Source: Triparma columacea (Eukaryota > Sar > Bolidophyceae > Parmales > Triparmaceae). From it: 64,000 bases of DNA. The DNA lies in assembly GCA_030267965.1 (NCBI GenBank), contig BRYA01000028.1, forward strand, positions 1 to 64,000, read 5' to 3'. The translations under genes were made by a program, and so were the position numbers. Below are positions 1-64,000 of the stretch, piece by piece; position 1 is the first letter of the stretch, and every line of letters begins with the position of its first letter. Under the pieces are notes generated by a model that saw only the letters and a program-made list of their open reading frames with translations, was not told where the DNA came from and did not search any database.

Positions 1-420
1 CCCCAACCCCAACCCCAACCCTACAGACTTTTAAGAAAATAGTTAAGAAACGGCCGGGTTACCCTGTCTTTAAAGCCTTTAGAACCCCATAACATCCTTT
101 TTACAAAAATCCAATCTGTAACATAAGACCCCAAACCCTAGCTGTAACCCTTGCCCTAGCAGGGCCTATAGACATAACCCGGACCCTAACCCGGACCCTG
201 TTTTGAGAGAATTATGAGAGAGGAAAGTGATTTTTTATCATAACTTCACGGGATCGCAACGCTTTTTCAATTTGAATAGCTCAAATTGAAGCCCTTGACA
301 GCGCGGTTCGAACACTACCTTCAGATTTTTAAATTTCGCGTAACGTAAAAAGTTATTAGCATCCCTAACCCGGACCCTAACCCGGACCCGGACCCGGACC
401 CTAACCCGGACCCTTTCCCT
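1..420. repeat. Subtelomeric/telomere-like degenerate repeats
   Basis: Bases 1-23 are three CCCCAA units followed by CCCTA. Copies of CCCTAACCCGGA-type 12-mers appear at about 176-202 and 363-415, and isolated AACCCTA motifs lie between. The C-rich strand reads left to right, as expected for the left end of a chromosome with TTAGGG-type telomeres. The repeats are interrupted and degenerate, so this is subtelomere or telomere-associated sequence rather than a clean telomere. The stretch 205-360 between them shows no gene. Confidence 0.6.
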
Positions 421-454
421 AAGGATTGAACTTTTTAACGTTACGGTGTCCTTA

Positions 455-905
455 TATTCCCACACTCCAAAACTCCCACACTACCACACTCCCACCTTCC
501 CACACTCCAACACTACCACACTACCACATTCCCATATCCCCACACTCCCACATTCCCCCACATTCCCCAACATTCTCACACTGCCACACTCCCATACTCC
601 CACATTCCTACACTCCCACATTTTCACACTTTCACATTCCTACATTCCTACACTCCCCCACATTCCTACACTCCCACACTCCCACACTCCCACGTTCCCA
701 TATTCCCACACTCCCACACTCCCACATTCCTACACTCCCACACTCCCACACTCCCACATTCCTACACTCCCACAGTCCCACACTACCACATTCCTACACT
801 TTCACACTCCCACACTCCCACTTTCCTACATTCCCACACTCCTACACTCCCACACTCCAATATTCCCACACTCCCACACTCCCACATTCCCACACTCTCA
901 AACTC
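455..905. repeat. Minisatellite, about 9-bp unit (CCCACACTC-like)
   Basis: About 450 bp made almost only of TCCCACACT, TCCCACATT and TCCTACACT units. All three forward frames stay open across it, which reflects the repeat composition and not coding capacity. It separates the telomere-like repeats from the first gene. Confidence 0.85.
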
Positions 906-916
906 TTTCCCACTCT

Positions 917-1026
917 CACAAGTCTTCCCACTCGATGCCGATCCCAAGGATACGCCTGCTTACACAAACCCAAACGCAAACACAAGTCTTCCCACTCAGT
1001 GCCGATCCTGAGGATACGCCTGCTTA
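917..1026. repeat. Direct repeat, 46-bp unit, two copies
   Basis: Two near-identical 46-bp copies lie at 917-962 and 981-1026. Both start CACAAGTCTTCCCACTC and end GGATACGCCTGCTTA, and they differ at only a few positions. The unit is unrelated to the preceding 9-bp minisatellite. The sequence from 1027 to 1448 shows no supported gene and probably holds the 3' flank of the minus-strand giant gene. Confidence 0.75.
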
Positions 1027-1448
1027 ATCCAATCCCCTTCATCTCTCCTGATACCAACCATTAACTATATACACTCTCTTAGCGCTGTACCTCTTACAAA
1101 ACAATGACAGGACCCCCCGTCAGCCTCACTCCTCTCTTCTCCTCCCTCCTCTCCTTCTTACCCTCTTTTACAAAATGCTCTCCCCACACACTCCCTTCCC
1201 TTACCCTCAGTCTCAAACACCCACATCCAACAAACTTCTTTATAATAACACACTACTTAAGAGAAAAGACTAAAATAATGCAATGCAAAGCGTTGAGCAA
1301 AGCGTTCAACAGTAACCCTGCGCATACACTTAAAAAAACATGTTTTTCCTCTGACAGTATGTTGCCGTTTATTTATGTACTCTCCAATTACATCTTCTTT
1401 TGGCACATTACATTTATCTATTAGTTTCGAATCGTATTGGATTCTAAA

Positions 1449-4400
1449 CTAGTTTGATCCCCTTCTGTTATTCTCCTCTTCCATGGGCACAACACTGCTT
1501 ACTTTAGCCTTCCCACCTCCAACCCCTTCCATAAATCTACCATCAGCGCCTCCAACACTTGCTCTTCTAATACCTGCTCTTAAAGCACCTGCTAGACCCC
1601 CCTCAACTTCAGCATCAACACTTGCTCTCCTCACACTCTCTCTCCTTCTAGCATCTCCATCTGCTGGAATGAACTCCTCTGGCACTCTAGCTCTCATTGC
1701 TTCAGTTAACCACTTCGGCTTCTCTTCCTCCCAACTACTCCAATTGGACTCAACCCAACTTTTCACTTCTTCTTCAATAGATTTCCAGTGATGCCTAGAG
1801 TTATTTAAAACTGCATCTGCTCTCGTTTCTTCATTACTACCATGTTGAAATCGCCTTACAGTCAAATCTTTTCCCCTTTCCATACTTACAAATGTTTGCC
1901 TATATTTCTTCTCAATATTGTTGAAGAAAACACCAAACATTATGATATTGCTTGTCATGAAAATATAAAGAAGAGTCAGAACCAAATCAAGTGTATTTTT
2001 ATCTCCCCCTTGCTTCTCATAATTTCTTATGGCAACAGGAAGACTTCCCATAGTAAATACAAATCCAAATGACCAATACATCCCTCCCAGCTCATTTGGA
2101 TGCCTAAACTGTACAATTGAGGTGAAATCTGTGATGACCTTGACCATAATTCTACCAACAATACTTAAGACAAACTCTAAGAAACCTCCAGCAGGTACCC
2201 AATACCAGAAGTCACCTCTCAGGATCTTTATCATTAAATATAAGCCTAAATCCGCTCCAACATATATGTTAACCCATGTCTTACCCATCAATACAAGCAA
2301 CACTATGGTTGCGCACCTAATCAAAAGCATTCCTGCTGAAAAGAAAACCATTGCACCAAATACAAGTATTCTCTTGCTTGTCTGTGCAGGTACATACCCA
2401 TAGAAATCTGGTGTCCAATTTCTGTTATCTGGACTTGTGTCATAATCATAACTGATTGAAGCAGAAATAAATCCTGTAGAGAATGCTGACACTGTAAGTG
2501 AGGCCCAGGCTGCTTTTGAAATAGCTTGTTCTTTTTTCTGTTGTTGCAATGGCCAGTAGTTGAATGATGACTCCAGGAATTGCTTCTGCAAACATCTCAG
2601 TACATTTCATCATGGTCATTTCAAACATTGGATCAACCGCATGGCCAGCCATTTGCTTGTGCCCTGTGGCTATACGATAGGCATCTAGAGCTGGTTTGTA
2701 TCCACTTATTACAGGAAACCACTCCCTGAGCACTCTTTTCCATCCTAATTTTATATATTGTGCGTAGATGAAAATTAGCTGAATGCCCACAGAAACACAC
2801 AAGCTTGCCAATGAAGCTTGAAAGTACCCATACTGTGTCTCGTCCTTCCAATACATGTTTGTGACATACACATCAGTAAGCAAATCAGCAATACTAGTGA
2901 TAGCCCCAACAGTCACTCTTGCCTTCAACCCCCAAGGAACTTCCTCCAAAAGCCTGTAGCTAATTGTCTCAAGCATAGGTCTGAACCACTCATACTCCTC
3001 ATCAAGCTCCTGTAGAGCAGGGAAATTTAAGATGAAGGCATCTACAGCAGCAATCGGCTGAGTATTAATAACCAAGCTCCTTGCTAGTGACTCTCCAATC
3101 TCCCTTCCATCCTTATTCTGCAGCTCAATCGCCTTACCCTCTACCTTTCTCAACTTGCACAGCTTATTCTTGACAACAGCGCCAAGCATTGGTGTGACAA
3201 ACTCATACTTCTCTGCAGTCTGTCTCAGAATATAGTTTCTCCCGATAAATGACCTGACAGCTTCCTCCTTTGTCGTTCCCTTCTTCCTAAAACTTAATGC
3301 AACCAACAGTTGCTCACCCAACAACTGTCCTGTTTGTTTAGGATCTAAACCTGCATAGTCTTGTGTAGTATCATTCACAGCATGTGAAGCAATCAGTGCG
3401 CCTCCATTGTCCAACCCAACACTTGCTCTCCTAATACTTGCTCCCAAAGCACCTGCTAGACCGCCCTCAGCTTCAGCATCAATACTTGCTCTCCTAACAC
3501 TCTCTCTCCTTCTAGCATCTCCATCTGATGGAATGAAATCTACAGGAACTGTAGCCTTTATCCTATCAGTGAACCACTCTGGCTGCTCCTCTTCCCATTT
3601 CGCCCAGTTTGACACAATCCATTTCCTTAACTCTCCTTCAATTGAGACCAATTGATGCCTTGAGTTACCAAAGACTTCGATCTTTATAGCATCATTTTCT
3701 CCTTTTTGGAAATATGCCATTGTAAAATCCTTTGACCTCTGTGTACTCCAGAAGGTGTGCCAGTACTTACTCTCAATGTTCAAAAAGAAGGCAGCAACGC
3801 ACATTGTAGTTATTAGTATGATATAGTTCGCTATAATTGATGCAATATCAATTGCGTTATCATCAACATAAGGTGAAGCTATATATATTGACACTGGTAG
3901 GCTTCCCATTGTCAACACAAGACCAAACAACCAATAAGCTCCCCCAACCTCATTGGAATGTCTAAAATGCGCTATTGAAGTGAAGTCTACAATGATCTTT
4001 ACCACCACTCTCATTACAATACTCGTCACGATCTCTAAGTTACCCCCGGTTGGGAACCAGTACCAGAAGTCTCCTCTCAATATCTTAACCAAAATGTACA
4101 GGCCAAGGTCAGCGCTAATGTAGAGAACGACCCAACGACCTCCCATCAACCCAAGAAGAACTATTGTTGTACACCTTATTAGAAGCATTCCTGCAGTGAA
4201 CAGCAACATGGAAACAAACACTAGCATTCTCTTGCTTGCTTTTGCTGGTATATACCCATAGAAGTCAGGCACTTGCTCTCTCTTCACTGGGTCAGTGTCC
4301 CAGTCATAACTTATAGTTGCAGAGGCAAAGCCTGTTGTAATTGCTGAAACTGCAACTGAAAGCCATGCTGAAGTTCCAACATCTTTTTTGTCACTTGTTA

Positions 4401-7400
4401 CTATAGCCATGAGTTGGATGATCAATCCAGGTATAGCTTCTGCAAACATCTCAGCCCCTTTTATGTATGTATTCTCTACCATTGGCTCAACAGCTTTCCC
4501 TAACTCTTGTTTTCCTCCCTTTGCAATTCTATAAGCATCTACTGCAGGCTTAAACCCAATCAAAATAGGAAACCACTCCCTTAGCACCCTCAACATCCCC
4601 AACTTCCTGTTCTGTACCCAAACAGTAAGCATTTGTATCCCTATTGACACTGCTAAACTTGCCAAAGATGCCTTAAAGTACCCATACTTCTTGACTCTCC
4701 AAAACTTATGTGTCACATACACATCGGTCACCAAATCAAGCATGCTTGTGGCAGCACCAACAGTGACCCTTGCCTTTAAGCCTAACTTAGACTTCATGAA
4801 TACTTTCATAACAATCTCCTCAAGCATGGGCCTTACCCACACTTCTTCATTCATGACTTCTTGCACTTCAGTGAATTGATGTGCCCACTCGTCTACAGCA
4901 TGAGCAGCAGTCAAAGTAGTCAACATGACTGCTGTCATTGCACTCCCTATCTCCCACCCCCTGGCTTCCTCCTCACTCTTATCTTCGCCCTCACTTGTTG
5001 CTCTCCTTTTAAATTTATTCATAACCACAGCATACAGCATAGTTCTTATGAAACCATGCTGCTCTGTAATCTCTTTCAGTGCCCTATTGGCAACAATGAA
5101 TTCCCTCACAACCTCTACCTTACTGTCCCCAACATTCCTTTTCTTCACTCTCTCTGTCAGCTGCTCTCCAAACCTCTTCCCATCCTGTTCCCCTGCTTCT
5201 GTGCTCTTCAGAAGGTTGTCAAAGTAGTAAGCAGCATCAGCTGCTATGCCCAGGTGCTTAATTACACTCTGTTTGCTAGTAGCTTTTCCTAAACCCTTAT
5301 ATCTAGTCATCATTTCAACATTTGTCTTCATCTGGCCAGCGTCAGAGAACCTTACAGCTGTAAGATGCCCTTCCTGTTCAACTGTGATTACTAGTGTCTT
5401 GTTGTTAACTCTGTGAATCACAAGCTGGGATTCAACTCCACTTGAAAGACCCCAGAAGAATGCTGCAACTTCCTTGTGAGATGCTCTCACAGTTATTGAA
5501 GTCTTCCCCCACCCCATTCCCTTCTCTGCCTTTATCAATGTCTGTCCAGACAATGCACTACTGATCTCTTGAGCTCCCTCAATCTCGTCAAAGTGACTTT
5601 CAATCCCTGGTGCCCCCTCAATTGCAATCTCCTCAAACTTTTCAATGATCTGCTGCCTCTTGAAGGCATCAACTTCTATTGGCACTATACTACTTACTCT
5701 AGACTTTCCGCCTCTTACTGCTAAAAGATCTCTTCCATCAGCGCCTCCAACACTTGCTCTCCTAATACTTGCTCCCAAAGCACCTGCTAGACCACCCTCA
5801 GCTTCGGCATCAACACTTGCTCTTCTAACATTCTCTCTCCTTCTAGCATCTCCTGCTCCTGGAATGTATTCAACTGGCACCCTAGCCCTGACAGCCTCAT
5901 CAAACCACTTTGGCTTCTCCTCCTCCCATCTCTCCCAATTTGTCTCTACCCAAGCTTTCACTTCTTCTTCAATTGATTTCCAATGATGCCTTGATGTATT
6001 GAAGACAGTATCAGCCTTCATTCCGTCATCTTGATGATTGTGGTATTTTTTAATTGTTAAACCTTTTCCTGTCTCAGAGCTGAAAAATGTACCCAAGTAA
6101 TTTCTCTCAATGCTCAAGAAAAATACAGCAAACAACACAACTATACATGGTATAAATATTCCAACTACTCTCCATGCCAATTTAAGCCTATCTTCTGCAA
6201 CATCTCCCCTTTCAGCTACTGATATAGCTACAGGAAGACTTCCCATCGTCAATACAATGCCAAATATCCAATACATCCCACCAACTTCATTAGGATGTCT
6301 AAACTGCACAATTGATGTAAAGTCTGTCACCACTTTTACCAACACTCTAGCTAAAATACTGCTAACTATTTCTGCATTGCCACCAAGAGGAATCCAATAC
6401 CAAAAGTCTCCTCTCAAGATCTTCACCAACAAGTATAGACCAAGATCAGCACCGACATAGAGAGAGACCCAACTACCACCAAGTTGCCCAAACACAACTA
6501 TTGTCATGCACCTTATCACAAGCATACATGCACTGAAGAACATCATTACAACAAATATGATAGATCTCTTGGTGGGATTTGCAGGCACATACCCATAGAA
6601 GTCAGGCACTTGCTCTCTTTTCACTGGGTCAGTGTCCCAGTCATAACTGATGGTTGCGGATGAATAGCCTGTTGTCAACGCGGAAACTGAAAGTGAGATC
6701 AAAGCTGCATCCGCAACGTCTTTTCTACTTGTTGCAATAGCCATTAGTTGGATAATCACTCCAGGTATGGCCTCAGCAAACATCTCTATCCCTTTCATGT
6801 AAGTCATCTCTGCCAGAGCATCAATTGCTTGTCCAGCCTCTTGTTTTTCTCCCTTTGCAACCCTGTAAGCATCAACAGCAGGCTTGAATCCGATCAAAAT
6901 AGGAAACCACTCCCTCAGCACTCTCAACATCCCCAACTTCCTGTTCTGTAACCAAACAAAAAGCATCTGAATCCCAATTGATACCATCAAACTTGCCAAA
7001 GATGCCTTAAAGTACCCATACTTCTTATCAATCCAAAACATGTATGTCACATACACATCAGTAAGTAAATCAAAGATAGATGTTACAGCACCAACAGTAA
7101 CTCGAAAAGTCAAACCCCAAGGTGCTGATTTCACCACACCCTTCCCTATCTCCACAAACATGCCCTCCATCCATGGAAACTCCTCAAACAGCTCCCCAAC
7201 AGCCCTGTTTTGCAATCTCCACATATCTACCCCAGCCTCAATCACCTTCCTGCTCTTCAAACAAGGCATCAAGTTGTTCCCAATCACCCTTGCTTCCTTC
7301 TCCTCCACACACTGAAGCTTAGTAGACACAGAGCTGTTGGAGCTAAACTCACAAAGCCTTGCCCTCTTCAGCAAAGTGATAAACCAAGGGTACTTCTTCA

Positions 7401-10400
7401 CAACCTCTCTCAAAGCGACATTCTCGTTGCAAACCTCCTCAACATGTCTCTCTCTGTCCTTCCTTGAGTGTGCTCCTCCAAGTTGTCCTCCATCCCAAAC
7501 CAAATCAGCACCCAAGGCCTCGCCAACTTGCTTGGACATCTCCATTAAATTGACAAGGTCAATAAAGTAGCGTTGTGCTTCAGCAGCCTCATCTAGATAC
7601 CTCTCCAGAATTGATCTCGTTGCCTCCACACTCACAGAGCTACCAAGCTCTACCTTGGTGACAAATTCTACCTTGGTTTCCTTCTCTCCCCTTTTTGTGA
7701 ACTTTATTGCGACTTCTTCAGATGCCCTTTGTGCAGTACTTTTCTGAGTGTTGCTCACAGCATCACTTCTCTCCATATTCTCCATTATTGGCTCCATTAT
7801 AATCACAATAGTATTTTCATCCATCTTGTGCAGTTTCATCACATTCCAGAACTCCCTGTCTCTGTGCTTCATCACATTCCAGAACTCCCTGTCTCTGTGT
7901 ATTCCTCCATGTTTTGACTCCAATTCCTGCCTTCTCCTCACAACCACTTCCCATGTCCCCTTCTTCTCCTCAACTACCCTCTCAACATCTCCTGTTGTTT
8001 CTTGATGGACTCTGCTCTCAAAATCCCAGAAGTAGGCAGCAGCTTCCTCCAAACCTGCTCTAACTGTCACTGTTGTCTTTCCCCATCCCTTTCCCTTGTC
8101 TTCCACCTTAATCCAGGTATCTGACAGGGGGAATGCACCTTTAACCTTTTGTTTGCCATCAACCTCTCGGAACTTGGCATCAAATGTCTCAGTGGACATT
8201 TCTTTGATTTCACCTATTCCACTTATTATCTGGATCCTTGTTGAAGCATCAATCTCTTTGCTCTTGTCAAACTTCTTTCTCAAGTCTGAGACTTGTGCAA
8301 GAAACCTTGGTGCAAGCTTGTTCACAATGGAGGAGAAGAAAATACCACCAAGGTCTACCTTTGTTGTGAAAGTCACTGATGTTTGTGGCACACCTCCAAT
8401 TGGGTCAAGTGGCTCAAACACCCAGACTGTGTGAATCTTCACTAAAATATTCCTGGCGTTTACTGGAAAGTCTTCCTGAAGTTGGTCTGTATCTGTAACA
8501 TCAATGATAACTTTGCCGTCATCTTGCTTGAAGCAAGTCATTTTACTCCGACTATCACGAGGAGCAAACCCAGGGACGCCAAGATCCCTTGTTAGAAAGT
8601 AGTAGCAAGTGTGATTGCTTATGCTGTTGACGCTATACTCTGTGATTCCTCTTTCTTTTGATGTTCTTTTGAACTTTCTAGAATCCGTAAACTCATGCGC
8701 AGCACACTCCTCCACACTCGCATCAACCACAGTAGTTGCAAAACCAGTCCCACTGCTTGCCCCGTCAACATGAACTAGCTTCATCTTGACCCACTCATCA
8801 GGACTCTTCAAATCATCAAAGTTCTCATCCTCCTTGCATTTCTCATAAAACTCCTTCCCCTTCCTGATTGCCTGCTTCTCCTCATCAGTATAATCTTGGT
8901 GTTCATTCTTGATGATGTTGGCAAGAGAGGCCAGTGCAGCTTTATCAAACTCTTCATCCAGCTTGAAGGAGTCCCTCAGTGATGCTATTGTACTTAGTAC
9001 TCGTGGAGTAGATCTGTCAACAATTTTGACTGGAATATACCCCCCTGTGTCCATAAATTGGGTCAATGTAAGTTTACACTGGAGAACACCATTTGAGTCC
9101 TTAATGTTCTTGGCAGTGAGAATGCCACTTGTTGTAGCTTTCACAAGCGTTCCTAGATTTTCCCCATAGTCTACCTGCTTTTTAGCTGGGACAAAGGCCA
9201 CAGACATGTTGCCGTCTTGGTATCCCTTTTGCCACACATATCTCATCACAAACTCTCTTTTGTCGAAAGGGAAGGGAAGTTTCCTTACTGTTACAAACAC
9301 CTTCTCATTAACGCTTCCTTCGTAACTCTTCATTATCTCCAGCCTTGCAGGGTTCCCTTCCTTTCTATCCACTGCCATCCTCTCCCTGCTGCAGTACTCA
9401 AAGAACCAAGCAGCTGCTTCCTCGGCTGAACAGTCGGTGATACACTCAGCTCTACCAAAAGTGAGTGTCTTTTTTCCTTTCTCCTGCTGCTTGTACTTGA
9501 TCTCCATCTTCACTCCCTCATGAGGTGACTTGAGAGGCCCCCATCCTTCTTCATCCTCCCCACCAAAGAGCTCCTCCAACTCCCCAAACACCTTCTTCTG
9601 GTCCTCCTCCAACTCAACACCCTCCCTCATCCTCTCCACCAAGGCCCCCCTGACCTCAGCATCAACTTCCTTCCCGTTCCTCTTGAATTTCTCCTGTAAC
9701 CTGTTGGCCTCAACAAGCTGACTCTTTGCAAGGTAGTCAATAGCTTTGTCTATCACTGCATTTTGAAGCAGGCCTGTGAAATGCAGATTTACTGATTGAA
9801 TACGTGTCACCCTACAGACATTTGGGGCAATCTCATTGAAGAAGTAGACGCCTGTAGTCTCTGCTAGCACAAATCCTTCCTTACTGAGGTCCTTGAAGCC
9901 TCCTCCTGCGTACTCTGTCAGTGGCACAAAAGCTAACATGTATGAAGTCCGGCCATTCTCAAGTTTGACTTCCTTCCACACATACCAATTCTCAAATAGG
10001 CGATTGGTGGCGGCAGGGACCTTTATGCCAGCATGACTGTGCATGCTTCTAGTTCCCTCAAAATCGTTCCTGATCACCCATGGTAAGTTCCCATTATTTT
10101 TTAATTGCTTCTCAGATAGTACAAATGTGTCAAGCAGAAATTCCTCTGCCAATACACTCTTTGCTGACTTGTCCATATTGACCCCAAAGGCTGCCCACAC
10201 CTTGTCCCCGTCTCTCCACAGGAACTTGTCAATGCCCTCCTTCAATGTCCCCTTGATTCTCTTCCCTTTTGTGTGAAGTTCTTTCTCTAGGCTCTCAACC
10301 CTCTCCAACATTGCGTCTTCCTCTCTTGTCAGAGGCGGTGCCCTGGGCATGACCTCCTCCACAAAGTGTCTTGTCTTCCTCTCGTCAATGAGACCAGGCT

Positions 10401-13400
10401 GTCTGAACCGCTTCCTGACCTCCTCCATGATACCCTTTACTGCTGCATACGCAGCCTTGACGTGTCCCTTCTTGGTCCTGCCACTATTGCTGCCTTCAAC
10501 ACTAGATGTCCTGGATCTCGCACTCTTAAAGCTTTTGACTGTGCGAACATCAACTTCTGATTTTGTCTCTGTTGCTCTCTCCTCTGCCTTTAGAGTTCCC
10601 ACCATGGTGACTGCAGTTTGTCCAAACTCAAAGTCAGTGAAGCTGAGCTTGCCCTTAATGACACCTCGCTTGACAGTCTTGGTATTTCTTGAGGCTAGGA
10701 TCTCAACAAGCTTCGCAGTTGCCTCATCAGAAAGATCGTCGTCGTCGAGGGATGTTAATTCCATAATGTTTGTCGATTCGTCAGGAGATACAACTTTGAC
10801 GTCGAGGAGAAATTCGACGAACTTATTCCTGCTGCCGTAGTGCTGCCAATGGACGAGTCTATGAATGACTCCTCCCCCTTCGTCATACTTGTGGAGGGTC
10901 TTCCTCCGGAACTTGCCCTTATCACAATCGGTGAGGAGAAAGGATTTAATCTTGTAACGCTCGTCGTGGAAAACACCGGCGAGCCCTAAAAGTTTCACAT
11001 CGTCGCCGGTGGAAGTGTTGATGAGGCCTTCAACAGCTCCTCTCTCCTCAAGAAGCTTCACAAGCTTGCCTTGCTCGGGTCCAAGAGCTGCGTAATCGAT
11101 ATCAACTTGTCCTTGCGTAGTGGGAGAGGCGTGATTGGGGCTAGAGAGGGTCTGCGGAGAGTCTTTGTTCCTGACGGTGTTGTCAGGATCTAATGTCATG
11201 GACTGAGCGGCAGTGGCGTGGCTGACAGTCGCAAGAACGACTGGCGTGCGGCCGGAAATCGCGCACCCCACAGAAGGCGGTATAGCGCTTATATTGTTCT
11301 CGCCCGCTATTCCACTGTTTAAGGGATCGTCGGAAATTTCGGCGTTGAACTTTTGAAATTCAGGTTGAAGATGAGGATGGCCGGAAATTTCTGGGGGTGG
11401 TTTTGGGGGAATTTTTGGTGAAAAAGGGTCAACAAAAGGTAAAATCTGAATCTCCCTCAGAACGGCTTCCAAGCCCTCCCCTAAACAATCAAAATGCTCT
11501 ACTCTTGGTCTACACGACTACGCAAACTCACCTCGTCTAGCATCCTTGTGATAGCTTCTAGAGACTGCGAAGGGGACAATATTGTTGCAAAAGTGAGAAA
11601 AAGTTACAATGTTTCAACGCGTCCTCCCGCGACTCTCCTGCTCTCTCCTAGAGTACCAAATTGTCCTTTCTCTCTTCCGGCTCTCGACGCACAACTCACC
11701 TCGTCCGGCATCCTCGTGGCGGTTTTTGGAGTCTGCGGTAATGGCAATTATGGTGTTTGTTAGTCAACATGAAGAGATTTCAACGCGTGCTCCTCATTTC
11801 TGTGTAGCATATCAAGCGCCCCACGTGGTCGCCGGAGATGGAACCAATATGGTCGCCGTAGAAGCGCCCCATGAGGTCGCCGCAGACGGAACCCACGCGG
11901 TCGCTGGAGATGGACCCCATGCGGTTGCCACAGACCGGGGCGCGCGTGCGTGCGCCGCGGCCTCCGCCCGTCGAGCTCGACGCCGAGGGCCAGGCCCTCC
12001 GCAAACGGCTCCGCACGTTCCGCATGCAGGCGGTGAGAAAAAACTACAAAGTTTCAACGCATCCTCCCGCGACTCTCCCGCTCTCCCCTGTCTCCCCTGG
12101 AATATTAAAATATATTTTTCTTATCTTGCTCTCAACGCACAACTCACCTCGTCCCGCGTCCTCGTGGCCGTTTTTGGAGTCTGCGGTAATGGCGATTATG
12201 GTGTTTGTTATGTTAGTCAACATGAAGAGATTTCAACGCGTGCTCCTCGTTTCTGTATAGCATATCAAGCGCCCCACGTGGTCGCCGGAGATGGAACCCA
12301 TGCGGTCGCCACAGAAGCGCCCCATCGGTCGCCGTAGAAGCGCCCCATGCGGTCGCTGCAGATGGAACCCAAGCAGTTGCCGGAGACGGATCCCATGCCG
12401 TCGCCGCAGACCGGCGTGTGCGCGCGTGCGCCGCGGCCGCCGCCCGTCGAGCACGACGCCGAGGGCTAGGCCCTCCGCGAACGGCTCCGGGCGTTCTGCA
12501 CGCAGGCGTTGAGAAAAACTACAAGGGTCTCCCCCCCTATGACTCGCTGAATCGAACTTACCTCGGTCTCGTCCAGCGTCCTCGTGAGAGCTTTTAGATT
12601 TAGACACTGCGAAGGGGACAACACAACATTTTGCAAAAGTGAGAAAATATTACAATGTTTCAACGCGTCCTCCCGCGACTCTCCCACTCTCAACTAGAGT
12701 ATTAAATTGTCCTTTCTCTCTTCCGGCTCTCGACGCACAACTCACCTCGTCCGGCATCCTCGTGGCGGTTTTTGGAGTCTGCGGTAATAGCGATTATGGT
12801 GTTTGTTATGTTAGTCAACATGAAGAGATATCAACGCGTGCTCCTCGTTTCTGTGTAGCATATCAAGCGCCCCACGTGGTCGCCGGAGATGGAACCCATG
12901 CGGTCGCCACAGAAGCGCCCAATGCGGTCGCCGCAGACAGAACCCATGCGGTCGCTGGAGATGGATCCCATGCGGTCACCGCAGACCGGTGCGGCGTGTG
13001 CCGCAGCCGTGGCCACAGCCCATCAAGATCGACGCCGACGGCCAGGCACTCCACACAGCTCCACGCCTTCCGCACGCAGGAGATGAGGAAAAATACAAAG
13101 TTTCAACGCTTCCTCCCGTGACTCTCCTGCTCTCCCCTAGAGTATTAAAATGTGTTTTTCTTTTCCACCTCTCAATGCACAACTCACCTTGTCCGGCGTC
13201 CTCATGACCATTTTCAGAGTCTGTAGTAATGGCGATTATGGCGTTCGTTAGTCAAAATGAAAAAGATTTCAACGCGTGCTCCTGACAGCTCCTCGATTCC
13301 GTGTAGAATATCAAGGGCCCCCCTCCTACCACTCCCTGATTCGAACTTACCGTGGTCTTGTCCAGCGTCCTCATGAGAGCTTTTAGATTTAGAGACTGTG

Positions 13401-14267
13401 AAGGGGGCAACACAACACGTTGCAAAAGTGAGCAAAAATTACAAAGCTTCAAGCGTCCTCCCGCGATTCTCCCGCTCTCCCCTAGAGTATTAAAATGCGT
13501 TTTTCTTTTTCGCCTCTCAACGCACAACTCACCTCTTCCGGCGTCCTCATGACCATTTTCAGAGTCTGCGGTAATGGCGATTAAGGCGTATGTTAGTCAA
13601 AATGAAGAGATATCAACGCGTGCTCCTCGTTTCTGTGTAGCATATCAAGCGCCCCACGCGGTTGCTGGAGACAGAACCCATGCGATCGCCGCAGAAGCGC
13701 CCCATGCAGTCACCGCAGACCGGCACACGCGCGCGTGCGCTGCGGCCACAGCCCGTCAAGCTCGACGCCGACGGCCAGGCCCTCCGCGAACAGCTCCGCA
13801 CGTTCCACACGCAGGCAGTGAGAAAAAACTACAAAGTTTCAACGCTTCCTCCCGCGACTCTCCCACTCTCTCCTAGAGTATTAAAATGTATTTTTTCTTA
13901 TCCGGCGCTCAACGCACAACTCACCTCGTCTGGCGTCCTCAAGACCATTTTCAGAGTCTGCGGTAATGGCGATTATGGTGTTTGTTGGTCAAAATGAAAA
14001 AGATTTTCGCGCGTGATCCGGCATGTCGTACTTTTTCCGCGTAGAATACCAAGGTTTTCCACCCCTACAAATCCCTGACACGACTCTCTCACCTTGTCCA
14101 GCGTCCCCACGAGGTCTGTCAATTGACGAAGACGGAGTAACTTGCCTCTCATGGCTTTGATCGGGTACCGAATGGCAGTTATCGGACATCGGGGCGTCAA
14201 CCTGAAGTATATGAGTCTCCCTCACACGCTCTTCACTCCCTCCTCGGGAATCATTTTTCGTGTCCAT
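1449..14267 (-). CDS. Giant START-like / polytopic membrane repeat protein with microexon 5' end (one frameshift)
   Basis: Proposed exons: 14267-14093; nine microexons (see separate entry); then one exon from 11480 to 1449, about 3,508 codons in all. The long exon is open from 11480 to 2446 and continues in another frame from about 2535 to 1449 (see frameshift). START-like lipid-binding domains occur at about 10050-9700, 9525-8960, 8795-8280, 8120-7560 and 5555-5230. Three copies of a polytopic module, with shared motifs DLLTDVYVT, LREWFP, FAEAIPG, DFYGYVPA, ILRGDFWYW and DFTSI, lie at about 7110-6050, 4770-3700 and 2930-1870. A YAALGPEQ/YAGLDPKQ motif recurs near 11090 and 3360. The module loosely recalls XK-related proteins (TDV near the first helix, E..P...IQL later), but I cannot assign a family. 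Role is unknown; membrane lipid sensing or transfer would be an inference. The start at 14267 is the first in-frame ATG after a stop. TTG codons at 11472 and 2591 are not starts. Confidence 0.72.
2525..2545 (-). other. Frameshift at an A6/T6 run inside the giant gene
   Basis: In the third membrane module the conserved reading passes from one frame to another at the T6 run 2532-2537 (A6 on the coding strand). Upstream residues IIQLLAIATTEK and downstream residues AAWASLTVSAFSTGF both align with the other two modules, but lie one base out of register, as if one A were extra. The total of all proposed exons becomes a multiple of three once one base is discounted. This is either a sequencing or assembly indel or a real disabling mutation. 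Confidence 0.85.
7835..7900 (-). repeat. In-frame 33-bp tandem duplication
   Basis: Two adjacent 33-bp copies (7835-7867 and 7868-7900) add an exact 11-residue duplication, HRDREFWNVMK, inside the fourth START-like domain of the giant protein. Identity of the two copies indicates a recent slippage or unequal exchange event that kept the frame. Confidence 0.85.
11532..13957 (-). repeat. Array of nine symmetric microexons (33/45 nt) of the giant gene
   Basis: Exon-like units on the minus strand at 13957-13925, 13565-13533, 13395-13351, 13220-13188, 12778-12746, 12606-12562, 12180-12148, 11732-11700 and 11564-11532. Seven are 33 nt and two are 45 nt. Each is preceded by a CAG acceptor and followed by GTGAG or GTAAG. 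Each begins with two bases completing a codon and ends with one base, so any can be skipped without shifting frame. Peptides are variants of DSKNGHEDAGR; the 45-nt ones read VSKSKSSHEDAGRDR. Synonymous changes (TCT/TCC, GGT/GGC, CAC/CAT) with conserved residues support translation. The upstream exon (14267-14093) ends in the same phase with DAGQ, and the last unit joins in phase to the main exon at 11480 across a 51-bp intron. Confidence 0.65.
11815..13825. repeat. GC-rich short-repeat blocks in the long introns of the microexon array
   Basis: Four GC-rich blocks (about 11815-12030, 12270-12510, 12862-13078, 13645-13825) occupy the four long introns (359-415 nt). The other introns between microexons are about 130-139 nt and lack them. 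Each block holds roughly 24-bp units of the type CCCATGCGGTCGCCGCAGA, followed by a less repetitive GC-rich tail. All six frames are partly open because of composition. One copy has a stop in the most coding-like frame, so I do not call them exons. Confidence 0.6.
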
Positions 14268-14816
14268 GTGCTGTGAGCTCAACTCTCGCGGGGATTTAGA
14301 ATCTGTGGGGGCATGCGTACGTTTGGTGAGAGTGAGAACACTGCCGGTCTCGTCCCATCTTTGAGATAGATGTTGCACTCGGTCCCTCAAGCCGTTTTAC
14401 CCATCTCAGAATGCAACAACATCTCCAAATGGATTGCGTTTTGCACGCTTCCTCTCAGGGTATTTCTGTTGCCACTTTCCGTTGATTTACGCCTCTCCGC
14501 TCCTCCAACGCTTCACTTAATTCTTTTCCTCCCCCTAAACTTACCTCCTCAGCCCCCGCCCCTTGGCCCCAGTCCTTCAAGGGTTCAAGGAAAGTTGACT
14601 CGAGGACACTTTCCAGATGGTAATTTCACTTATGGCCGGTGTACGCACGCAATTGGTTGCTCGCGATGCTTCTGTTTTGTTAGCTTCTTAGGCTGCAGTC
14701 CCTCGGTTGTTATCGGTTTGATTAGGGTTCCACAAAGAAGGTGGCTTCTTCGTACGGTTTTTCGTGCACTACTTTTCTACCAGAATCACCTCACCCCAAA
14801 GTCGTAAAAGGGATTC
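14268..14816. promoter_or_regulatory. Divergent intergenic region, giant gene / TPT1
   Basis: About 550 bp between the proposed start of the giant minus-strand gene and the TPT1 start. It should hold both promoters. No clear TATA element or other feature was recognised. Confidence 0.4.
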
Positions 14817-15632
14817 ATGTCTGGCTTCAAAGGCAACAATAGAAATAAAGGAAGGGGAGGAAGGGGAGGAAAGGGCTCTCGAGGCCATGCAAAGAAAGCT
14901 GAACAGAGCCACGATGAGAAGCTTTCACGAAAACTGTCAAGCCTGCTTCGGCATCGGGCCCATAAGAATGGCTTGACTGATTGTCTCCGTACAGATGGCT
15001 ACGTGCCGCTTGATCGGGTACTGGCATTGCCTGGGTTTGCCCAATACAACGTCGATGATATTGCTGCTGTTGTTGCCTCCAACGACAAGCAGCGATTCTC
15101 GATGCTCGAGGAGGAGGGGGAAGCTGGAGGAGATGTGACTCTCTACATTCGCGCGAACCAGGTGAGGTAGCGATGGAAGACGAGATACCACGACGCCAAT
15201 AACTAACACCCTCTGCGTACGCAGGGTCACACTATCTCAGGCGTCCTTGCTGAAGACCTCCTCACCCCTATCCTGTTCACCTCCGACGATGGTGGGTCCC
15301 TCGTAGCTATCCACGGTACTTACTTCAAGTCCTGGCCAGCGATCCTCCAATCTGGCGGCCTTTCAAGAATGGGAAGGAATCAGGTCCACCTCGCCGCCGA
15401 TTTACCCGGGGAGTCTGGCGTGATCAGCGGGATGAGGTCTTCTTGCGAGGTAATTGTTTACGTCGACGTGAGGAAAGCTGTGCTTGAGGGTGGGCTTGAT
15501 TTTTTCACCAGCGCCAACGGTGTAATACTGACTCCAGGGGATGACGAGGGAATGCTTTCGATTGCGTACTTCACCAAGGTCATCAATAGAACGACTAATG
15601 AAACACTTTATCCGCCTCCTGTACCGACATAA
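14817..15632 (+). CDS. TPT1: tRNA 2'-phosphotransferase (Tpt1/KptA family)
   Basis: Two exons, 14817-15161 and 15225-15632, encode 250 residues. The intron is GTGAGG...CTAAC...CGCAG, phase 0. The protein opens with a basic Gly/Lys/Arg tail, then the family motifs: LSRKLSSLLRHRAHKNGL, DGYVPLDRVL, NDKQRFSML, YIRANQ|GHT spanning the splice, AIHGTYFKSWPAILQSGGL, and RMGRNQVHLAADLPG. Members of this family remove the splice-junction 2'-phosphate from ligated tRNA with NAD+, giving ADP-ribose cyclic phosphate. Length is normal for eukaryotic Tpt1. It lies tail-to-tail with SFT2, 118 bp apart. The basic N-terminus may bind RNA. Confidence 0.93.
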
Positions 15633-15750
15633 TAACCCCCTGTCAAAACTAGAAATGTTGTTTTGTTTTGTTGTTTTCGACCACTTCAACTTGTACATAG
15701 TTATCTTCCCCCAGTTCCCCCTTCTCCCATTTAAACCCTTCGCGTCAAGC

Positions 15751-16749
15751 CTAAGACTTGCAGCACTTGAAGCACGCCCCGTCCTTTACGAAGCTGATGA
15801 CCATCCTCCTCCCATACGGTATATAAGATATGGCGTACCAGAACGCCGCCGCCATCTGCATGAAGAAGAGCACGATCACCACCCCGAACGGCACGTCAGA
15901 CAAAGCGCAGATGAAGACCGTGAGGAGAAGGACGAGGTAGATCACGCAGGCCACCCGGCGGGTCTTGTGGAACATTTTCTTGCACTGCCTCCTTGGGCCT
16001 AGGAGGAACCCCGTGGAGCAGATGGCGACGCAGTTACCGACGACGTAGAGGGCGGCGAAGTTGCGGACGCCCTGCTCGGAACGGTTCATGAGGGAGAGGG
16101 TGGAGCAGAAAGAAAGGAGGTAACCTCCAGCCCAACAGGCTGCGAACCCAGTGATTCGTTGCGTGTACTGGCGTGGGGGGTGGGAGGGGGGGGGGGGAGG
16201 GGAGGGGGGGGGGAGGGGGGGGGGGGGNNNNNNNNNNNNNNNNNNNNNNNNNNNNNNNNNNNNNNNNNNNNNNNNNNNNNNGAGTTAGTTGATTTAATTA
16301 AGGCATGGGTTCCGCGTGTCATGGGTGGGGTGATCAAACCCTCCCCCCCACCCCCACCCGACAGGGCAGAACCAAAAACCTCCCCAATAGCTGGACCGCC
16401 AAAGGGGAACTCCACACCCCAAACCCCCCCATTTGCTCGACCCCCCACCCCCCCACCCTCCCATAGTAACTTACAGTTAATTTAGGGCAGAATTCGCATA
16501 ATTGATCCTCCAGTTGTTCCGCCTGCGTCATAATCGTGCGTTCGGTGTATCGAATTTATCTCGTTAGTTAAGTTTGGTCAATACTTTCATCTCCCCTCTC
16601 CCCCGTTCCCACAGGAACACCCCCCAAATGCAGGGGGGAATTACGGGGGGGTTGAGGGGGAATCGGTGGAAGATATGGAATACAAGGGAACGCACCTGAG
16701 ACTTCTCCTGACCCGTCAGCGTCCTCTTTGCGTTTCTCAGTTGGTCCAT
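15751..16749 (-). CDS. SFT2: SFT2-like vesicle transport membrane protein
   Basis: Three exons on the minus strand: 16749-16696, 16522-16475 and 16167-15751, all joined in phase 0, give 172 residues. The N-terminus LRNAKRTLTGQEKS matches the family's cytosolic LR..L.GQ segment. Then follow QRITGFAACWAGGYLLSF (TM1), RNFAALYVVGNCVAICSTGFL (TM2), GPRRQCKKMFHKTRR and a third helix, and finally AFWYAISYIPYGRR. SFT2/GOT1 proteins act in retrograde, endosome-to-Golgi transport. The second intron contains a long G/C homopolymer and the N gap 16228-16281, so a further small exon in the gap cannot be excluded. The ATG at 16089 is internal. Confidence 0.88.
16228..16281. other. Assembly gap (54 N)
   Basis: Run of N directly after a G-rich homopolymer (about 16176-16227), inside the second intron of the SFT2 gene. 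The homopolymer probably stopped sequencing or assembly. Confidence 0.98.
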
Positions 16750-16869
16750 CAAACCTCTATTTTTTGCTCCTCGGATCCCGTCTCCTCCAAAAGTAAAAAG
16801 AGGGTATTAACTTCATACCCCATTCCGATCTCTCCACTCTTCACATAACGTACATCCACCCCATCCCCT

Positions 16870-17520
16870 ATGTTCTCCCCCGTAATCCACAACACATTAT
16901 CCTACCTCGGTGCAATAATATTCTTCCTACCCTTCTCGTCCCCCTCCCTCCCCTGTATCCTCTGGTGCGTCCATTTCCTCCGTCGTACCCTCGAGACGCA
17001 ATACCTATTTAAATTCACCCCCCACCCCATCCCCCCATTAGACTCTATCATCGAGTTCTCATACTACAACACGTTCTCATACTTAATCTCCTCATCAGTA
17101 AACAATTCCCCCCACCCCCCTAACACCTTATCGTTAATCCTCCCTTTAACCCTATGGTCCTTATCCGAGTGTTTAAACCACATTTGTCACCGTATCCTAT
17201 CCTCCGTCCCCCGTTTGCAATCAGGTGTAAAAGTCCGTCCTCTAAGCTCTTTCTTCAATTATGTTTCATGCCCACACTACCTATTTGAGATAATCGGTTG
17301 GTGTATGTTCTGCGCGTTATCTGGGTACCCAATTTGGGGTTTGACGTTCGCGTTTACCGGTGGTGTTATTATGACGTGTTGGGCTATCGAAAGACATGAG
17401 GAATACGAAATTGTGGAGGGGAAGAAGGGGAAGGTGGGAGGGGTGAGGACTACGCCTATCTTTCCAGGCGTAGACTTGAGACCACCGAGGTTCTTGGTAG
17501 ACTCGTTGAGACGGAAATAG
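16870..17520 (+). CDS. Very-long-chain enoyl-CoA reductase / steroid 5-alpha-reductase family protein
   Basis: Intronless, 216 residues, ATG at 16870 with an in-frame stop just upstream. Family motifs are clear: HFLRRTLETQYLFKF, PLDSIIEFSYY, ECLNHICHRIL, then FNYVSCPHYLFEIIGWCMF and the C-terminal WAIERHEEYE. These match the catalytic membrane part of Tsc13/TECR, which reduces trans-2-enoyl-CoA in very-long-chain fatty-acid elongation at the ER; steroid 5-alpha-reductases share the fold. The protein lacks the N-terminal ubiquitin-like region of TECR and is about 90 residues shorter, with only 120 bp to the divergent SFT2 start. Substrate cannot be decided from sequence. It ends 112 bp from the L15 gene, tail-to-tail. 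Confidence 0.78.
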   Translation: MFSPVIHNTLSYLGAIIFFLPFSSPSLPCILWCVHFLRRTLETQYLFKFTPHPIPPLDSIIEFSYYNTFSYLISSSVNNSPHPPNTLSLILPLTLWSLSECLNHICHRILSSVPRLQSGVKVRPLSSFFNYVSCPHYLFEIIGWCMFCALSGYPIWGLTFAFTGGVIMTCWAIERHEEYEIVEGKKGKVGGVRTTPIFPGVDLRPPRFLVDSLRRK

Positions 17521-17632
17521 GCACGTTGGAAGGTAGGGTTATTATTTTTTATCATTCTCTTTTTTAATGCTAATGTTTTTATCCTTTCGATTACTCCCCC
17601 CTCCCCCCCTTCACCACCCCCACTTAATTCCC

Positions 17633-18379
17633 TCACTCCGCCGTGACGATTTCCCCCGTTGTTGGGCTAAGTATTTCAACCTTCCCACCCTTGGCTTCGA
17701 TAATTTCCCTCGCTTTCCCCGTGATTGCGTGGGCCTGGACCGTGATGCCCTCGGCCGTGAAGTCGCCCTTCCCGACGACGATCTTGTGGGGGAGCTTGGA
17801 GCTGGACTTGGTGATGTGACCGCCCTCGAGGAGGGAAGAGTAGTTGGCAATGTCACCGCTGGTTAGGGCGTTGAGCTCGTCGAGCTTGATGAGGTTGTAG
17901 GTGGTCTTCTTGTGCCCTGGTCCGGTGGGCTTCCCTACGAACTTGGGGAGCCTCCTGTAAAGGGGCTGCTGACCACCCTCGAAGCCGGCGCGGGTGGGAC
18001 GGCCGGAACGACTCTTCTGACCCCTCATGCCAAAACCGCAGGTGGCGCCCTGGCCGGCGGCGATACCGCGACCCTTGCGCTCGAACCTCTTCCTGGAACC
18101 AGGGGCGGGCTTGAGGTTGTCGAGGGTGAATACTGTACTCTCAGCGTCATTGAGGGCTGACTCGTCTGCCTGGCGACGCTTCCAGTCAAAGAGTTTCATT
18201 GTCATTGGAGAGGATGCTGTTGTAGAGGGTGATGTATGTAGTGAGTTTGAGACGAATGATGATCCTTTTGAGGAGAGGTTGAGTGCAGTCTGTGTGTGGT
18301 GTTTGGGGAGGAGAGTGGAGGAGGGTGAGATGCTTTGTTTGAGAGGAGTATGTGTGTATATGTGGGTTTTTGTGGGCAT
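17633..18379 (-). CDS. Organellar (plastid-type) ribosomal protein L15 (uL15)
   Basis: The core from MTMKLFDWKRR (ATG at 18205) to the stop at 17633 carries uL15 signatures: KPAPGSRKRFERKGRG, AGQGATCGFGMRGQKSRSG, GFEGGQQPLYRRLPKF, and a C-terminal half ending in EIIEAKGGKVEIL. The glycine-rich stretch is closest to bacterial and plastid L15. I placed the start at the ATG at 18379, which adds a 58-residue leader rich in Ser/Thr/Lys and almost free of acidic residues, plausibly an organelle presequence. It lacks an obvious chromophyte signal peptide with AFAP motif, so mitochondrial targeting, or a missed first exon, remains possible. Upstream in-frame codons run into microsatellite sequence. 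Confidence 0.82.
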   Translation of the reverse strand: MPTKTHIYTHTPLKQSISPSSTLLPKHHTQTALNLSSKGSSFVSNSLHTSPSTTASSPMTMKLFDWKRRQADESALNDAESTVFTLDNLKPAPGSRKRFERKGRGIAAGQGATCGFGMRGQKSRSGRPTRAGFEGGQQPLYRRLPKFVGKPTGPGHKKTTYNLIKLDELNALTSGDIANYSSLLEGGHITKSSSKLPHKIVVGKGDFTAEGITVQAHAITGKAREIIEAKGGKVEILSPTTGEIVTAE

Positions 18380-18740
18380 GTTGAAGGTATATATGTGTTT
18401 ATATACCCACATATACCCGTATATAGGCATATAAAGGTATATAAAGGCACATACATACACACTCACTAGCCCGACCTCATTCTTCCTCAATTGTCCTATT
18501 AACAGTCCATATATACATATAATACATATACATACATACATACGCATACATATCTACATACACACTCTACATATAGTCATATATCCTAAATATAGGCAAG
18601 TTTGAGCAAATAAAGAAGACACGCATCGGAAAATAATCACCGACACCATCCCTCACTTAATTATACCTACACTAAACCAATACAAACATACACACACACA
18701 CCCTTACACTAACACATACATACACACACTGACTTACACT
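18380..18740. repeat. Microsatellite-rich divergent intergenic region
   Basis: TATATAC, TATAGGCA and ATACAT tracts fill about 18380-18560; CACA/TACA tracts fill about 18675-18735. The region lies between the divergent L15 and purple acid phosphatase genes and must contain both promoters. It keeps the L15 frame open upstream, producing a spurious N-terminal extension. Confidence 0.75.
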
Positions 18741-18920
18741 AGGGATAGCCAAAACGGCTAAGAACAATAAAGACTTCATAACACCCTGACCACTTTTGTG
18801 AGGGGAAGAGGAAAGAAACAAGGAGAGAAGGGGAGAGGTCGAGGTGGAAAAAGATAAAAGAGAACAGAAAAGTCACATGACAGAGAAGGAAAAACCAAAC
18901 ACTCTTCCTGATCCCTATCT

Positions 18921-20744
18921 ATGCGTGTGTTACTACCGTCATTCAGCGGGTTACTGACCCTCGCGTTGCTAGGATCTGTGGCTTCGCTCAACGCAGACGT
19001 AGCTTTATCGACCACAGGCCCAATCTCATCCATCTCGAACGAAAAGGTTCATGTTAAAATAACCCTTACAGGGGACGCCAGCTTGACCTACCATGCCCCC
19101 ACGTACTCCTCGAAGGAGTTCTGGAGGTCTAAATCAAAGCCCAACGACCCTCCACACTTTGTTGATTGGTTATCAGACGACGGCTGTTGGGTTGGTTTGT
19201 TCCTGGCTTCAGCTGACACTGGACCTTACACCGGCAAGGTCATCGACAAGATGGACGTGCCGTTACTAAAGACCGTCCCCGTTAGGTGGTTCGACTTCCC
19301 TGGAACCTGCAGACCAGGAGCCACATTCGAGACTGCCTTTAGCATGGATTCAAAGGTCAGGGAAGATTACTTCGTCGCTGTTTTCGAAGGGGGGTACTCT
19401 TCTCCTGTAGAAATCGGCCGTTCCCAGAAAATTATCATCTCAGACAAGCACAGTCCTGGTCACGTTCACCTAACCCGTTATCAGAGCACAGACAAGGTCT
19501 TAGTTTCTTTCAATTCCGCATTTCCCGTTCAGCAGTACGTTCAGTTTGGTTCCCTGCCAGGTCTCTACAAGAGTACCGTCCCTTGCTCCGCCACCGCTGC
19601 TCCTCAACGTTCAGACTTTCAAGATGTCCCTGCGAATTCCTCCGGTTACGTAGACCTTGGCTATACTCACCGTGCTGACATCACCATCCCCCCCTCCTCC
19701 TCACCCGTATATTACCGCGTCGGTTCCGATTCCCTCGGTTGGAGCACAGAGTCCTCCTTCAAGCCCCCCTTGCCACCTTCCGCTGACTTGCCTACATCCG
19801 TCGTACTGCTTGCTGACTACGGTGTAACGTACGACGACGGTTCTAAATACCACTGGCTGGAACCAGACGCTCGTAACAACACCCGCCACATTGCAGCTAT
19901 GATCTCAGAAATCGACCTCGTGTTCACCCCAGGTGACCTCGCTTACTCTACGGGGTACACGTCAAAGTGGGATAAATACTCAACGCAAATCGAACCTATA
20001 GCATCACGAGTATTCTTCCAAACAGGTAAAGGTAACCACGAGCAGGATTGCGAACACCCACCATCAAACGGTGACACACCGGTACATTACCTAGGGGACG
20101 ACTCTGGGGGTGAGTGTGGTTTAGCGGCGGACTTTAAACTTAAAATGCCTACGGAGGGATCAGGAAATGAAGGTAACGGGGAAGTTACGGAGGCGGAGGG
20201 GTATTATAGTCTTGATTCAGGTGCGGCTCATTTCGTAATGCTCAATACAGAGGTTGCGTCAAACCCTGGTACCGATCAGTACAATTGGTTAGTGGCAGAC
20301 CTTGAAGGAGTGAATAGGGAGGTTACACCGTGGGTTGTTGTTATGGGACATAGGCAAATGTGGGACGCGCAAATGGGGGATGAGTACCTTCAGGAATTCG
20401 AACATGTACTATTGGAATATAAGGTTGATGTAGCGGTTTGGGGACATGTTCACTATGGGGAAAGGACTTGTCCTATGTACAAAGGTTTATGCGTTACGGA
20501 AAAAGACGAAGCTGGGTATGACGGGACTATTCACCTTATTGTAGGTAACGGTGGGCAGGGTTTAAGCGAGTTTCCGGCGTGGAGGGATTTCGATGAAGTT
20601 CAGATACATGAGTGGGGGTTCTCGAGATTGGATGTGGTTAATGGAACACATCTGGTTATTGAGATGTATGGAGACTCACCGATGGAGGAGGAGGCACCAC
20701 TTAGGGACAGACATGTTATTGTGAGGGATTTCCCTAGAGTTTGA
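18921..20744 (+). CDS. Purple acid phosphatase (metallophosphoesterase), secreted
   Basis: Intronless, 607 residues. An N-terminal signal peptide (hydrophobic stretch 5-22) is followed by a beta-rich N-terminal domain to about residue 290. The metallophosphoesterase domain has all five motif blocks: LLADYG (D299), GDLAY (D339, Tyr342), GKGNHE (N372, H373), VMGHRQM (H477) and GHVHYGERTCPMY (H509, H511). The conserved Tyr in GDLAY gives the family its purple metal complex. Such enzymes hydrolyse phosphomonoesters with an Fe-metal centre and often scavenge phosphate at the cell surface or in the vacuole. Size matches large plant-type PAPs. Start is the only good ATG ahead of the signal peptide. 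Confidence 0.93.
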   Translation: MRVLLPSFSGLLTLALLGSVASLNADVALSTTGPISSISNEKVHVKITLTGDASLTYHAPTYSSKEFWRSKSKPNDPPHFVDWLSDDGCWVGLFLASADTGPYTGKVIDKMDVPLLKTVPVRWFDFPGTCRPGATFETAFSMDSKVREDYFVAVFEGGYSSPVEIGRSQKIIISDKHSPGHVHLTRYQSTDKVLVSFNSAFPVQQYVQFGSLPGLYKSTVPCSATAAPQRSDFQDVPANSSGYVDLGYTHRADITIPPSSSPVYYRVGSDSLGWSTESSFKPPLPPSADLPTSVVLLADYGVTYDDGSKYHWLEPDARNNTRHIAAMISEIDLVFTPGDLAYSTGYTSKWDKYSTQIEPIASRVFFQTGKGNHEQDCEHPPSNGDTPVHYLGDDSGGECGLAADFKLKMPTEGSGNEGNGEVTEAEGYYSLDSGAAHFVMLNTEVASNPGTDQYNWLVADLEGVNREVTPWVVVMGHRQMWDAQMGDEYLQEFEHVLLEYKVDVAVWGHVHYGERTCPMYKGLCVTEKDEAGYDGTIHLIVGNGGQGLSEFPAWRDFDEVQIHEWGFSRLDVVNGTHLVIEMYGDSPMEEEAPLRDRHVIVRDFPRV

Positions 20745-21132
20745 TTTCAAAAGCTTTTTTTTGTGCATTGTTGCCGCTCTGTGCTCCTTCGATACGTTGT
20801 CTTAAATCTTCTTCGTTTTCCATGGGGGGAGGATTAGAAAGATGGGAATCCGAAAAGTGACAATGAGGAGGGGGGGAGTATTTCAGGCAGTAAAGACTGT
20901 ATTTTAGACTATTTTTAGGATTTAGCTACTTTTTACTACGGACAAACTCTTTACAATACCAACGACGATACTCCCTTCATCATAACCAAACAAATTATAG
21001 GCTTTAGCTCCAATTTGGTCCCCAACAAAACTACATCGCCCAAATACCTAACTTTCAATCTCATCCTCTCCATCATTTACGCTATACCCTAGCTCGAGCG
21101 CTATCAGTACTACCACTTTGATCCTCCCCGAG
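20745..21132. other. Intergenic, PAP to LRR gene
   Basis: About 390 bp separating two genes in the same orientation. It should contain the PAP 3' end and the LRR promoter. I see no ORF, repeat or clear signal in it. Confidence 0.4.
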
Positions 21133-22959
21133 ATGCCCAGCTCAGCAGTGTACTCTGGCGTAGAGAGCTTCATAGACAACAATGAACTCACGGAGGTGAC
21201 TTTTGCAGAGGGAGTGGCGAAGATTGGCGAACGCGCCTTCTTCAGATGCTCCTCCCTCGCAGCCATCACAATCCCATACGGAGTGACGTCGATTGGCGAT
21301 GAAGCCTTCTTTGATTGCTCCTCCCTCACTGACATCACCATCCCAGACGGAGTGACGAAGATTGGCAAAGCCGCCTTTTGTGGATGCTCCTCCCTCACGG
21401 CCATCACCATCCCTGACGGAGTGACAACGATTGGTGATAACGCCTTCAACGAATGCTCCTCCCTCACGGCCATCACCATCCCGGACTCAGTGACGACAAT
21501 TGGCATTTACGCCTTCCAAAACTGCTCCTCCCTCACGGCCATCACAATCCCGGAAGGAGTGACGACAATTGGCGAACGCGCCTTCGACGGATGCTCCTCC
21601 CTCACGGCCATCACCATCCCGGACGGAGTGACGATAATTGGCGAACGCGCCTTCGAAGACTGCTCCTCCCTCACGGCCATCAACATCCCGGACTCAGTGA
21701 CGACAATTGGCACTTACGCCTTCCAAAACTGCTCCTCCCTCACGGCCATCACAATCCCAGAAGGAGTGACGACAATTGGCGAACGCGCCTTCGATGGGTG
21801 CTTCGACCTCACGGCCATCACAATCCCAGACGGAGTGACGACGATTGGCAATTACGCCTTCTCTGACTGCTCCTCTCTCACGGCCATCACCATCCCGGAC
21901 GGAGTGACGACAATTGGTGAAGGCGCCTTCGAATACTGCGACTACCTCACGGCCATCACCATCCCAGACGGAGTGACGACAATTGGCAATTACGCCTTCG
22001 ACGAATGCTCCTCCCTCACGGCCATAACAATCCCGGACGGAGTGACAACGATAAGCGATGGCGCCTTCAGAGGATGCTCCTCCCTCACGGCTATCACCAT
22101 CCCAGACGGAGTGACGTCGATTGGTGGGAGTGCCTTCTATAGATGCTCCTCCCTCACGGCCGTCACCATCCCGGACTCAGTGACAACGATTGGCATTTAC
22201 GCCTTCTATTTTTGCTCCTCCCTCACGGCCATCACAATCCCGGACTCAGTGACAACGATTGGCCCTGCCGCCTTCCTTGAATGCTCCTCCCTCGCAGCCA
22301 TCACCATCCCAGACTCAGTGACAACGATTGTCGCCTTTGCAGGATGCTCCTCCCTCACGGCCATCACCATCCCGGACTCAGTGACGACAATTGGCATTTA
22401 CGCCTTCCAAAACTGCTCCTCCCTCACGGCCGTCACCATCCCGGAAGGAGTGACGACAATTGGCGAACGCGCCTTCGACGGATGCTCCTCCCTCACGGCC
22501 ATCACCATCCCGAACGGAGTGACGTCGATTGGCAATAGCGCCTATGCAGGATGCTCCTCCCTCACGGCCGTCACCATCCCGGACTCAGTGACGTCGATTG
22601 GCGAAAGCGCCTTCGAAGATTGCTCCTCCCTGACGAAACTCATTCTATCTCCCGCTGTCTCCATCGGTGAAGCCTGCTTCTCCAACTGCACTGCCCTAAT
22701 CGCTGCCGCTGCTGATAAAAACATGCCGACTGTCTCGGACCTCCTCCATTACAGGTGGCACCGCAATGTCGCTGTGATCGAACGCGTCAACGCTCTGCTG
22801 TGCCTCAAGGGAACCTGGGATCACGTGGAGGATCCACCCAGGAGATCGGCTAGGAAGCGGAAGCGAACTGACGGAGTTGAAGCCCCAGCGCTAAGGGTAA
22901 CTCCGGCACGCGAGAAGATCCCGAAAGTTTTGTGGAGAGTAATTCTGGAGTTTCTATAA
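21133..22959 (+). CDS. BspA-type leucine-rich repeat protein (LRR_5)
   Basis: Intronless, 608 residues from the ATG at 21133 (an in-frame TTG at 21118 is not used). It contains 22 consecutive 23-residue repeats of the form SLTAITIPDGVTTIGERAFDGCS, the Treponema/BspA class of LRR; unit 17 is two residues short. The last repeat degenerates. A C-terminal tail of about 85 residues carries a basic PRRSARKRKR cluster resembling a nuclear localisation signal. No signal peptide or membrane segment is seen. BspA-like LRRs mediate protein binding and are highly expanded in protists; the partner cannot be predicted. Repeats are nearly identical in DNA, pointing to recent amplification or conversion. Confidence 0.9.
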   Translation: MPSSAVYSGVESFIDNNELTEVTFAEGVAKIGERAFFRCSSLAAITIPYGVTSIGDEAFFDCSSLTDITIPDGVTKIGKAAFCGCSSLTAITIPDGVTTIGDNAFNECSSLTAITIPDSVTTIGIYAFQNCSSLTAITIPEGVTTIGERAFDGCSSLTAITIPDGVTIIGERAFEDCSSLTAINIPDSVTTIGTYAFQNCSSLTAITIPEGVTTIGERAFDGCFDLTAITIPDGVTTIGNYAFSDCSSLTAITIPDGVTTIGEGAFEYCDYLTAITIPDGVTTIGNYAFDECSSLTAITIPDGVTTISDGAFRGCSSLTAITIPDGVTSIGGSAFYRCSSLTAVTIPDSVTTIGIYAFYFCSSLTAITIPDSVTTIGPAAFLECSSLAAITIPDSVTTIVAFAGCSSLTAITIPDSVTTIGIYAFQNCSSLTAVTIPEGVTTIGERAFDGCSSLTAITIPNGVTSIGNSAYAGCSSLTAVTIPDSVTSIGESAFEDCSSLTKLILSPAVSIGEACFSNCTALIAAAADKNMPTVSDLLHYRWHRNVAVIERVNALLCLKGTWDHVEDPPRRSARKRKRTDGVEAPALRVTPAREKIPKVLWRVILEFL

Positions 22960-23105
22960 CTCTTTGTTGTTAAATCAATCAATCATTCAATTGTTTTACC
23001 GCCACATCACCGCACGCCCCTCACCACTCCTCTTCCCCCCCCTCCTCTTTCTCACGTCGCTTCGCTCCTCATCCTCTCTCCTCCCCACCACCCTCTCCTC
23101 CCCCC

Positions 23106-26100
23106 TTACTTCTTCGGCGGGGGTGGCGGTATATCATCTTCGTCACTGTCCTCCCCCTCCAACCCCGGTGGCGGTGGTATGAAGCTCACCACCCCCCCCA
23201 GCCCCTCCTCCTCCTCCTCCTCCCCGGAGTCCTCCTCCACGTCGCTAGGGCACTCGTCCTCCATGGCCTCGAGGTCCTCCCCCAATAGCTCAGTCGCGCT
23301 GCTCTGCCTCCTGCTCATCTCCTTCCGACCCTCCTCCTCCCCCCCCCCCGCCCCCCCCGCCCCCCCCAGGGGGCCCTCGACCTCGCTGTCCCCCCTCTTG
23401 GACATGAGGCTTCCCCTCTTACCAGGGCCCCCCCCGACCCCCGGGGCCTCCTGGCCCTCCTGGCTCCAGAGGATCTCGTACTCCAGGTCGTGCCACTTCA
23501 TGAACCAAGAGCTCCAGACCACCATCTTCTTGGGGCTTGCGTCGACCTTTATCGTACCCCCCCTGCTGGAGTAGCCTGGGTTGTTGAAGAGGGCCTTGTT
23601 GTGGTCTATGTACGTCCAGAGGGATATCGTATTTTCCTTGACCCCGTTCTCCACCCTCTCCCTCATGGTGTTGTAGAGGAAGTTCCCGAACCAACCCATG
23701 TGGCTCTGCCTGCTCATCTCAACCAGGAAGTGGTCGTTGAACTCGAACGCTGTGGGGTGCTGGCAGACCATCTGGTGCACGCAGTCGAGGAACTGTATGA
23801 AAACCGGCGACCTCTCGTGCGAGTGGTGGCCCCCGTTCTTGTGGAACCCGTTCCTGTCCGAGAACTTGAACCCGAACGCCAGCCAGTCCTTCTCCACCAG
23901 CACCTGGAAGCCCTTGATCGTCCTGTAGTACGGGTCCATGATGAGCTCAGCCAGGCTACATATCTGGGCCGTCCTGTCCCAGCCGTCGCTGCAGTGGACG
24001 AGGCAGCTTATCCCCCTCCTGCTTATGAGGTGCGCCACGTGAACGCTCGCCCTCAGCACCTTGTGGCAGTGGTAGAGCCACTGCGCCGAGTCCAATGCCT
24101 GCAGCCACGAGCTCCCGTCGTGGGACCTGTCGCAGCAGGCCTCCCCGAGCTTCTCTACGGACGCCCTCATGGTGTGGATGTTGCCGATGTTCATGAAGAT
24201 CAGCTCACTGTTCACGTAGGCCTTGCCGCTCTCGTAACCCTTGCCGGCGGCCTGGTTCACCTGGGCGTTCACCTTGGGCCTGGCGTCGATTATTACAAAA
24301 GGCCTGTTGGCAATGTTGGCAATTGGCTGACCTGAGCACCTGTTTATCTCGCTCAGCAGGTTCTCGTCCTCGGCGTTCCTCTTCCCCGCCAGCCCGACCA
24401 TCGGCTGGGAGCACCTGGTGATGGTCGCCCTGGTCGCCGGGTGCCTCCAAGTAAGTACCGGCAGCCTCCCCTTGCTCCTGTGCTTCGCGGCTTTTTCCAG
24501 CTGCTTGTCGCTCACCGTCGCGGGGACAGCCCAGACGTCGAGGTACGTGTTGCAGACCCCGAACCCTTCGTTGACCTTGGAGATCCTCCACTTTGCGTCC
24601 GGGACCCCCATCCTCTTGTACTCTGCCTCGATGTCGTAGACCTCGTGCCCGGCCTTGATGGCGGCGTGAGTTCCGGTGATCCAAGATTTTGGAACGTTGA
24701 AGCTCAGGTCATCGTGGGCGAACCCGGTCTCCCTGTCGTCCACATAGTCATAAGCTGAGATGCGGATCGACACCTTCTCCTCCGGAGAGCTGTCTTCGGT
24801 AGACGCGGACGTGAGCTCGGACGCGGCAGAGGTTAGGGAGGAGCAGAGCTGCTGGTGGATCTGAACCCAGTTCTTGGTCTCGAATTGCGCGTTGAAGACA
24901 CGGTATTTGATACGGGCGGCGAACCTTGGTGTGTGTTTGTGTGTGTGAAGAGTGTGAGCGCTAACGCAAAGACCTTCCCACGACCGCTCCCCGCGCTCAC
25001 CTCCTTATTCCCGATCCATCATCTGATAGTACCCCCTGTGCGATCTCCAAGTCCTCCTCCCCCCACTGCCCCCCAAAACCACCAGGGCTTGCTTCGCTTG
25101 CCTCATTCTCGACGACGGTGGTCTTTCTCCCCAACGTGAACTTCCTTCCTGTATCCCGCTCCTTCTTCCCAAGCAGGAAGTTCTCCAGCGCAGTCTTCCC
25201 GTTCGAAGCCAGAAGCAGCCCCTTCACCCTTGCCGCCTCCTTCCCCTTGTCCTTCCCTGTGTTGTCCGTGGTGAGGCTCGCCAGCTTGGTGGCGACGGTG
25301 TGGGCCACGTTCGCGATGCCGGTCATGTTCATGAAGCTGTTTGCCATGCTTTTGGCCCCCTTGTTCTTCACGGCGAGCCTAAGGTGAGCGAAGGCGGGAG
25401 CAAGCGTAAGGGGGTGGGATTAGGGAGGTAAAATGTTGAGCGGCGATTAGAAAGGAAACGCATATTGGGTGGGGTACGACGTGCCTCGTCGCTGTGAACG
25501 CGTGAAACCATCGTCCATAACGTAACGCCGAGATCTCGTCGCTTCGCTTGTCGCCTCGGCTCACCTCAATCCCTTCATCCCCGTGTTCATCTGGTTTCTT
25601 TTCTTGGGCTTAACGCTCATGTCGTCGCCATCTAAGATACCTACTGACTTCCTCCTCTCAGTCTCCATCTCCAGAAGCTCCTCCTCGGCATCACTCCTGT
25701 GGTTCTCGGCGAGCCTGCAATGAGCAAAGTGATTCGCGAGAAAGTGTAAGGATGAGGAGGGGCGTGATGAAAACAGAAGGCCATGAAAAGAAAGGGGGGT
25801 GCGTACGTGCAATTGTCGTCGTTGCCGTCCTCAATGCTGATACAGTTCACAGCGCTAATCCGCCTCACCTGAACCAAAACTCATGGGCGTCCTTTGTCTT
25901 GATAAGAAGGTCAAACTTTCCGACAACGGAAGCCTCTGATACCATCATTATCGGGACCTCAATAGCCAAAGTAAACTCGCCCTTTGGATGGTTCTCGGGG
26001 TCGAACCCTGACAACAACGTAGCCTCAGGCACGAACAGCAACCTATAGTTGGTCAAAATCAAAACCCCCATGCAGTGGATCCCGTTGGTCACGTCGGGGG

Positions 26101-28122
26101 GGGAGTGGAGGATGACCCTCCAGGACATGTCCTCCAGCCTTTCGGTCTCGGAGGGTGGCATCGTTGAAGGAAATGGATTCACGGGACCACTACTTTCGGC
26201 GCTATCGGTTTCAGCCTCAGGGGGCTCTTTATCCCCCTCTCCGTTGTCGTCCTTCTCTTTCCCCAATTCCCCACTTTTTCCCCAGGTGAGGGTCATCCTG
26301 AGGCTGCTGCCAAGCTTGATGAGCTTGGACTTCCTCCTTGACTTCCTGGGCTGGGCATTCGCCTCCCCAGCCTCCTTCTCCTTCTTCTTCTCTGCCTCGG
26401 CTTTCTCGGCAACTGACGACATTGGCAACTCCTTTTTATCCTTCTCCATGTCCTTCGCAGCCTCAACGTCCTCTTCAGGGATTTCGCAGAGGGATGGGTG
26501 TGGATTGATCGGGGGCTGAGACTGCGACGAGTAAAGCAAAGATTGGGGCAGGAGCGGGGAGGAGCGGGAGGTGAGCCAAGGCGGCGAGTTACAAGACATA
26601 TCAGTTTCCAAGCCTTGGCGCGCCCTCACCTCCTTTCTTGACCTCCCCACTGGTGCTTGCTGAGTCGAATCAACAAAGTCTTCGGGCTTTTCCCACTGAG
26701 ACACCAAGGTCACGGTGTTGAAGTAGTAGGGGAACCCCTGAGCGTCGTCGAATCTGTAATGGGCGACCGCAGGAGGTTAGTGTTGTATTCCTGCCCTTTC
26801 CGCGACTCGATTTGCTCTCCCCGCTCGCCGTGCCTCACCTTTCCTCCCAAACCGGAACTTCCTCCGTCTCTGTCTGCACCCCCTCGTCTATCGTTGCTAC
26901 GACGAAAGGCTCGGTGCCCGCATCCTGGTGGCTAGGGCCTATAACAGCCTCTTCCATGAGATTCAAGGCGTCTCCTCCGAGCGTGCCGTGGTCGACGGGC
27001 GGCCCACAAAGGTCCTTCTTGAGGCCTGGGATGTTGGCAATCTCCTTAAAGAGCTTGATGCTCAGGTTGTGCTGTTCCAGGTCTGTGTAGACATCCATCA
27101 CGATCTGACCAGACACGTGGGACTTGTGTGAGCGCTTCCCGAGGCTGCGCGTGAAGAGTGGAGGTTAGCCAGTTGCAAGAAAGAAAGTCATACGCTCGTC
27201 GCCTCACTCGCTGCAATCGCCCCTTCCTCCCCCTCCCCTTCCCCCTCCCCCCTCACCTGTACTTGTTCCTGTGGACAGCCCCCGCGGCCATGTGAAATAA
27301 CGGAATGAATGCATGACCCATGAAAGTGGGCTTGGCATGGCTACTTCCATCCCAAACCTCCACGGTTGCGTAGCGCAGAGAGCGGTTAAATTCAAACGTG
27401 AATGCCTCGTCCCAGGTTGGATTAAGGGTCTGGTGAGCTGTGCGGGTCTGAACTACTGTGGAGCCTACTGAAACCACGCAGTAGGGGTCAGGAAGGAGGT
27501 TTGATTTTTTATTCTTCAGCACAACCCCAACAGTTCCTCTGATTGTTATCGATAGACGAGGGTTGGAGTTTAGCTTCGTTTCCATTTCCATCTTCCATTC
27601 CCTGCTTTTTTCTCTATACTCGGGTATCATCCCTACAGCACTCTGCTCTGCCTCTCCGACAGTGTCTGCGAACCTTGTACTGGTCCCTGTCAAATCCTCC
27701 GCAAGCAGGGTCTCCCTCGGAGCTATTGCGTTGAGCTCCCTACGGGCCGTCACGGCGACCCTGATGGCGGCCATCCACCCCTCCAACTCCTCGGCGCAGC
27801 TGGCCCTCATGTGGAGCTTCTGCACCGCAGGGGGTGACAAGGAAAGGTTGAGGGACTTGAGGTAGAAGCAGAAAGGCCTCAACTTGCTGTGGCCGAACTC
27901 CGTCTCGTGGTCTATCTTGAAGGCGCCCTTGGAATTTGCGCCCTCCTCCTCGTCCTTCTCGTCCTTGTAGTAGACAAGCCTTGTCTCGAACAGGTGAAAG
28001 AAACGAAGCTTCCAGTTCTGCACCATGGACATCCCCCTCTTCTCAAGGGAGCTCGAATGGAGCAGAACTCCAGGGTTCAACAAGATTCCATCGGTTGTAT
28101 TTGTCTCCGGGGTATACTCCAT
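23106..28122 (-). CDS. Myotubularin-type phosphoinositide 3-phosphatase with PH, C2, WW and GRAM domains
   Basis: Seven exons on the minus strand: 28122-27257, 27144-26839, 26753-26630, 26521-25869, 25714-25565, 25378-25001 and 24924-23106, all in consistent phase, giving 1,431 residues. Domain order: PH (about 20-120; KRGMSMVQNWKLRFFHLF); C2 (about 190-320; PDPYCVVSVGS, LNPTWDEAFTFEF); WW (about 385-415; two Trp, YYFNTVTLVSQWEKP); a Lys/Glu-rich linker; GRAM (about 565-650); then the myotubularin catalytic domain with HCSDGWDRT near residue 1136, the active CX5R P-loop. The C-terminus is acidic and ends in polyproline. Such enzymes dephosphorylate PI3P and PI(3,5)P2 on endosomes. The active-site Cys, both flanking Asp and the Arg are present, so it should be catalytic. 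Confidence 0.88.
25807..25836 (-). other. Possible 30-nt microexon in the myotubularin GRAM region
   Basis: Between exons ending at 25869 and starting at 25714 lies a 30-nt segment bounded by ATCAG and GTACGC that would keep frame if included (SIEDGNDDNC). Including it creates a very short 32-nt intron on one side. Skipping it gives one 154-nt intron and also keeps frame. I left it out of the gene model. Confidence 0.25.
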
Positions 28123-28368
28123 GGCTATAACTCACAGGAGAAGCCCAGGAGCCGAGGGGGTTGATGGACCTGGGAGGGAAGGGTAGGGACAGAGGATTTA
28201 CTGGGCCGCTAGTGTAGACCCAACGTCCGGGGGTGGGGGGGCGGGGGGAATGGGGGGGGAGCCAAAGGTACTGGAGCGTGTGAAAGTTCCAGCAAGAATT
28301 GGGCTGGTTGGATCTTGCCGATTTCCAGATCAGATCAGATCAGCTTTGAAGAAATTTCCCCGTTGACG
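28123..28368. promoter_or_regulatory. Divergent promoter region, myotubularin / Tudor-like gene
   Basis: A 246-bp region between two head-to-head genes. It has a G-rich tract (about 28228-28260) and a short GATCA tandem repeat (about 28326-28343) just upstream of the plus-strand start. No TATA box was recognised. Confidence 0.4.
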
Positions 28369-29472
28369 ATGTTGTTATTTATTGCACTCCTGTATACTGT
28401 ATGGATGTATATCGCCACAAATTCCTTCACACTTCAAATAATTTCGCCCACAAGGAAATTTATCCAACATGAAGCCTCTCGGCGGCTCCAAGGCAGGCCC
28501 AAAAGTCACATTTTTGCCAAGTCCCCGTCTTCATGGGATGACCAAATTCGGGCCCAAGTGCAGAAGTTCAATAAAGCTATTGAGAATCGTGTCAAGGAAT
28601 TTCAGGACGCCACTGAGTCAGCCGTTGATAGCATGAAGGAGGGGGTTGAGTCATTTGATCCTACTGGGCAAAAAGTGACGGACAGGATGGCTATGAAGGC
28701 AAGGAATCTGGCTTTGGAACCTGACGCTGCTGCTTCTGAGGTCGAGAAGGAGATCGAGGAGCTCAGGTGAGAATGGACGAGGAGTGAAAATCCTGATGCA
28801 TCCTCCCAACCCCTTTCGCGACCTTCATGGCACAGGTTTTTCAAGGAGAAGATGACCGCGTTCATGATTAAAGAGCAAGAGAAGGCGGCGCAAGAGGATG
28901 AGGAGGAGGCGAGGATGAGGAGCTACCTTCCAGATCCGGATTTGATGAGAGTGTGCCTTCAGGCTAGCGGTGCGTCTTTCGAGACTTGCATGGACGCTCT
29001 TCGTGATTCGCTCATGAAGACTTCCGACGAGGAGGCCGCACTGTTGATGGCGACCGCCTTAGCGTCGGGGGTGGACCCCAAGGCGCTGGAGTTTGTGGTT
29101 GAGAAGGGAGGCGCAACGCTCGTGGAGGCCGTGAGGGCGATCAGGGAGGAGGGGGGAGTCGATGGAGATGACACTCTTGCCGCTATAGAGAAGGTTATGG
29201 TTAACAGACGGGTGGCTCTCGAGGAGAGGGCGTCGAAGGTCGTGTCGGGGGGGGGGGGGGAGGCGAGAAATGGCTCGAAGAAGGCAATTGCGAAGTCAGA
29301 GTGGTCGGAGATGGACAAGGTCGCTTGCTTCAGTACAGGGGACTGGTGGGAGGGCACGGTGCTGAGAGTGATTCCTAGACGGACGGGGACAATGTACGAG
29401 GTTGAGTTCTCTGACAAGACCAAGCAGGTTGTCGGTGGGGATTGCGTCAAGGCGAGGATGGAAACAGAATAA
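28369..29472 (+). CDS. Membrane-anchored protein with C-terminal Tudor/Agenet-like domain
   Basis: Two exons, 28369-28766 and 28836-29472, joined in phase 2, encode 344 residues. The start is the first ATG in frame; an upstream TTG is not used. Residues 1-17 (MLLFIALLYTVWMYIAT) form one hydrophobic segment, a likely signal anchor. The middle is charged and helical, with probable coiled coil near the splice. The C-terminal 50 residues (VACFSTGDWWEGTVLRVI...YEVEFSDKTKQVV) look like a Tudor or Agenet barrel, which in known proteins binds methylated Lys/Arg or other ligands. I do not recognise the family as a whole, and the anchor-plus-Tudor combination is unusual. It ends 48 bp from the CIA30 gene, tail-to-tail. 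Confidence 0.65.
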
Positions 29473-29520
29473 TCAGTTGTGTTGTTGTTTATGAGTGCGG
29501 CATGCTATTCTTTATACCCA

Positions 29521-30546
29521 TCAAGCAGGTTTCCTCTCCTCTCCTTCGTTACCCCTTGCTCTCAATCTCTTCTTCAAACGAAATAACGTCCTAAAAGGAT
29601 AGAAGATTGCCACTTTGAGGGTCCAACCCAGCGCGAACTTTATACCGTCCTTACTCATTCGTCCCCCGAACGTTATCATGGCATTAAGCAGACCGTAATT
29701 GCTGGCCCTCGCCTTGAAACCGAGGCCCGCGATGTGAAACCAACCCTTACCGGATCGCTTCTTGAGCTGCAAATATGCCGCCCGCCTCCTTCGCGAGGTC
29801 TCGCTGAAAACAAGTTTAAATAGAGGGCCGAGGACCTTGAGGAGAGGCGACTTCTTCTGGGTTGAATCGTTGAATGATGGGGCTGGCACATCTCCCCCAA
29901 GACTCCTGACTCCCCCGTACATTCCGATCTCCTTGAAATCCATCGAGAAGAAACCAGGCCTAAAATCCTCAAGCGTCTCCATAGTCGAAGAAATTTTAAA
30001 CTTGGAAATTACAACCCCCACTTGAAGGATGTTTGACGAATTGAAAGGCTTAGCGTTTGGGTTAATGATGGGACCGCGTACAGCCTTTAGCGAATCGAAG
30101 GGAATCTTGATGTCATGCCATTCTCCCGAAGGAGGAGGGACGTCAAACATCTGCTGGAAAACGAACTCCCCCCTTGTCTCGTCATCACGTATCGTTAACT
30201 TAAACGTGCGCTTGTCCGAATCGGAATCGCTGGTGAACCTAGCTCTGAGGATGATTCCGTCGAACGATGAGCCGTCGATGGGACGAGCAAATGGCCCTGT
30301 CCTAAATCCGCAGAATCCCCCATCCTGTTCGCGAAGGATACCCTGGAAATTCATGTAGTCACCTTTGTCGCCGAGAGAAGATTTTGATACACCCCCCATG
30401 ATCACGTCATCGATCCGTTCGAAATTTGAGCTCAAGGGGGGGGAGAAGAGGGCAGAGGTGGCAGTGGTGGAAGTTGTCGAAGCGGTCAAAGAAGTCGCGT
30501 ATTGGGCGCTCGCGCACAGTATAAGAAGCGCTAGAATTGACCCCAT
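29521..30546 (-). CDS. CIA30-domain protein (NDUFAF1-like) with N-terminal signal peptide
   Basis: Intronless, 341 residues. Residues about 40-210 form a CIA30/galactose-binding-like domain: DDVIMGGVSKSSL, FCGFRTGPFARPID, FDGIILRARF, FKLTIRDDETRGEFVFQ, then PFDSLKAVRGPI and a final FSMDFKEIGMYGG. In mitochondria CIA30 (NDUFAF1) assembles complex I; plastid relatives also exist. Here the N-terminus (MGSILALLILCASAQ) looks like an ER-type signal peptide, which in chromophytes is the entry step for plastids, so plastid or secretory location fits better than mitochondrion. A basic C-terminal region (about 230-340, many Arg/Lys) is not part of the family. Function beyond the domain is inferred. 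Confidence 0.82.
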   Translation of the reverse strand: MGSILALLILCASAQYATSLTASTTSTTATSALFSPPLSSNFERIDDVIMGGVSKSSLGDKGDYMNFQGILREQDGGFCGFRTGPFARPIDGSSFDGIILRARFTSDSDSDKRTFKLTIRDDETRGEFVFQQMFDVPPPSGEWHDIKIPFDSLKAVRGPIINPNAKPFNSSNILQVGVVISKFKISSTMETLEDFRPGFFSMDFKEIGMYGGVRSLGGDVPAPSFNDSTQKKSPLLKVLGPLFKLVFSETSRRRRAAYLQLKKRSGKGWFHIAGLGFKARASNYGLLNAMITFGGRMSKDGIKFALGWTLKVAIFYPFRTLFRLKKRLRARGNEGEERKPA

Positions 30547-30784
30547 TTTGTCGACTGAAGTGGCGCTCTCGGTTTGATTCCTTTCTGAACGAAGCTAAAG
30601 CCGACTAGGAAACTGCTGAAGGGGATAATATGGACAGGATTTTCAAGCGAAAGCGTCGTTTCGTATATTTCAAGGTCTGTGAAGTGAATTAAATGAAGGG
30701 AATTCGAGAAAAATAAATTTGCAATCCGACTTTACCTTCTTTCACCCTATAACCACCCTTTTTCCTTCATCCCGTCATCCCCTC

Positions 30785-30800
30785 TCGTCAATATATAGCT
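30785..30800. promoter_or_regulatory. TATA-like element in the CIA30/HNH divergent region
   Basis: ATATATAG at about 30791-30798 lies 86-93 bp upstream of the HNH-like gene ATG at 30884, in a 337-bp head-to-head region. Position and sequence suit a TATA box for the plus-strand gene; no motif of comparable quality was seen for the minus-strand side. Confidence 0.35.
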
Positions 30801-30883
30801 CTTCTCACCGTACACTCTTGTTCAGCTTACTACTATCCCCATTAAGGCACAAATTTTAAATTACCCCCTCGAAAATCTCAAGC

Positions 30884-31996
30884 ATGGACCTCTTCCCCTC
30901 TGCCCCGCCCTCCTTCCCCTCGCTACCTACCTCTCTGCCTACATCAATACCTCCTCAACTCCTTTCTCTCCCAATCTTCCCAATAACCCTGTTCATATCA
31001 CAATTAACACAACGTTTACTGACCATAACAACATCCTCCAGGCTTCCTCCCCACGGGTTGCCTCCTTTTATATCCAGCAAGGGTCCGGCTAGCTTCCTAG
31101 ATCGCGGCATGGGGAGGTACGGCGGTTTAATCCGCCGCGCCGTCCTCAACAGCACGTCTGCCGGCTTTGCTACTGTCTGCTTTGCCGGTTGCCTCACCCA
31201 CCACTTCCACCACACTTTCGTCTCCCCGACACAACAACCGAATAATACCTCGAAGCGCACCACCCACGCCCTCCGCGTTTCTCTCCTGACCTGCCTCACC
31301 TTCGTCCTCCTCGGGGGTACCTTCCAGTCAACGTCCCCCTCTTCCCTCTTCTCCCCTGGTGCCTTTGCTCGCTCCTCCATCCCCGCGCCATCCGCCGCGT
31401 ATGCGACGGCGAGGGAGAAAAGGCAGCTGATATCGCTGTACCGAAAGTACGGGTGTCACACGTGCGGTACCAAAGCCAATCTCCAAGTCATAGGCGACCA
31501 CGTCCCACCCAATGTCGTTGTCAAGGTGAGTTTGAGATGATACGAGGATCGAACCGAAATGTGTCCCATACATAGCTGATCCCCTTGACTCATTCCCCCC
31601 TTCTCGTCTCCCTCTTAAACTCCCTCGTCCAGGCGATAGGGGGGAAGATCAATAGTATCAGGCAGGTATTTCTTCCCCACTGCCCCTCTTGCAGCTCGAA
31701 GCAGGGGTCGGCGCTCACCAGGTCATTGGTCAATGGCAGGTGGAGAGGGGTTGGGAAGGCCTCCATAATTCACTTCAGGCCCCGCCTTTTCTGGGTGGCC
31801 GGCAGCCTGGTTGCGAATGCTGGGGACTGGCAGGAACTCGAGAGGTGAGTTGGGTGGGGCAGGCAAGGTGCGAACGACACACTAACCTGACACGCTCTCT
31901 TCGCTCACGCCCCCCCCCCCTCGCAGCTTGGAGGTGGCAGCTGAGAATTTAGCAGTAAGTGGTGTTGATAAGTTAAGGAAGCTCTTCAATATCTAA
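30884..31996 (+). CDS. HNH-like zinc-binding membrane protein
   Basis: Three exons, 30884-31525, 31633-31844 and 31927-31996, phases 0 and 2, give 307 residues. The N-terminal half is proline-rich with two hydrophobic segments (about 87-110 and 128-150). The second half has a metal-binding core: YGCHTCGT, then GDHVPPN, then PHCPSCSSKQG across the first splice, the Cys2...His...Cys2 arrangement of a treble-clef/HNH fold. A similar CxxC-GDHxPP-HCxxCSxxQG pattern is known in uncharacterised animal and algal proteins, to my recollection. Whether it has nuclease activity is unknown. It ends 50 bp from the neighbouring minus-strand gene. Confidence 0.65.
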
Positions 31997-32046
31997 TGCA
32001 AATCTCTCCCTTCTTTGTTCGTATATCTCGTCTATTGTCTATTCAA

Positions 32047-35000
32047 CTATCGTTTCCTGTCCCCCACTGTCATCATATCATCCACTGCAGCCCTCATCTC
32101 CTCTCCCCACAGCCACCTTTCAACCTCTTCCACCACCTCCTGCTCCCTCCTTTCCGCCTCGCCCCCCCATTCCTCGTCACCCTCCCCCTTCTCGTAAACG
32201 CCCCTACTACTTAAGGTCGTACCGTCGTCCCAATTACCGGGTCTGGCGTGTTTCGGCGTGATGAAGCCCATCACCTCCTTGGTGACCCATCCTCCCACCA
32301 ACTTGCCCCTCTTCCTCCTGGCCTCAGGCCCCCTCACCCAGCCCTCAATGCCACCAACGACGACAACTCCCTCCTTCTTTTTCTCGGGCCCGTATACCTC
32401 CTCCCACTTTCTCCCCACGACTTCATTCACGCAGTCGAAGACGGCCTTACGTCTCATTTGCCTCTCCTGATTGTTGTCCGCCTTCTCCTTCTCCATCCTA
32501 AGGAAGTACCCAAGAGGCAGGGCCTCGTCCTCCCCGCCGTCGCTCATGCTCCCACTGAGATCCGGGTCGAATGAGTCCTCCATAATGTCGTCGACCCCCC
32601 CCTTGATGTGGCTCCACTTTTCCTTCTTGATGGCCTTGCGTTCCTTCTTCCTTTTTTTCGGGTCCCCCTTCTCCCCCGTCCTTGCGGCCTCTTCGTAGCT
32701 CCAAATTCTCCACTTATGGTCGCTCAGCTTACCCCAATCAACTCCCTCGACGACTTCTTCCAGGAACTCCTTTTCCATGAGCTTCCAGTCGAACTCCGCC
32801 AAGACTTTCTCCTCTTGCCTCTGCGCGATTGGCACTCCCTCTGCGCTTCCACCTCCAAAGTCGTACATGTCATCGTCTTCCTCCTCTTCTTGTCCCTCCA
32901 TAGGCACGCTATGCTGTCCTAGCAACCTGGGTGCTCCACTGAGACTCGTTGGGCCTCCCCAATCATCCCCTCCCTCCTCTCCCTTCCCTTCTTCCGTCTC
33001 CTCAACCTCCACAACATCCTCGACCTCATCGATCTCCGCAACCTCCTCGGACCTCCCCGCCACATCTTCCACCTCCGTCCTTCTCTCCGCGCGTCCCATC
33101 TCTCCCATCTCCTCCTGAAGCATCTTCTCCAAGAGCTCCTTGACTACCAACTCTCCCACCCTTTCCTTCCTCCTCAAATCTTCCTGAAGCTTCGCCATCT
33201 TCTCATCCTCGGCCTTCTTTCTGATTCTCTCCCTCGCCTCGTTTGCTTCCCTCTCCGCGTTCTCCTTTATCTTCCTCTTGACCTCAATCTTGTCTTCCCT
33301 CTCCTTCTTCTCCCTCTTCTGCCTCCCGACGATCCTCCCGATCCTCGCCCTCTCTGCTGCCTGTACTGTAATGGCCGCGTCGAACCTCTTCTTCTTCTCC
33401 CTCCTCTTTCCCCCCTCCACTCTGCCCAACTTTCCCCTCCCCACCTTCTGCACAAACACGGCGGCCTCCGTCTTCCTCTTCTGTTCCCTTCCCTCTCTCT
33501 CCTCCTTCACCCTAGTCCTCCCGATCTTGCCCCTTCCAACCCTTTGGACAACAACCGCAGCATTTGTAAGCTTCTCCCCCATCTCCTTTCCACCGTCTCT
33601 CACCGCATCCTCCCACACCTTCTCAATGACGAGCCCGACGATGATATCGGCAGCAGCTAGACCTATGGCGTCAACTGCTTGTTCGGCGGCAGCCATCGCC
33701 GTCTTCTGGTTTTCAGCGTGCTCTTCGGCCATGCTACTTAGCAAGCCCTCTAAATCAGCGCTCTCTCCGAACCCTGACGCGAAGCTGTCCTCCACTAGAG
33801 CCTCCTGCACCCTTGCAGCGAGCTCTTCGCTGTCCGTACTGCTTCCACTCACGTAGCTCTCGTTCAGACCGGGGGCTGGACTGCCCTGTCCTATTCCCTC
33901 CTCCTCTCCAATCTCCCTCGCCACGATATCCGCAGCCAAGAGGGCAATTTTCACCATCTTTTCCACCTCCTCTTCAGTGCTAATTGGCTTCTTATCCTCG
34001 CCAAGATCATAGCTCCCATCGCTGCTCTCGGACCCCAGCAATTCGTCAAATCTAGATTTGGCAACGTCTCCCTCCTCCCCAACCTCCCCGCTAACCTCGT
34101 CAAGGCCGTACCTTTCCTTCTCCGAGAGCTCCCTCTCCTCTGCCCTCGCTTTCCTGACCATTCTCTCGATCACCGCCCTCCTGTGGTTGGCGTACTCCCT
34201 CGCCTTCCAACCCCTTAGCCTCGTCTGCATCATGGTGGCAGCACTGTCCTCCCTCTCCCTCTTCTCGGTTCTCCTGACAGCCTTCTCGTCGTCGTCGGTG
34301 CTACCTTCGCCACTGCTTCTGCTCTGGAAGCTGTCACTCATCACTGCGCTCTCCACTTCCTCGGTGGCTGGGTCTGGCTCGTCCCTGAGGAACGAGGCGA
34401 CGTCAATCGTCGCTCCCTCCCCGGTACCCTCTCCGTGGTCCCTACTCGCGCCGACTGCCATCCCCTGCAAGCTGACTTGCACGCTCGTGTCGATCAACTG
34501 CTCTCCCTTGACAACGCTGATGTCTTTACCGAACCCGCTGGTTCCAAGTGCGCTGCTCAAGGCGCTGGCACTCAAGCTAGGGCCGGGACTTATGCTCCTT
34601 CTTCCGCTCCTTTCTCCTTGCACCTCCTCCTCAATCCCCCCCGCATCTCCTCCCTCGAGCTCCATTAGGAGCCTCCTCTCGAGATCAATGAGCCTCCTCC
34701 TTTCCTCCTCCTTCCTTTTTTCCTTGTTTTTCTTGTCCACCTTTCTCTGCAGCTCCTTAATCCTTCCCTTGATGCTGTCAAAGCTACTGTTAAAGTCCTC
34801 GTCGCTGTAATCCCCCCCGCCGTTGACACCAAAGCTTTCGTTCTCCTTGTCCCTGCTCATGTCCCCGACTCCAAAGCTTTCCTTCTTCCTCGGTTTCCTC
34901 CTCTTTCCCGAGCCGTCGCCGCCCCTGCTCTGGTTAGTCAGGGTGTTGGTAAGGGTTCCTTCTACCTCCCTCCCTCCTCTCTGAACCTCAACAACGAGGC

Positions 35001-38000
35001 CAATGCCCCTGCCTGACATGGAGCCGCCCGTCTTCTTCCCTTCTGCTCCGACTCCGCTCCTGTCATCGACGTAGCTCTCGAAGCTCTCTCCACCATAGCC
35101 CGTCGGTTCGCTGACCTCGCTTGCCATGCTCCGGCCTCCTCGAGCGTAGCTTGCCCTTCTGCTGCTCCCATCCTTGCTAACGTCCCTGCTAACTTCCTCG
35201 CTGTATTCGTCGATCTCGCTGGCCTCCTCGGCCTCCCCCTTCCCGACCTTCTCGACCTCCTCTTCGACACTGTCAAAGCTGCTGCTACTTTCGTCCTCCT
35301 CGACGTCCATTTCCATCTCGATGCTATCTCCTCTACTCAGCCTACCCTCCTTGGCAAACCCCTTGCTCCTTATTGACCCAGTGCTCCTCCTGCTCCTGAT
35401 GCTCTTCTCGTCCTCGCTCTCAAAACTCTCCTCGTAGTAATCCTCCTCCGTTCTTGCCACACTGGCCGTACTCACGTCGCTGGACCTCCTCTTGATGCCC
35501 TCGAGCTTCCTAATTTCCTCCTCTAGCTTTTTCTTCTCCGTCTCGCTTCTCTTTTTCCTTAGGATCTTCTCGGCCTCCTCCTTCCTCTTCTTGAGAAGCC
35601 TCAGTCTGCTCCTCATCTCCACTACACTCTCGTCGTCTTCCTCGCTGACGCCGCTGCCCGTGTTGTAGCCCCTTCCGAGGGGGAGCCTAGCGCTACTGCT
35701 TCCCTCCTCAATGCTGTCGTCAAGCTTTGCTCCCATCAGTGACTCCGCCCCAAACCTCTCCCTCCATATCCAGTCTTCTTCGTCCCCTCGCCCTCCCAAA
35801 CCCTTCCTCAACCTTTCAAATACCTCCTCCTCCCTAATTCTCATTGCCCTAACCTGCCATCGTTCTCTGTTGAGCTCTGCAAGCCCTTCTCTCCTTCTCC
35901 TCTTGGCCCTCTTGATCTCATCGCGCTTTCTGTCCTCTCCCCACTCTTCGTTTTTCTTTATTTCGGATTCTGTCGTCTTGAAGACTTCCCTGACGGCCCT
36001 CTCCCTGACCTTCCACATTTGCTCTTCGATCTCCTTCCTCCTCCTGACGACCTCATCTCTCTCCTTTTTCCAGCCTCCACCGCTGGTCGTGCCTGCTGCA
36101 CTTACATCTCCAGCGTCAGAGAACATGCTGCCCTCGTTCTCCTCGCTGGCGTCGAACTCGTCGCTCACGTCGAAATCCTCGCTGTAAGCACTCGCGCTCC
36201 TTTCGAGCTTACTCTTTTCCGATGTGGCAGGCGTCGCGGGTGAGGGAGTTGGATGAACTTTAGGGCTCGAGCGACCTTTCTTCCCCTTGATACCCCTCGG
36301 AGTTCCCTGGTAGCTTTCGAAGCTGCTGTCCTCGTACGATTCCTCGTCTGCCTCGGTAGATTCCTCCATCCTTTCGATTTCCCTTGCCCTCTCCACTGCG
36401 ATTCTCAGGGTGTTTTCGTATGCTACCTGTTGAGCCCTCATTTCCTCGACCATCTCAAGCCTCTCCCTCTCTTTCCCCCAATCGCCCTTGACCTTGACTA
36501 ATTCGGCCTCAGCAACAGAGACGGTGTACGTTTTTTCGACCTCGTTCAGCTGCAAAAGTTGCTCCGTGAGCATGTCGTGTACGGCGAGCTCGCCGAGGAG
36601 CTTAGCTTGGAGCTCACTGGGACTGAGTCTAACTGGTGACGATACAGTTGTTTCGTAGGAGGTTGAAGCAGAAGTTTCTGTGGCAGAGTTTGATGAGGCA
36701 GAAGTTTCAGTTGAATCCTCCTCGTCCTCCTCGCCGCTGCCGTTGCTCATGTCCGCCTCTGCATCGTGGTAGTCTTCTGAGTAAGCGGAATAATCGGCGC
36801 TTGCTTCATTGTTGTCGACGTTTTGCTCCTCGTCCCCATCCCCCCCTTCCAGTTCGGCCTCTCCCTCCGTGTTTCTTGGCTCCGCCTGTTCGTTGCTGTT
36901 CTCCTTGGGGACCGTGGCAACCACCGGTACAGCCTTCGGTTCCTGCTTCGGGTCCTTCTTGGGCTCCTCCTTCTCGTTCATCTGTGAGACCTTAACCCTG
37001 GGCTCCCTCCCCCGAACCACGTCCTTTGTGTTTTGTAACATAAGCATCTCTCTCTCGTCGTCGCTCCATTCTGTCACGTTCTCTTCTTCTTGCTCCATGC
37101 CGGCCATCTTATCTGCCTCTTGGTACATTTTCTTTTTCTCCTCGTCGACCTTTTGCCTGAAGATTTCTGCAGCAAACATGTCAACGACGCTGTACGCGCC
37201 AACGCCAAAGTTTGCATCTTGCTCCGTCCAGACCGTGTTTCCGTCCGTTCCCGCTGTCCAGTCTTCCTTATCCCACCCTGCAGCTCCGTGATCGTAGTCA
37301 TTCTCCTCCATCCATTCGTCATCATCTTCAACTTCTTCGATTTTCAACACAGCTTCCACTGCCTTGGTTTTGGACTTATTTCGGGGGGACATCCTGACGC
37401 GTCCCGGGCTATTGACCATGCCCCACCTACCCACATCTTTCGCGACGTCTGGCACCGGCACGCTCTCCTCATCATCGCTCTCTGCAAGTTGACTTGCAAT
37501 CTTGGCGACGTGGCTGCTCCTCTCCCTCTTCGGAGTGCCACCCATTTGCATAGTGTAGCCTACCTCAGCAATACTCCTGGCCTTCCTGTCATCTTCGTCC
37601 TCGAATACTTCGTCCTCGTAATCTTCGTCCTCCTTATCATCGTCCATGAGCTTGTCGATGACCTTGTTGGCAAGTTTGAGCTGCGTCGGGCTGGCTCTGG
37701 TCGGACTTGGTTGCGGCCTATACGTGGCTTCCGTCTCCGAATCTGTCATCAATCTGGGGAGAGCCCTCGGCACTACCCTTTCCTTTTTGACGTGGTGCGT
37801 CTCCTCAAGCCTTTTTTCGACTCTGCTGGCAACGTCTCTCATCCGGCCCACAAGCAACTCGACCTCCTCAACCTTTTCCCTAAGCTGCCTCGTCCTCATT
37901 GCCGTATCTGGAGTTTCCGCGAAGGCCGTTCTTGCCCTAGTCGTCGGCGTCAGGGTTGGAGTCTGGGGAGTGGTTGGCGAGGCCGCAATTAGAACGTCAG

Positions 38001-39053
38001 CGCCTGGCATGTCGTAGCTGGAAGACTCGTAATCCTCCTCGCTTTGGTCCAACTCTCTCTCGTCCGAATTGACCTCGACAGTTTCCTCTTCAATTGAGTA
38101 GGATTCCTCAGCCTATGGGAGGTGGACGGGGAGCGGTGAAGAAATGGCGTTAGTTTGGGGCTTCCAGTACATGGAGCACGACATTTTTCTTGCTTCTTGC
38201 TTCTTGCTTCTTGCTTCTTGCTTCTTGCTTCTTGCTTCTTGCTTCTTGCTTTCCTGCCTCCATTATTCCTGCCACCATTCCTCACCTGGTCGCTTCCCTC
38301 GTTCTTCCTCTGGGTCTTTTGCTTGATCCTCTTCTCCCTGTCTTCGATCTTCTTCGCGGCCGCCTCCTTCTCGTCCTCTTCGACGACAATAGTCGGGGTG
38401 TCAAGAACACCCACCCAGGCCGGCTTGACCCTGGCCCCAGCGTAGCCACCGAGTCCGCCGAGTCCCATGGGCTGAGGCTTGCTGTTACCGTCTTTCCGCC
38501 TGACCTTCCTCCTCTCTTCCTGCCTCCGGGTCCTCTCCTCTCTCTCCCTAATTTCGTCCCATCTACTCTTCTCTATCCTCTCCATGGTCGCCCTGAGCTT
38601 CTCCATCTCCCTCTTCTTGGCATCATCCTCCAACTTCTTCTCCTCCTTCCTACGCTTTTTGGACTGAGCGAGGAAGCGCTTGCCCTTCTTCAGCACATCA
38701 TCCTTAGCCTTCTTGTTCTTCTCCATCATCTTACCGCTCACGATCTTTGCGCTCTTGCCCTGGCCAGGCGAGGCGGACGAAGAGTAGGCCTGCATCATCC
38801 TCCTCCTCTTCTTCATGAGGGCCTCTCCCTTGACGGCCCTCGACTTCTGCTTGGTCGACATATTTGGGTTAGGCTTGGTCGAAATATCGAAGCCAAAGTC
38901 AATATCAAGGTCAATTGGCTCCCTTGTATTGCCCTTGCCCTCGACCTCATCCTGAGCTTCCTCAAAACCATCGTCAGAGTAATCATCCTCAACATCTTCG
39001 GCAGGTGGGGGGGACTCCGCCTTAGATGGGAGCTGTCCAAAAGATCCGAACAT
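32047..39053 (-). CDS. Large IQ-motif, coiled-coil, CEP350-like centrosomal/ciliary protein
   Basis: Two exons on the minus strand, 39053-38286 and 38112-32047, phase 0, encode 2,277 residues. The first ATG after a TATA-like element is at 39053; earlier TTG codons are not starts. The protein is highly charged, with long Glu/Lys/Arg helices. Short acidic-aromatic motifs recur (YSDDGFEEA, YSEDFDVSD, YEDSSFESY, YYEESFESED, YSDEDFNSSFDS). IQ-like motifs lie in the C-terminal third (MMQTRLRGWKAREY, VVVQRVGRGKIGR, VFVQKVGRGKLGR, ITVQAAERARIGR). The C-terminal part has VFDCVNEVVGRKW and DWKLMEKEFLEEV, resembling the C-terminus of CEP350 and DUF4378 proteins. A role at centrioles or microtubules is inferred, not shown. 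Confidence 0.7.
38186..38250. repeat. Heptamer microsatellite (CTTCTTG)n in an intron
   Basis: About nine tandem copies of CTTCTTG fill much of the single intron (38113-38285) of the CEP350-like gene. Coding-strand sequence is a purine-rich (GCAAGAA)n tract. Confidence 0.9.
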
Positions 39054-39230
39054 GGTTTTTGCTTCTATAGAGGAAGCAGAAGGCTGAGAGGAGTTCAAAC
39101 TATCGCTGTCCAAGACCTGTTAGGGTTAGAAGAGAACGATATTTGGCGGGAAACAAACGCCTCTTGGGGTGTATTCGGTGTAAATGTCAACAGATACGAA
39201 TCAAAAATCGTGACGCGAACGTGAAGCACT

Positions 39231-39240
39231 TTATATATAA
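39231..39240. promoter_or_regulatory. Palindromic TATA element in a divergent promoter
   Basis: TTATATATAA is a perfect palindrome in the 238-bp gap between the CEP350-like gene (start 39053, minus) and GOS28 (start 39292, plus). It lies about 50 bp from one start codon and 180 bp from the other and could in principle serve both directions. Confidence 0.45.
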
Positions 39241-39291
39241 CTGTAAGTCCGAACAACCTTTGTTTTGTCCCTGCCCTTTTCACATTTTGGC

Positions 39292-40285
39292 ATGGATATG
39301 GGAGCTGAATATAACACTCTCCGTCGGAAAGCTGAGGGAATCGAGCGGGAGTTGGAGGCCAAATGCCACCGGTACATGCAGGTAAGGGGAGGGCGGGACG
39401 GTCCTACTTTTTCGATATGTGTGTTGGAGGTTCGGACGGAATTTGTTTTATTTATCTAGGCTTTTGGATATGCTGCGATGTGAATCAACTTCGTAGCTCC
39501 AGAAATCAACTTATTTCCCCTTCTCACAAACCCTCGCGCGCAATGATAACGTACAGGTTGCACAGAGGATATCAAGTCGTTTGGACCTAACTTCGAATTC
39601 ATCTTCTTCATCCTCCAACGTGGAGGAGGGTCGTGGAGCAACGAACCCCCAGGATCTTGAGGACTCTGCTGCTGAACAGCAGCTAGAGTCTGACATTACG
39701 GCTTTGTTGAGGCAAATGGGGGAAGTTAACGATGATATGGGGAGGGTGGTGGAGAGCAGCGGGAAGGGGCACGGTAGCGCGGCGGTGCTAGTTAGGAGGA
39801 TGAGGGAGATATTATACGACTACAGGGAAGACTTCAGGAAGGCGAACGAGCTCCTTCGACAGTCCAGGGCTCGCACGGAACTCTTCAGCAATGCTTCGTC
39901 TATGGATGTGAGCAGTGGCAACGATGCTGAGATGGAGCACCTGCTCAGGGAGAGGGGGGCTCTTAACTCGTCACTGTTGAGCTCCCGGAGTATTCTGGGG
40001 CAGGCTGGCGAGATTATTTCTGACCTGCGCAACCAGAGGACTACCATGTCGGGTGCTAGCAGCAGGGTGGCAAGGTGAGATGGGGTTTCAAGAAGAGCTT
40101 AACGAAAGAAGGAGCCTCATCACTTTGTTCCCTTTCCCTTCGCCCCTCGCAGCCTCGCGGGAAATGTGCCTGGCATCAATGGGGTCATCGACAAGATTAG
40201 GAGAAAGAAGAACAAGGACAATGCCATCATGGGTGTGCTGATCGCTTTTTGTGTGCTATTCTGCCTCTGGTACGTCTTCGGATGA
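39292..40285 (+). CDS. GOSR1: Golgi SNARE GOS28 (Golgi SNAP receptor complex member 1)
   Basis: Three exons, 39292-39381, 39557-40074 and 40153-40285, phases 0 and 2, give 246 residues, the usual size of the family. A short N-terminal helix (YNTLRRKAEGIERELEAK) is followed by a Ser-rich loop and the Habc-like region. The SNARE motif reads HLLRERGALNSSLLSSRSILGQA through DLRNQRTTM, with Gln as the central layer residue (Q-SNARE). It ends in PGINGVIDKIRRKKNKDNAI and a C-terminal anchor (about residues 224-244). GOS28 acts as a Qb-SNARE in ER-Golgi and intra-Golgi fusion. An ATG six bases downstream could also be used. Confidence 0.92.
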
Positions 40286-40372
40286 TAATTTTAAATTGCA
40301 ATAATGCGATGTCAAAGTTTTGATTTCTCTTTAGTTCCCCTCCCCCCCTCCTATCCCCCCCCCCCTCTCATC

Positions 40373-43300
40373 CTAATACTTCCATTTGTTATTGTTGACG
40401 AAGCCCGGGGATTGAATCTTGTTTTTGGGGGTACCCATTGGGTTGCCCCTCGGGGTCCCCACAGGAGTGCTCGCCTTTGGCATTTTCGTCGGAGTCTCGA
40501 GCTTGGGAGGTGGCCTCGAAGCGAGCATCTTCAGAAGATTGGCCCTCGGGTCGATTTGTACCTCGAGCTCCTTCTTCTTTCCTCCCACCTCCTTCTTTTC
40601 CTCTCCCTCCTCCTCCTCCTTCTTCTCCCCTCCTCCGTTTGCCTTGTCATCTGAGATGTCCTTTGACGTGCCGTCGACGAGGATTGCTCCCCGGCGCTCA
40701 TGCTTTGGGCTCGTTGCACAAGTCTTTCCCTTGGTGCTCATCGCTCTAACCTCGACACCTTGTGCAACCGGCGTGAGTGGGACGTTCTGAGGGTTCTTCT
40801 TAGCGAGACTCTCGAACTTGGTCTTGTTGTTTTTGAATGCAGCCTTTGCCTGGGCAGCTTTCCTGGCTTCCTCTTTCAACCTCCTCTCGTATTTTCCTAT
40901 CGCCTTGGTGATGCTTTTCGCGAACTCGGTCAAAATTCCGAGCAATCTAGTGGCGGATGCCTCCCCTCCACTCTCACCAAAGTACAAGGCGAGTTCCTTG
41001 CAGGACTCGACTCCACGAAGTTTGTCCTGCTCGAGCTCCTGCAGTTCTTTGGCTGCCATATCGATGAAAATCTTTAGACGCTTTGTGCCCTCGCTCTCCT
41101 CTTGTGGTTGTTGCCACTTAAGAGCCTCCTCTTCTTTCTCATCCTGCCAATTTTTCTTTTTGGTGAGCTCCCCCCTGTTCTTGATTCCAGCCAATACACC
41201 GGCCATACCTCCACCTGGAGGCGCTCCACCTTCCTTCTCCTTCTTCTTCATTCCCTTGATGCCAGCCAATACACCGGCCATCCCTCCTCCTGGAGGTGCT
41301 TTCCCACCCTCTTCTTTCTTAACACCCTTGATACTCGCAAACAGCGCTCCAACGTCTCCACTCTGTCCACTAGTCTTGCCCATGCCTAATTTGCCCACCT
41401 TGCGCCCCCCTCCAGAGGATTTTTTCTCATTCACTCCCTTATTTCCCCCCCCGTCACTGGTCCTCTCTTCTGCCTTCATTTTCTTGAGTTCCCCCTTGCA
41501 TCTCTCTACATTTCCGTTCATGGTCCTCACCTCGGCGATGATCTCCCCAAAGTTGATCCTGCTGGCTTGAAAACTCTCTTCAAACTCGCCTTCAAGCCTC
41601 AGGTTGTCGATCTGCCCCTTGGTTGCAAATGTCGTCACGATGTAGTCCAATACAGTTGTCTTGCCGTCTACACTCTTGGTCTGCGTGAGCTTCAAGAGAC
41701 TGTCGAAGGTAAACCCCCCGATGTCGCCCTTGTTGGTCCCCTCGTTCATGATGTTTCCAATCGCAAGGATGGTCTCAAGGACCCTCTGGAGCTTCTCGCT
41801 CGACATGACTTGGTCGCAAACCCTCTTCATGAGCTGCAAACGAGACTGCAGGTCCTTCAGATGGGAACCGAAAGTGTCCATGGTCTCCATGACTTTGATC
41901 TTCACTGTGACTCTCTTCACCCCTTCCAGCTTCTTGAAGAACAACTCAGCTGGAAGGAGCTCGTCATCCGGACCTCTAAAGTTGGCAATTTGCTTGGCCT
42001 CGATGTCGTTTGGGAGTACAGACGAGAGGAAAGCTATCCTATCCCCCACGATCTTCCTCTTCGGATCGAGGGTATTTAGGATATCTACGAGCTCGTCAAA
42101 TGTAAATTCCTTGAAAGCCTTAAGGCTGATGGCGATGTTATTGCACCTAGTAAGGTCGATCAACCCAGCCATCTTCTTCTGCTTCTTCTTGACGCTCCCG
42201 GGCTGCTCCTTCCCTGCGTCAGAAGACTTTTTGAGGGCGCCAGTCTTTTTGTGGAAGAGCTCCTCCATCATCTTTATGTCTGAGTTGTCCACGCTCGCCG
42301 TCCATGAGAGGCCCTTCCTGGCTGCTTCGACTCCATCGCTGTCGCCGCCGCCGCCGCCGAAAGTTTTCGTCTGGCTTACCCTTGCCCATACGCTCTTCCT
42401 AACTTGGTCTTCGCTCAGGGGCGTCCAGTGGATCTGTTTGAGTTGTATCGACGTGTCACCCGTCGTCCTCTTCCCTGTTCTCGTCTGCTTCTTTGCTGTC
42501 CCTGCATTAGTCTCCTTGTCGTCTCCCTTGCCTCGCGACTTTTTGCCCCCGATTCTGGGGTTCTTCTTAGCCTCCTTTTCGTCCTCAGGGAAGAGCGCCA
42601 GGACGATGTTCTTCGCGACCCCCTCCTGTCCCATTTTATGTTTGACAGCCCCGGGCGGAACGTGCATCTTCAGCATGGTTCTGTATTTCTTTGCAACCTG
42701 CTCCTCGGCGGTTGTGAGGGTCGGGGGGGGCTTTTTCTCTTTCCCCGGCGGCTTGCTCCCTTCGGCTCCCTCCTCTGGGAAGAGAGTGACGATAAGTCTG
42801 TTTTCTATTTCTTCCATTTTCATCTTGTGGACAACCGCAGCGGGGGGCACATGAAGCTTGAGCATCATCCTGTACTTCTTCAAAATGCCCTCATCCTCGT
42901 CGGAAAGCTTGGATTTTTGCTCTTGTTTAGGCGGCTCAACTTTCGTAGCCTCGACAGGCTTACTTTCTTTCCCATCCATGAAAACGAGGCTGATCAATTC
43001 CTCTTTTTCGAAGCTCTCCTGCTTCATTTTGTGCCTAACCACAGCCTCTGGCAATCTCATCTTCCGCATCTTTCGATATTTATTCACCGCCTCCTTCTCG
43101 GTGTTGGAAAGCTTGCTCATGGCCGCGTCGAAGGCTGAAGGGCCTTGCGATTTGGGAGGGGGGGCTTTCGACTCACTGGTGGTTGGCTTGTTGCCCTTTT
43201 CCAAATTTGTCTTGTAATGCTCCTGCACGAACCCAAAACAACTTTCCATGGTCTTGAAAGTGAAGCTCTTGCTACTGTCATCATTGAAGAGGAGCGTCGC

Positions 43301-45732
43301 TGTTGGACCGCAGTTGCTGATGATGAGGGACTTGACGTTCTCCCTTGGCATGGACCACGAGATCGTGCCTGTTTGTCCGGATGTAGATATAAGTATGATT
43401 CGGGTAGAATTCAGTACAAGGGCAACAGAAGGTGCGGTGTTGGATGGCAAAGTACCATCCAGCAAGACCCAGAAGAGGTGAAAACCCTTTCCGTTCCCAG
43501 CTTCGAGCTACGGCAAGCAAAGCGAGCAGCAGAGAGGGTTGTGTTGTTAGTTTACAGGAATTACCGTACGGGTAATGAGCACTTCGACGAACGGGATATT
43601 AGCTTCGCATGCTGATCATCGTTCTTACCTTGGCAATATTGACGTTTTCCCCCACGGCCCCGAAATCGAGGCTGGAAGAGCCTGACGTTGAGGCCATACT
43701 GACAGTGGCAGTGCTCGCAGACGTTTCTTCCTCCTTCGGGGATGAGGGGGGTTTCCTCGACGCGAGCATCTTCATCATGGCAGCGTGGGGATTCTGAGTT
43801 GCCATGTCAGCGCTGCGACGAACAAAGCGAGCATGGCGGAAGGGTTGCGTTAGTATTTAGAATTGTCGTGCTTCGCTTTACGAACATTCTCACCAAGCGT
43901 CTTCCTTCATGGGGGTGCAAGGGAGCTTTTTGACGACCCCAAGGGTGCTAGTCTTGAACTTCTTCTGCACAGCAGCACTGCCATCGTTCTCTGTATCAAG
44001 GTAGGCCCTGGCTTCGCCCTCTGATTTGAAACCTTTAAAGATGGCGCCTGGGAATCCCTTCACTTGCTTCTCGGCGTCAGGCCACGTTGTGTAGATGCCT
44101 GGCTCAACTCCCTTAATGACAGCGTACCACTTCTTCTTGGTGATAATCCTTTCCCCGAACACCGAGCTACGGGACTCCACGATGTTCGTTGTCGACTTGA
44201 GAACCTCCTCCTCTGTGAGCTCATGCTGCTTCGACGCTGGCGGTGTTGAGGGGGTGGACAAAGGGGGCGAAGTAAGGGTTTTCACATGGTTCGAGACCGT
44301 CCCCTTCGTGACGACCGTCGAAGGCAGCACGGATGTGGATGTCGCGGTGGCTTGTCCCTCGTGCTTAACCATTCCCTCCCTCCAAAGGCCGGGCATTCTC
44401 TGGCGCAACGCTGCGCGACGGGCGGAAAGGCTTGTTAGTGTTTAGAAAACCATACTTCGCTATTTGACCGTTCTCACCTGCATCGCTCTCGGTCGCACTC
44501 ATCGGGGCCTTCACGCTAGTTGCGATCTGACTCACGAGGTTGGTAGGGAGGGTGAAGGTATTCTTGATCTTTTCTGCGGTAGCAGCAATCTCCTCGGCAG
44601 TGAACGTAGAATTGTTATTGTTGGTGTGCATTGTGTTGAAGGATGTGAGGCCGACGTTTCTAAGAGTGCGGCGAGCGAAGCGAGTTGCGAAAGTAGTTGC
44701 GTTAGTATAGCGAGAACTATCTGATAGTGCATTTCGTTTAATCTCACCTATACCCAAAAAGGGACTGGAATCCGGTCCAAAGCTCCGAGGCGTCGTTGGC
44801 TATACCCGACTTGACCCCGTCGAGAAAGTTGTGGAAATTTTCGGGAGTCACAGTCTCATCGCTGTTTGATGGAAGCTTGTCAGGCGTCGCCAAATCGGAC
44901 GGAATAGAAGGATTTTGAGCTGGTGTTGTTGTTGTGGTGTTCGAGGGGCGTATGGGAGTAGAGTAGCAGGGGGCGGACGATACGAGCGACGGGGAAAGCA
45001 GGAGAGTGTGCATGCCAATGTTATTGTTGTTAGCATTCGGAGGGGACTTAGGTGGAGAAACCTTGAGCCTATGACGAGCGAGCGAGCCACGAGAAGGGTG
45101 GCGTTAGTGTTTAGATCGTAATCCTTCGCATTTGTTGTCAATCCTTACCTATTCTTTTTCTTTCCTGTGCTCCCTCCCTTTTTCTTCTTCCTTCTCTTCT
45201 TGCCGCTGCCGGAGTTACTTCCTATTTTAATATCGATATTACTCGAGGTGTGTTGCGGAGTTCTCGGAGGGGGTGGGGGCATCGAAGCTTCTGCATCGCT
45301 CTCCTTGTGCAAAGCCTCAACCTCCTCAAAAGACATGAGATCAGACACGTCGTTCGGGTTCTGGCTGTTGAGACTTTCGCTGTCCTCGCCATCCTTATCG
45401 GCCTTGATCTCATCCTCGTCCTCGCCTAGGTCAATAGGAGCCAGCGTCTCCAGCCCTATGCTCGACCTCCTGTATTTCTTTTTCTTTTTCCCGCTCTTCT
45501 TGGACACGAACTCAGGTGAATCCTCGTTACTCATTGACGCAAAATTGTTCTCCTTGTCCACCCCATCTTCCTGCTCGTCCCGACCAATTTTTACTCCGGG
45601 TCCTCCAACAAGTCGGCTCTTTGGTGTGAATCCCAGCCCAACCATCGTCGATGACATTGGAGTGCCATTAGTAGAGGATGACCCTATCGTAGCCCTCGGG
45701 CTTCCAAACCCAAGGCCCCGACCACCAAGCAT
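40373..45732 (-). CDS. Formin (FH2) with viroplasmin-like and WASHC3-like motifs
   Basis: Six exons on the minus strand: 45732-45149, 45068-44748, 44659-44478, 44410-43894, 43812-43629 and 43507-40373; phases agree throughout, giving 1,640 residues. Exon 4 carries a viroplasmin/RNase H1 N-terminal-like domain (KKWYAVIKG, PGIYTTWPDAEKQVKGF, AIFKGF). Exon 6 has three repeats resembling the WASHC3/CCDC53 motif (KYRKM..LPEAVVRHKM; KYRMM..VPPAAVVHKM; KYRTM..VPPGAVKHKM). The FH2 domain follows, from LKQIHWTPL through FEFTFDELVDIL-like and AIGNIMNEGTNKG to GFTFDSLLKL. FH2 domains nucleate and processively elongate actin filaments. A basic, disordered N-terminus (KKRRKKKKGG) ends exon 1. No FH1 polyproline tract precedes FH2, which is odd. 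Confidence 0.85.
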
Positions 45733-46163
45733 ACCTGAGCTGAAAAGGAGAAAATGACACTCGCTCCAAATCTTAAGGTGGGGGAGTGTGAGAGTGTGAC
45801 GACGTTATTCAAAGTTGTTGTTCCCTATCAAGGACAATTGTAGTATATTGTTTGTCTACAACCCCAAACAAACGCTTACCCGGTGATTTTTGACCAAATC
45901 CCTTTTTTTGCCTTCAAGTAGCCGTTCAAGTAAAAGGTCAAGACTGCTCAAATTATTTCCAAGGTATTTAAATGTTCAGTTGTATTTCCTGTCGTCTTTG
46001 TTGTCGTCTTCATCTTTTTGTGTCTTTTGAATGCTGTTTTAGACTGCTGTTAATCCCTTGAAAGTCGTAAATACCAGAAAAAGTGCCCCATGATCGAGTT
46101 GCTTCGAGAGGCCATTCTAACCAAACTCCCCTCCCCCGCACTAAACAGAGCATACAAACGAAC
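45733..46163. promoter_or_regulatory. Divergent region, formin / SPC24
   Basis: A 431-bp head-to-head gap presumed to hold both promoters. There is a TTTCAGCTCAG acceptor-like string just upstream of the formin ATG, so a non-coding first exon is possible. No TATA box or repeat was recognised. Confidence 0.35.
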
Positions 46164-46775
46164 ATGGTTGCTCAAAATCAAGCTATCAGTTGGGAGGCCA
46201 CTGTCGACATCATGAAGGAGCTTACTGACCTTTACAGGGGGAACGACACTGACGATGCTGCCGATGCTGCTTTGATCTCCAAGGTTGTTGACCAGGTGCA
46301 GAAGACCTCCGACGAGAAGCGCACCTCTCTTTCCGAGCAGGTTGACGTCTTGAGCCAGAAGGTTGCTGAGGCTGAGGCTCGCTGCGAGAGGGAGAACAAC
46401 GCCGAGTATGACTCCAGGATGAGTGAGCTCACCAGGAGGGAGACTGTGCTCTCCGAGGAGGTTGAGGTTCTCGAGCAGACTACTTCCGAGATCGAGAAGA
46501 GGGTTGCCATGTACAACAACGAGGCGAAGAGCGAGAGCGAGCTTATGGAGTTGACCGAGTCTTCCAAGAGTGAAGAGGTCCCTCGCATGAGGCATGCCAT
46601 CAGCCTCTATGCCAACATCACTGGAATCAAGTTCGACTACACCAAGGAGGGCAGGCTCGCTGGAGCCATCGCTATCCCCCAGAGTGAGGAGGTTCATCCC
46701 TTCAGCATCAATGCTTCCAAGTGCTCCTCTTTCGAGATTGCTGAGCAGCTTTGGGGCATGATGGAGGTCGAGTAG
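46164..46775 (+). CDS. SPC24: Kinetochore protein Spc24-like (NDC80 complex)
   Basis: Intronless, 203 residues from the ATG at 46164. A long heptad-rich coiled coil (about 50-140) precedes a C-terminal globular segment: RHAISLYANITGIKFDY, GRLAGAIAIP, HPFSINASKCSSFEIAEQLWGMM. The SLYANIT-I start and the FEIAEQLW-type ending match plant-type SPC24 homologues, where SPC24 pairs with SPC25 and docks NDC80 to the inner kinetochore. Codon use is strongly biased toward C- or G-ending codons. Assignment rests on this short C-terminal region, so it is good but not certain. Confidence 0.78.
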   Translation: MVAQNQAISWEATVDIMKELTDLYRGNDTDDAADAALISKVVDQVQKTSDEKRTSLSEQVDVLSQKVAEAEARCERENNAEYDSRMSELTRRETVLSEEVEVLEQTTSEIEKRVAMYNNEAKSESELMELTESSKSEEVPRMRHAISLYANITGIKFDYTKEGRLAGAIAIPQSEEVHPFSINASKCSSFEIAEQLWGMMEVE

Positions 46776-46945
46776 ATGTTAAATTGGAGGGAGTGTGGGG
46801 GGGTGAGGGGGCGAGGGGTAAGGGTCATGTGTTCGTTGCGTTCGTAATTCCTTGTAGGACTTGCCTCGCTTACGACTGAACCAAAAAAGGTGTTCCACAT
46901 TTTCCAAAAAAAATTGTGTTCCGCGTTTCTTTCTTCTATTTTACG

Positions 46946-49900
46946 TTACACCTCGACCTCCTCGCTCCCTGGTCTTCTCGTTTCCTCCGAGAAGAGGAAC
47001 TGACATACAAATTCGGCAAACATCATCTTTCCGCCTTTCACCCCGAAATAACTGTCGAAAATCACACCAATATCCTCCTTGACCCCTTCCCCCGAGACCA
47101 CCTTGGCACTGGTGGACTCCCTGCCCATGCTCGTTCCTCTTCTGCTCTCTGTGATGGCGTTTGTCAGCGTCCTCATCATGATGGGATTAGCATTACTAGG
47201 CATGCCGTTGAGTCTCGCCTCCTCGCTCTTTACGAAAATCTCTCTACAATCCTTGGCGATCTCGTGGGCGTGCAGAACGTCGGCCTTGAAATCGGGACTC
47301 AGCTGCGCGAACCTCTCTTGTCCCCTCCTCTCATCCTCCGCTGTCACCCCCTTGCCATTGCTTCCTGCGTCAGTCCGGTTCCACTGTTCCACAATTTGGT
47401 TCCCAATGTGGTTCCCAATTTGGTGGAGCTTGTCGTAAAATATGTATCTTCTAAAGGGTGTCTTGCTGTCGCTGCTCTGCTTTTGAATGTGCGCAGAAAC
47501 CCCCGCTGAAGTCTTGTCCAACAGAATCAGCCCACCCTTCACAGGACGGAGAACCAGGTCCTTGAGTCCTCTTCCGACTCCGAGGATCCCTCCCTTCAGG
47601 CCATCCTTTCTTCCACCTTTCACGGGCTCGACAAGCACTCCGGTTAGGGCCCCGACAAACTCCTGTCCAAATCCAAATACGCCTTGCGCGAACCCATTGA
47701 TTGCATTCGATGGGCCGTCCAACGTACCCCAATCTACGGGTACGTACTTAGAACGGTTGTGGTGGCTCCGCCCCGTGCCCTTTGCGTGGATGACAGCGTC
47801 CACCTCCAAAGAGAGCTTCATCTGGCACTCGGAGCACCACCTGCAGGCTGAGAGCGTCTTCGGAAATTTCGCCTCGTGAGCCTGAGGCATGAAGAGAGAA
47901 ACGTCGCAGACCATATCCTCGATAGGCAACTGCTTCGTGAAACACTTTATTCCATCCCCGACCCCATCCTCTTCTTCGAAGGAAGCAGCCATGGCCTGAG
48001 CCTTCCTCTTCATCTTTTCCGATTTCAAGTCCTTAAATGCGCTTGAAAGGTTCTCTTTAGTGATGTTCTGAGCTGGTATTGGCTTGGGTCCGCACCCTGC
48101 ACGCGAGACGACTTCGCCCCAGAAATGCTGGTCTCCAAAAAAAGGACAAACGAGGGTTGGCTTCTTAGCCCTCAGCCCCGCTGCAACTGTGCCTGCCCCT
48201 CCGTGGTGCACCACCGCGGCGCATTGAGGAAACAGCCAGTCATGGGGGCAATTGCCCAGGCAATAGATTAGGGGGTTGTCGTCCGCTGCCATTTTGCTCC
48301 AAGAGGACTGCAAGATGACTCTCGTGTTGGTCGCTGATGCCGCCCCAGAAATCTTCTTCGCTAGAGCGTCGGGGTCCTCAATGACCATGGAACCGAATCC
48401 AACAAAGATCGGAACGTTATCAGGGTCCTTGTCTAGAAATGCCTGGAGGGCTTCGTCGGTGTGTGTGCTCGTTCCAGCAGCAAAAAAGTTGCCAACAATG
48501 TCTGTGTGTGCCGGCCAATCCTTCGGCTTCGGCACGAGGTTTGGAGAGAACATGTAACAGAAAGGAACGCGGAGCGTGTTTAGGCGATGGCCTCCGAGCT
48601 CTCCCCTCATTAACTTAGGAAGACCAAGAGTCTCTGTGGGGGGAGAGCGAAGCGAAGACCGAAAGCGCAGTCATGTCAGCGGATAAAGTGCCTTGGGACG
48701 TAATCCCTCTCCTCATCTACTCTCACCCTCTCTGAACTCGTTGATAAAGGCTTCCGTGCCTAGCCAAAAGAACTGGTCGACGGCGTAATAGCTCCATTCG
48801 TTCTCCTTGCTCCAACCCCGGCCCTGATCCATGGAAGCGAACACGTGGGGAAAGGCTTTCGTGGGCGTCCAAGGCTGAGGGAAGAACATGTGCAAAGGAA
48901 TGCCAAGCTTCTCTGCACAGTGGCTGTGGCCGTAGGTGACGGGATTGGAAATGATGGCTTCAGCAACAAAAGAGGTTGCGGACTCATCTTCTGGGTCTGG
49001 AGCAACACAAGCGGGCCACGTGGACTGACAGATGTCCTTCAACATTTGTAACTTCTCTGGGATATCTTGAGCGTGGTCCCTAATCTCGTTCCTGTCGAGA
49101 AGGTTAGGGATTAATTTCCCTTGCGTCTTGACCATGAACCCGGACAGTTTGACAGGGTCGCCTGCGAGGGGATAGAAGAGAAGGCCGGCGGAAGTAACGG
49201 TTTTTCTGTACATGGCGTGAGTGCCAATCCTAACCGTGTGGCCAGCCTCCTTGAGCTTCAGTCCCATTGCCACGAAAGGGGCCACGTCCCCCCTCGTACC
49301 CACCACGAGAATGAGAATCTTCATTGAAGGCGGAGGGATGGAGGCAGGCCTCGTCTTGGGCGGGTCAATGTGGACGAAATCAGTCATGTTGTCTTGGAGA
49401 GCATCATCGCCGCCATCGCCTTCTTCTTCGCTCTCGTCGTCATCCAGAGTGATGGAACGGTTCAAATCGATCTTGAGAGAGACGTAGTCTCCAAGGGCGC
49501 GAAATCCCCTTCCAGTCCTCTCAGCAATTGAACTCTCAAGGAGCTCCTCAATCAAGGTGTTGAATCCAGCCAACCAAGAGGAGTATGTGTCGTCGTCTTC
49601 ACATCGGACAAGAATTTCCGTTGTCTTGTCAATCTGGATAGAAAGCACGTTGGAGGAGGTGGAGTGGTACATGTGGCGTTTGCACGTGGAGGACTTTGTA
49701 AGCTTGTAGCAAGAACGCAACTCGAGTATTTTGCGGCCGCTGGCGCTCACGATGGTGTCCCTCCGATCAGTCTCTCTATTTGCGGTCTCCTTCTCCCGTT
49801 CGTCCAAGTCCTTGTCCCCTGCAGCCTCCTTGTCAAAGAAAAGCTCGCCCCCAGAGGGCGCCCAGAGGTCTTCCAGGTCAACAGCGTCGCGGTACCGGTA

Positions 49901-50254
49901 ATAGACTAAGGTTCCGTCTTCGTAAATCATGAACCACCGGCGTTTCCACGTCTCAATGTGTCTTCCAGCGTTGGGGAAAATGCCCAAGATATTTCTCCTC
50001 ACAGTGTCCTTCTCAAGCCACCCCGTCTTCACCACAGGCGCCGATGTCTCGTGAGAGAAGGTTTCCTCGTCAATGTTAGGAGGTAGTAAAGGTGTTTCCT
50101 GGTTGGTCATTATAGAACAGAAGGAGTTGTCACGCGAGGGGGAGGATTGAGATTTTGCATTTTGACCGGCTCCCGGGCTCGAAGCGTCTGCTTCTTCTCC
50201 GGGGAGGGGATTTGCATCGGTGGTGAACGGTAAAGCCTCTATTAGGGCTGACAT
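46946..50254 (-). CDS. PH-domain sterol 3-beta-glucosyltransferase (UGT80/Ugt51 type) with VPS13-like tail
   Basis: Two exons on the minus strand, 50254-48727 and 48633-46946, phase 1, encode 1,071 residues. The start is the first in-frame ATG. A PH domain (about 60-215; WLEKDTVRRNILG, WKRRWFMIYEDGTLVYY) comes first. The GT1/GT28-type fold follows: KILILVVGTRGDVAPFVAMGLKL, then FFPQPWTPTKAFPH, and in exon 2 the nucleotide-sugar signature FPQCAAVVHHGGAGT with CPFFGDQHFWG. Fungal Ugt51 and plant UGT80 transfer glucose from UDP-glucose to sterols and carry similar N-terminal lipid-binding domains. The C-terminal region (FAQGVFGFGQEFVG, EPVKGGRKDG, RPVKGGLILLDKTSAG) resembles the amphipathic C-terminus of VPS13/ATG2 lipid-transfer proteins. 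Confidence 0.85.
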
Positions 50255-50393
50255 CTTTTTCCTCTCCAGAAAGAAGTTGGGAATGTTTGCTTGGGACTTG
50301 GGAATCACAAATGAGGATCTTTAATTTGAGCCTCTTTGCGCGAGTTAGAACTGACGTTTTCTTTTCCACCCTTCTCGATTCACGAGTAGACAT
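50255..50393. promoter_or_regulatory. Compact divergent promoter, sterol glucosyltransferase / GH5
   Basis: Only 139 bp separate the two start codons, so the two genes must share or overlap their promoters. No TATA element was recognised. Confidence 0.4.
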
Positions 50394-52250
50394 ATGGTGT
50401 CTTTCTTGGTGTCATGTATAGTCTTCATCTGCTGCTGTTTCTGCAGCATACCATTCACCGCAGAAGCTTCCCCATCTAAAGCTGCTATTGTTGAAAGTGC
50501 GGATAGGCTTCCGCTACTAACCGAGGGGCGCAGGCTCGTCGATCAAAACGGGAACCACGTCAAATTAGCGTGCGTTAATTGGTATGGCGCCCACATGGAG
50601 TTGTACTCTGTCCATGGTCTCCACAAGAGAGGTTTGAATCAAATTGTGGACGACATTGTGGAAGCAGGGTTTAATTGCGTCAGGATGCCGTACAGCCTCG
50701 ACCTCACCTTCAAGTCCACTCACCTGATTCCGGATTTTGCTTTGGAAGCAAACCAACACCTCAAGGGGAAGACAGGCTTGGAGGTTTTCCACTTGACGAT
50801 GAAAGCTCTTACTGATGCGAAGCTTATGGTATTTCTCAATAACCATAATAGTGTTGCGGCGTGGTGTTGCAATGCCGATAGCGAGGACGGAATCTGGAGC
50901 AACGATGCTTACAGTGCGGAACAGTGGATGGAGTCTTTGGTGTTCCTCGCTGACTATTACAAAGATGACAAATACGTGATTGGTATGGACCTGAGGAATG
51001 AGATTCATGACGTCAAGGGAAAGCAGAGGTTTATTACTTGGGGGGAGAGCAAGGACATTGACAATGATTGGAAGTTTGCTACAGAGCAAGCGTCCAAGAA
51101 GATTTACGAAGTCAATCAGGACTGGCTGATAATCGTATCAGGACTTTGCTTTAGCTTCGACTTGAGAAGCATGGTCGGAAACCTGCCCGTGATTCCTCAG
51201 CAGAGGAAGCTTGTTTGGACGGTCCACTACTATAGCTTTAGCCGGTGGTGGACTAAGCTTGGCGACAAGTTGAGTGAAAACTTCGAATGGGAAGGCGGGA
51301 ATGAGGAGGCCTGGGAGAAGGTTGCTGACATTGCTGGGCGATGGACTATCGTGGTAGGGGTGGCAGTCGGAATAGCTGTTCTTGCTCTTGTTGCAAGGAG
51401 GGCTCTGGGGTTCGGGCAAAGCATCGTGATAGTTCCTGAACGGAGATTGGTGAGCGTGAGCGTGTTTGGGGTGAGCCTGTTTCTTTGGTGCACCCTTGGT
51501 GCGGGTGGTTTGAGGGTAGGGGGAGGGGCGATTAGGGATGGCTATGATGAGGCCGGGTGCGCAGTTATGGCGATCGAAGCAGATATGATGGATGCGGGGA
51601 GGATTGCGTGCTACGTGCTAGCTGCACTTGGAGCGGTCATTGGAATAGGGAGCTTTACTGCGAGGGAGATGGTCTTTTTTGATTCTGAGAAAAGTAGCTA
51701 CAAGATTAGAAGTTTGAGTAAGGACAAGGGAATCGAGATGAAGGAGACAGGGAGGGGGGAGGGTTACGAGAAGGAGCGGCTCTCTGATGCTGAAGATTCG
51801 CTTAGCGGTGCGGGTGAGGCTAAGAGGGGGGTGAGAGAGGACTATTTGGAGTGGATCGTCCTCTTCTTTGTCGTCAATTTCTTCCTTTTGGGGGTAATCG
51901 GGCTGTGTGTCTTGTCTGGTTTAAGGAGTCTCGCCCTAAAGACGCCAACCTACGAAATGCTTCGCGACGAGCTGAAGCCCAAGTGGGGGGACTTAGACGG
52001 ATCGGCGCCCGTCTTGGTGGGGGAATTTGGTAGCGGCACAGATGGTCTTGGGCACGACGACGATTGGTGGAAACAAATGATCAGGTTTTTGGATGAGTTT
52101 GATCTCGATTATGCCTACTGGCCATGGAATGGGGAGAAATGGAATGATGAGGCCTACGAGTATGAGAACGAGGGTTATGGGTTGGTTACGGTAGATTGGG
52201 ATGAGATAAGGTACCCTGAGAAATTGAGCGACTTGATGAGTTTGGGTTAG
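50394..52250 (+). CDS. GH5 glycoside hydrolase with an inserted four-helix membrane region
   Basis: Intronless, 618 residues. A signal peptide (1-25) is followed by a GH5 barrel: NGNHVKLACVNWYG, GFNCVRMPYS, FLNNHNSVAAWCC, GMDLRNEIHD (acid/base Glu203 after Asn202), VWTVHYYSFS (His278) and, near the C-terminus, LVGEFGSGTD (nucleophile Glu544) and YWPWNG. Between the sixth and seventh strands, about 290-515, lies a long insert with four hydrophobic segments (about 317-335, 354-372, 402-422, 487-510) and a charged loop (425-485). Family members cleave beta-glucans or glucosylated lipids. The insert would tie the active site to a membrane. Both catalytic Glu are intact. It is divergently paired with the sterol glucosyltransferase. 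Confidence 0.85.
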   Translation: MVSFLVSCIVFICCCFCSIPFTAEASPSKAAIVESADRLPLLTEGRRLVDQNGNHVKLACVNWYGAHMELYSVHGLHKRGLNQIVDDIVEAGFNCVRMPYSLDLTFKSTHLIPDFALEANQHLKGKTGLEVFHLTMKALTDAKLMVFLNNHNSVAAWCCNADSEDGIWSNDAYSAEQWMESLVFLADYYKDDKYVIGMDLRNEIHDVKGKQRFITWGESKDIDNDWKFATEQASKKIYEVNQDWLIIVSGLCFSFDLRSMVGNLPVIPQQRKLVWTVHYYSFSRWWTKLGDKLSENFEWEGGNEEAWEKVADIAGRWTIVVGVAVGIAVLALVARRALGFGQSIVIVPERRLVSVSVFGVSLFLWCTLGAGGLRVGGGAIRDGYDEAGCAVMAIEADMMDAGRIACYVLAALGAVIGIGSFTAREMVFFDSEKSSYKIRSLSKDKGIEMKETGRGEGYEKERLSDAEDSLSGAGEAKRGVREDYLEWIVLFFVVNFFLLGVIGLCVLSGLRSLALKTPTYEMLRDELKPKWGDLDGSAPVLVGEFGSGTDGLGHDDDWWKQMIRFLDEFDLDYAYWPWNGEKWNDEAYEYENEGYGLVTVDWDEIRYPEKLSDLMSLG

Positions 52251-52410
52251 GGTGCTGGAGATGAGAAATGTTAGCCAGCGCCTCCTGTTTAGGTTGATGT
52301 TTAATGACGTGTCGCGAGATTTTTTTCTGGTCGAAAACAATAGTAGTATTTTGGCTTCGTTGATGTTTAAGAGACCTGGTGGGAAACCTTCTTTGCCACT
52401 TTCTCAGACA

Positions 52411-53556
52411 ATGGTATCCAGCATCACAGTTCCGTTCATCACCCCCTCGAACGTATACAGGGTGCTGATATCGATATACACGTCCCTCTTCACCTTGTTA
52501 TGGTTCACATCTTCCTGCTGCACGAAAATTCGAAGTTCAAAAAGATCGGCTGCATCAGCAGTGTCAATTTTATCGTTCAATCTTCCTCTATCGTTGCCTT
52601 CAAAGGCACATAGTGAGTCTTATGACTGGGAGATTTACGTATTTAAGTACTCAGTCGTATGGATTTTGACATTTGCTGCTATTGTGGCAACACAGGTGAG
52701 GCGCATAGTGAAGTGCAACCCTAGGGTGTTACAGGTGGCCGTCTTCCTCTTCTCAACCCCCGTCTCACCACCTTCTTCCAGATCTATGAGTCGTTCACTC
52801 ATCCTCTATCCTACATTCTCGTGTGCGGCACCATATCTCTACCCTACCTGCTCCACCCCGTCCTCTCCTTTGGGTCCCCCCACTCCCTCCGCTGCACGAC
52901 GTGGATCGCGATGTTCAGCTTCATTGGAAATTACTTCTACACCCACTACTTCTACACCGTCCTCGGCGCGAGCTACACCTTCATCGGTGTCAGGCTTAAC
53001 GACGTACCTATAGGAATGTACTTTGCCACCCACTTCTACTTCACGAGGTGAGAAGGGGTGGGGGGAGGGGGGTGGGGGGTGGGGGGGATAATGTGCACCG
53101 TGTGGTTCCGACAGTGCCTACCTATATAACCATAGACTAACAGTTCTAACACATCAAACCTTTCCACACAGCTACCACGCCCTCTCCAACTGCGTGATCA
53201 GGTACATTGACAACACTTACAAGCCCAACTTCGCTCGCACGGTCCACAAGGTCCTCGCTATTTTCACCATGTCTTACTTCACCGCATTCATGGAATCTCT
53301 CACGATCTCCCACTTCCCTTACTACTCGTTCGAGGACCGTGAGTCCGTTTACGTAGTCGGATCGCTTTTCTACGCCATTTACTTCTTCTTCTCGTTCCCC
53401 ATGTTTTACTACTTCAGCGAGAGGAAGAGGGGGAAGGGGGAGGGGAGCGGCGTTTGGGATGCGATCGTCAACAGCACGAGCTGTGGAATGATGGTCCTTA
53501 TATGCCTGGATTTATGCAGGATTGCGCTCAAGGTCAAGTTCGAGATGAAGCTTTAG
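52411..53556 (+). CDS. CPI1: Cycloeucalenol cycloisomerase (CPI1 family)
   Basis: Three exons, 52411-52695, 52782-53047 and 53172-53556, phases 0 and 2, encode 311 residues. Conserved motifs: IYESFTHPLSY, FSFIGNYFYTHYFYTVLGASYTF (split here only for length), RLNDVPIGMYFATHFYF, SYHALSN across the second splice, then FMESLTISHFPYYSFEDR and VGSLFYAIYFFFSFPMF. CPI1 opens the cyclopropane ring of cycloeucalenol to obtusifoliol in the cycloartenol-based sterol route at the ER; several membrane helices are evident. The start is uncertain: an earlier in-frame ATG at 52261 would leave just 10 bp after the GH5 stop, so 52411 was preferred. Confidence 0.88.
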
Positions 53557-53718
53557 TAGGGTTGGGCGAATATCATAGAGGGTGGTGGCTAAGGAACAAA
53601 AATAAGGGAGAGTAGTTGGTTCTTTGACATTTTTCAGCCTTTTTAGTTACAATAGTGTGCTGGTTTCGTGTGAGTAGGGGTCATGCGGTTTGGGGTGTAG
53701 GGTGTGCGGGTGGTGTGT

Positions 53719-54839
53719 TTAAGCGCTCTCCTTGACCTTGTCGATGAGCCTCTGCACCGCCTCGATTCCCTTGTCCGTAAGCTTGTACTCCTTATTCAAC
53801 TCGACAGTCTTGAGGACAGCCTTCTCCGTGAGGTCCCCTACAATACCGAGGGCCTGGAGTCCCGCACCGACGATGTCGTACTCGTCGTTAATTTCAGTGA
53901 TCTTGGAGGTGGTATCGGCGAGGGCCTTCTCGACCTTGGAAACGGTCTCAGGGTCGACAGTCTCCGAGTCCTTAATGTTGTCGTAGCTAGGGGGTTCGAA
54001 GGGGGGGGGGGTGAGCGGGGGTTAGTTATGCTGACGTGTTTGGGTTGAATGAGTCATTGTCACATCCTTCCTCCTTCCTCACCTAGCCTGAAGGGCACTC
54101 TGGGATTTCTTGAGCACCTCGTACTTGTTGTCGAGCTTTACCACGTAGTTGTAAACCTCAAGGGAGGTCTTGGAGAGGTTCTTGATGATGTCTCCGACGT
54201 CCTCCTCGGTCTTGGAGGCAAAGTTAGCAAAGCCAGCTCCGATGGTGGCCCCAACAGGGCCTGCAACGGCGAACCCAGCAATGCCGCCAATTACTCCAGC
54301 AGTGAATTGCACACTTTCCTCGGAAATAGGAACAAGAGCGCCGCCGCTGGAGCTCGACGAGGAGGGGGGGGAAGGGGCGGAGGGAGCGGGAGCGGCTTCC
54401 TCAACCTCAGAAAAGAGAGGAGTTGATTTACGAGCAACGAACTGAAAGAAGGGGGGTAAATGGATAAAGGGGAAGAGAGGGTGAGCCAAAAGGATCCGAA
54501 CAACCACTATGAAGAGTTTTAAAGTCTTCCCACAATTTGTATTGAATGCGGTCGGTGGCAAAAGTCTCCCATTTTTCACCGAGGGAGCAACGTCGTGGCG
54601 CCAAAGTTGGTTCTATTTGGTAAATTCATAAGTGTCGATCCTTGAGTTACGGAGAAACACATTAATAAGCGACACAAGGATCGAAATCCACCCTCGTGGA
54701 GAAAGTTCGACTCGAACCAGAGACCATCGTATTTTTCCCCAACCAGGTACTTGCGGCCTCCAATACTCACAGTGTGCGAAGGAACGAACGCCCCAGCAGA
54801 CATAAGCATAGCAGCAACGATAACTTTGTTGAATAGCAT
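53719..54839 (-). CDS. Plastid-targeted glycine-zipper protein, unknown function
   Basis: Three exons on the minus strand, 54839-54771, 54441-54083 and 53986-53719, phases 0 and 2, give 231 residues. Exon 1 encodes a signal peptide ending in MSAGAFVPSHT, the chromophyte AFVP-type cleavage motif, and exon 2 continues with a transit-like FVARKSTPLFSE. After a Pro/Ser-rich linker there is a glycine-zipper hydrophobic stretch (VIGGIAGFAVAGPVGATIGAG), then two related helical halves each containing a 'LDNKYEVLKKSQ' or 'LNKEYKLTDKGI' type segment. I do not recognise the family. The location is inferred from the presequence, possibly a plastid membrane. It is head-to-head with the LHC gene. Confidence 0.7.
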
Positions 54840-55000
54840 GGTTAAATCCTATATAAATGTACTATTTTTTTCCAGTTTCTGGTTCTGGGTTGTGGAATGT
54901 GGAGACGTCCAAGACGAATCCTCGAGCTCAACAACCCCACCCTTGAATTTGTGAGTGCAATCGTGATTTTTCGGCTTTCAAATTTGCTACACAGATCACT

Positions 55001-55015
55001 TATATATATATATAT
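55001..55015 (+). promoter_or_regulatory. TATA-like element upstream of the LHC gene
   Basis: An alternating TATATATATATATA run at about 55001-55014, about 130 bp upstream of the LHC ATG at 55143, in a 303-bp head-to-head region. The distance allows a 5' UTR of roughly 100 bases. Confidence 0.4.
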
Positions 55016-55142
55016 TCCTAGTGTGCGAAGAGAAGCTCGTAAATCCTCTTCATTTGTCATTTTACAGCCCCCACCTCGCCGCATCTGTCACCCTTTCCAC
55101 TTCATTTTCTCACTCACTCTTCATTGTCGCACAGAAACGATA

Positions 55143-55945
55143 ATGAAGTTCGCTCTCTTTGCTTCCCTTATTGCTTCCGCTTCCGCGTTTGCTCCAGCTG
55201 CCTCCACCAAGGCCTCAACTGCTCTCAAGGTGAACGAGCTCGAGGTAAGGATCATCCAAGGTGGGGTGGTAGGCCCTTGCACACGCCACGGTTCCACAGA
55301 TGAGAGAGAAGCGAGTATCCCCCTGACCCTCTTTTCCCCCCCTCCTCCCCCCACAGCTTGGAAACACTGCCCCCCTCGGCGTGTATGATCCCCTCGGATG
55401 GCTCGACTCTGAGCCTGAGGCCTTCGAGCGCCGCCGCGCCGTCGAGAGGAAGCACGGTCGCATCGCCATGGCCGCCGTCGTCGGAACCATCGTCCACAAC
55501 AACGACATCGAGTTCGACGGCTACCTTTCCCCCTCCAACAACCTCAAGTTCTCTGACATCCCCAACGGAGTCGACGGCATCCGCGCCATCCCCACCCAGG
55601 GACTCCTACAGATCCTCTTCTTCTTCGCCCTCGTCGAGCTCGCCTGGATGCCCGCCTCCCAGTACGACGGAGACTACGGCGTCGGGTGGTTCGGGAAGAA
55701 CATCAAGGACCCTGAGGAGAAGGTGAGGACAAAACTTCATGAAAACGAAGGAATNNNNNNNNNNNNNNCCCCCCCCCCCCCCCTCGCAGGCCCGCAAGCT
55801 GAACGCCGAGCTCAACAACGGGCGCGCTGCAATGCTTGGAATTATGGGTAACATGGTCGCGGAGGTCCTCACCGGCCAGACCATGGCTGAGCAGTACGCG
55901 GCGGGGCACTTCTCACCGTTCGGAGACGGGGAGGGGGTCTTCTAA
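55143..55945 (+). CDS. Fucoxanthin-chlorophyll a/c light-harvesting protein (LHC)
   Basis: Three exons, 55143-55244, 55357-55722 and 55790-55945, all phase 0, encode 207 residues. The presequence MKFALFASLIASASAFAP is a textbook chromophyte plastid leader (signal peptide plus AFAP). First helix: RRAVERKHGRIAMAAVVGTI, with the chlorophyll-binding ERKHGR. Second helix is hydrophobic (LLQILFFFALVELAWM). Third helix: RKLNAELNNGRAAMLGIMG. LHC proteins bind chlorophyll a/c and fucoxanthin in thylakoid membranes. A 14-N gap (55755-55768) falls in the second intron next to a C homopolymer; exon joins and frame are still intact. Confidence 0.95.
55755..55768. other. Assembly gap (14 N)
   Basis: Short run of N followed directly by a C homopolymer, within the second intron of the LHC gene, just upstream of the CAG acceptor. 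Confidence 0.98.
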
Positions 55946-56101
55946 ATTCGGGAAGCGACGATCGTGACTATCAAAAGCCTAGCGAAGAACGGGATATGAC
56001 TAGCCGGGGCACTTCCCCAGGTATCAACTTGCAACGTAAAAGCAATAGTTTTCTTGCGAGTGAAAAAAGTGTAATTTCCATTTGCTTTCCGCCTCCGCCC
56101 C

Positions 56102-57847
56102 TTAGCACCCCCCAACTTCGTCAATTTCCACCGGTATAAATTGTATCCCAAGCATTTTCCTCCAGCTTTCTAATTTCCCTTCTTCCCCATACCCTACAAT
56201 CGATATGACCGTCCCCTTCCTCCCCGCTCTTCCCACTCTTCCCGCAATATGCGTGTACGAGTCCACGCTCCTTGCCTTCCCCACAACCAGTACATTCGTA
56301 AGGTCCAGGTCCAGTCCCCGAACCATGTCCTCCCCCGTTACGCAGCAGAGGTTATCTGTCTCTCCCCCCCCCCCCCTACCCGCCGCCGCCTCCTGTAGCT
56401 GCACAGGTTTCGGTTCGGCGCCAAGGAAGGTAAGAGCACCAAGGCTGTCCTTCACGTTAAGCCCGCACTCCTTCGATAGTACTATGAGTGTCCTCCTACT
56501 CTTCGTTTTCCCCAGCTCCCTAGTAAGCTCGGCGGCAGCTGCTAGAGCCTTACCACCACCACCCTCAACCTGTACGAAGTAATGTTCGACAGTGTCAGGT
56601 ATAAAGACCTTCCTCCCCTCCCCATCCTCCTCCTCTTCCTCTTCCTTTAAATTCTCACCCACACCAAGTTGCGGGTGGTTCTCTAAAAGCTTCCCCCCAG
56701 GTACGTCGAAACCGTCACCCCTAACAACAACAGGGTCCATATAATTGAGCCCTAAAACCCTGCAGAACTCCCTCCTCACGTTCCTACCGACAGTGGCGGA
56801 CGCACCGACAACGACAACACGACCGGCTCTTGCGCGTGCGATGTTTGCGGATATTAGAGCGGCTGATTTCTCATGTCTATGCCCACCCTCACGTCCTTTA
56901 AATTCCTTTCCACCTTTGTTCTTCCCGGATTGTCTCCTTTTTTTCTCCAGTAATAATCTATCGATTTCATCCACAACGAGAAACCCGACACTTGCATAAA
57001 ACCTTTCAACCAAAGGTGGTGGTGTCGGTGATATCCCCCCATCACCTCCTCCCCTCGTTAAGCTTTTATGTATGGCTTTAGCGCTCCCAATATATATCGT
57101 TGAAGTTCTCTCTTCGCTTGGCGAAGCGTCCTCAGGTGACGTTAAAGACTTAACACTCGTTGAAAGTAGGTGAAGGTTCTGAGGTGGGGATACAACCGCT
57201 ACCTTTAAGTCCACCCCTCTAACGTAACCCGAGGATTTTATTACCGAGGTTAGGACTGCGGATACTTGGTATGCTAACTCTGTTGTGGGGGTTATTATGC
57301 AGGCGTTCTGGGCTTGTTTTACTTTCTGGATTACTGAGGGGGGGGAGTAGAGGTTTAGGTAGGTTAGGAGGGGGATTATGTAGGCGAGGGTCTTCCCTGA
57401 ACCGGTGGAGGAGTGGATTATGAAGGGGGGGGAGGTGGATACGGTGGAGGGGGAGAGGAGGTTGGGGGAGAGGAGGTTGGACTGGATGGGGGTTAACGTG
57501 CTGGATTTTAGGGTTTCTGTGAAGTACGTTTGGAGGGCGGGGGGGAGGCGGGATATGGAGTTGTCTGTAGTGGTAGTGGTAGAGGGGGTGGAGGAGGAGG
57601 AGGAGGAGGAGGAGGTTGAGGTTGAGGTTGGGGTTGAGGTTGTCTGTTCTGTTGGGGCCTTGGTTGGTTCGGTAGGGGGGTTGTTGGAAACTGGTGCGGC
57701 GGAAGATTCGCCTTCCTCCCCCTCTTTGCCTTTGCTGGCCGCCTCTGCTAGTATGTCGTCTCTGAGCAATTTGGCCAGTTTCTTCTTGCCTCCCTTTGCG
57801 GTGATTCCTCTGTTTGTTAGCTCCTCCTTCAGAGCGTCGTTTGACAT
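56102..57847 (-). CDS. DEAD-box RNA helicase with N-terminal SAP domain
   Basis: Intronless, 581 residues. A SAP-like motif (about 1-35; LKEELTNRGITAKGGKKKLAKLL) precedes a Thr/Ser/Pro-rich linker. The helicase core has TPIQ (Q-motif end), STGSGKT (motif I, 147-153), PTTELAYQ (Ia), VDEID (II, Asp293-Glu294, an Ile in place of Ala), GASAT (III), DMVRGLDL (V) and HIAGRVGRAGR (VI). ATP-dependent RNA remodelling is expected. SAP motifs bind nucleic acid. The second helicase domain is compact and carries acidic and Gly insertions. Similar SAP/DEAD proteins occur in plastids and mitochondria, but no clear leader is visible here. Confidence 0.88.
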   Translation of the reverse strand: MSNDALKEELTNRGITAKGGKKKLAKLLRDDILAEAASKGKEGEEGESSAAPVSNNPPTEPTKAPTEQTTSTPTSTSTSSSSSSSSTPSTTTTTDNSISRLPPALQTYFTETLKSSTLTPIQSNLLSPNLLSPSTVSTSPPFIIHSSTGSGKTLAYIIPLLTYLNLYSPPSVIQKVKQAQNACIITPTTELAYQVSAVLTSVIKSSGYVRGVDLKVAVVSPPQNLHLLSTSVKSLTSPEDASPSEERTSTIYIGSAKAIHKSLTRGGGDGGISPTPPPLVERFYASVGFLVVDEIDRLLLEKKRRQSGKNKGGKEFKGREGGHRHEKSAALISANIARARAGRVVVVGASATVGRNVRREFCRVLGLNYMDPVVVRGDGFDVPGGKLLENHPQLGVGENLKEEEEEEDGEGRKVFIPDTVEHYFVQVEGGGGKALAAAAELTRELGKTKSRRTLIVLSKECGLNVKDSLGALTFLGAEPKPVQLQEAAAGRGGGGETDNLCCVTGEDMVRGLDLDLTNVLVVGKARSVDSYTHIAGRVGRAGRKGTVISIVGYGEEGKLESWRKMLGIQFIPVEIDEVGGC

Positions 57848-58671
57848 GGAGAGGAGAGGGGTTAAGATCTCATCATCTTGGGTTGGGTGGGTGGGGGAAT
57901 GGTTTGGGGAGGGAGGGGGGTTTGAGTGAGTGGTTTGAGTGAGGGTTTGGGAAGTGTGGCTTCAATTCAAGGTTACGTATTTCTCAGTGTGTTTTGTAGT
58001 GTGTTTTGAGTGTGTTTGTAGTGTGTGGTGGTGTGGTGGATTGTGTTTTGAAGTGCTTTGTGTGTGCTTGTGCTTACTGCTTGTGCTTACCTTGTATTTT
58101 ATCGTGTGTACTTCCAATACTTCCAATACTCTCTAAATATTCATTATTTGAAGGATTGTTACTGTATAGTCTAGTGCTGCTGTATTTATTGTAGGATTTG
58201 TTGTATTTCTTGTCCTTAAATGTCTGCATAAGAGTCAGAGAAGGTCTCAAGTCGTGTTGATGGATTGGATGAGCTGAGCAAATTGATGAAATTGACGAAA
58301 TTGAGGGATTTAATCCACACACACCACATCTATATGATATACATGTTGATAAGATTGACAAAATGAGGATTAAAGGTAACATTTCAGACAATTTGAACTA
58401 TTTTTGTGACGGGTGCTTTAAAGGACTGATTCCGACTCTGCCGGAGTGGGAGCCAAAATCCCCTTCCTAATTCCTGACTTTTCTACTCACTTTTCTCCAC
58501 TTTTCTAGGAACGCCTTCCTACTCACTCACAAATACAACCTTCATAAACACAAAACACAAACACAAAACAACAAAAGGCTCGAGGAAAGGATCCCCAAGA
58601 GACCTCAGAAAGGATCACAAAAGAGACCTCAAACCCTCGTCAACACCGTCATCAGCACCGTCATCAACACC
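57848..58671. promoter_or_regulatory. Divergent intergenic region with GT-rich low complexity
   Basis: An 824-bp head-to-head region. About 57860-58100 is T/G-rich (GTGTGTTTTG-type words). 58110-58400 is more AT-rich and unremarkable. No gene or clear core promoter motif was recognised. Confidence 0.4.
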
Positions 58672-60469
58672 ATGAGCACAGAAACTCCAGAAGAAGATAC
58701 TCCCAAAACATCAGAAGAAGTGCCCCCAGCGTTCACCTTTGGTGTCTCCCCAACCTCATCTTTCACCTTTGGTGCCTCCCCAGCCTCATCGTGCCCTTCC
58801 CCTCCCCAGCCCTTCGCCTTCTCCCCTCCTCCCTTCTCCCCCTCCTCTGCAACCTCAACCTCATCAAAATCCTTCACCAATCCCTCCCTCTCCATCTCCC
58901 CCTCTGCAGCCTCGCCTTCTCCTTTACAACCATCCACCCATCACTCACGCGCCCCTCCTTCACGATCCTCCAACCGTCGATCACGGTCTCGTCGTATTCG
59001 GCCTCCCACACGGACCACACCACAGACCCACCTCCTCCCACCTTCTCAGGAGGAGGAGACCAAGCCACCCGCCCAGCCTCACGCTCAGGTGACCGAGGAG
59101 GAGACGAAGCCACCTGCACAGCCGGAGTCAACCCGTTACGAAGGTCCGCAGATCCCAACGCAAACGCATGTCATTGGCGGAGACTTGGACATCCCGAATT
59201 ATAAGGACGATGAGTTTGCTGTATCGGACTCTGATAAGAAGTTCTTTGAAATTCGGCGTCGTCGAATCCGCCAGCAGCGGCAAAGGCAGCGGGGGGGTTA
59301 TGAGGAGGAGAAAGAGGAGGAGGAAGAGGAGGAGGGAAAGGAAGAAGAAGAGGAGGAGGAAGAAAAAGAAGAGGAGGAGCAGTACCCTACCAAATTTCCT
59401 AGGGTTGTGTGTGTGTGTGGTGGGTGTCAATCATGCCGAATGAGCGTTATGAATGATAAGGACAAGTATGATGATGAGAATGCGTTTTGGGAGGAGGAAA
59501 ATTCCGAGTCCGCCGAGGAGGAGGATCCCTCGTCCGAGGAGGAGGGTTCCGACGAGGATCTACCACCGCTGCACTCGGATTCTTCGTCAGACGACGAGGA
59601 TGAGGATTCTGTAAGTGAAACATATTAATAATATCCTCCGCCCCCATTGCCTCCTTCAGGTTAAGCTCACCCCAACCCCCCCCCCCCTTCTCCCCCCCCA
59701 GCCTTTACCCTCCTCGTCCCCCCCCGACGTTCCCATTCGTCTCAACGTGAAGCAGACTCTAACCTCCACAATCCTCCACCTAACCTGTCCCTCCTCAACC
59801 ACAATCCTCGAGTTAAAAAACCTCCTCCTTACCCACCACCTCCAATCCCCCATACCCGTTGAAAGGATGAGACTTATATACAACGGTGCTATAGCTACGA
59901 ACGAAAGCACGCTAGGGGGTGGGGAAGGGGGGTTGAATGTAGGGAATTGGGGTGGTAACACTTTACACTATGTACCGAGACCTCCTGCACAAGCAAGTGC
60001 ACAGGATGATGGCGACGATAGTACAAGGGGGAATGAAGGGACGAGTGAAGAAGAAGAGGACGGGGAGGAGGAGGATGAGGAGGATGATGTACCGCAACTT
60101 GTGAAGAGGGAACCACCAAGGGAAAATGAAGGGGGGGGGAGGGGGACATCTACAGTTGGAGCAAGTGCAGCAGCGGGGGCCGCCGCGGGTGCGGCAAGTG
60201 GAAGCGGAGGGGGGAGGAGGGGGGGACAGAGGAGGATAGGGAGGAGGGACTTTAGCGAGAGGTTCGCTAGGGCGCTCGACGTTAGTGCGGAGCAGGGTCG
60301 GGGGGGGGGGAGGAGGGACCGTGGCCCCGTGGCAGGTAATGGTAATGACGGTACTACTGAGAGGAGGAGGAGGAGCAACACACACACAAGAACGCACACA
60401 CACACTACACGACACAACACACACACGCATACGCATGTGCATACACACGTGCATACACACAATGACAAC

Positions 60470-60503
<34 letters not shown>

Positions 60504-61688
60504 ACACAACGAATAGGAGGTTTCACTTTCTGCCTCCCAATCCTTCGCTCAACTTGGGGCCCAACCCTGCGCTCAACTTGGGGGGAGAAACGCCCCTCTT
60601 TAGGATCCTGGCTCTTGACACTGACTGCTCCCCCGTGCAGATGGACCTAGTCCACCTACTGAACCAGATGGCAAATCTGGAGCAGAAGGTGAGAAGGTCC
60701 AGGCGTTCAATGCGACTAAAATAAACTTAACACTCCCCCTTCCCCCACAGATCGCAGTCGAGAAGAACCGCCCCCTCGAGAAGCCCAACGTCTCAGACTT
60801 CCTGAGCTCCGTCACTCTCCCCCAAGCATACCCCAACTACTTCCTACAAACCTACCAGCCCTCGTCCTCAAACGACCCCTACTTCAGAGAATACGGCCAT
60901 GGCGACAGTGGTGCATTTGAAGCACAGGTGCACTTGATGGTTAGAACGGACTGCTGGGGGGCAGAGGCTTACCAAGAGTGCACCAAGCTTATTGTGAATG
61001 CAGCGAGATCACTCAACACGGAATTAGAACACTATCAGAGGTGAGGAGAGATGAGCGGGGAGGGGGGGGTATTCTTTGAGTAGCGCACTAAATTCTCAGT
61101 CATGTCATGCATCGCAGACTCGTAGCGGAAGGACTCGGAACACCCAACAACACTGACAGCTTGGAGAACTTCACAGAAGGGTTGAGCATCATGAGACAGC
61201 TGGGAAGTGTCAACGAGGGTGTGGCCAGGATCATCGAGACCTCGTACCGCAACCCCACGTGGTACGATTTGAGTTCTTCACAAACAAGCAGTGACTCATT
61301 GGAAGGAGAGTGGAACGTCTCGATGCTGACACCTTCTGGACCCGTCGTAGGGGAAGTCAAGGTATTACCTAAGGAAGCAACCGGGCGGCTTTGGGGTTCA
61401 GAGCGGGTTAAGACATCGGGGGAGGACACGCTGGGGTTGGGAGAAGAAGAAATAGAAATCCTGGACGACTTCTCAACAAACGTTAGGAGGCGGTACCTCA
61501 AAATTAAGGGCGTCAGGTACGCGATTACGAGGGTTGACCGTGAAACGACGACGAAGGGAGACTTTGACGAAGCTGTGACTATGAGGGTCTTCTGGGCGAA
61601 TGTGGCGGACCAAGGATTCACGAGGAGGGGGGGAGAGAACAACATTTTCAGGCATGACTTCGAGTGGACGAGAAAGACGGAGACATAG
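58672..61688 (+). CDS. Large ubiquitin-like-domain protein, unknown function
   Basis: Four exons, 58672-59610, 59702-60688, 60751-61040 and 61118-61688, phases 0, 0 and 2, give 928 residues. Exon 1 is disordered: Phe-Gly/Ser-Pro repeats, then a long Glu/Asp tract and a Cys cluster (CVCGGCQSC). Exon 2 starts with a ubiquitin-like fold (PIRLNVKQTL, TTILELKNLLL, VERMRLIYNGAI), then Gly/Arg tracts and His/Thr/Asn runs encoded by AC and AAC microsatellites. Exons 3-4 are globular (FLSSVTLPQAYPNYF, LNTELEHYQRLVAEGLG, MRVFWANVADQG). The layout recalls BAG6/Scythe-type UBL proteins, but no BAG domain was recognised. An alternative acceptor at 59660 also keeps the frame. Confidence 0.6.
60375..60512. 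repeat. Coding microsatellites (AC)n and (AAC)n
   Basis: ACACAC/ATACAC tracts (about 60380-60460) and AACAACAAC tracts (about 60464-60512) within exon 2 of the ubiquitin-like-domain gene. They encode Thr-His and Asn runs and are likely length-polymorphic. Confidence 0.85.
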
Positions 61689-61773
61689 GGGGTGGAGGGG
61701 GGGGAAAGAGGAACAGTGAACAGTGAACAGTGTGTGATTAGTTTATTCGGCAAAATGTGAGGTCAATTCTTTT

Positions 61774-61864
61774 TTACCAATGAGAACGGTAGCCCAAAAC
61801 CCTTGCTGCGGTGGTACTCTTGTCCTTGACCTCGTCCAGCTCCAGAATTGGCGTTACGCAGCAA
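61774..61864 (-). pseudogene. Possible orphan terminal exon
   Basis: On the minus strand a CAG acceptor at 61865 opens a 91-nt frame ending in a stop at 61774: TPILELDEVKDKSTTAARVLG then YRSHW. Composition looks coding, but nothing upstream on that strand can supply the rest; an AT-rich tract begins about 40 bp away. It may be the last exon of a gene broken by insertion or deletion. I do not recognise the protein. Confidence 0.3.
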
Positions 61865-61899
61865 CTGAACCCTAACCCCAATTACAAGGGACGTAAGAA

Positions 61900-62345
61900 G
61901 GTCTAAGAATATTGACAAATGTTACGCTCTTAACGAAGAAAGCGTTTGTTTGTCAACAAAAATCGCCTTTGCCTCGCAACATTTTTCAAAAGTCTTCTAA
62001 ATTCTTTACTGATATCTCAATATCTTTATATTAGTATAAAATTTCCTTCATTGATTTATTATTGTACAACAAGTCATATAGCAAAATATTTTACACCTGG
62101 GAAATTTGAAATATTTATTTAGGTGATATAAACATACAAAATGATTCGAAATACAATATAGTAAATTAATTGCATTGATTAAGTTCATTTGAGACATTAC
62201 TAAAATTATATTCTTGAGCTGTCAAAACAAGTTTAATGTTATCATATATACTAAATTAGTTTATAATATTGATTGTTTATATGAATATATTTTGTAGGTA
62301 TAAAAAATAGACAATTCAATTTTTCCGATTTTCGATTTGTGTCAG
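61900..62345. other. AT-rich island without genes
   Basis: About 450 bp, far poorer in GC than everything around it, with no usable ORF in any frame. It is bordered on the left by an AACCCTAACCCC telomere-like motif (about 61868-61880). It is the only tail-to-tail gap in the window that is long (839 bp between the flanking stop codons, 61689-62527). Confidence 0.7.
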
Positions 62346-62527
62346 AATTACGTTGTAATGGACTGTTGAGGGAGTAGCCATCTCTCGTAGGGCACGTGGA
62401 CATGGGTCAAGCTCAGTCGACGAACCCGCATTCGTTACGAACGTAGGATTAGGGAGTTCATTTCTCCATTGAAGTGGACTCTATGTGCTAATCGTAACAA
62501 AGCCCCAGCTCACAACCAACTCAATTG

Positions 62528-63673
62528 TCAACAAACAACATTTCTCTTTCGTTTCTTACTTGCATCTTCCCCCCCCCCCTCCTCCTTGTCCCACCTCTCC
62601 CTAATTTTCCTTTCGCCCCTCTCCGTCCTTTCTATTAATCGTCTCTTAACTTCCTCTGCGATTCCCCCCAGATTCTCAAAGAAACTTTCACAAAACAACC
62701 CCCCTGCCTCTTCCTCCCCACTATAACCCCTATCCCAAATTTCAGTCATAACCCAAATTTCTTCGTCCCCGAGGTCCTCCTCCCACACCCTCCCCTCCAT
62801 TCCGTCCAAGCACTCTCTCCTTACCCCCGCTTCATCTCTAAGCCTCACACACTCCTTCAACCCCCCCTTCCCTTCCCCGACCTTCTCTAAGAATCCGACC
62901 TTCCACTCCTCCCACTTCCTCCACTCTTCATATCCCCTCTTACAAGCCTCCATACCCCCTCCCCCTCCCTCCCCGTCTAACCAAAAATTGATTCCTATAG
63001 TATTCCTCAAACTCCCCACCTCGTGAGGCGTGAAGGCAGGAATCATGACCTCCCCCCCTTTCCCTACCCTCAAAACTATCGGCTTCACCCTCCCCTCCCC
63101 TCCCCCCTCTCCCCCTCTACACCTCTCAATTTCAAGGTGATGAGGGTCCCTCCCTTTCCCCATCTTCACCTCCCACCCACCTTCCACATCCTTCACCCAA
63201 ATAACCACTACCTTCTCCCCCGCAATAACCCTAAGAACGTTGTCTCGACTGTCGTAGTGAACGTTGCTATAAGTGTCTGTAAAGGCAATCCAGATGTTTG
63301 TCTCTCCCTCCTTCCATCCCCCGCACGCGAAAGGAACCTGAGCTGCGTATACCTCCTTCAAACCATTGTACTTCCTCCTTACGTCCCGAGCTGTCCGGCC
63401 CCGAAGTCTATCATCTGTCCTGACAACCTCCCCATCGGATCCCTTCACTGTGAAGGTGCAGTGGGTGGGAATCGAAGGGATTTGGAGGAATTCTTCTACT
63501 TCTTTATCGCTGACGTCACATTCTTTGCGATGACATCCCTCGTTTATCCCACATTGTCGTATATTTCCAACAAATTCATTGACACTCATTTTCACCTCGG
63601 CGACATTTCCAGAATGAGTCTCTAGAGAAAGATCAAGAGCTCTAAAATCTGGAACCGAGAAGAAAGTCGCCAT
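62528..63673 (-). CDS. JmjC / cupin_8 2-oxoglutarate-dependent oxygenase-like protein
   Basis: Intronless, 381 residues from the first ATG at 63673 (a TTG-started extension to 63862 is not used). The Fe(II) site is visible as VHYD (His139, Asp141) in NIWIAFTDTYSNVHYD, followed by NVLRVIAGEKVVVIW, with the distal His217 in MIPAFTPHEVGSLRNTIGINFW. This is the JmjC/FIH-like cupin arrangement. Members hydroxylate or demethylate proteins, tRNA or histones using 2-oxoglutarate. The C-terminal 140 residues are charged and Gly-rich and do not match a known domain. No signal peptide. The substrate cannot be assigned. It is head-to-head (99 bp) with the last gene. Confidence 0.8.
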   Translation of the reverse strand: MATFFSVPDFRALDLSLETHSGNVAEVKMSVNEFVGNIRQCGINEGCHRKECDVSDKEVEEFLQIPSIPTHCTFTVKGSDGEVVRTDDRLRGRTARDVRRKYNGLKEVYAAQVPFACGGWKEGETNIWIAFTDTYSNVHYDSRDNVLRVIAGEKVVVIWVKDVEGGWEVKMGKGRDPHHLEIERCRGGEGGGEGRVKPIVLRVGKGGEVMIPAFTPHEVGSLRNTIGINFWLDGEGGGGGMEACKRGYEEWRKWEEWKVGFLEKVGEGKGGLKECVRLRDEAGVRRECLDGMEGRVWEEDLGDEEIWVMTEIWDRGYSGEEEAGGLFCESFFENLGGIAEEVKRRLIERTERGERKIRERWDKEEGGGEDASKKRKRNVVC

Positions 63674-63772
63674 AAGGAAAGGAGTTCTTCTACGATTACC
63701 AAAAATACTTCCACCAAAGTGGGGATTTTTTGCTTTCCCTTTTTGACAGTTCCAGGCCCCCCTCCAACCACT

Positions 63773-63969
63773 ATGTCTACTGTTTGCGCCCTTTTCATCC
63801 TCCTTAATGTGGCGATAGCAATAACCACTTTGACAGCCTTCGTAGTTCCCAATTCCGTACAAGCTCGTAACAAAAAGTTATCAGCCCTTACCTCATCGGA
63901 CATTGATGAAGAAGATACAAACAGACAGTGGGGCCTAGGAAAGAAACACCATTGGACAGGAGACAAAAG
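63773..63969 (+). CDS. Plastid-targeted protein, first exon only (runs off the window)
   Basis: ATG at 63773 opens MSTVCALFILLNVAIAITTLTAFVVP, a signal peptide with a chromophyte AFVVP cleavage motif, followed by a transit-like basic stretch (NSVQARNKKLSAL). The exon ends after residue 65 at AAAAG|GTGAGTC in phase 2, and the gene continues beyond 64000. The visible part does not reveal the function. A GTG-initiated extension to 63719 is not credible. Confidence 0.6.
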
Positions 63970-64000
63970 GTGAGTCTAAATTGACGTCATGCGTATGAGA

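Follow-up and report, generated by a model that had tools for sequence, protein, structure and literature searches.

The window, a 64,000-nucleotide stretch of the Triparma columacea genome, carries on its minus strand an array of nine short repeated units that, judged from the DNA, are almost certainly translated, phase-symmetric microexons. The array would form the 5' end of one gene of a subtelomeric family whose giant members combine START-like with XK-related modules, and we consider it probable, though well short of certain, that the microexons are mostly included in transcripts (the likeliest mode) and that recombination between arrays varies the length of the encoded spacer from one family copy to the next. 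The units would encode a hydrophilic, charged spacer, with 11–15 residues from each unit, between the exon 1 peptide and the START-like modules. They would probably have arisen by repeated duplication of an exon-plus-intron cassette, because units of the same class recur along with their introns, and their phase symmetry would permit gain and loss of units without breaking the very long downstream frame.

The coding part of exon 1 (14093..14267, minus strand) is an open reading frame that encodes 58 residues (MDTKNDSRGG...SIDRPRGDAGQ) and ends in phase 1; inspection of MDTKNDSRGGSEERVRETH by eye revealed no hydrophobic stretch. The exon 1 tail looks unit-like by eye. Seven units of 33 nt and two of 45 nt follow on the same strand, all of them stop-free, in phase 1-1 and bounded by AG acceptors and GTGAG or GTAAG donors, each found where the original prediction had placed a unit of this kind. 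Class A is represented, at 33 nt each, by units 1 (13925..13957, DSENGLEDARR), 2 (13533..13565, DSENGHEDAGR), 4 (13188..13220, DSENGHEDAGQ), 5 (12746..12778, DSKNRHEDAGR), 7 (12148..12180, DSKNGHEDAGR) and 8 (11700..11732, DSKNRHEDAGR). Units 3 (13351..13395, VSKSKSSHEDAGQDH) and 6 (12562..12606, VSKSKSSHEDAGRDR) are class B units of 45 nt, and unit 9 (11532..11564, VSRSYHKDARR) is a short class B unit of 33 nt. Tandem repeats of 24 nt, read on the same strand, lie in two long A-A introns (11814..11935 and 12865..12986) and in a long B-A intron (12267..12410). Long introns were rejected as hidden exons, the longest open stretches being of similar size in several frames of both strands (71 long introns), and a plus-strand ORF at 11597-12337 is taken as a by-product of long-intron composition.

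The array leads into a giant exon (2446..11390, minus strand) that opens at a conserved phase-1 acceptor (EISGHPH...) and ends where its frame meets a stop. Both flanking exons had been predicted to join the units in the same phase, and this holds for the phase-1 end of exon 1 and for the phase-1 acceptor at 11390. The predicted start of the giant exon at 11480 is probably 90 nt off. Position 11480 is a possible phase-1 acceptor; the extra stretch beneath it (11391..11480, minus strand) is probably intron. The equivalent of the 11390 acceptor is conserved in 13 of 21 loci, nine of which have a giant-exon frame that is closed before the equivalent of 11480. From 11390 this frame encodes more than 2,900 residues, and the units contribute 107 residues to a protein of more than 3,000. 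Among the soluble modules of this putative membrane protein is a START-like domain at 8953..9534 (minus strand); PF01852 matches four of 13 aligned paralogs there (best E 0.014) and gives no match to the window's own copy. PF09815 matches three stretches of the window protein, the best at 6427..7098 on the minus strand (E 2.7e-8, 33.6 bits against a curated cut-off of 24.8). No related chain was found among solved structures, either in a profile search with the START-like domain or with phmmer for the XK-related stretch. The frame of the window copy stops at 2446 and XK-related sequence continues past it in another frame, so this copy may be damaged or contain an unrecognised intron.

A 33-place class A pattern with up to three mismatches has 371 matches in the genome from which the window derives, and none in a reversed control. 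We compared the array in 21 loci, the window together with 20 same-genome paralogous loci chosen by best DNA match. Each locus has between 4 and 11 bounded units, a count that leaves out matches below 20 bits, exon-1 tails among them. AG..GTRAG bounds are present in 168 of the 170 matches of at least 20 bits, and 167 of these 168 bounded units have a length divisible by three; the lone exception is a 37 nt unit in L027, where a second donor 4 nt upstream would give 33. By contrast with the units, the intervening introns have lengths that are random modulo 3 (51/147 divisible by three). Chance repeats are ruled out by the length rule and the controls, and the rule and phase symmetry together back the earlier claim that any subset of units keeps the frame. 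The units of the paralogs are symmetric too, like all nine of the window, and two 27-nt picks (L010 and L021, 20.9-23.6 bits) may represent the tails of a different first exon. In the two donor-less matches (L018 and L027) the unit continues into the next exon. Such fusions keep the frame in L018, L027, L050 and P0002, and in L054 over the 18 codons covered; the first unit of L018 extends an open frame of 198 codons lying upstream. Of the 20 other loci, 15 have a phase-1 ORF of the exon-1 kind 5' of the array, with short versions in L017 and L022. L049 (C71) gave no match above 40 bits in a guessed stretch, which may miss the array.

The claimed frame contains no stops in 137 distinct units, while of the other two sense frames one has stops in 128 of the 137 and the third has none. 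Class A has a pN/pS of 0.33 in the claimed frame (85 haplotypes; locus resampling 0.25-0.45) and class B one of 0.46 (36 haplotypes; 0.35-0.68), against 0.82-1.09 in flanking intron, which upholds the earlier argument from amino-acid conservation; these values are close to the giant-exon median dN/dS of 0.39 (13 loci). For class A the observed value was reached in 2/150 column shuffles, and one antisense frame gives 0.48. For class B the controls are weaker, with 0.55 in another sense frame, 0.45 in an antisense frame and the observed value reached in 19/150 column shuffles, and codon positions 2 and 3 are equally variable (0.106 each). Conservation is highest on the donor side of the introns, lower in the unit exons and somewhat lower again in the 30 nt that precede them. 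The length rule, the low pN/pS in the claimed frame and the frame-keeping natural fusions are the reasons why translation of the units is almost certain.

The giant exon is present in at least 121 loci on at least 118 contigs of this genome, these family counts being lower bounds; 120 of these loci are stop-free in the matched stretch, and the longest open frame reaches 4,185 residues. The 64 scored minus-strand copies all face the contig start from within 13.1 kb, ending no more than 13,036 bases from it. Neither the dispersal nor the orientation to contig ends had been noted in the original prediction. Of the 43 tract-bearing ends among those listed, at least 15 have a scored copy facing them at 4.1-12.2 kb, and 20 gene-facing ends examined comprise ten with a telomere tract, three with N and seven with no tract. 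Three contigs of 68-84 kb have telomere tracts at both ends. No relatives were found in phage records (at megablast sensitivity), and a search of viral contigs that reaches close relatives only confirmed none.

The same anatomy could instead serve combinatorial splicing, with one gene including varied subsets of units and yielding many N-termini in the manner of schistosome micro-exon genes, up to 512 forms being available to the window gene if its nine units were independent; we think this possible but rather unlikely. In its favour, all nine units of the window are symmetric, and those of the paralogs are too. Unit number differs among paralogs, however, and this length variation by itself requires symmetry, so symmetry alone is no pointer to alternative splicing. 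The two classes could be regulated apart, their splice signals being different: donors are GTGAGT in 108/109 class A units and GTAAGT in 41/56 class B units, and a TGACTAAC-like branch site accompanies 94/109 and 0/56, respectively. Within class A, on the other hand, splice sites are nearly uniform. The array introns are short (104-549 nt), and short introns favour intron definition, under which exon skipping is rare. Inverted repeats of 20 nt or more whose two arms both fall within the array are absent; a 27-nt pair with 70% complementarity links unit 6 and the giant exon. Among the protein-database matches listed there is neither evidence of transcripts or isoforms nor any unit-to-unit junction, and the frames enter introns or sit in the giant exon. 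Retained A-B introns were rejected as coding sequence: P0014-P0017 read through one, yet A-B lengths modulo 3 are distributed 20, 21 and 14, and such read-through frames are just what a gene caller would choose. On the side of combinatorial splicing, exon skipping is reported for schistosome micro-exon genes (PMC4015677, PMC4350168).

A bolder extension, which we regard as improbable, is that more than 100 chromosome-end genes of a unicellular alga, each with its own bank of interchangeable symmetric microexons, would use recombination between chromosome ends and combinatorial splicing together, giving giant lipid-handling membrane proteins a huge N-terminus repertoire in a recognition or tuning system; no algal description of such a system was among the papers listed by the literature searches.

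It is very unlikely that the array is unused, its units being decayed repeats and transcripts beginning downstream or skipping the region. At 0.68 (13 loci), the pN/pS of exon 1 is rather high, and recent changes in class A are near neutral (one- and two-step changes among haplotypes, dN/dS ~0.72, 33 synonymous and 65 non-synonymous, p 0.14), but the length rule, the frame constraint, the in-frame fusions and the conserved phase-1 exon 1 all argue for use. Least credible is that mobile introns split a coding repeat into microexons. Introner elements are near-identical introns in many unrelated genes, and here many introns in one genome are alike over +7..+66 (83% identity within class A, 82% within class B); the units are themselves repeats, though, and repeat together with their introns in two fixed classes. 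Against the preferred reading, introns following A and B units are no more alike over this interval than shuffled ones (0.57 against 0.56), which leaves unsupported the idea that the two classes and their introns share an origin; the intron after exon 1 compared with post-B introns gives 0.67 (shuffled 0.56).

Subtelomeric variant gene families such as var and VSG have many telomere-adjacent copies, diversifying selection and expression of one copy at a time. The family described here likewise has many copies next to chromosome ends, but shows no diversifying selection over the giant-exon start (median dN/dS 0.39, 13 loci) or the units (0.33-0.46). As in XK-related (XKR) proteins, PF09815 matches above its curated cut-off, whereas here several such stretches occur in one chain, after the START-like modules. 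The original prediction that no described family has this arrangement is not supported: Schistosoma micro-exon genes and VAL-6 contain small symmetrical exons in series and give rise to isoforms by exon skipping, by the accounts in PMC4015677 and PMC4350168. Several gene families in S. mansoni are described there with serial tiny symmetrical exons whose skipping leaves the reading frame intact, microexons making up as much as 75% of coding sequence and the products being small, apparently secreted and mostly equipped with a signal peptide. Here too symmetrical exons come in series with lengths divisible by three, but they provide only a small part of the protein, repeat one motif, follow an exon 1 lacking any hydrophobic stretch by eye, and belong to genes facing contig ends in an unrelated organism; skipping is demonstrated in schistosomes and hypothetical here. 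SmVAL6 similarly combines ordinary large exons with a run of small symmetrical ones in one gene, as described in the same two sources, but its small exons come after the large ones, which encode another protein family, and the description covers a single gene. Serial symmetric microexons are therefore already known; their scale and place here are unusual. The window's origin in Parmales fits the START expansion of that group, which, with up to 141 START genes in Tetraparma gracilis, some of them multi-domain, was described by Ban et al. 2023 (PMC10328945), who used parmalean RNA-seq; the main text of that paper contains neither microexon arrays nor a chromosome-end position, and makes no mention of XK-related, intron, splicing, telomere or chromosome.

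Exons of 33 nt are very short and yet have clean signals here, and 371 class A places in one genome amount to a data set on microexon birth, phase keeping and possible choice. Through copy-specific unit number each family copy can have a front end of different length. Because the genes face contig ends and contigs carry telomere tracts, the family may, if our preferred reading of mostly included units and recombining arrays is true, link recombination at chromosome ends to protein length variation.

Scanning the minus strand of the window for units bounded by an AG acceptor and a GTRAG donor identifies nine microexons, of which seven measure 33 nt and two 45 nt, just as the original prediction of nine phase-1 units had it. 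Their phase-1 readings, from unit 1 to unit 9, are DSENGLEDARR, DSENGHEDAGR, VSKSKSSHEDAGQDH, DSENGHEDAGQ, DSKNRHEDAGR, VSKSKSSHEDAGRDR, DSKNGHEDAGR, DSKNRHEDAGR and VSRSYHKDARR. The exon-1 ORF, from the ATG at 14267 to 14093 on the minus strand, ends in phase 1 as proposed, but the giant exon probably starts at 11390, also in phase 1, and not at 11480. This start is given by a phase-1 acceptor before AAATTTC that lies 130–148 nt past the last unit in 13 of 21 loci; an acceptor at 11480 would leave a 51-nt intron, the shortest of 147 array introns being 104 nt, and the giant-exon frame is closed before the position equivalent to 11480 in nine of the 13 loci with the AAATTTC acceptor. Of the 107 residues in the spacer peptide encoded by the window's units, 28 are acidic, 21 basic and 14 hydrophobic; with this composition the spacer is probably disordered.

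The same anatomy recurs in 21 loci, comprising the window and 20 of the 39 other contigs with a DNA match. At a threshold of 20 bits these contain 170 unit matches, 168 of them bounded by AG and GTRAG, with 4–11 bounded units per locus. The length is divisible by three in 167 of the 168 (119 of 33 nt, 41 of 45 nt, five of 39 nt and two of 27 nt); the sole 37-nt unit has an alternative donor that would give 33 nt, and the two 27-nt picks, both weak matches, may be tails of a different first exon. Lengths of the 147 introns that separate units are spread evenly modulo 3 (51, 52 and 44). Six further loci were examined, of which five have unit matches and one has no match above 40 bits. Nineteen of the 23 picks in the five are 33 or 45 nt long, two are 23-nt exon-1 tails, and two are 37-nt units of the type whose alternative donor gives 33 nt; two additional matches lack a donor. 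None of 137 distinct units contains a stop in the claimed frame, and of the other sense frames one is closed in 128 and the third in none.

The argument that synonymous changes indicate translation stands for class A (units 1, 2, 4, 5, 7 and 8 of the window) and is weaker for class B (the 45-nt units 3 and 6 and the short unit 9). Distinct units compared in pairs have a pN/pS of 0.33 in class A (n = 85) and 0.46 in class B (n = 36). For comparison, exon 1 has a pN/pS of 0.68 and the giant exon, over its first 1,131–1,500 nt, a median dN/dS of 0.39 (13 loci each), and flanking introns give 0.82–1.09. Control frames are all higher for class A (other sense 1.09 and 1.11; antisense 1.59, 0.90 and 0.48) and mixed for class B (1.79 and 0.55; 0.45, 1.90 and 0.75), and column shuffles match the observed value in 2 of 150 trials for class A (a subset of 36 units) and 19 of 150 for class B. 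Counted along a spanning tree, changes of one or two steps comprise 33 synonymous and 65 non-synonymous in class A (ratio ~0.72, p 0.14), and 19 and 18 in class B (ratio ~0.31, p 0.0008). For codon positions 1, 2 and 3, class A has heterozygosities of 0.149, 0.099 and 0.240, and class B of 0.046, 0.106 and 0.106. Together these values argue for a constraint on class A that is clear across the history of the family and modest for the recent changes in this class, whereas class B on its own would be insufficient to settle the frame. Exon variation (0.163 in A, 0.086 in B) is somewhat below that of the preceding 30 nt (0.203 and 0.268), and the first 12 nt past the exon vary less still (0.032 and 0.064).

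The 3,010-residue giant frame has three stretches related to the XK-related family PF09815 (E 2.7e-8), and START (PF01852) is matched only weakly, in four paralog domains out of 13 (best E 0.014). Ban et al. 2023 describe an expansion of START genes in Parmales, some of them multi-domain, with as many as 141 in Tetraparma gracilis. In the window this minus-strand frame (2446–11517) stops at 2446 and XK-related sequence with RRASV motifs continues in an overlapping frame (1449–2606), so this copy is frameshifted, misassembled or interrupted by an unrecognised intron. By eye, a RRESVRRASVDAEAEGGLAGA...RRASVG motif, which we take to resemble kinase A sites, recurs after the membrane modules, in the tails of the XK-related modules, in the window protein and in proteins P0001–P0004.

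At four loci a donor-less unit runs on in the claimed frame, with 127 (L018), 549 (L027), 177 (L050) and 18 (L054) open codons counted from where the unit begins; in L027, L050 and L054 the frame stays open to the limit of the examined stretch. By eye, L027 and L050 continue with related residues. In the metagenomic protein P0002, ADSKNG is joined directly to giant-exon sequence. The first class A unit of L018 is in frame with 198 open codons upstream, yet an AG still precedes it, and in L010 and L016 a class B-like acceptor opens directly into the giant-exon frame. Since the arrays of L012, L018, L022 and L023 are attached to more distant giant exons (34–55% identity), and that of L027 to one without a match to the first 700 residues, the array is a module common to several subfamilies. 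L027, L050, L051 and L054 are likely one subfamily; L027 has a divergent first unit (ESENDHGEARR), with similar ones in L051 and L054, and a class A unit continues into the next exon in L027, L050 and L054.

The window is the start of an 85,523-base contig (C28) in a genome of 37.85 Mb and 789 contigs, and the family counts are lower bounds. Array-region DNA matches at least 40 contigs including its own (best 40 of 196 candidates), the class A pattern with up to three mismatches occurs at at least 371 places (control, 0), and a 333-residue giant-exon stretch is found at at least 121 loci on at least 118 contigs (121 scored of 538 candidates), without a stop in 120 of the 121 and, the window itself aside, at 76–86% identity. 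Each of the 64 scored minus-strand copies has its end no more than 13,036 bases from the contig start and is thus directed at that end, and outward-facing copies stand at both ends of at least three contigs (C467, C285 and C126). Contig ends are by themselves weak evidence, because repeats can break assemblies. However, of 20 gene-facing ends ten carry a CCCTAA tract, three read N and seven lack it, and at least 15 of the at least 43 tract-bearing ends listed have a scored copy facing them at 4.1–12.2 kb. At the start of the window the sequence is CCCCAACCCC-like and no clean telomere tract is present. Given the tracts and the constant orientation, a subtelomeric position is the best reading. 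Telomere-type tracts at both ends of C70 (75.5 kb), C71 (84.3 kb) and C75 (67.7 kb), with the two-ended copies, suggest that some chromosomes of this genome may be very small. C327 and C340 have a CACCCTTTA-type satellite at one end and a telomere tract at the opposite end. Of six published Triparma assemblies, five have an N50 of 63.5–83.2 kbp (Ban et al. 2023, PMC10328945).

The two classes differ in their introns. Class A has the donor GTGAGT in 108 of 109 units and a TGACTAAC-like branch site in 94 of 109; in class B, including its short forms, the donor is GTAAGT for 41 of 56 units and the class A-type branch site occurs in 0 of 56. A-B introns measure 123–150 nt (53 of 55), A-A introns 331–549 nt (47 of 50), and B-A introns are bimodal, at 104–130 nt (15) or 244–454 nt (27). 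Over positions +7 to +66, introns following exon 1 are 67% identical to post-B and 60% to post-A introns, and post-A and post-B introns are 57% identical (shuffled, 56%). GC-rich 24-nt tandem repeats lie at 11814–11935, 12267–12410 and 12865–12986, each inside a long intron; by eye, the intron length classes may depend on how many repeat copies an intron contains, and the repeats are perhaps exchange points. The nearest relative lies within the same locus for 15 of 122 flanked class A units (4.5 expected), which points to some local duplication and more exchange between loci.

The original prediction cited no described family with this arrangement, but the schistosome literature (PMC4015677, PMC4350168) provides precedents: micro-exon genes with small symmetrical exons, for which exon-skipping isoforms are reported, and VAL-6, in which a run of such exons is joined to large exons within one gene. 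A description of the Triparma family itself was not found among the open-licence papers listed on subtelomeric gene families with microexons, repeated exons, algal XK-related/START proteins or Bolidophyceae chromosomes and telomeres.

Combinatorial splicing of the units is the main rival explanation. No unit-to-unit junction was found among hits from 5.8 billion predicted proteins, but these hits run on through introns, which suggests a genomic origin, and are no argument against splicing. Most likely, inclusion of the units is fixed and length varies between copies: the units would be spliced in, spacer length would be the variable property, and exchange between chromosome ends would be the motor of that variation.
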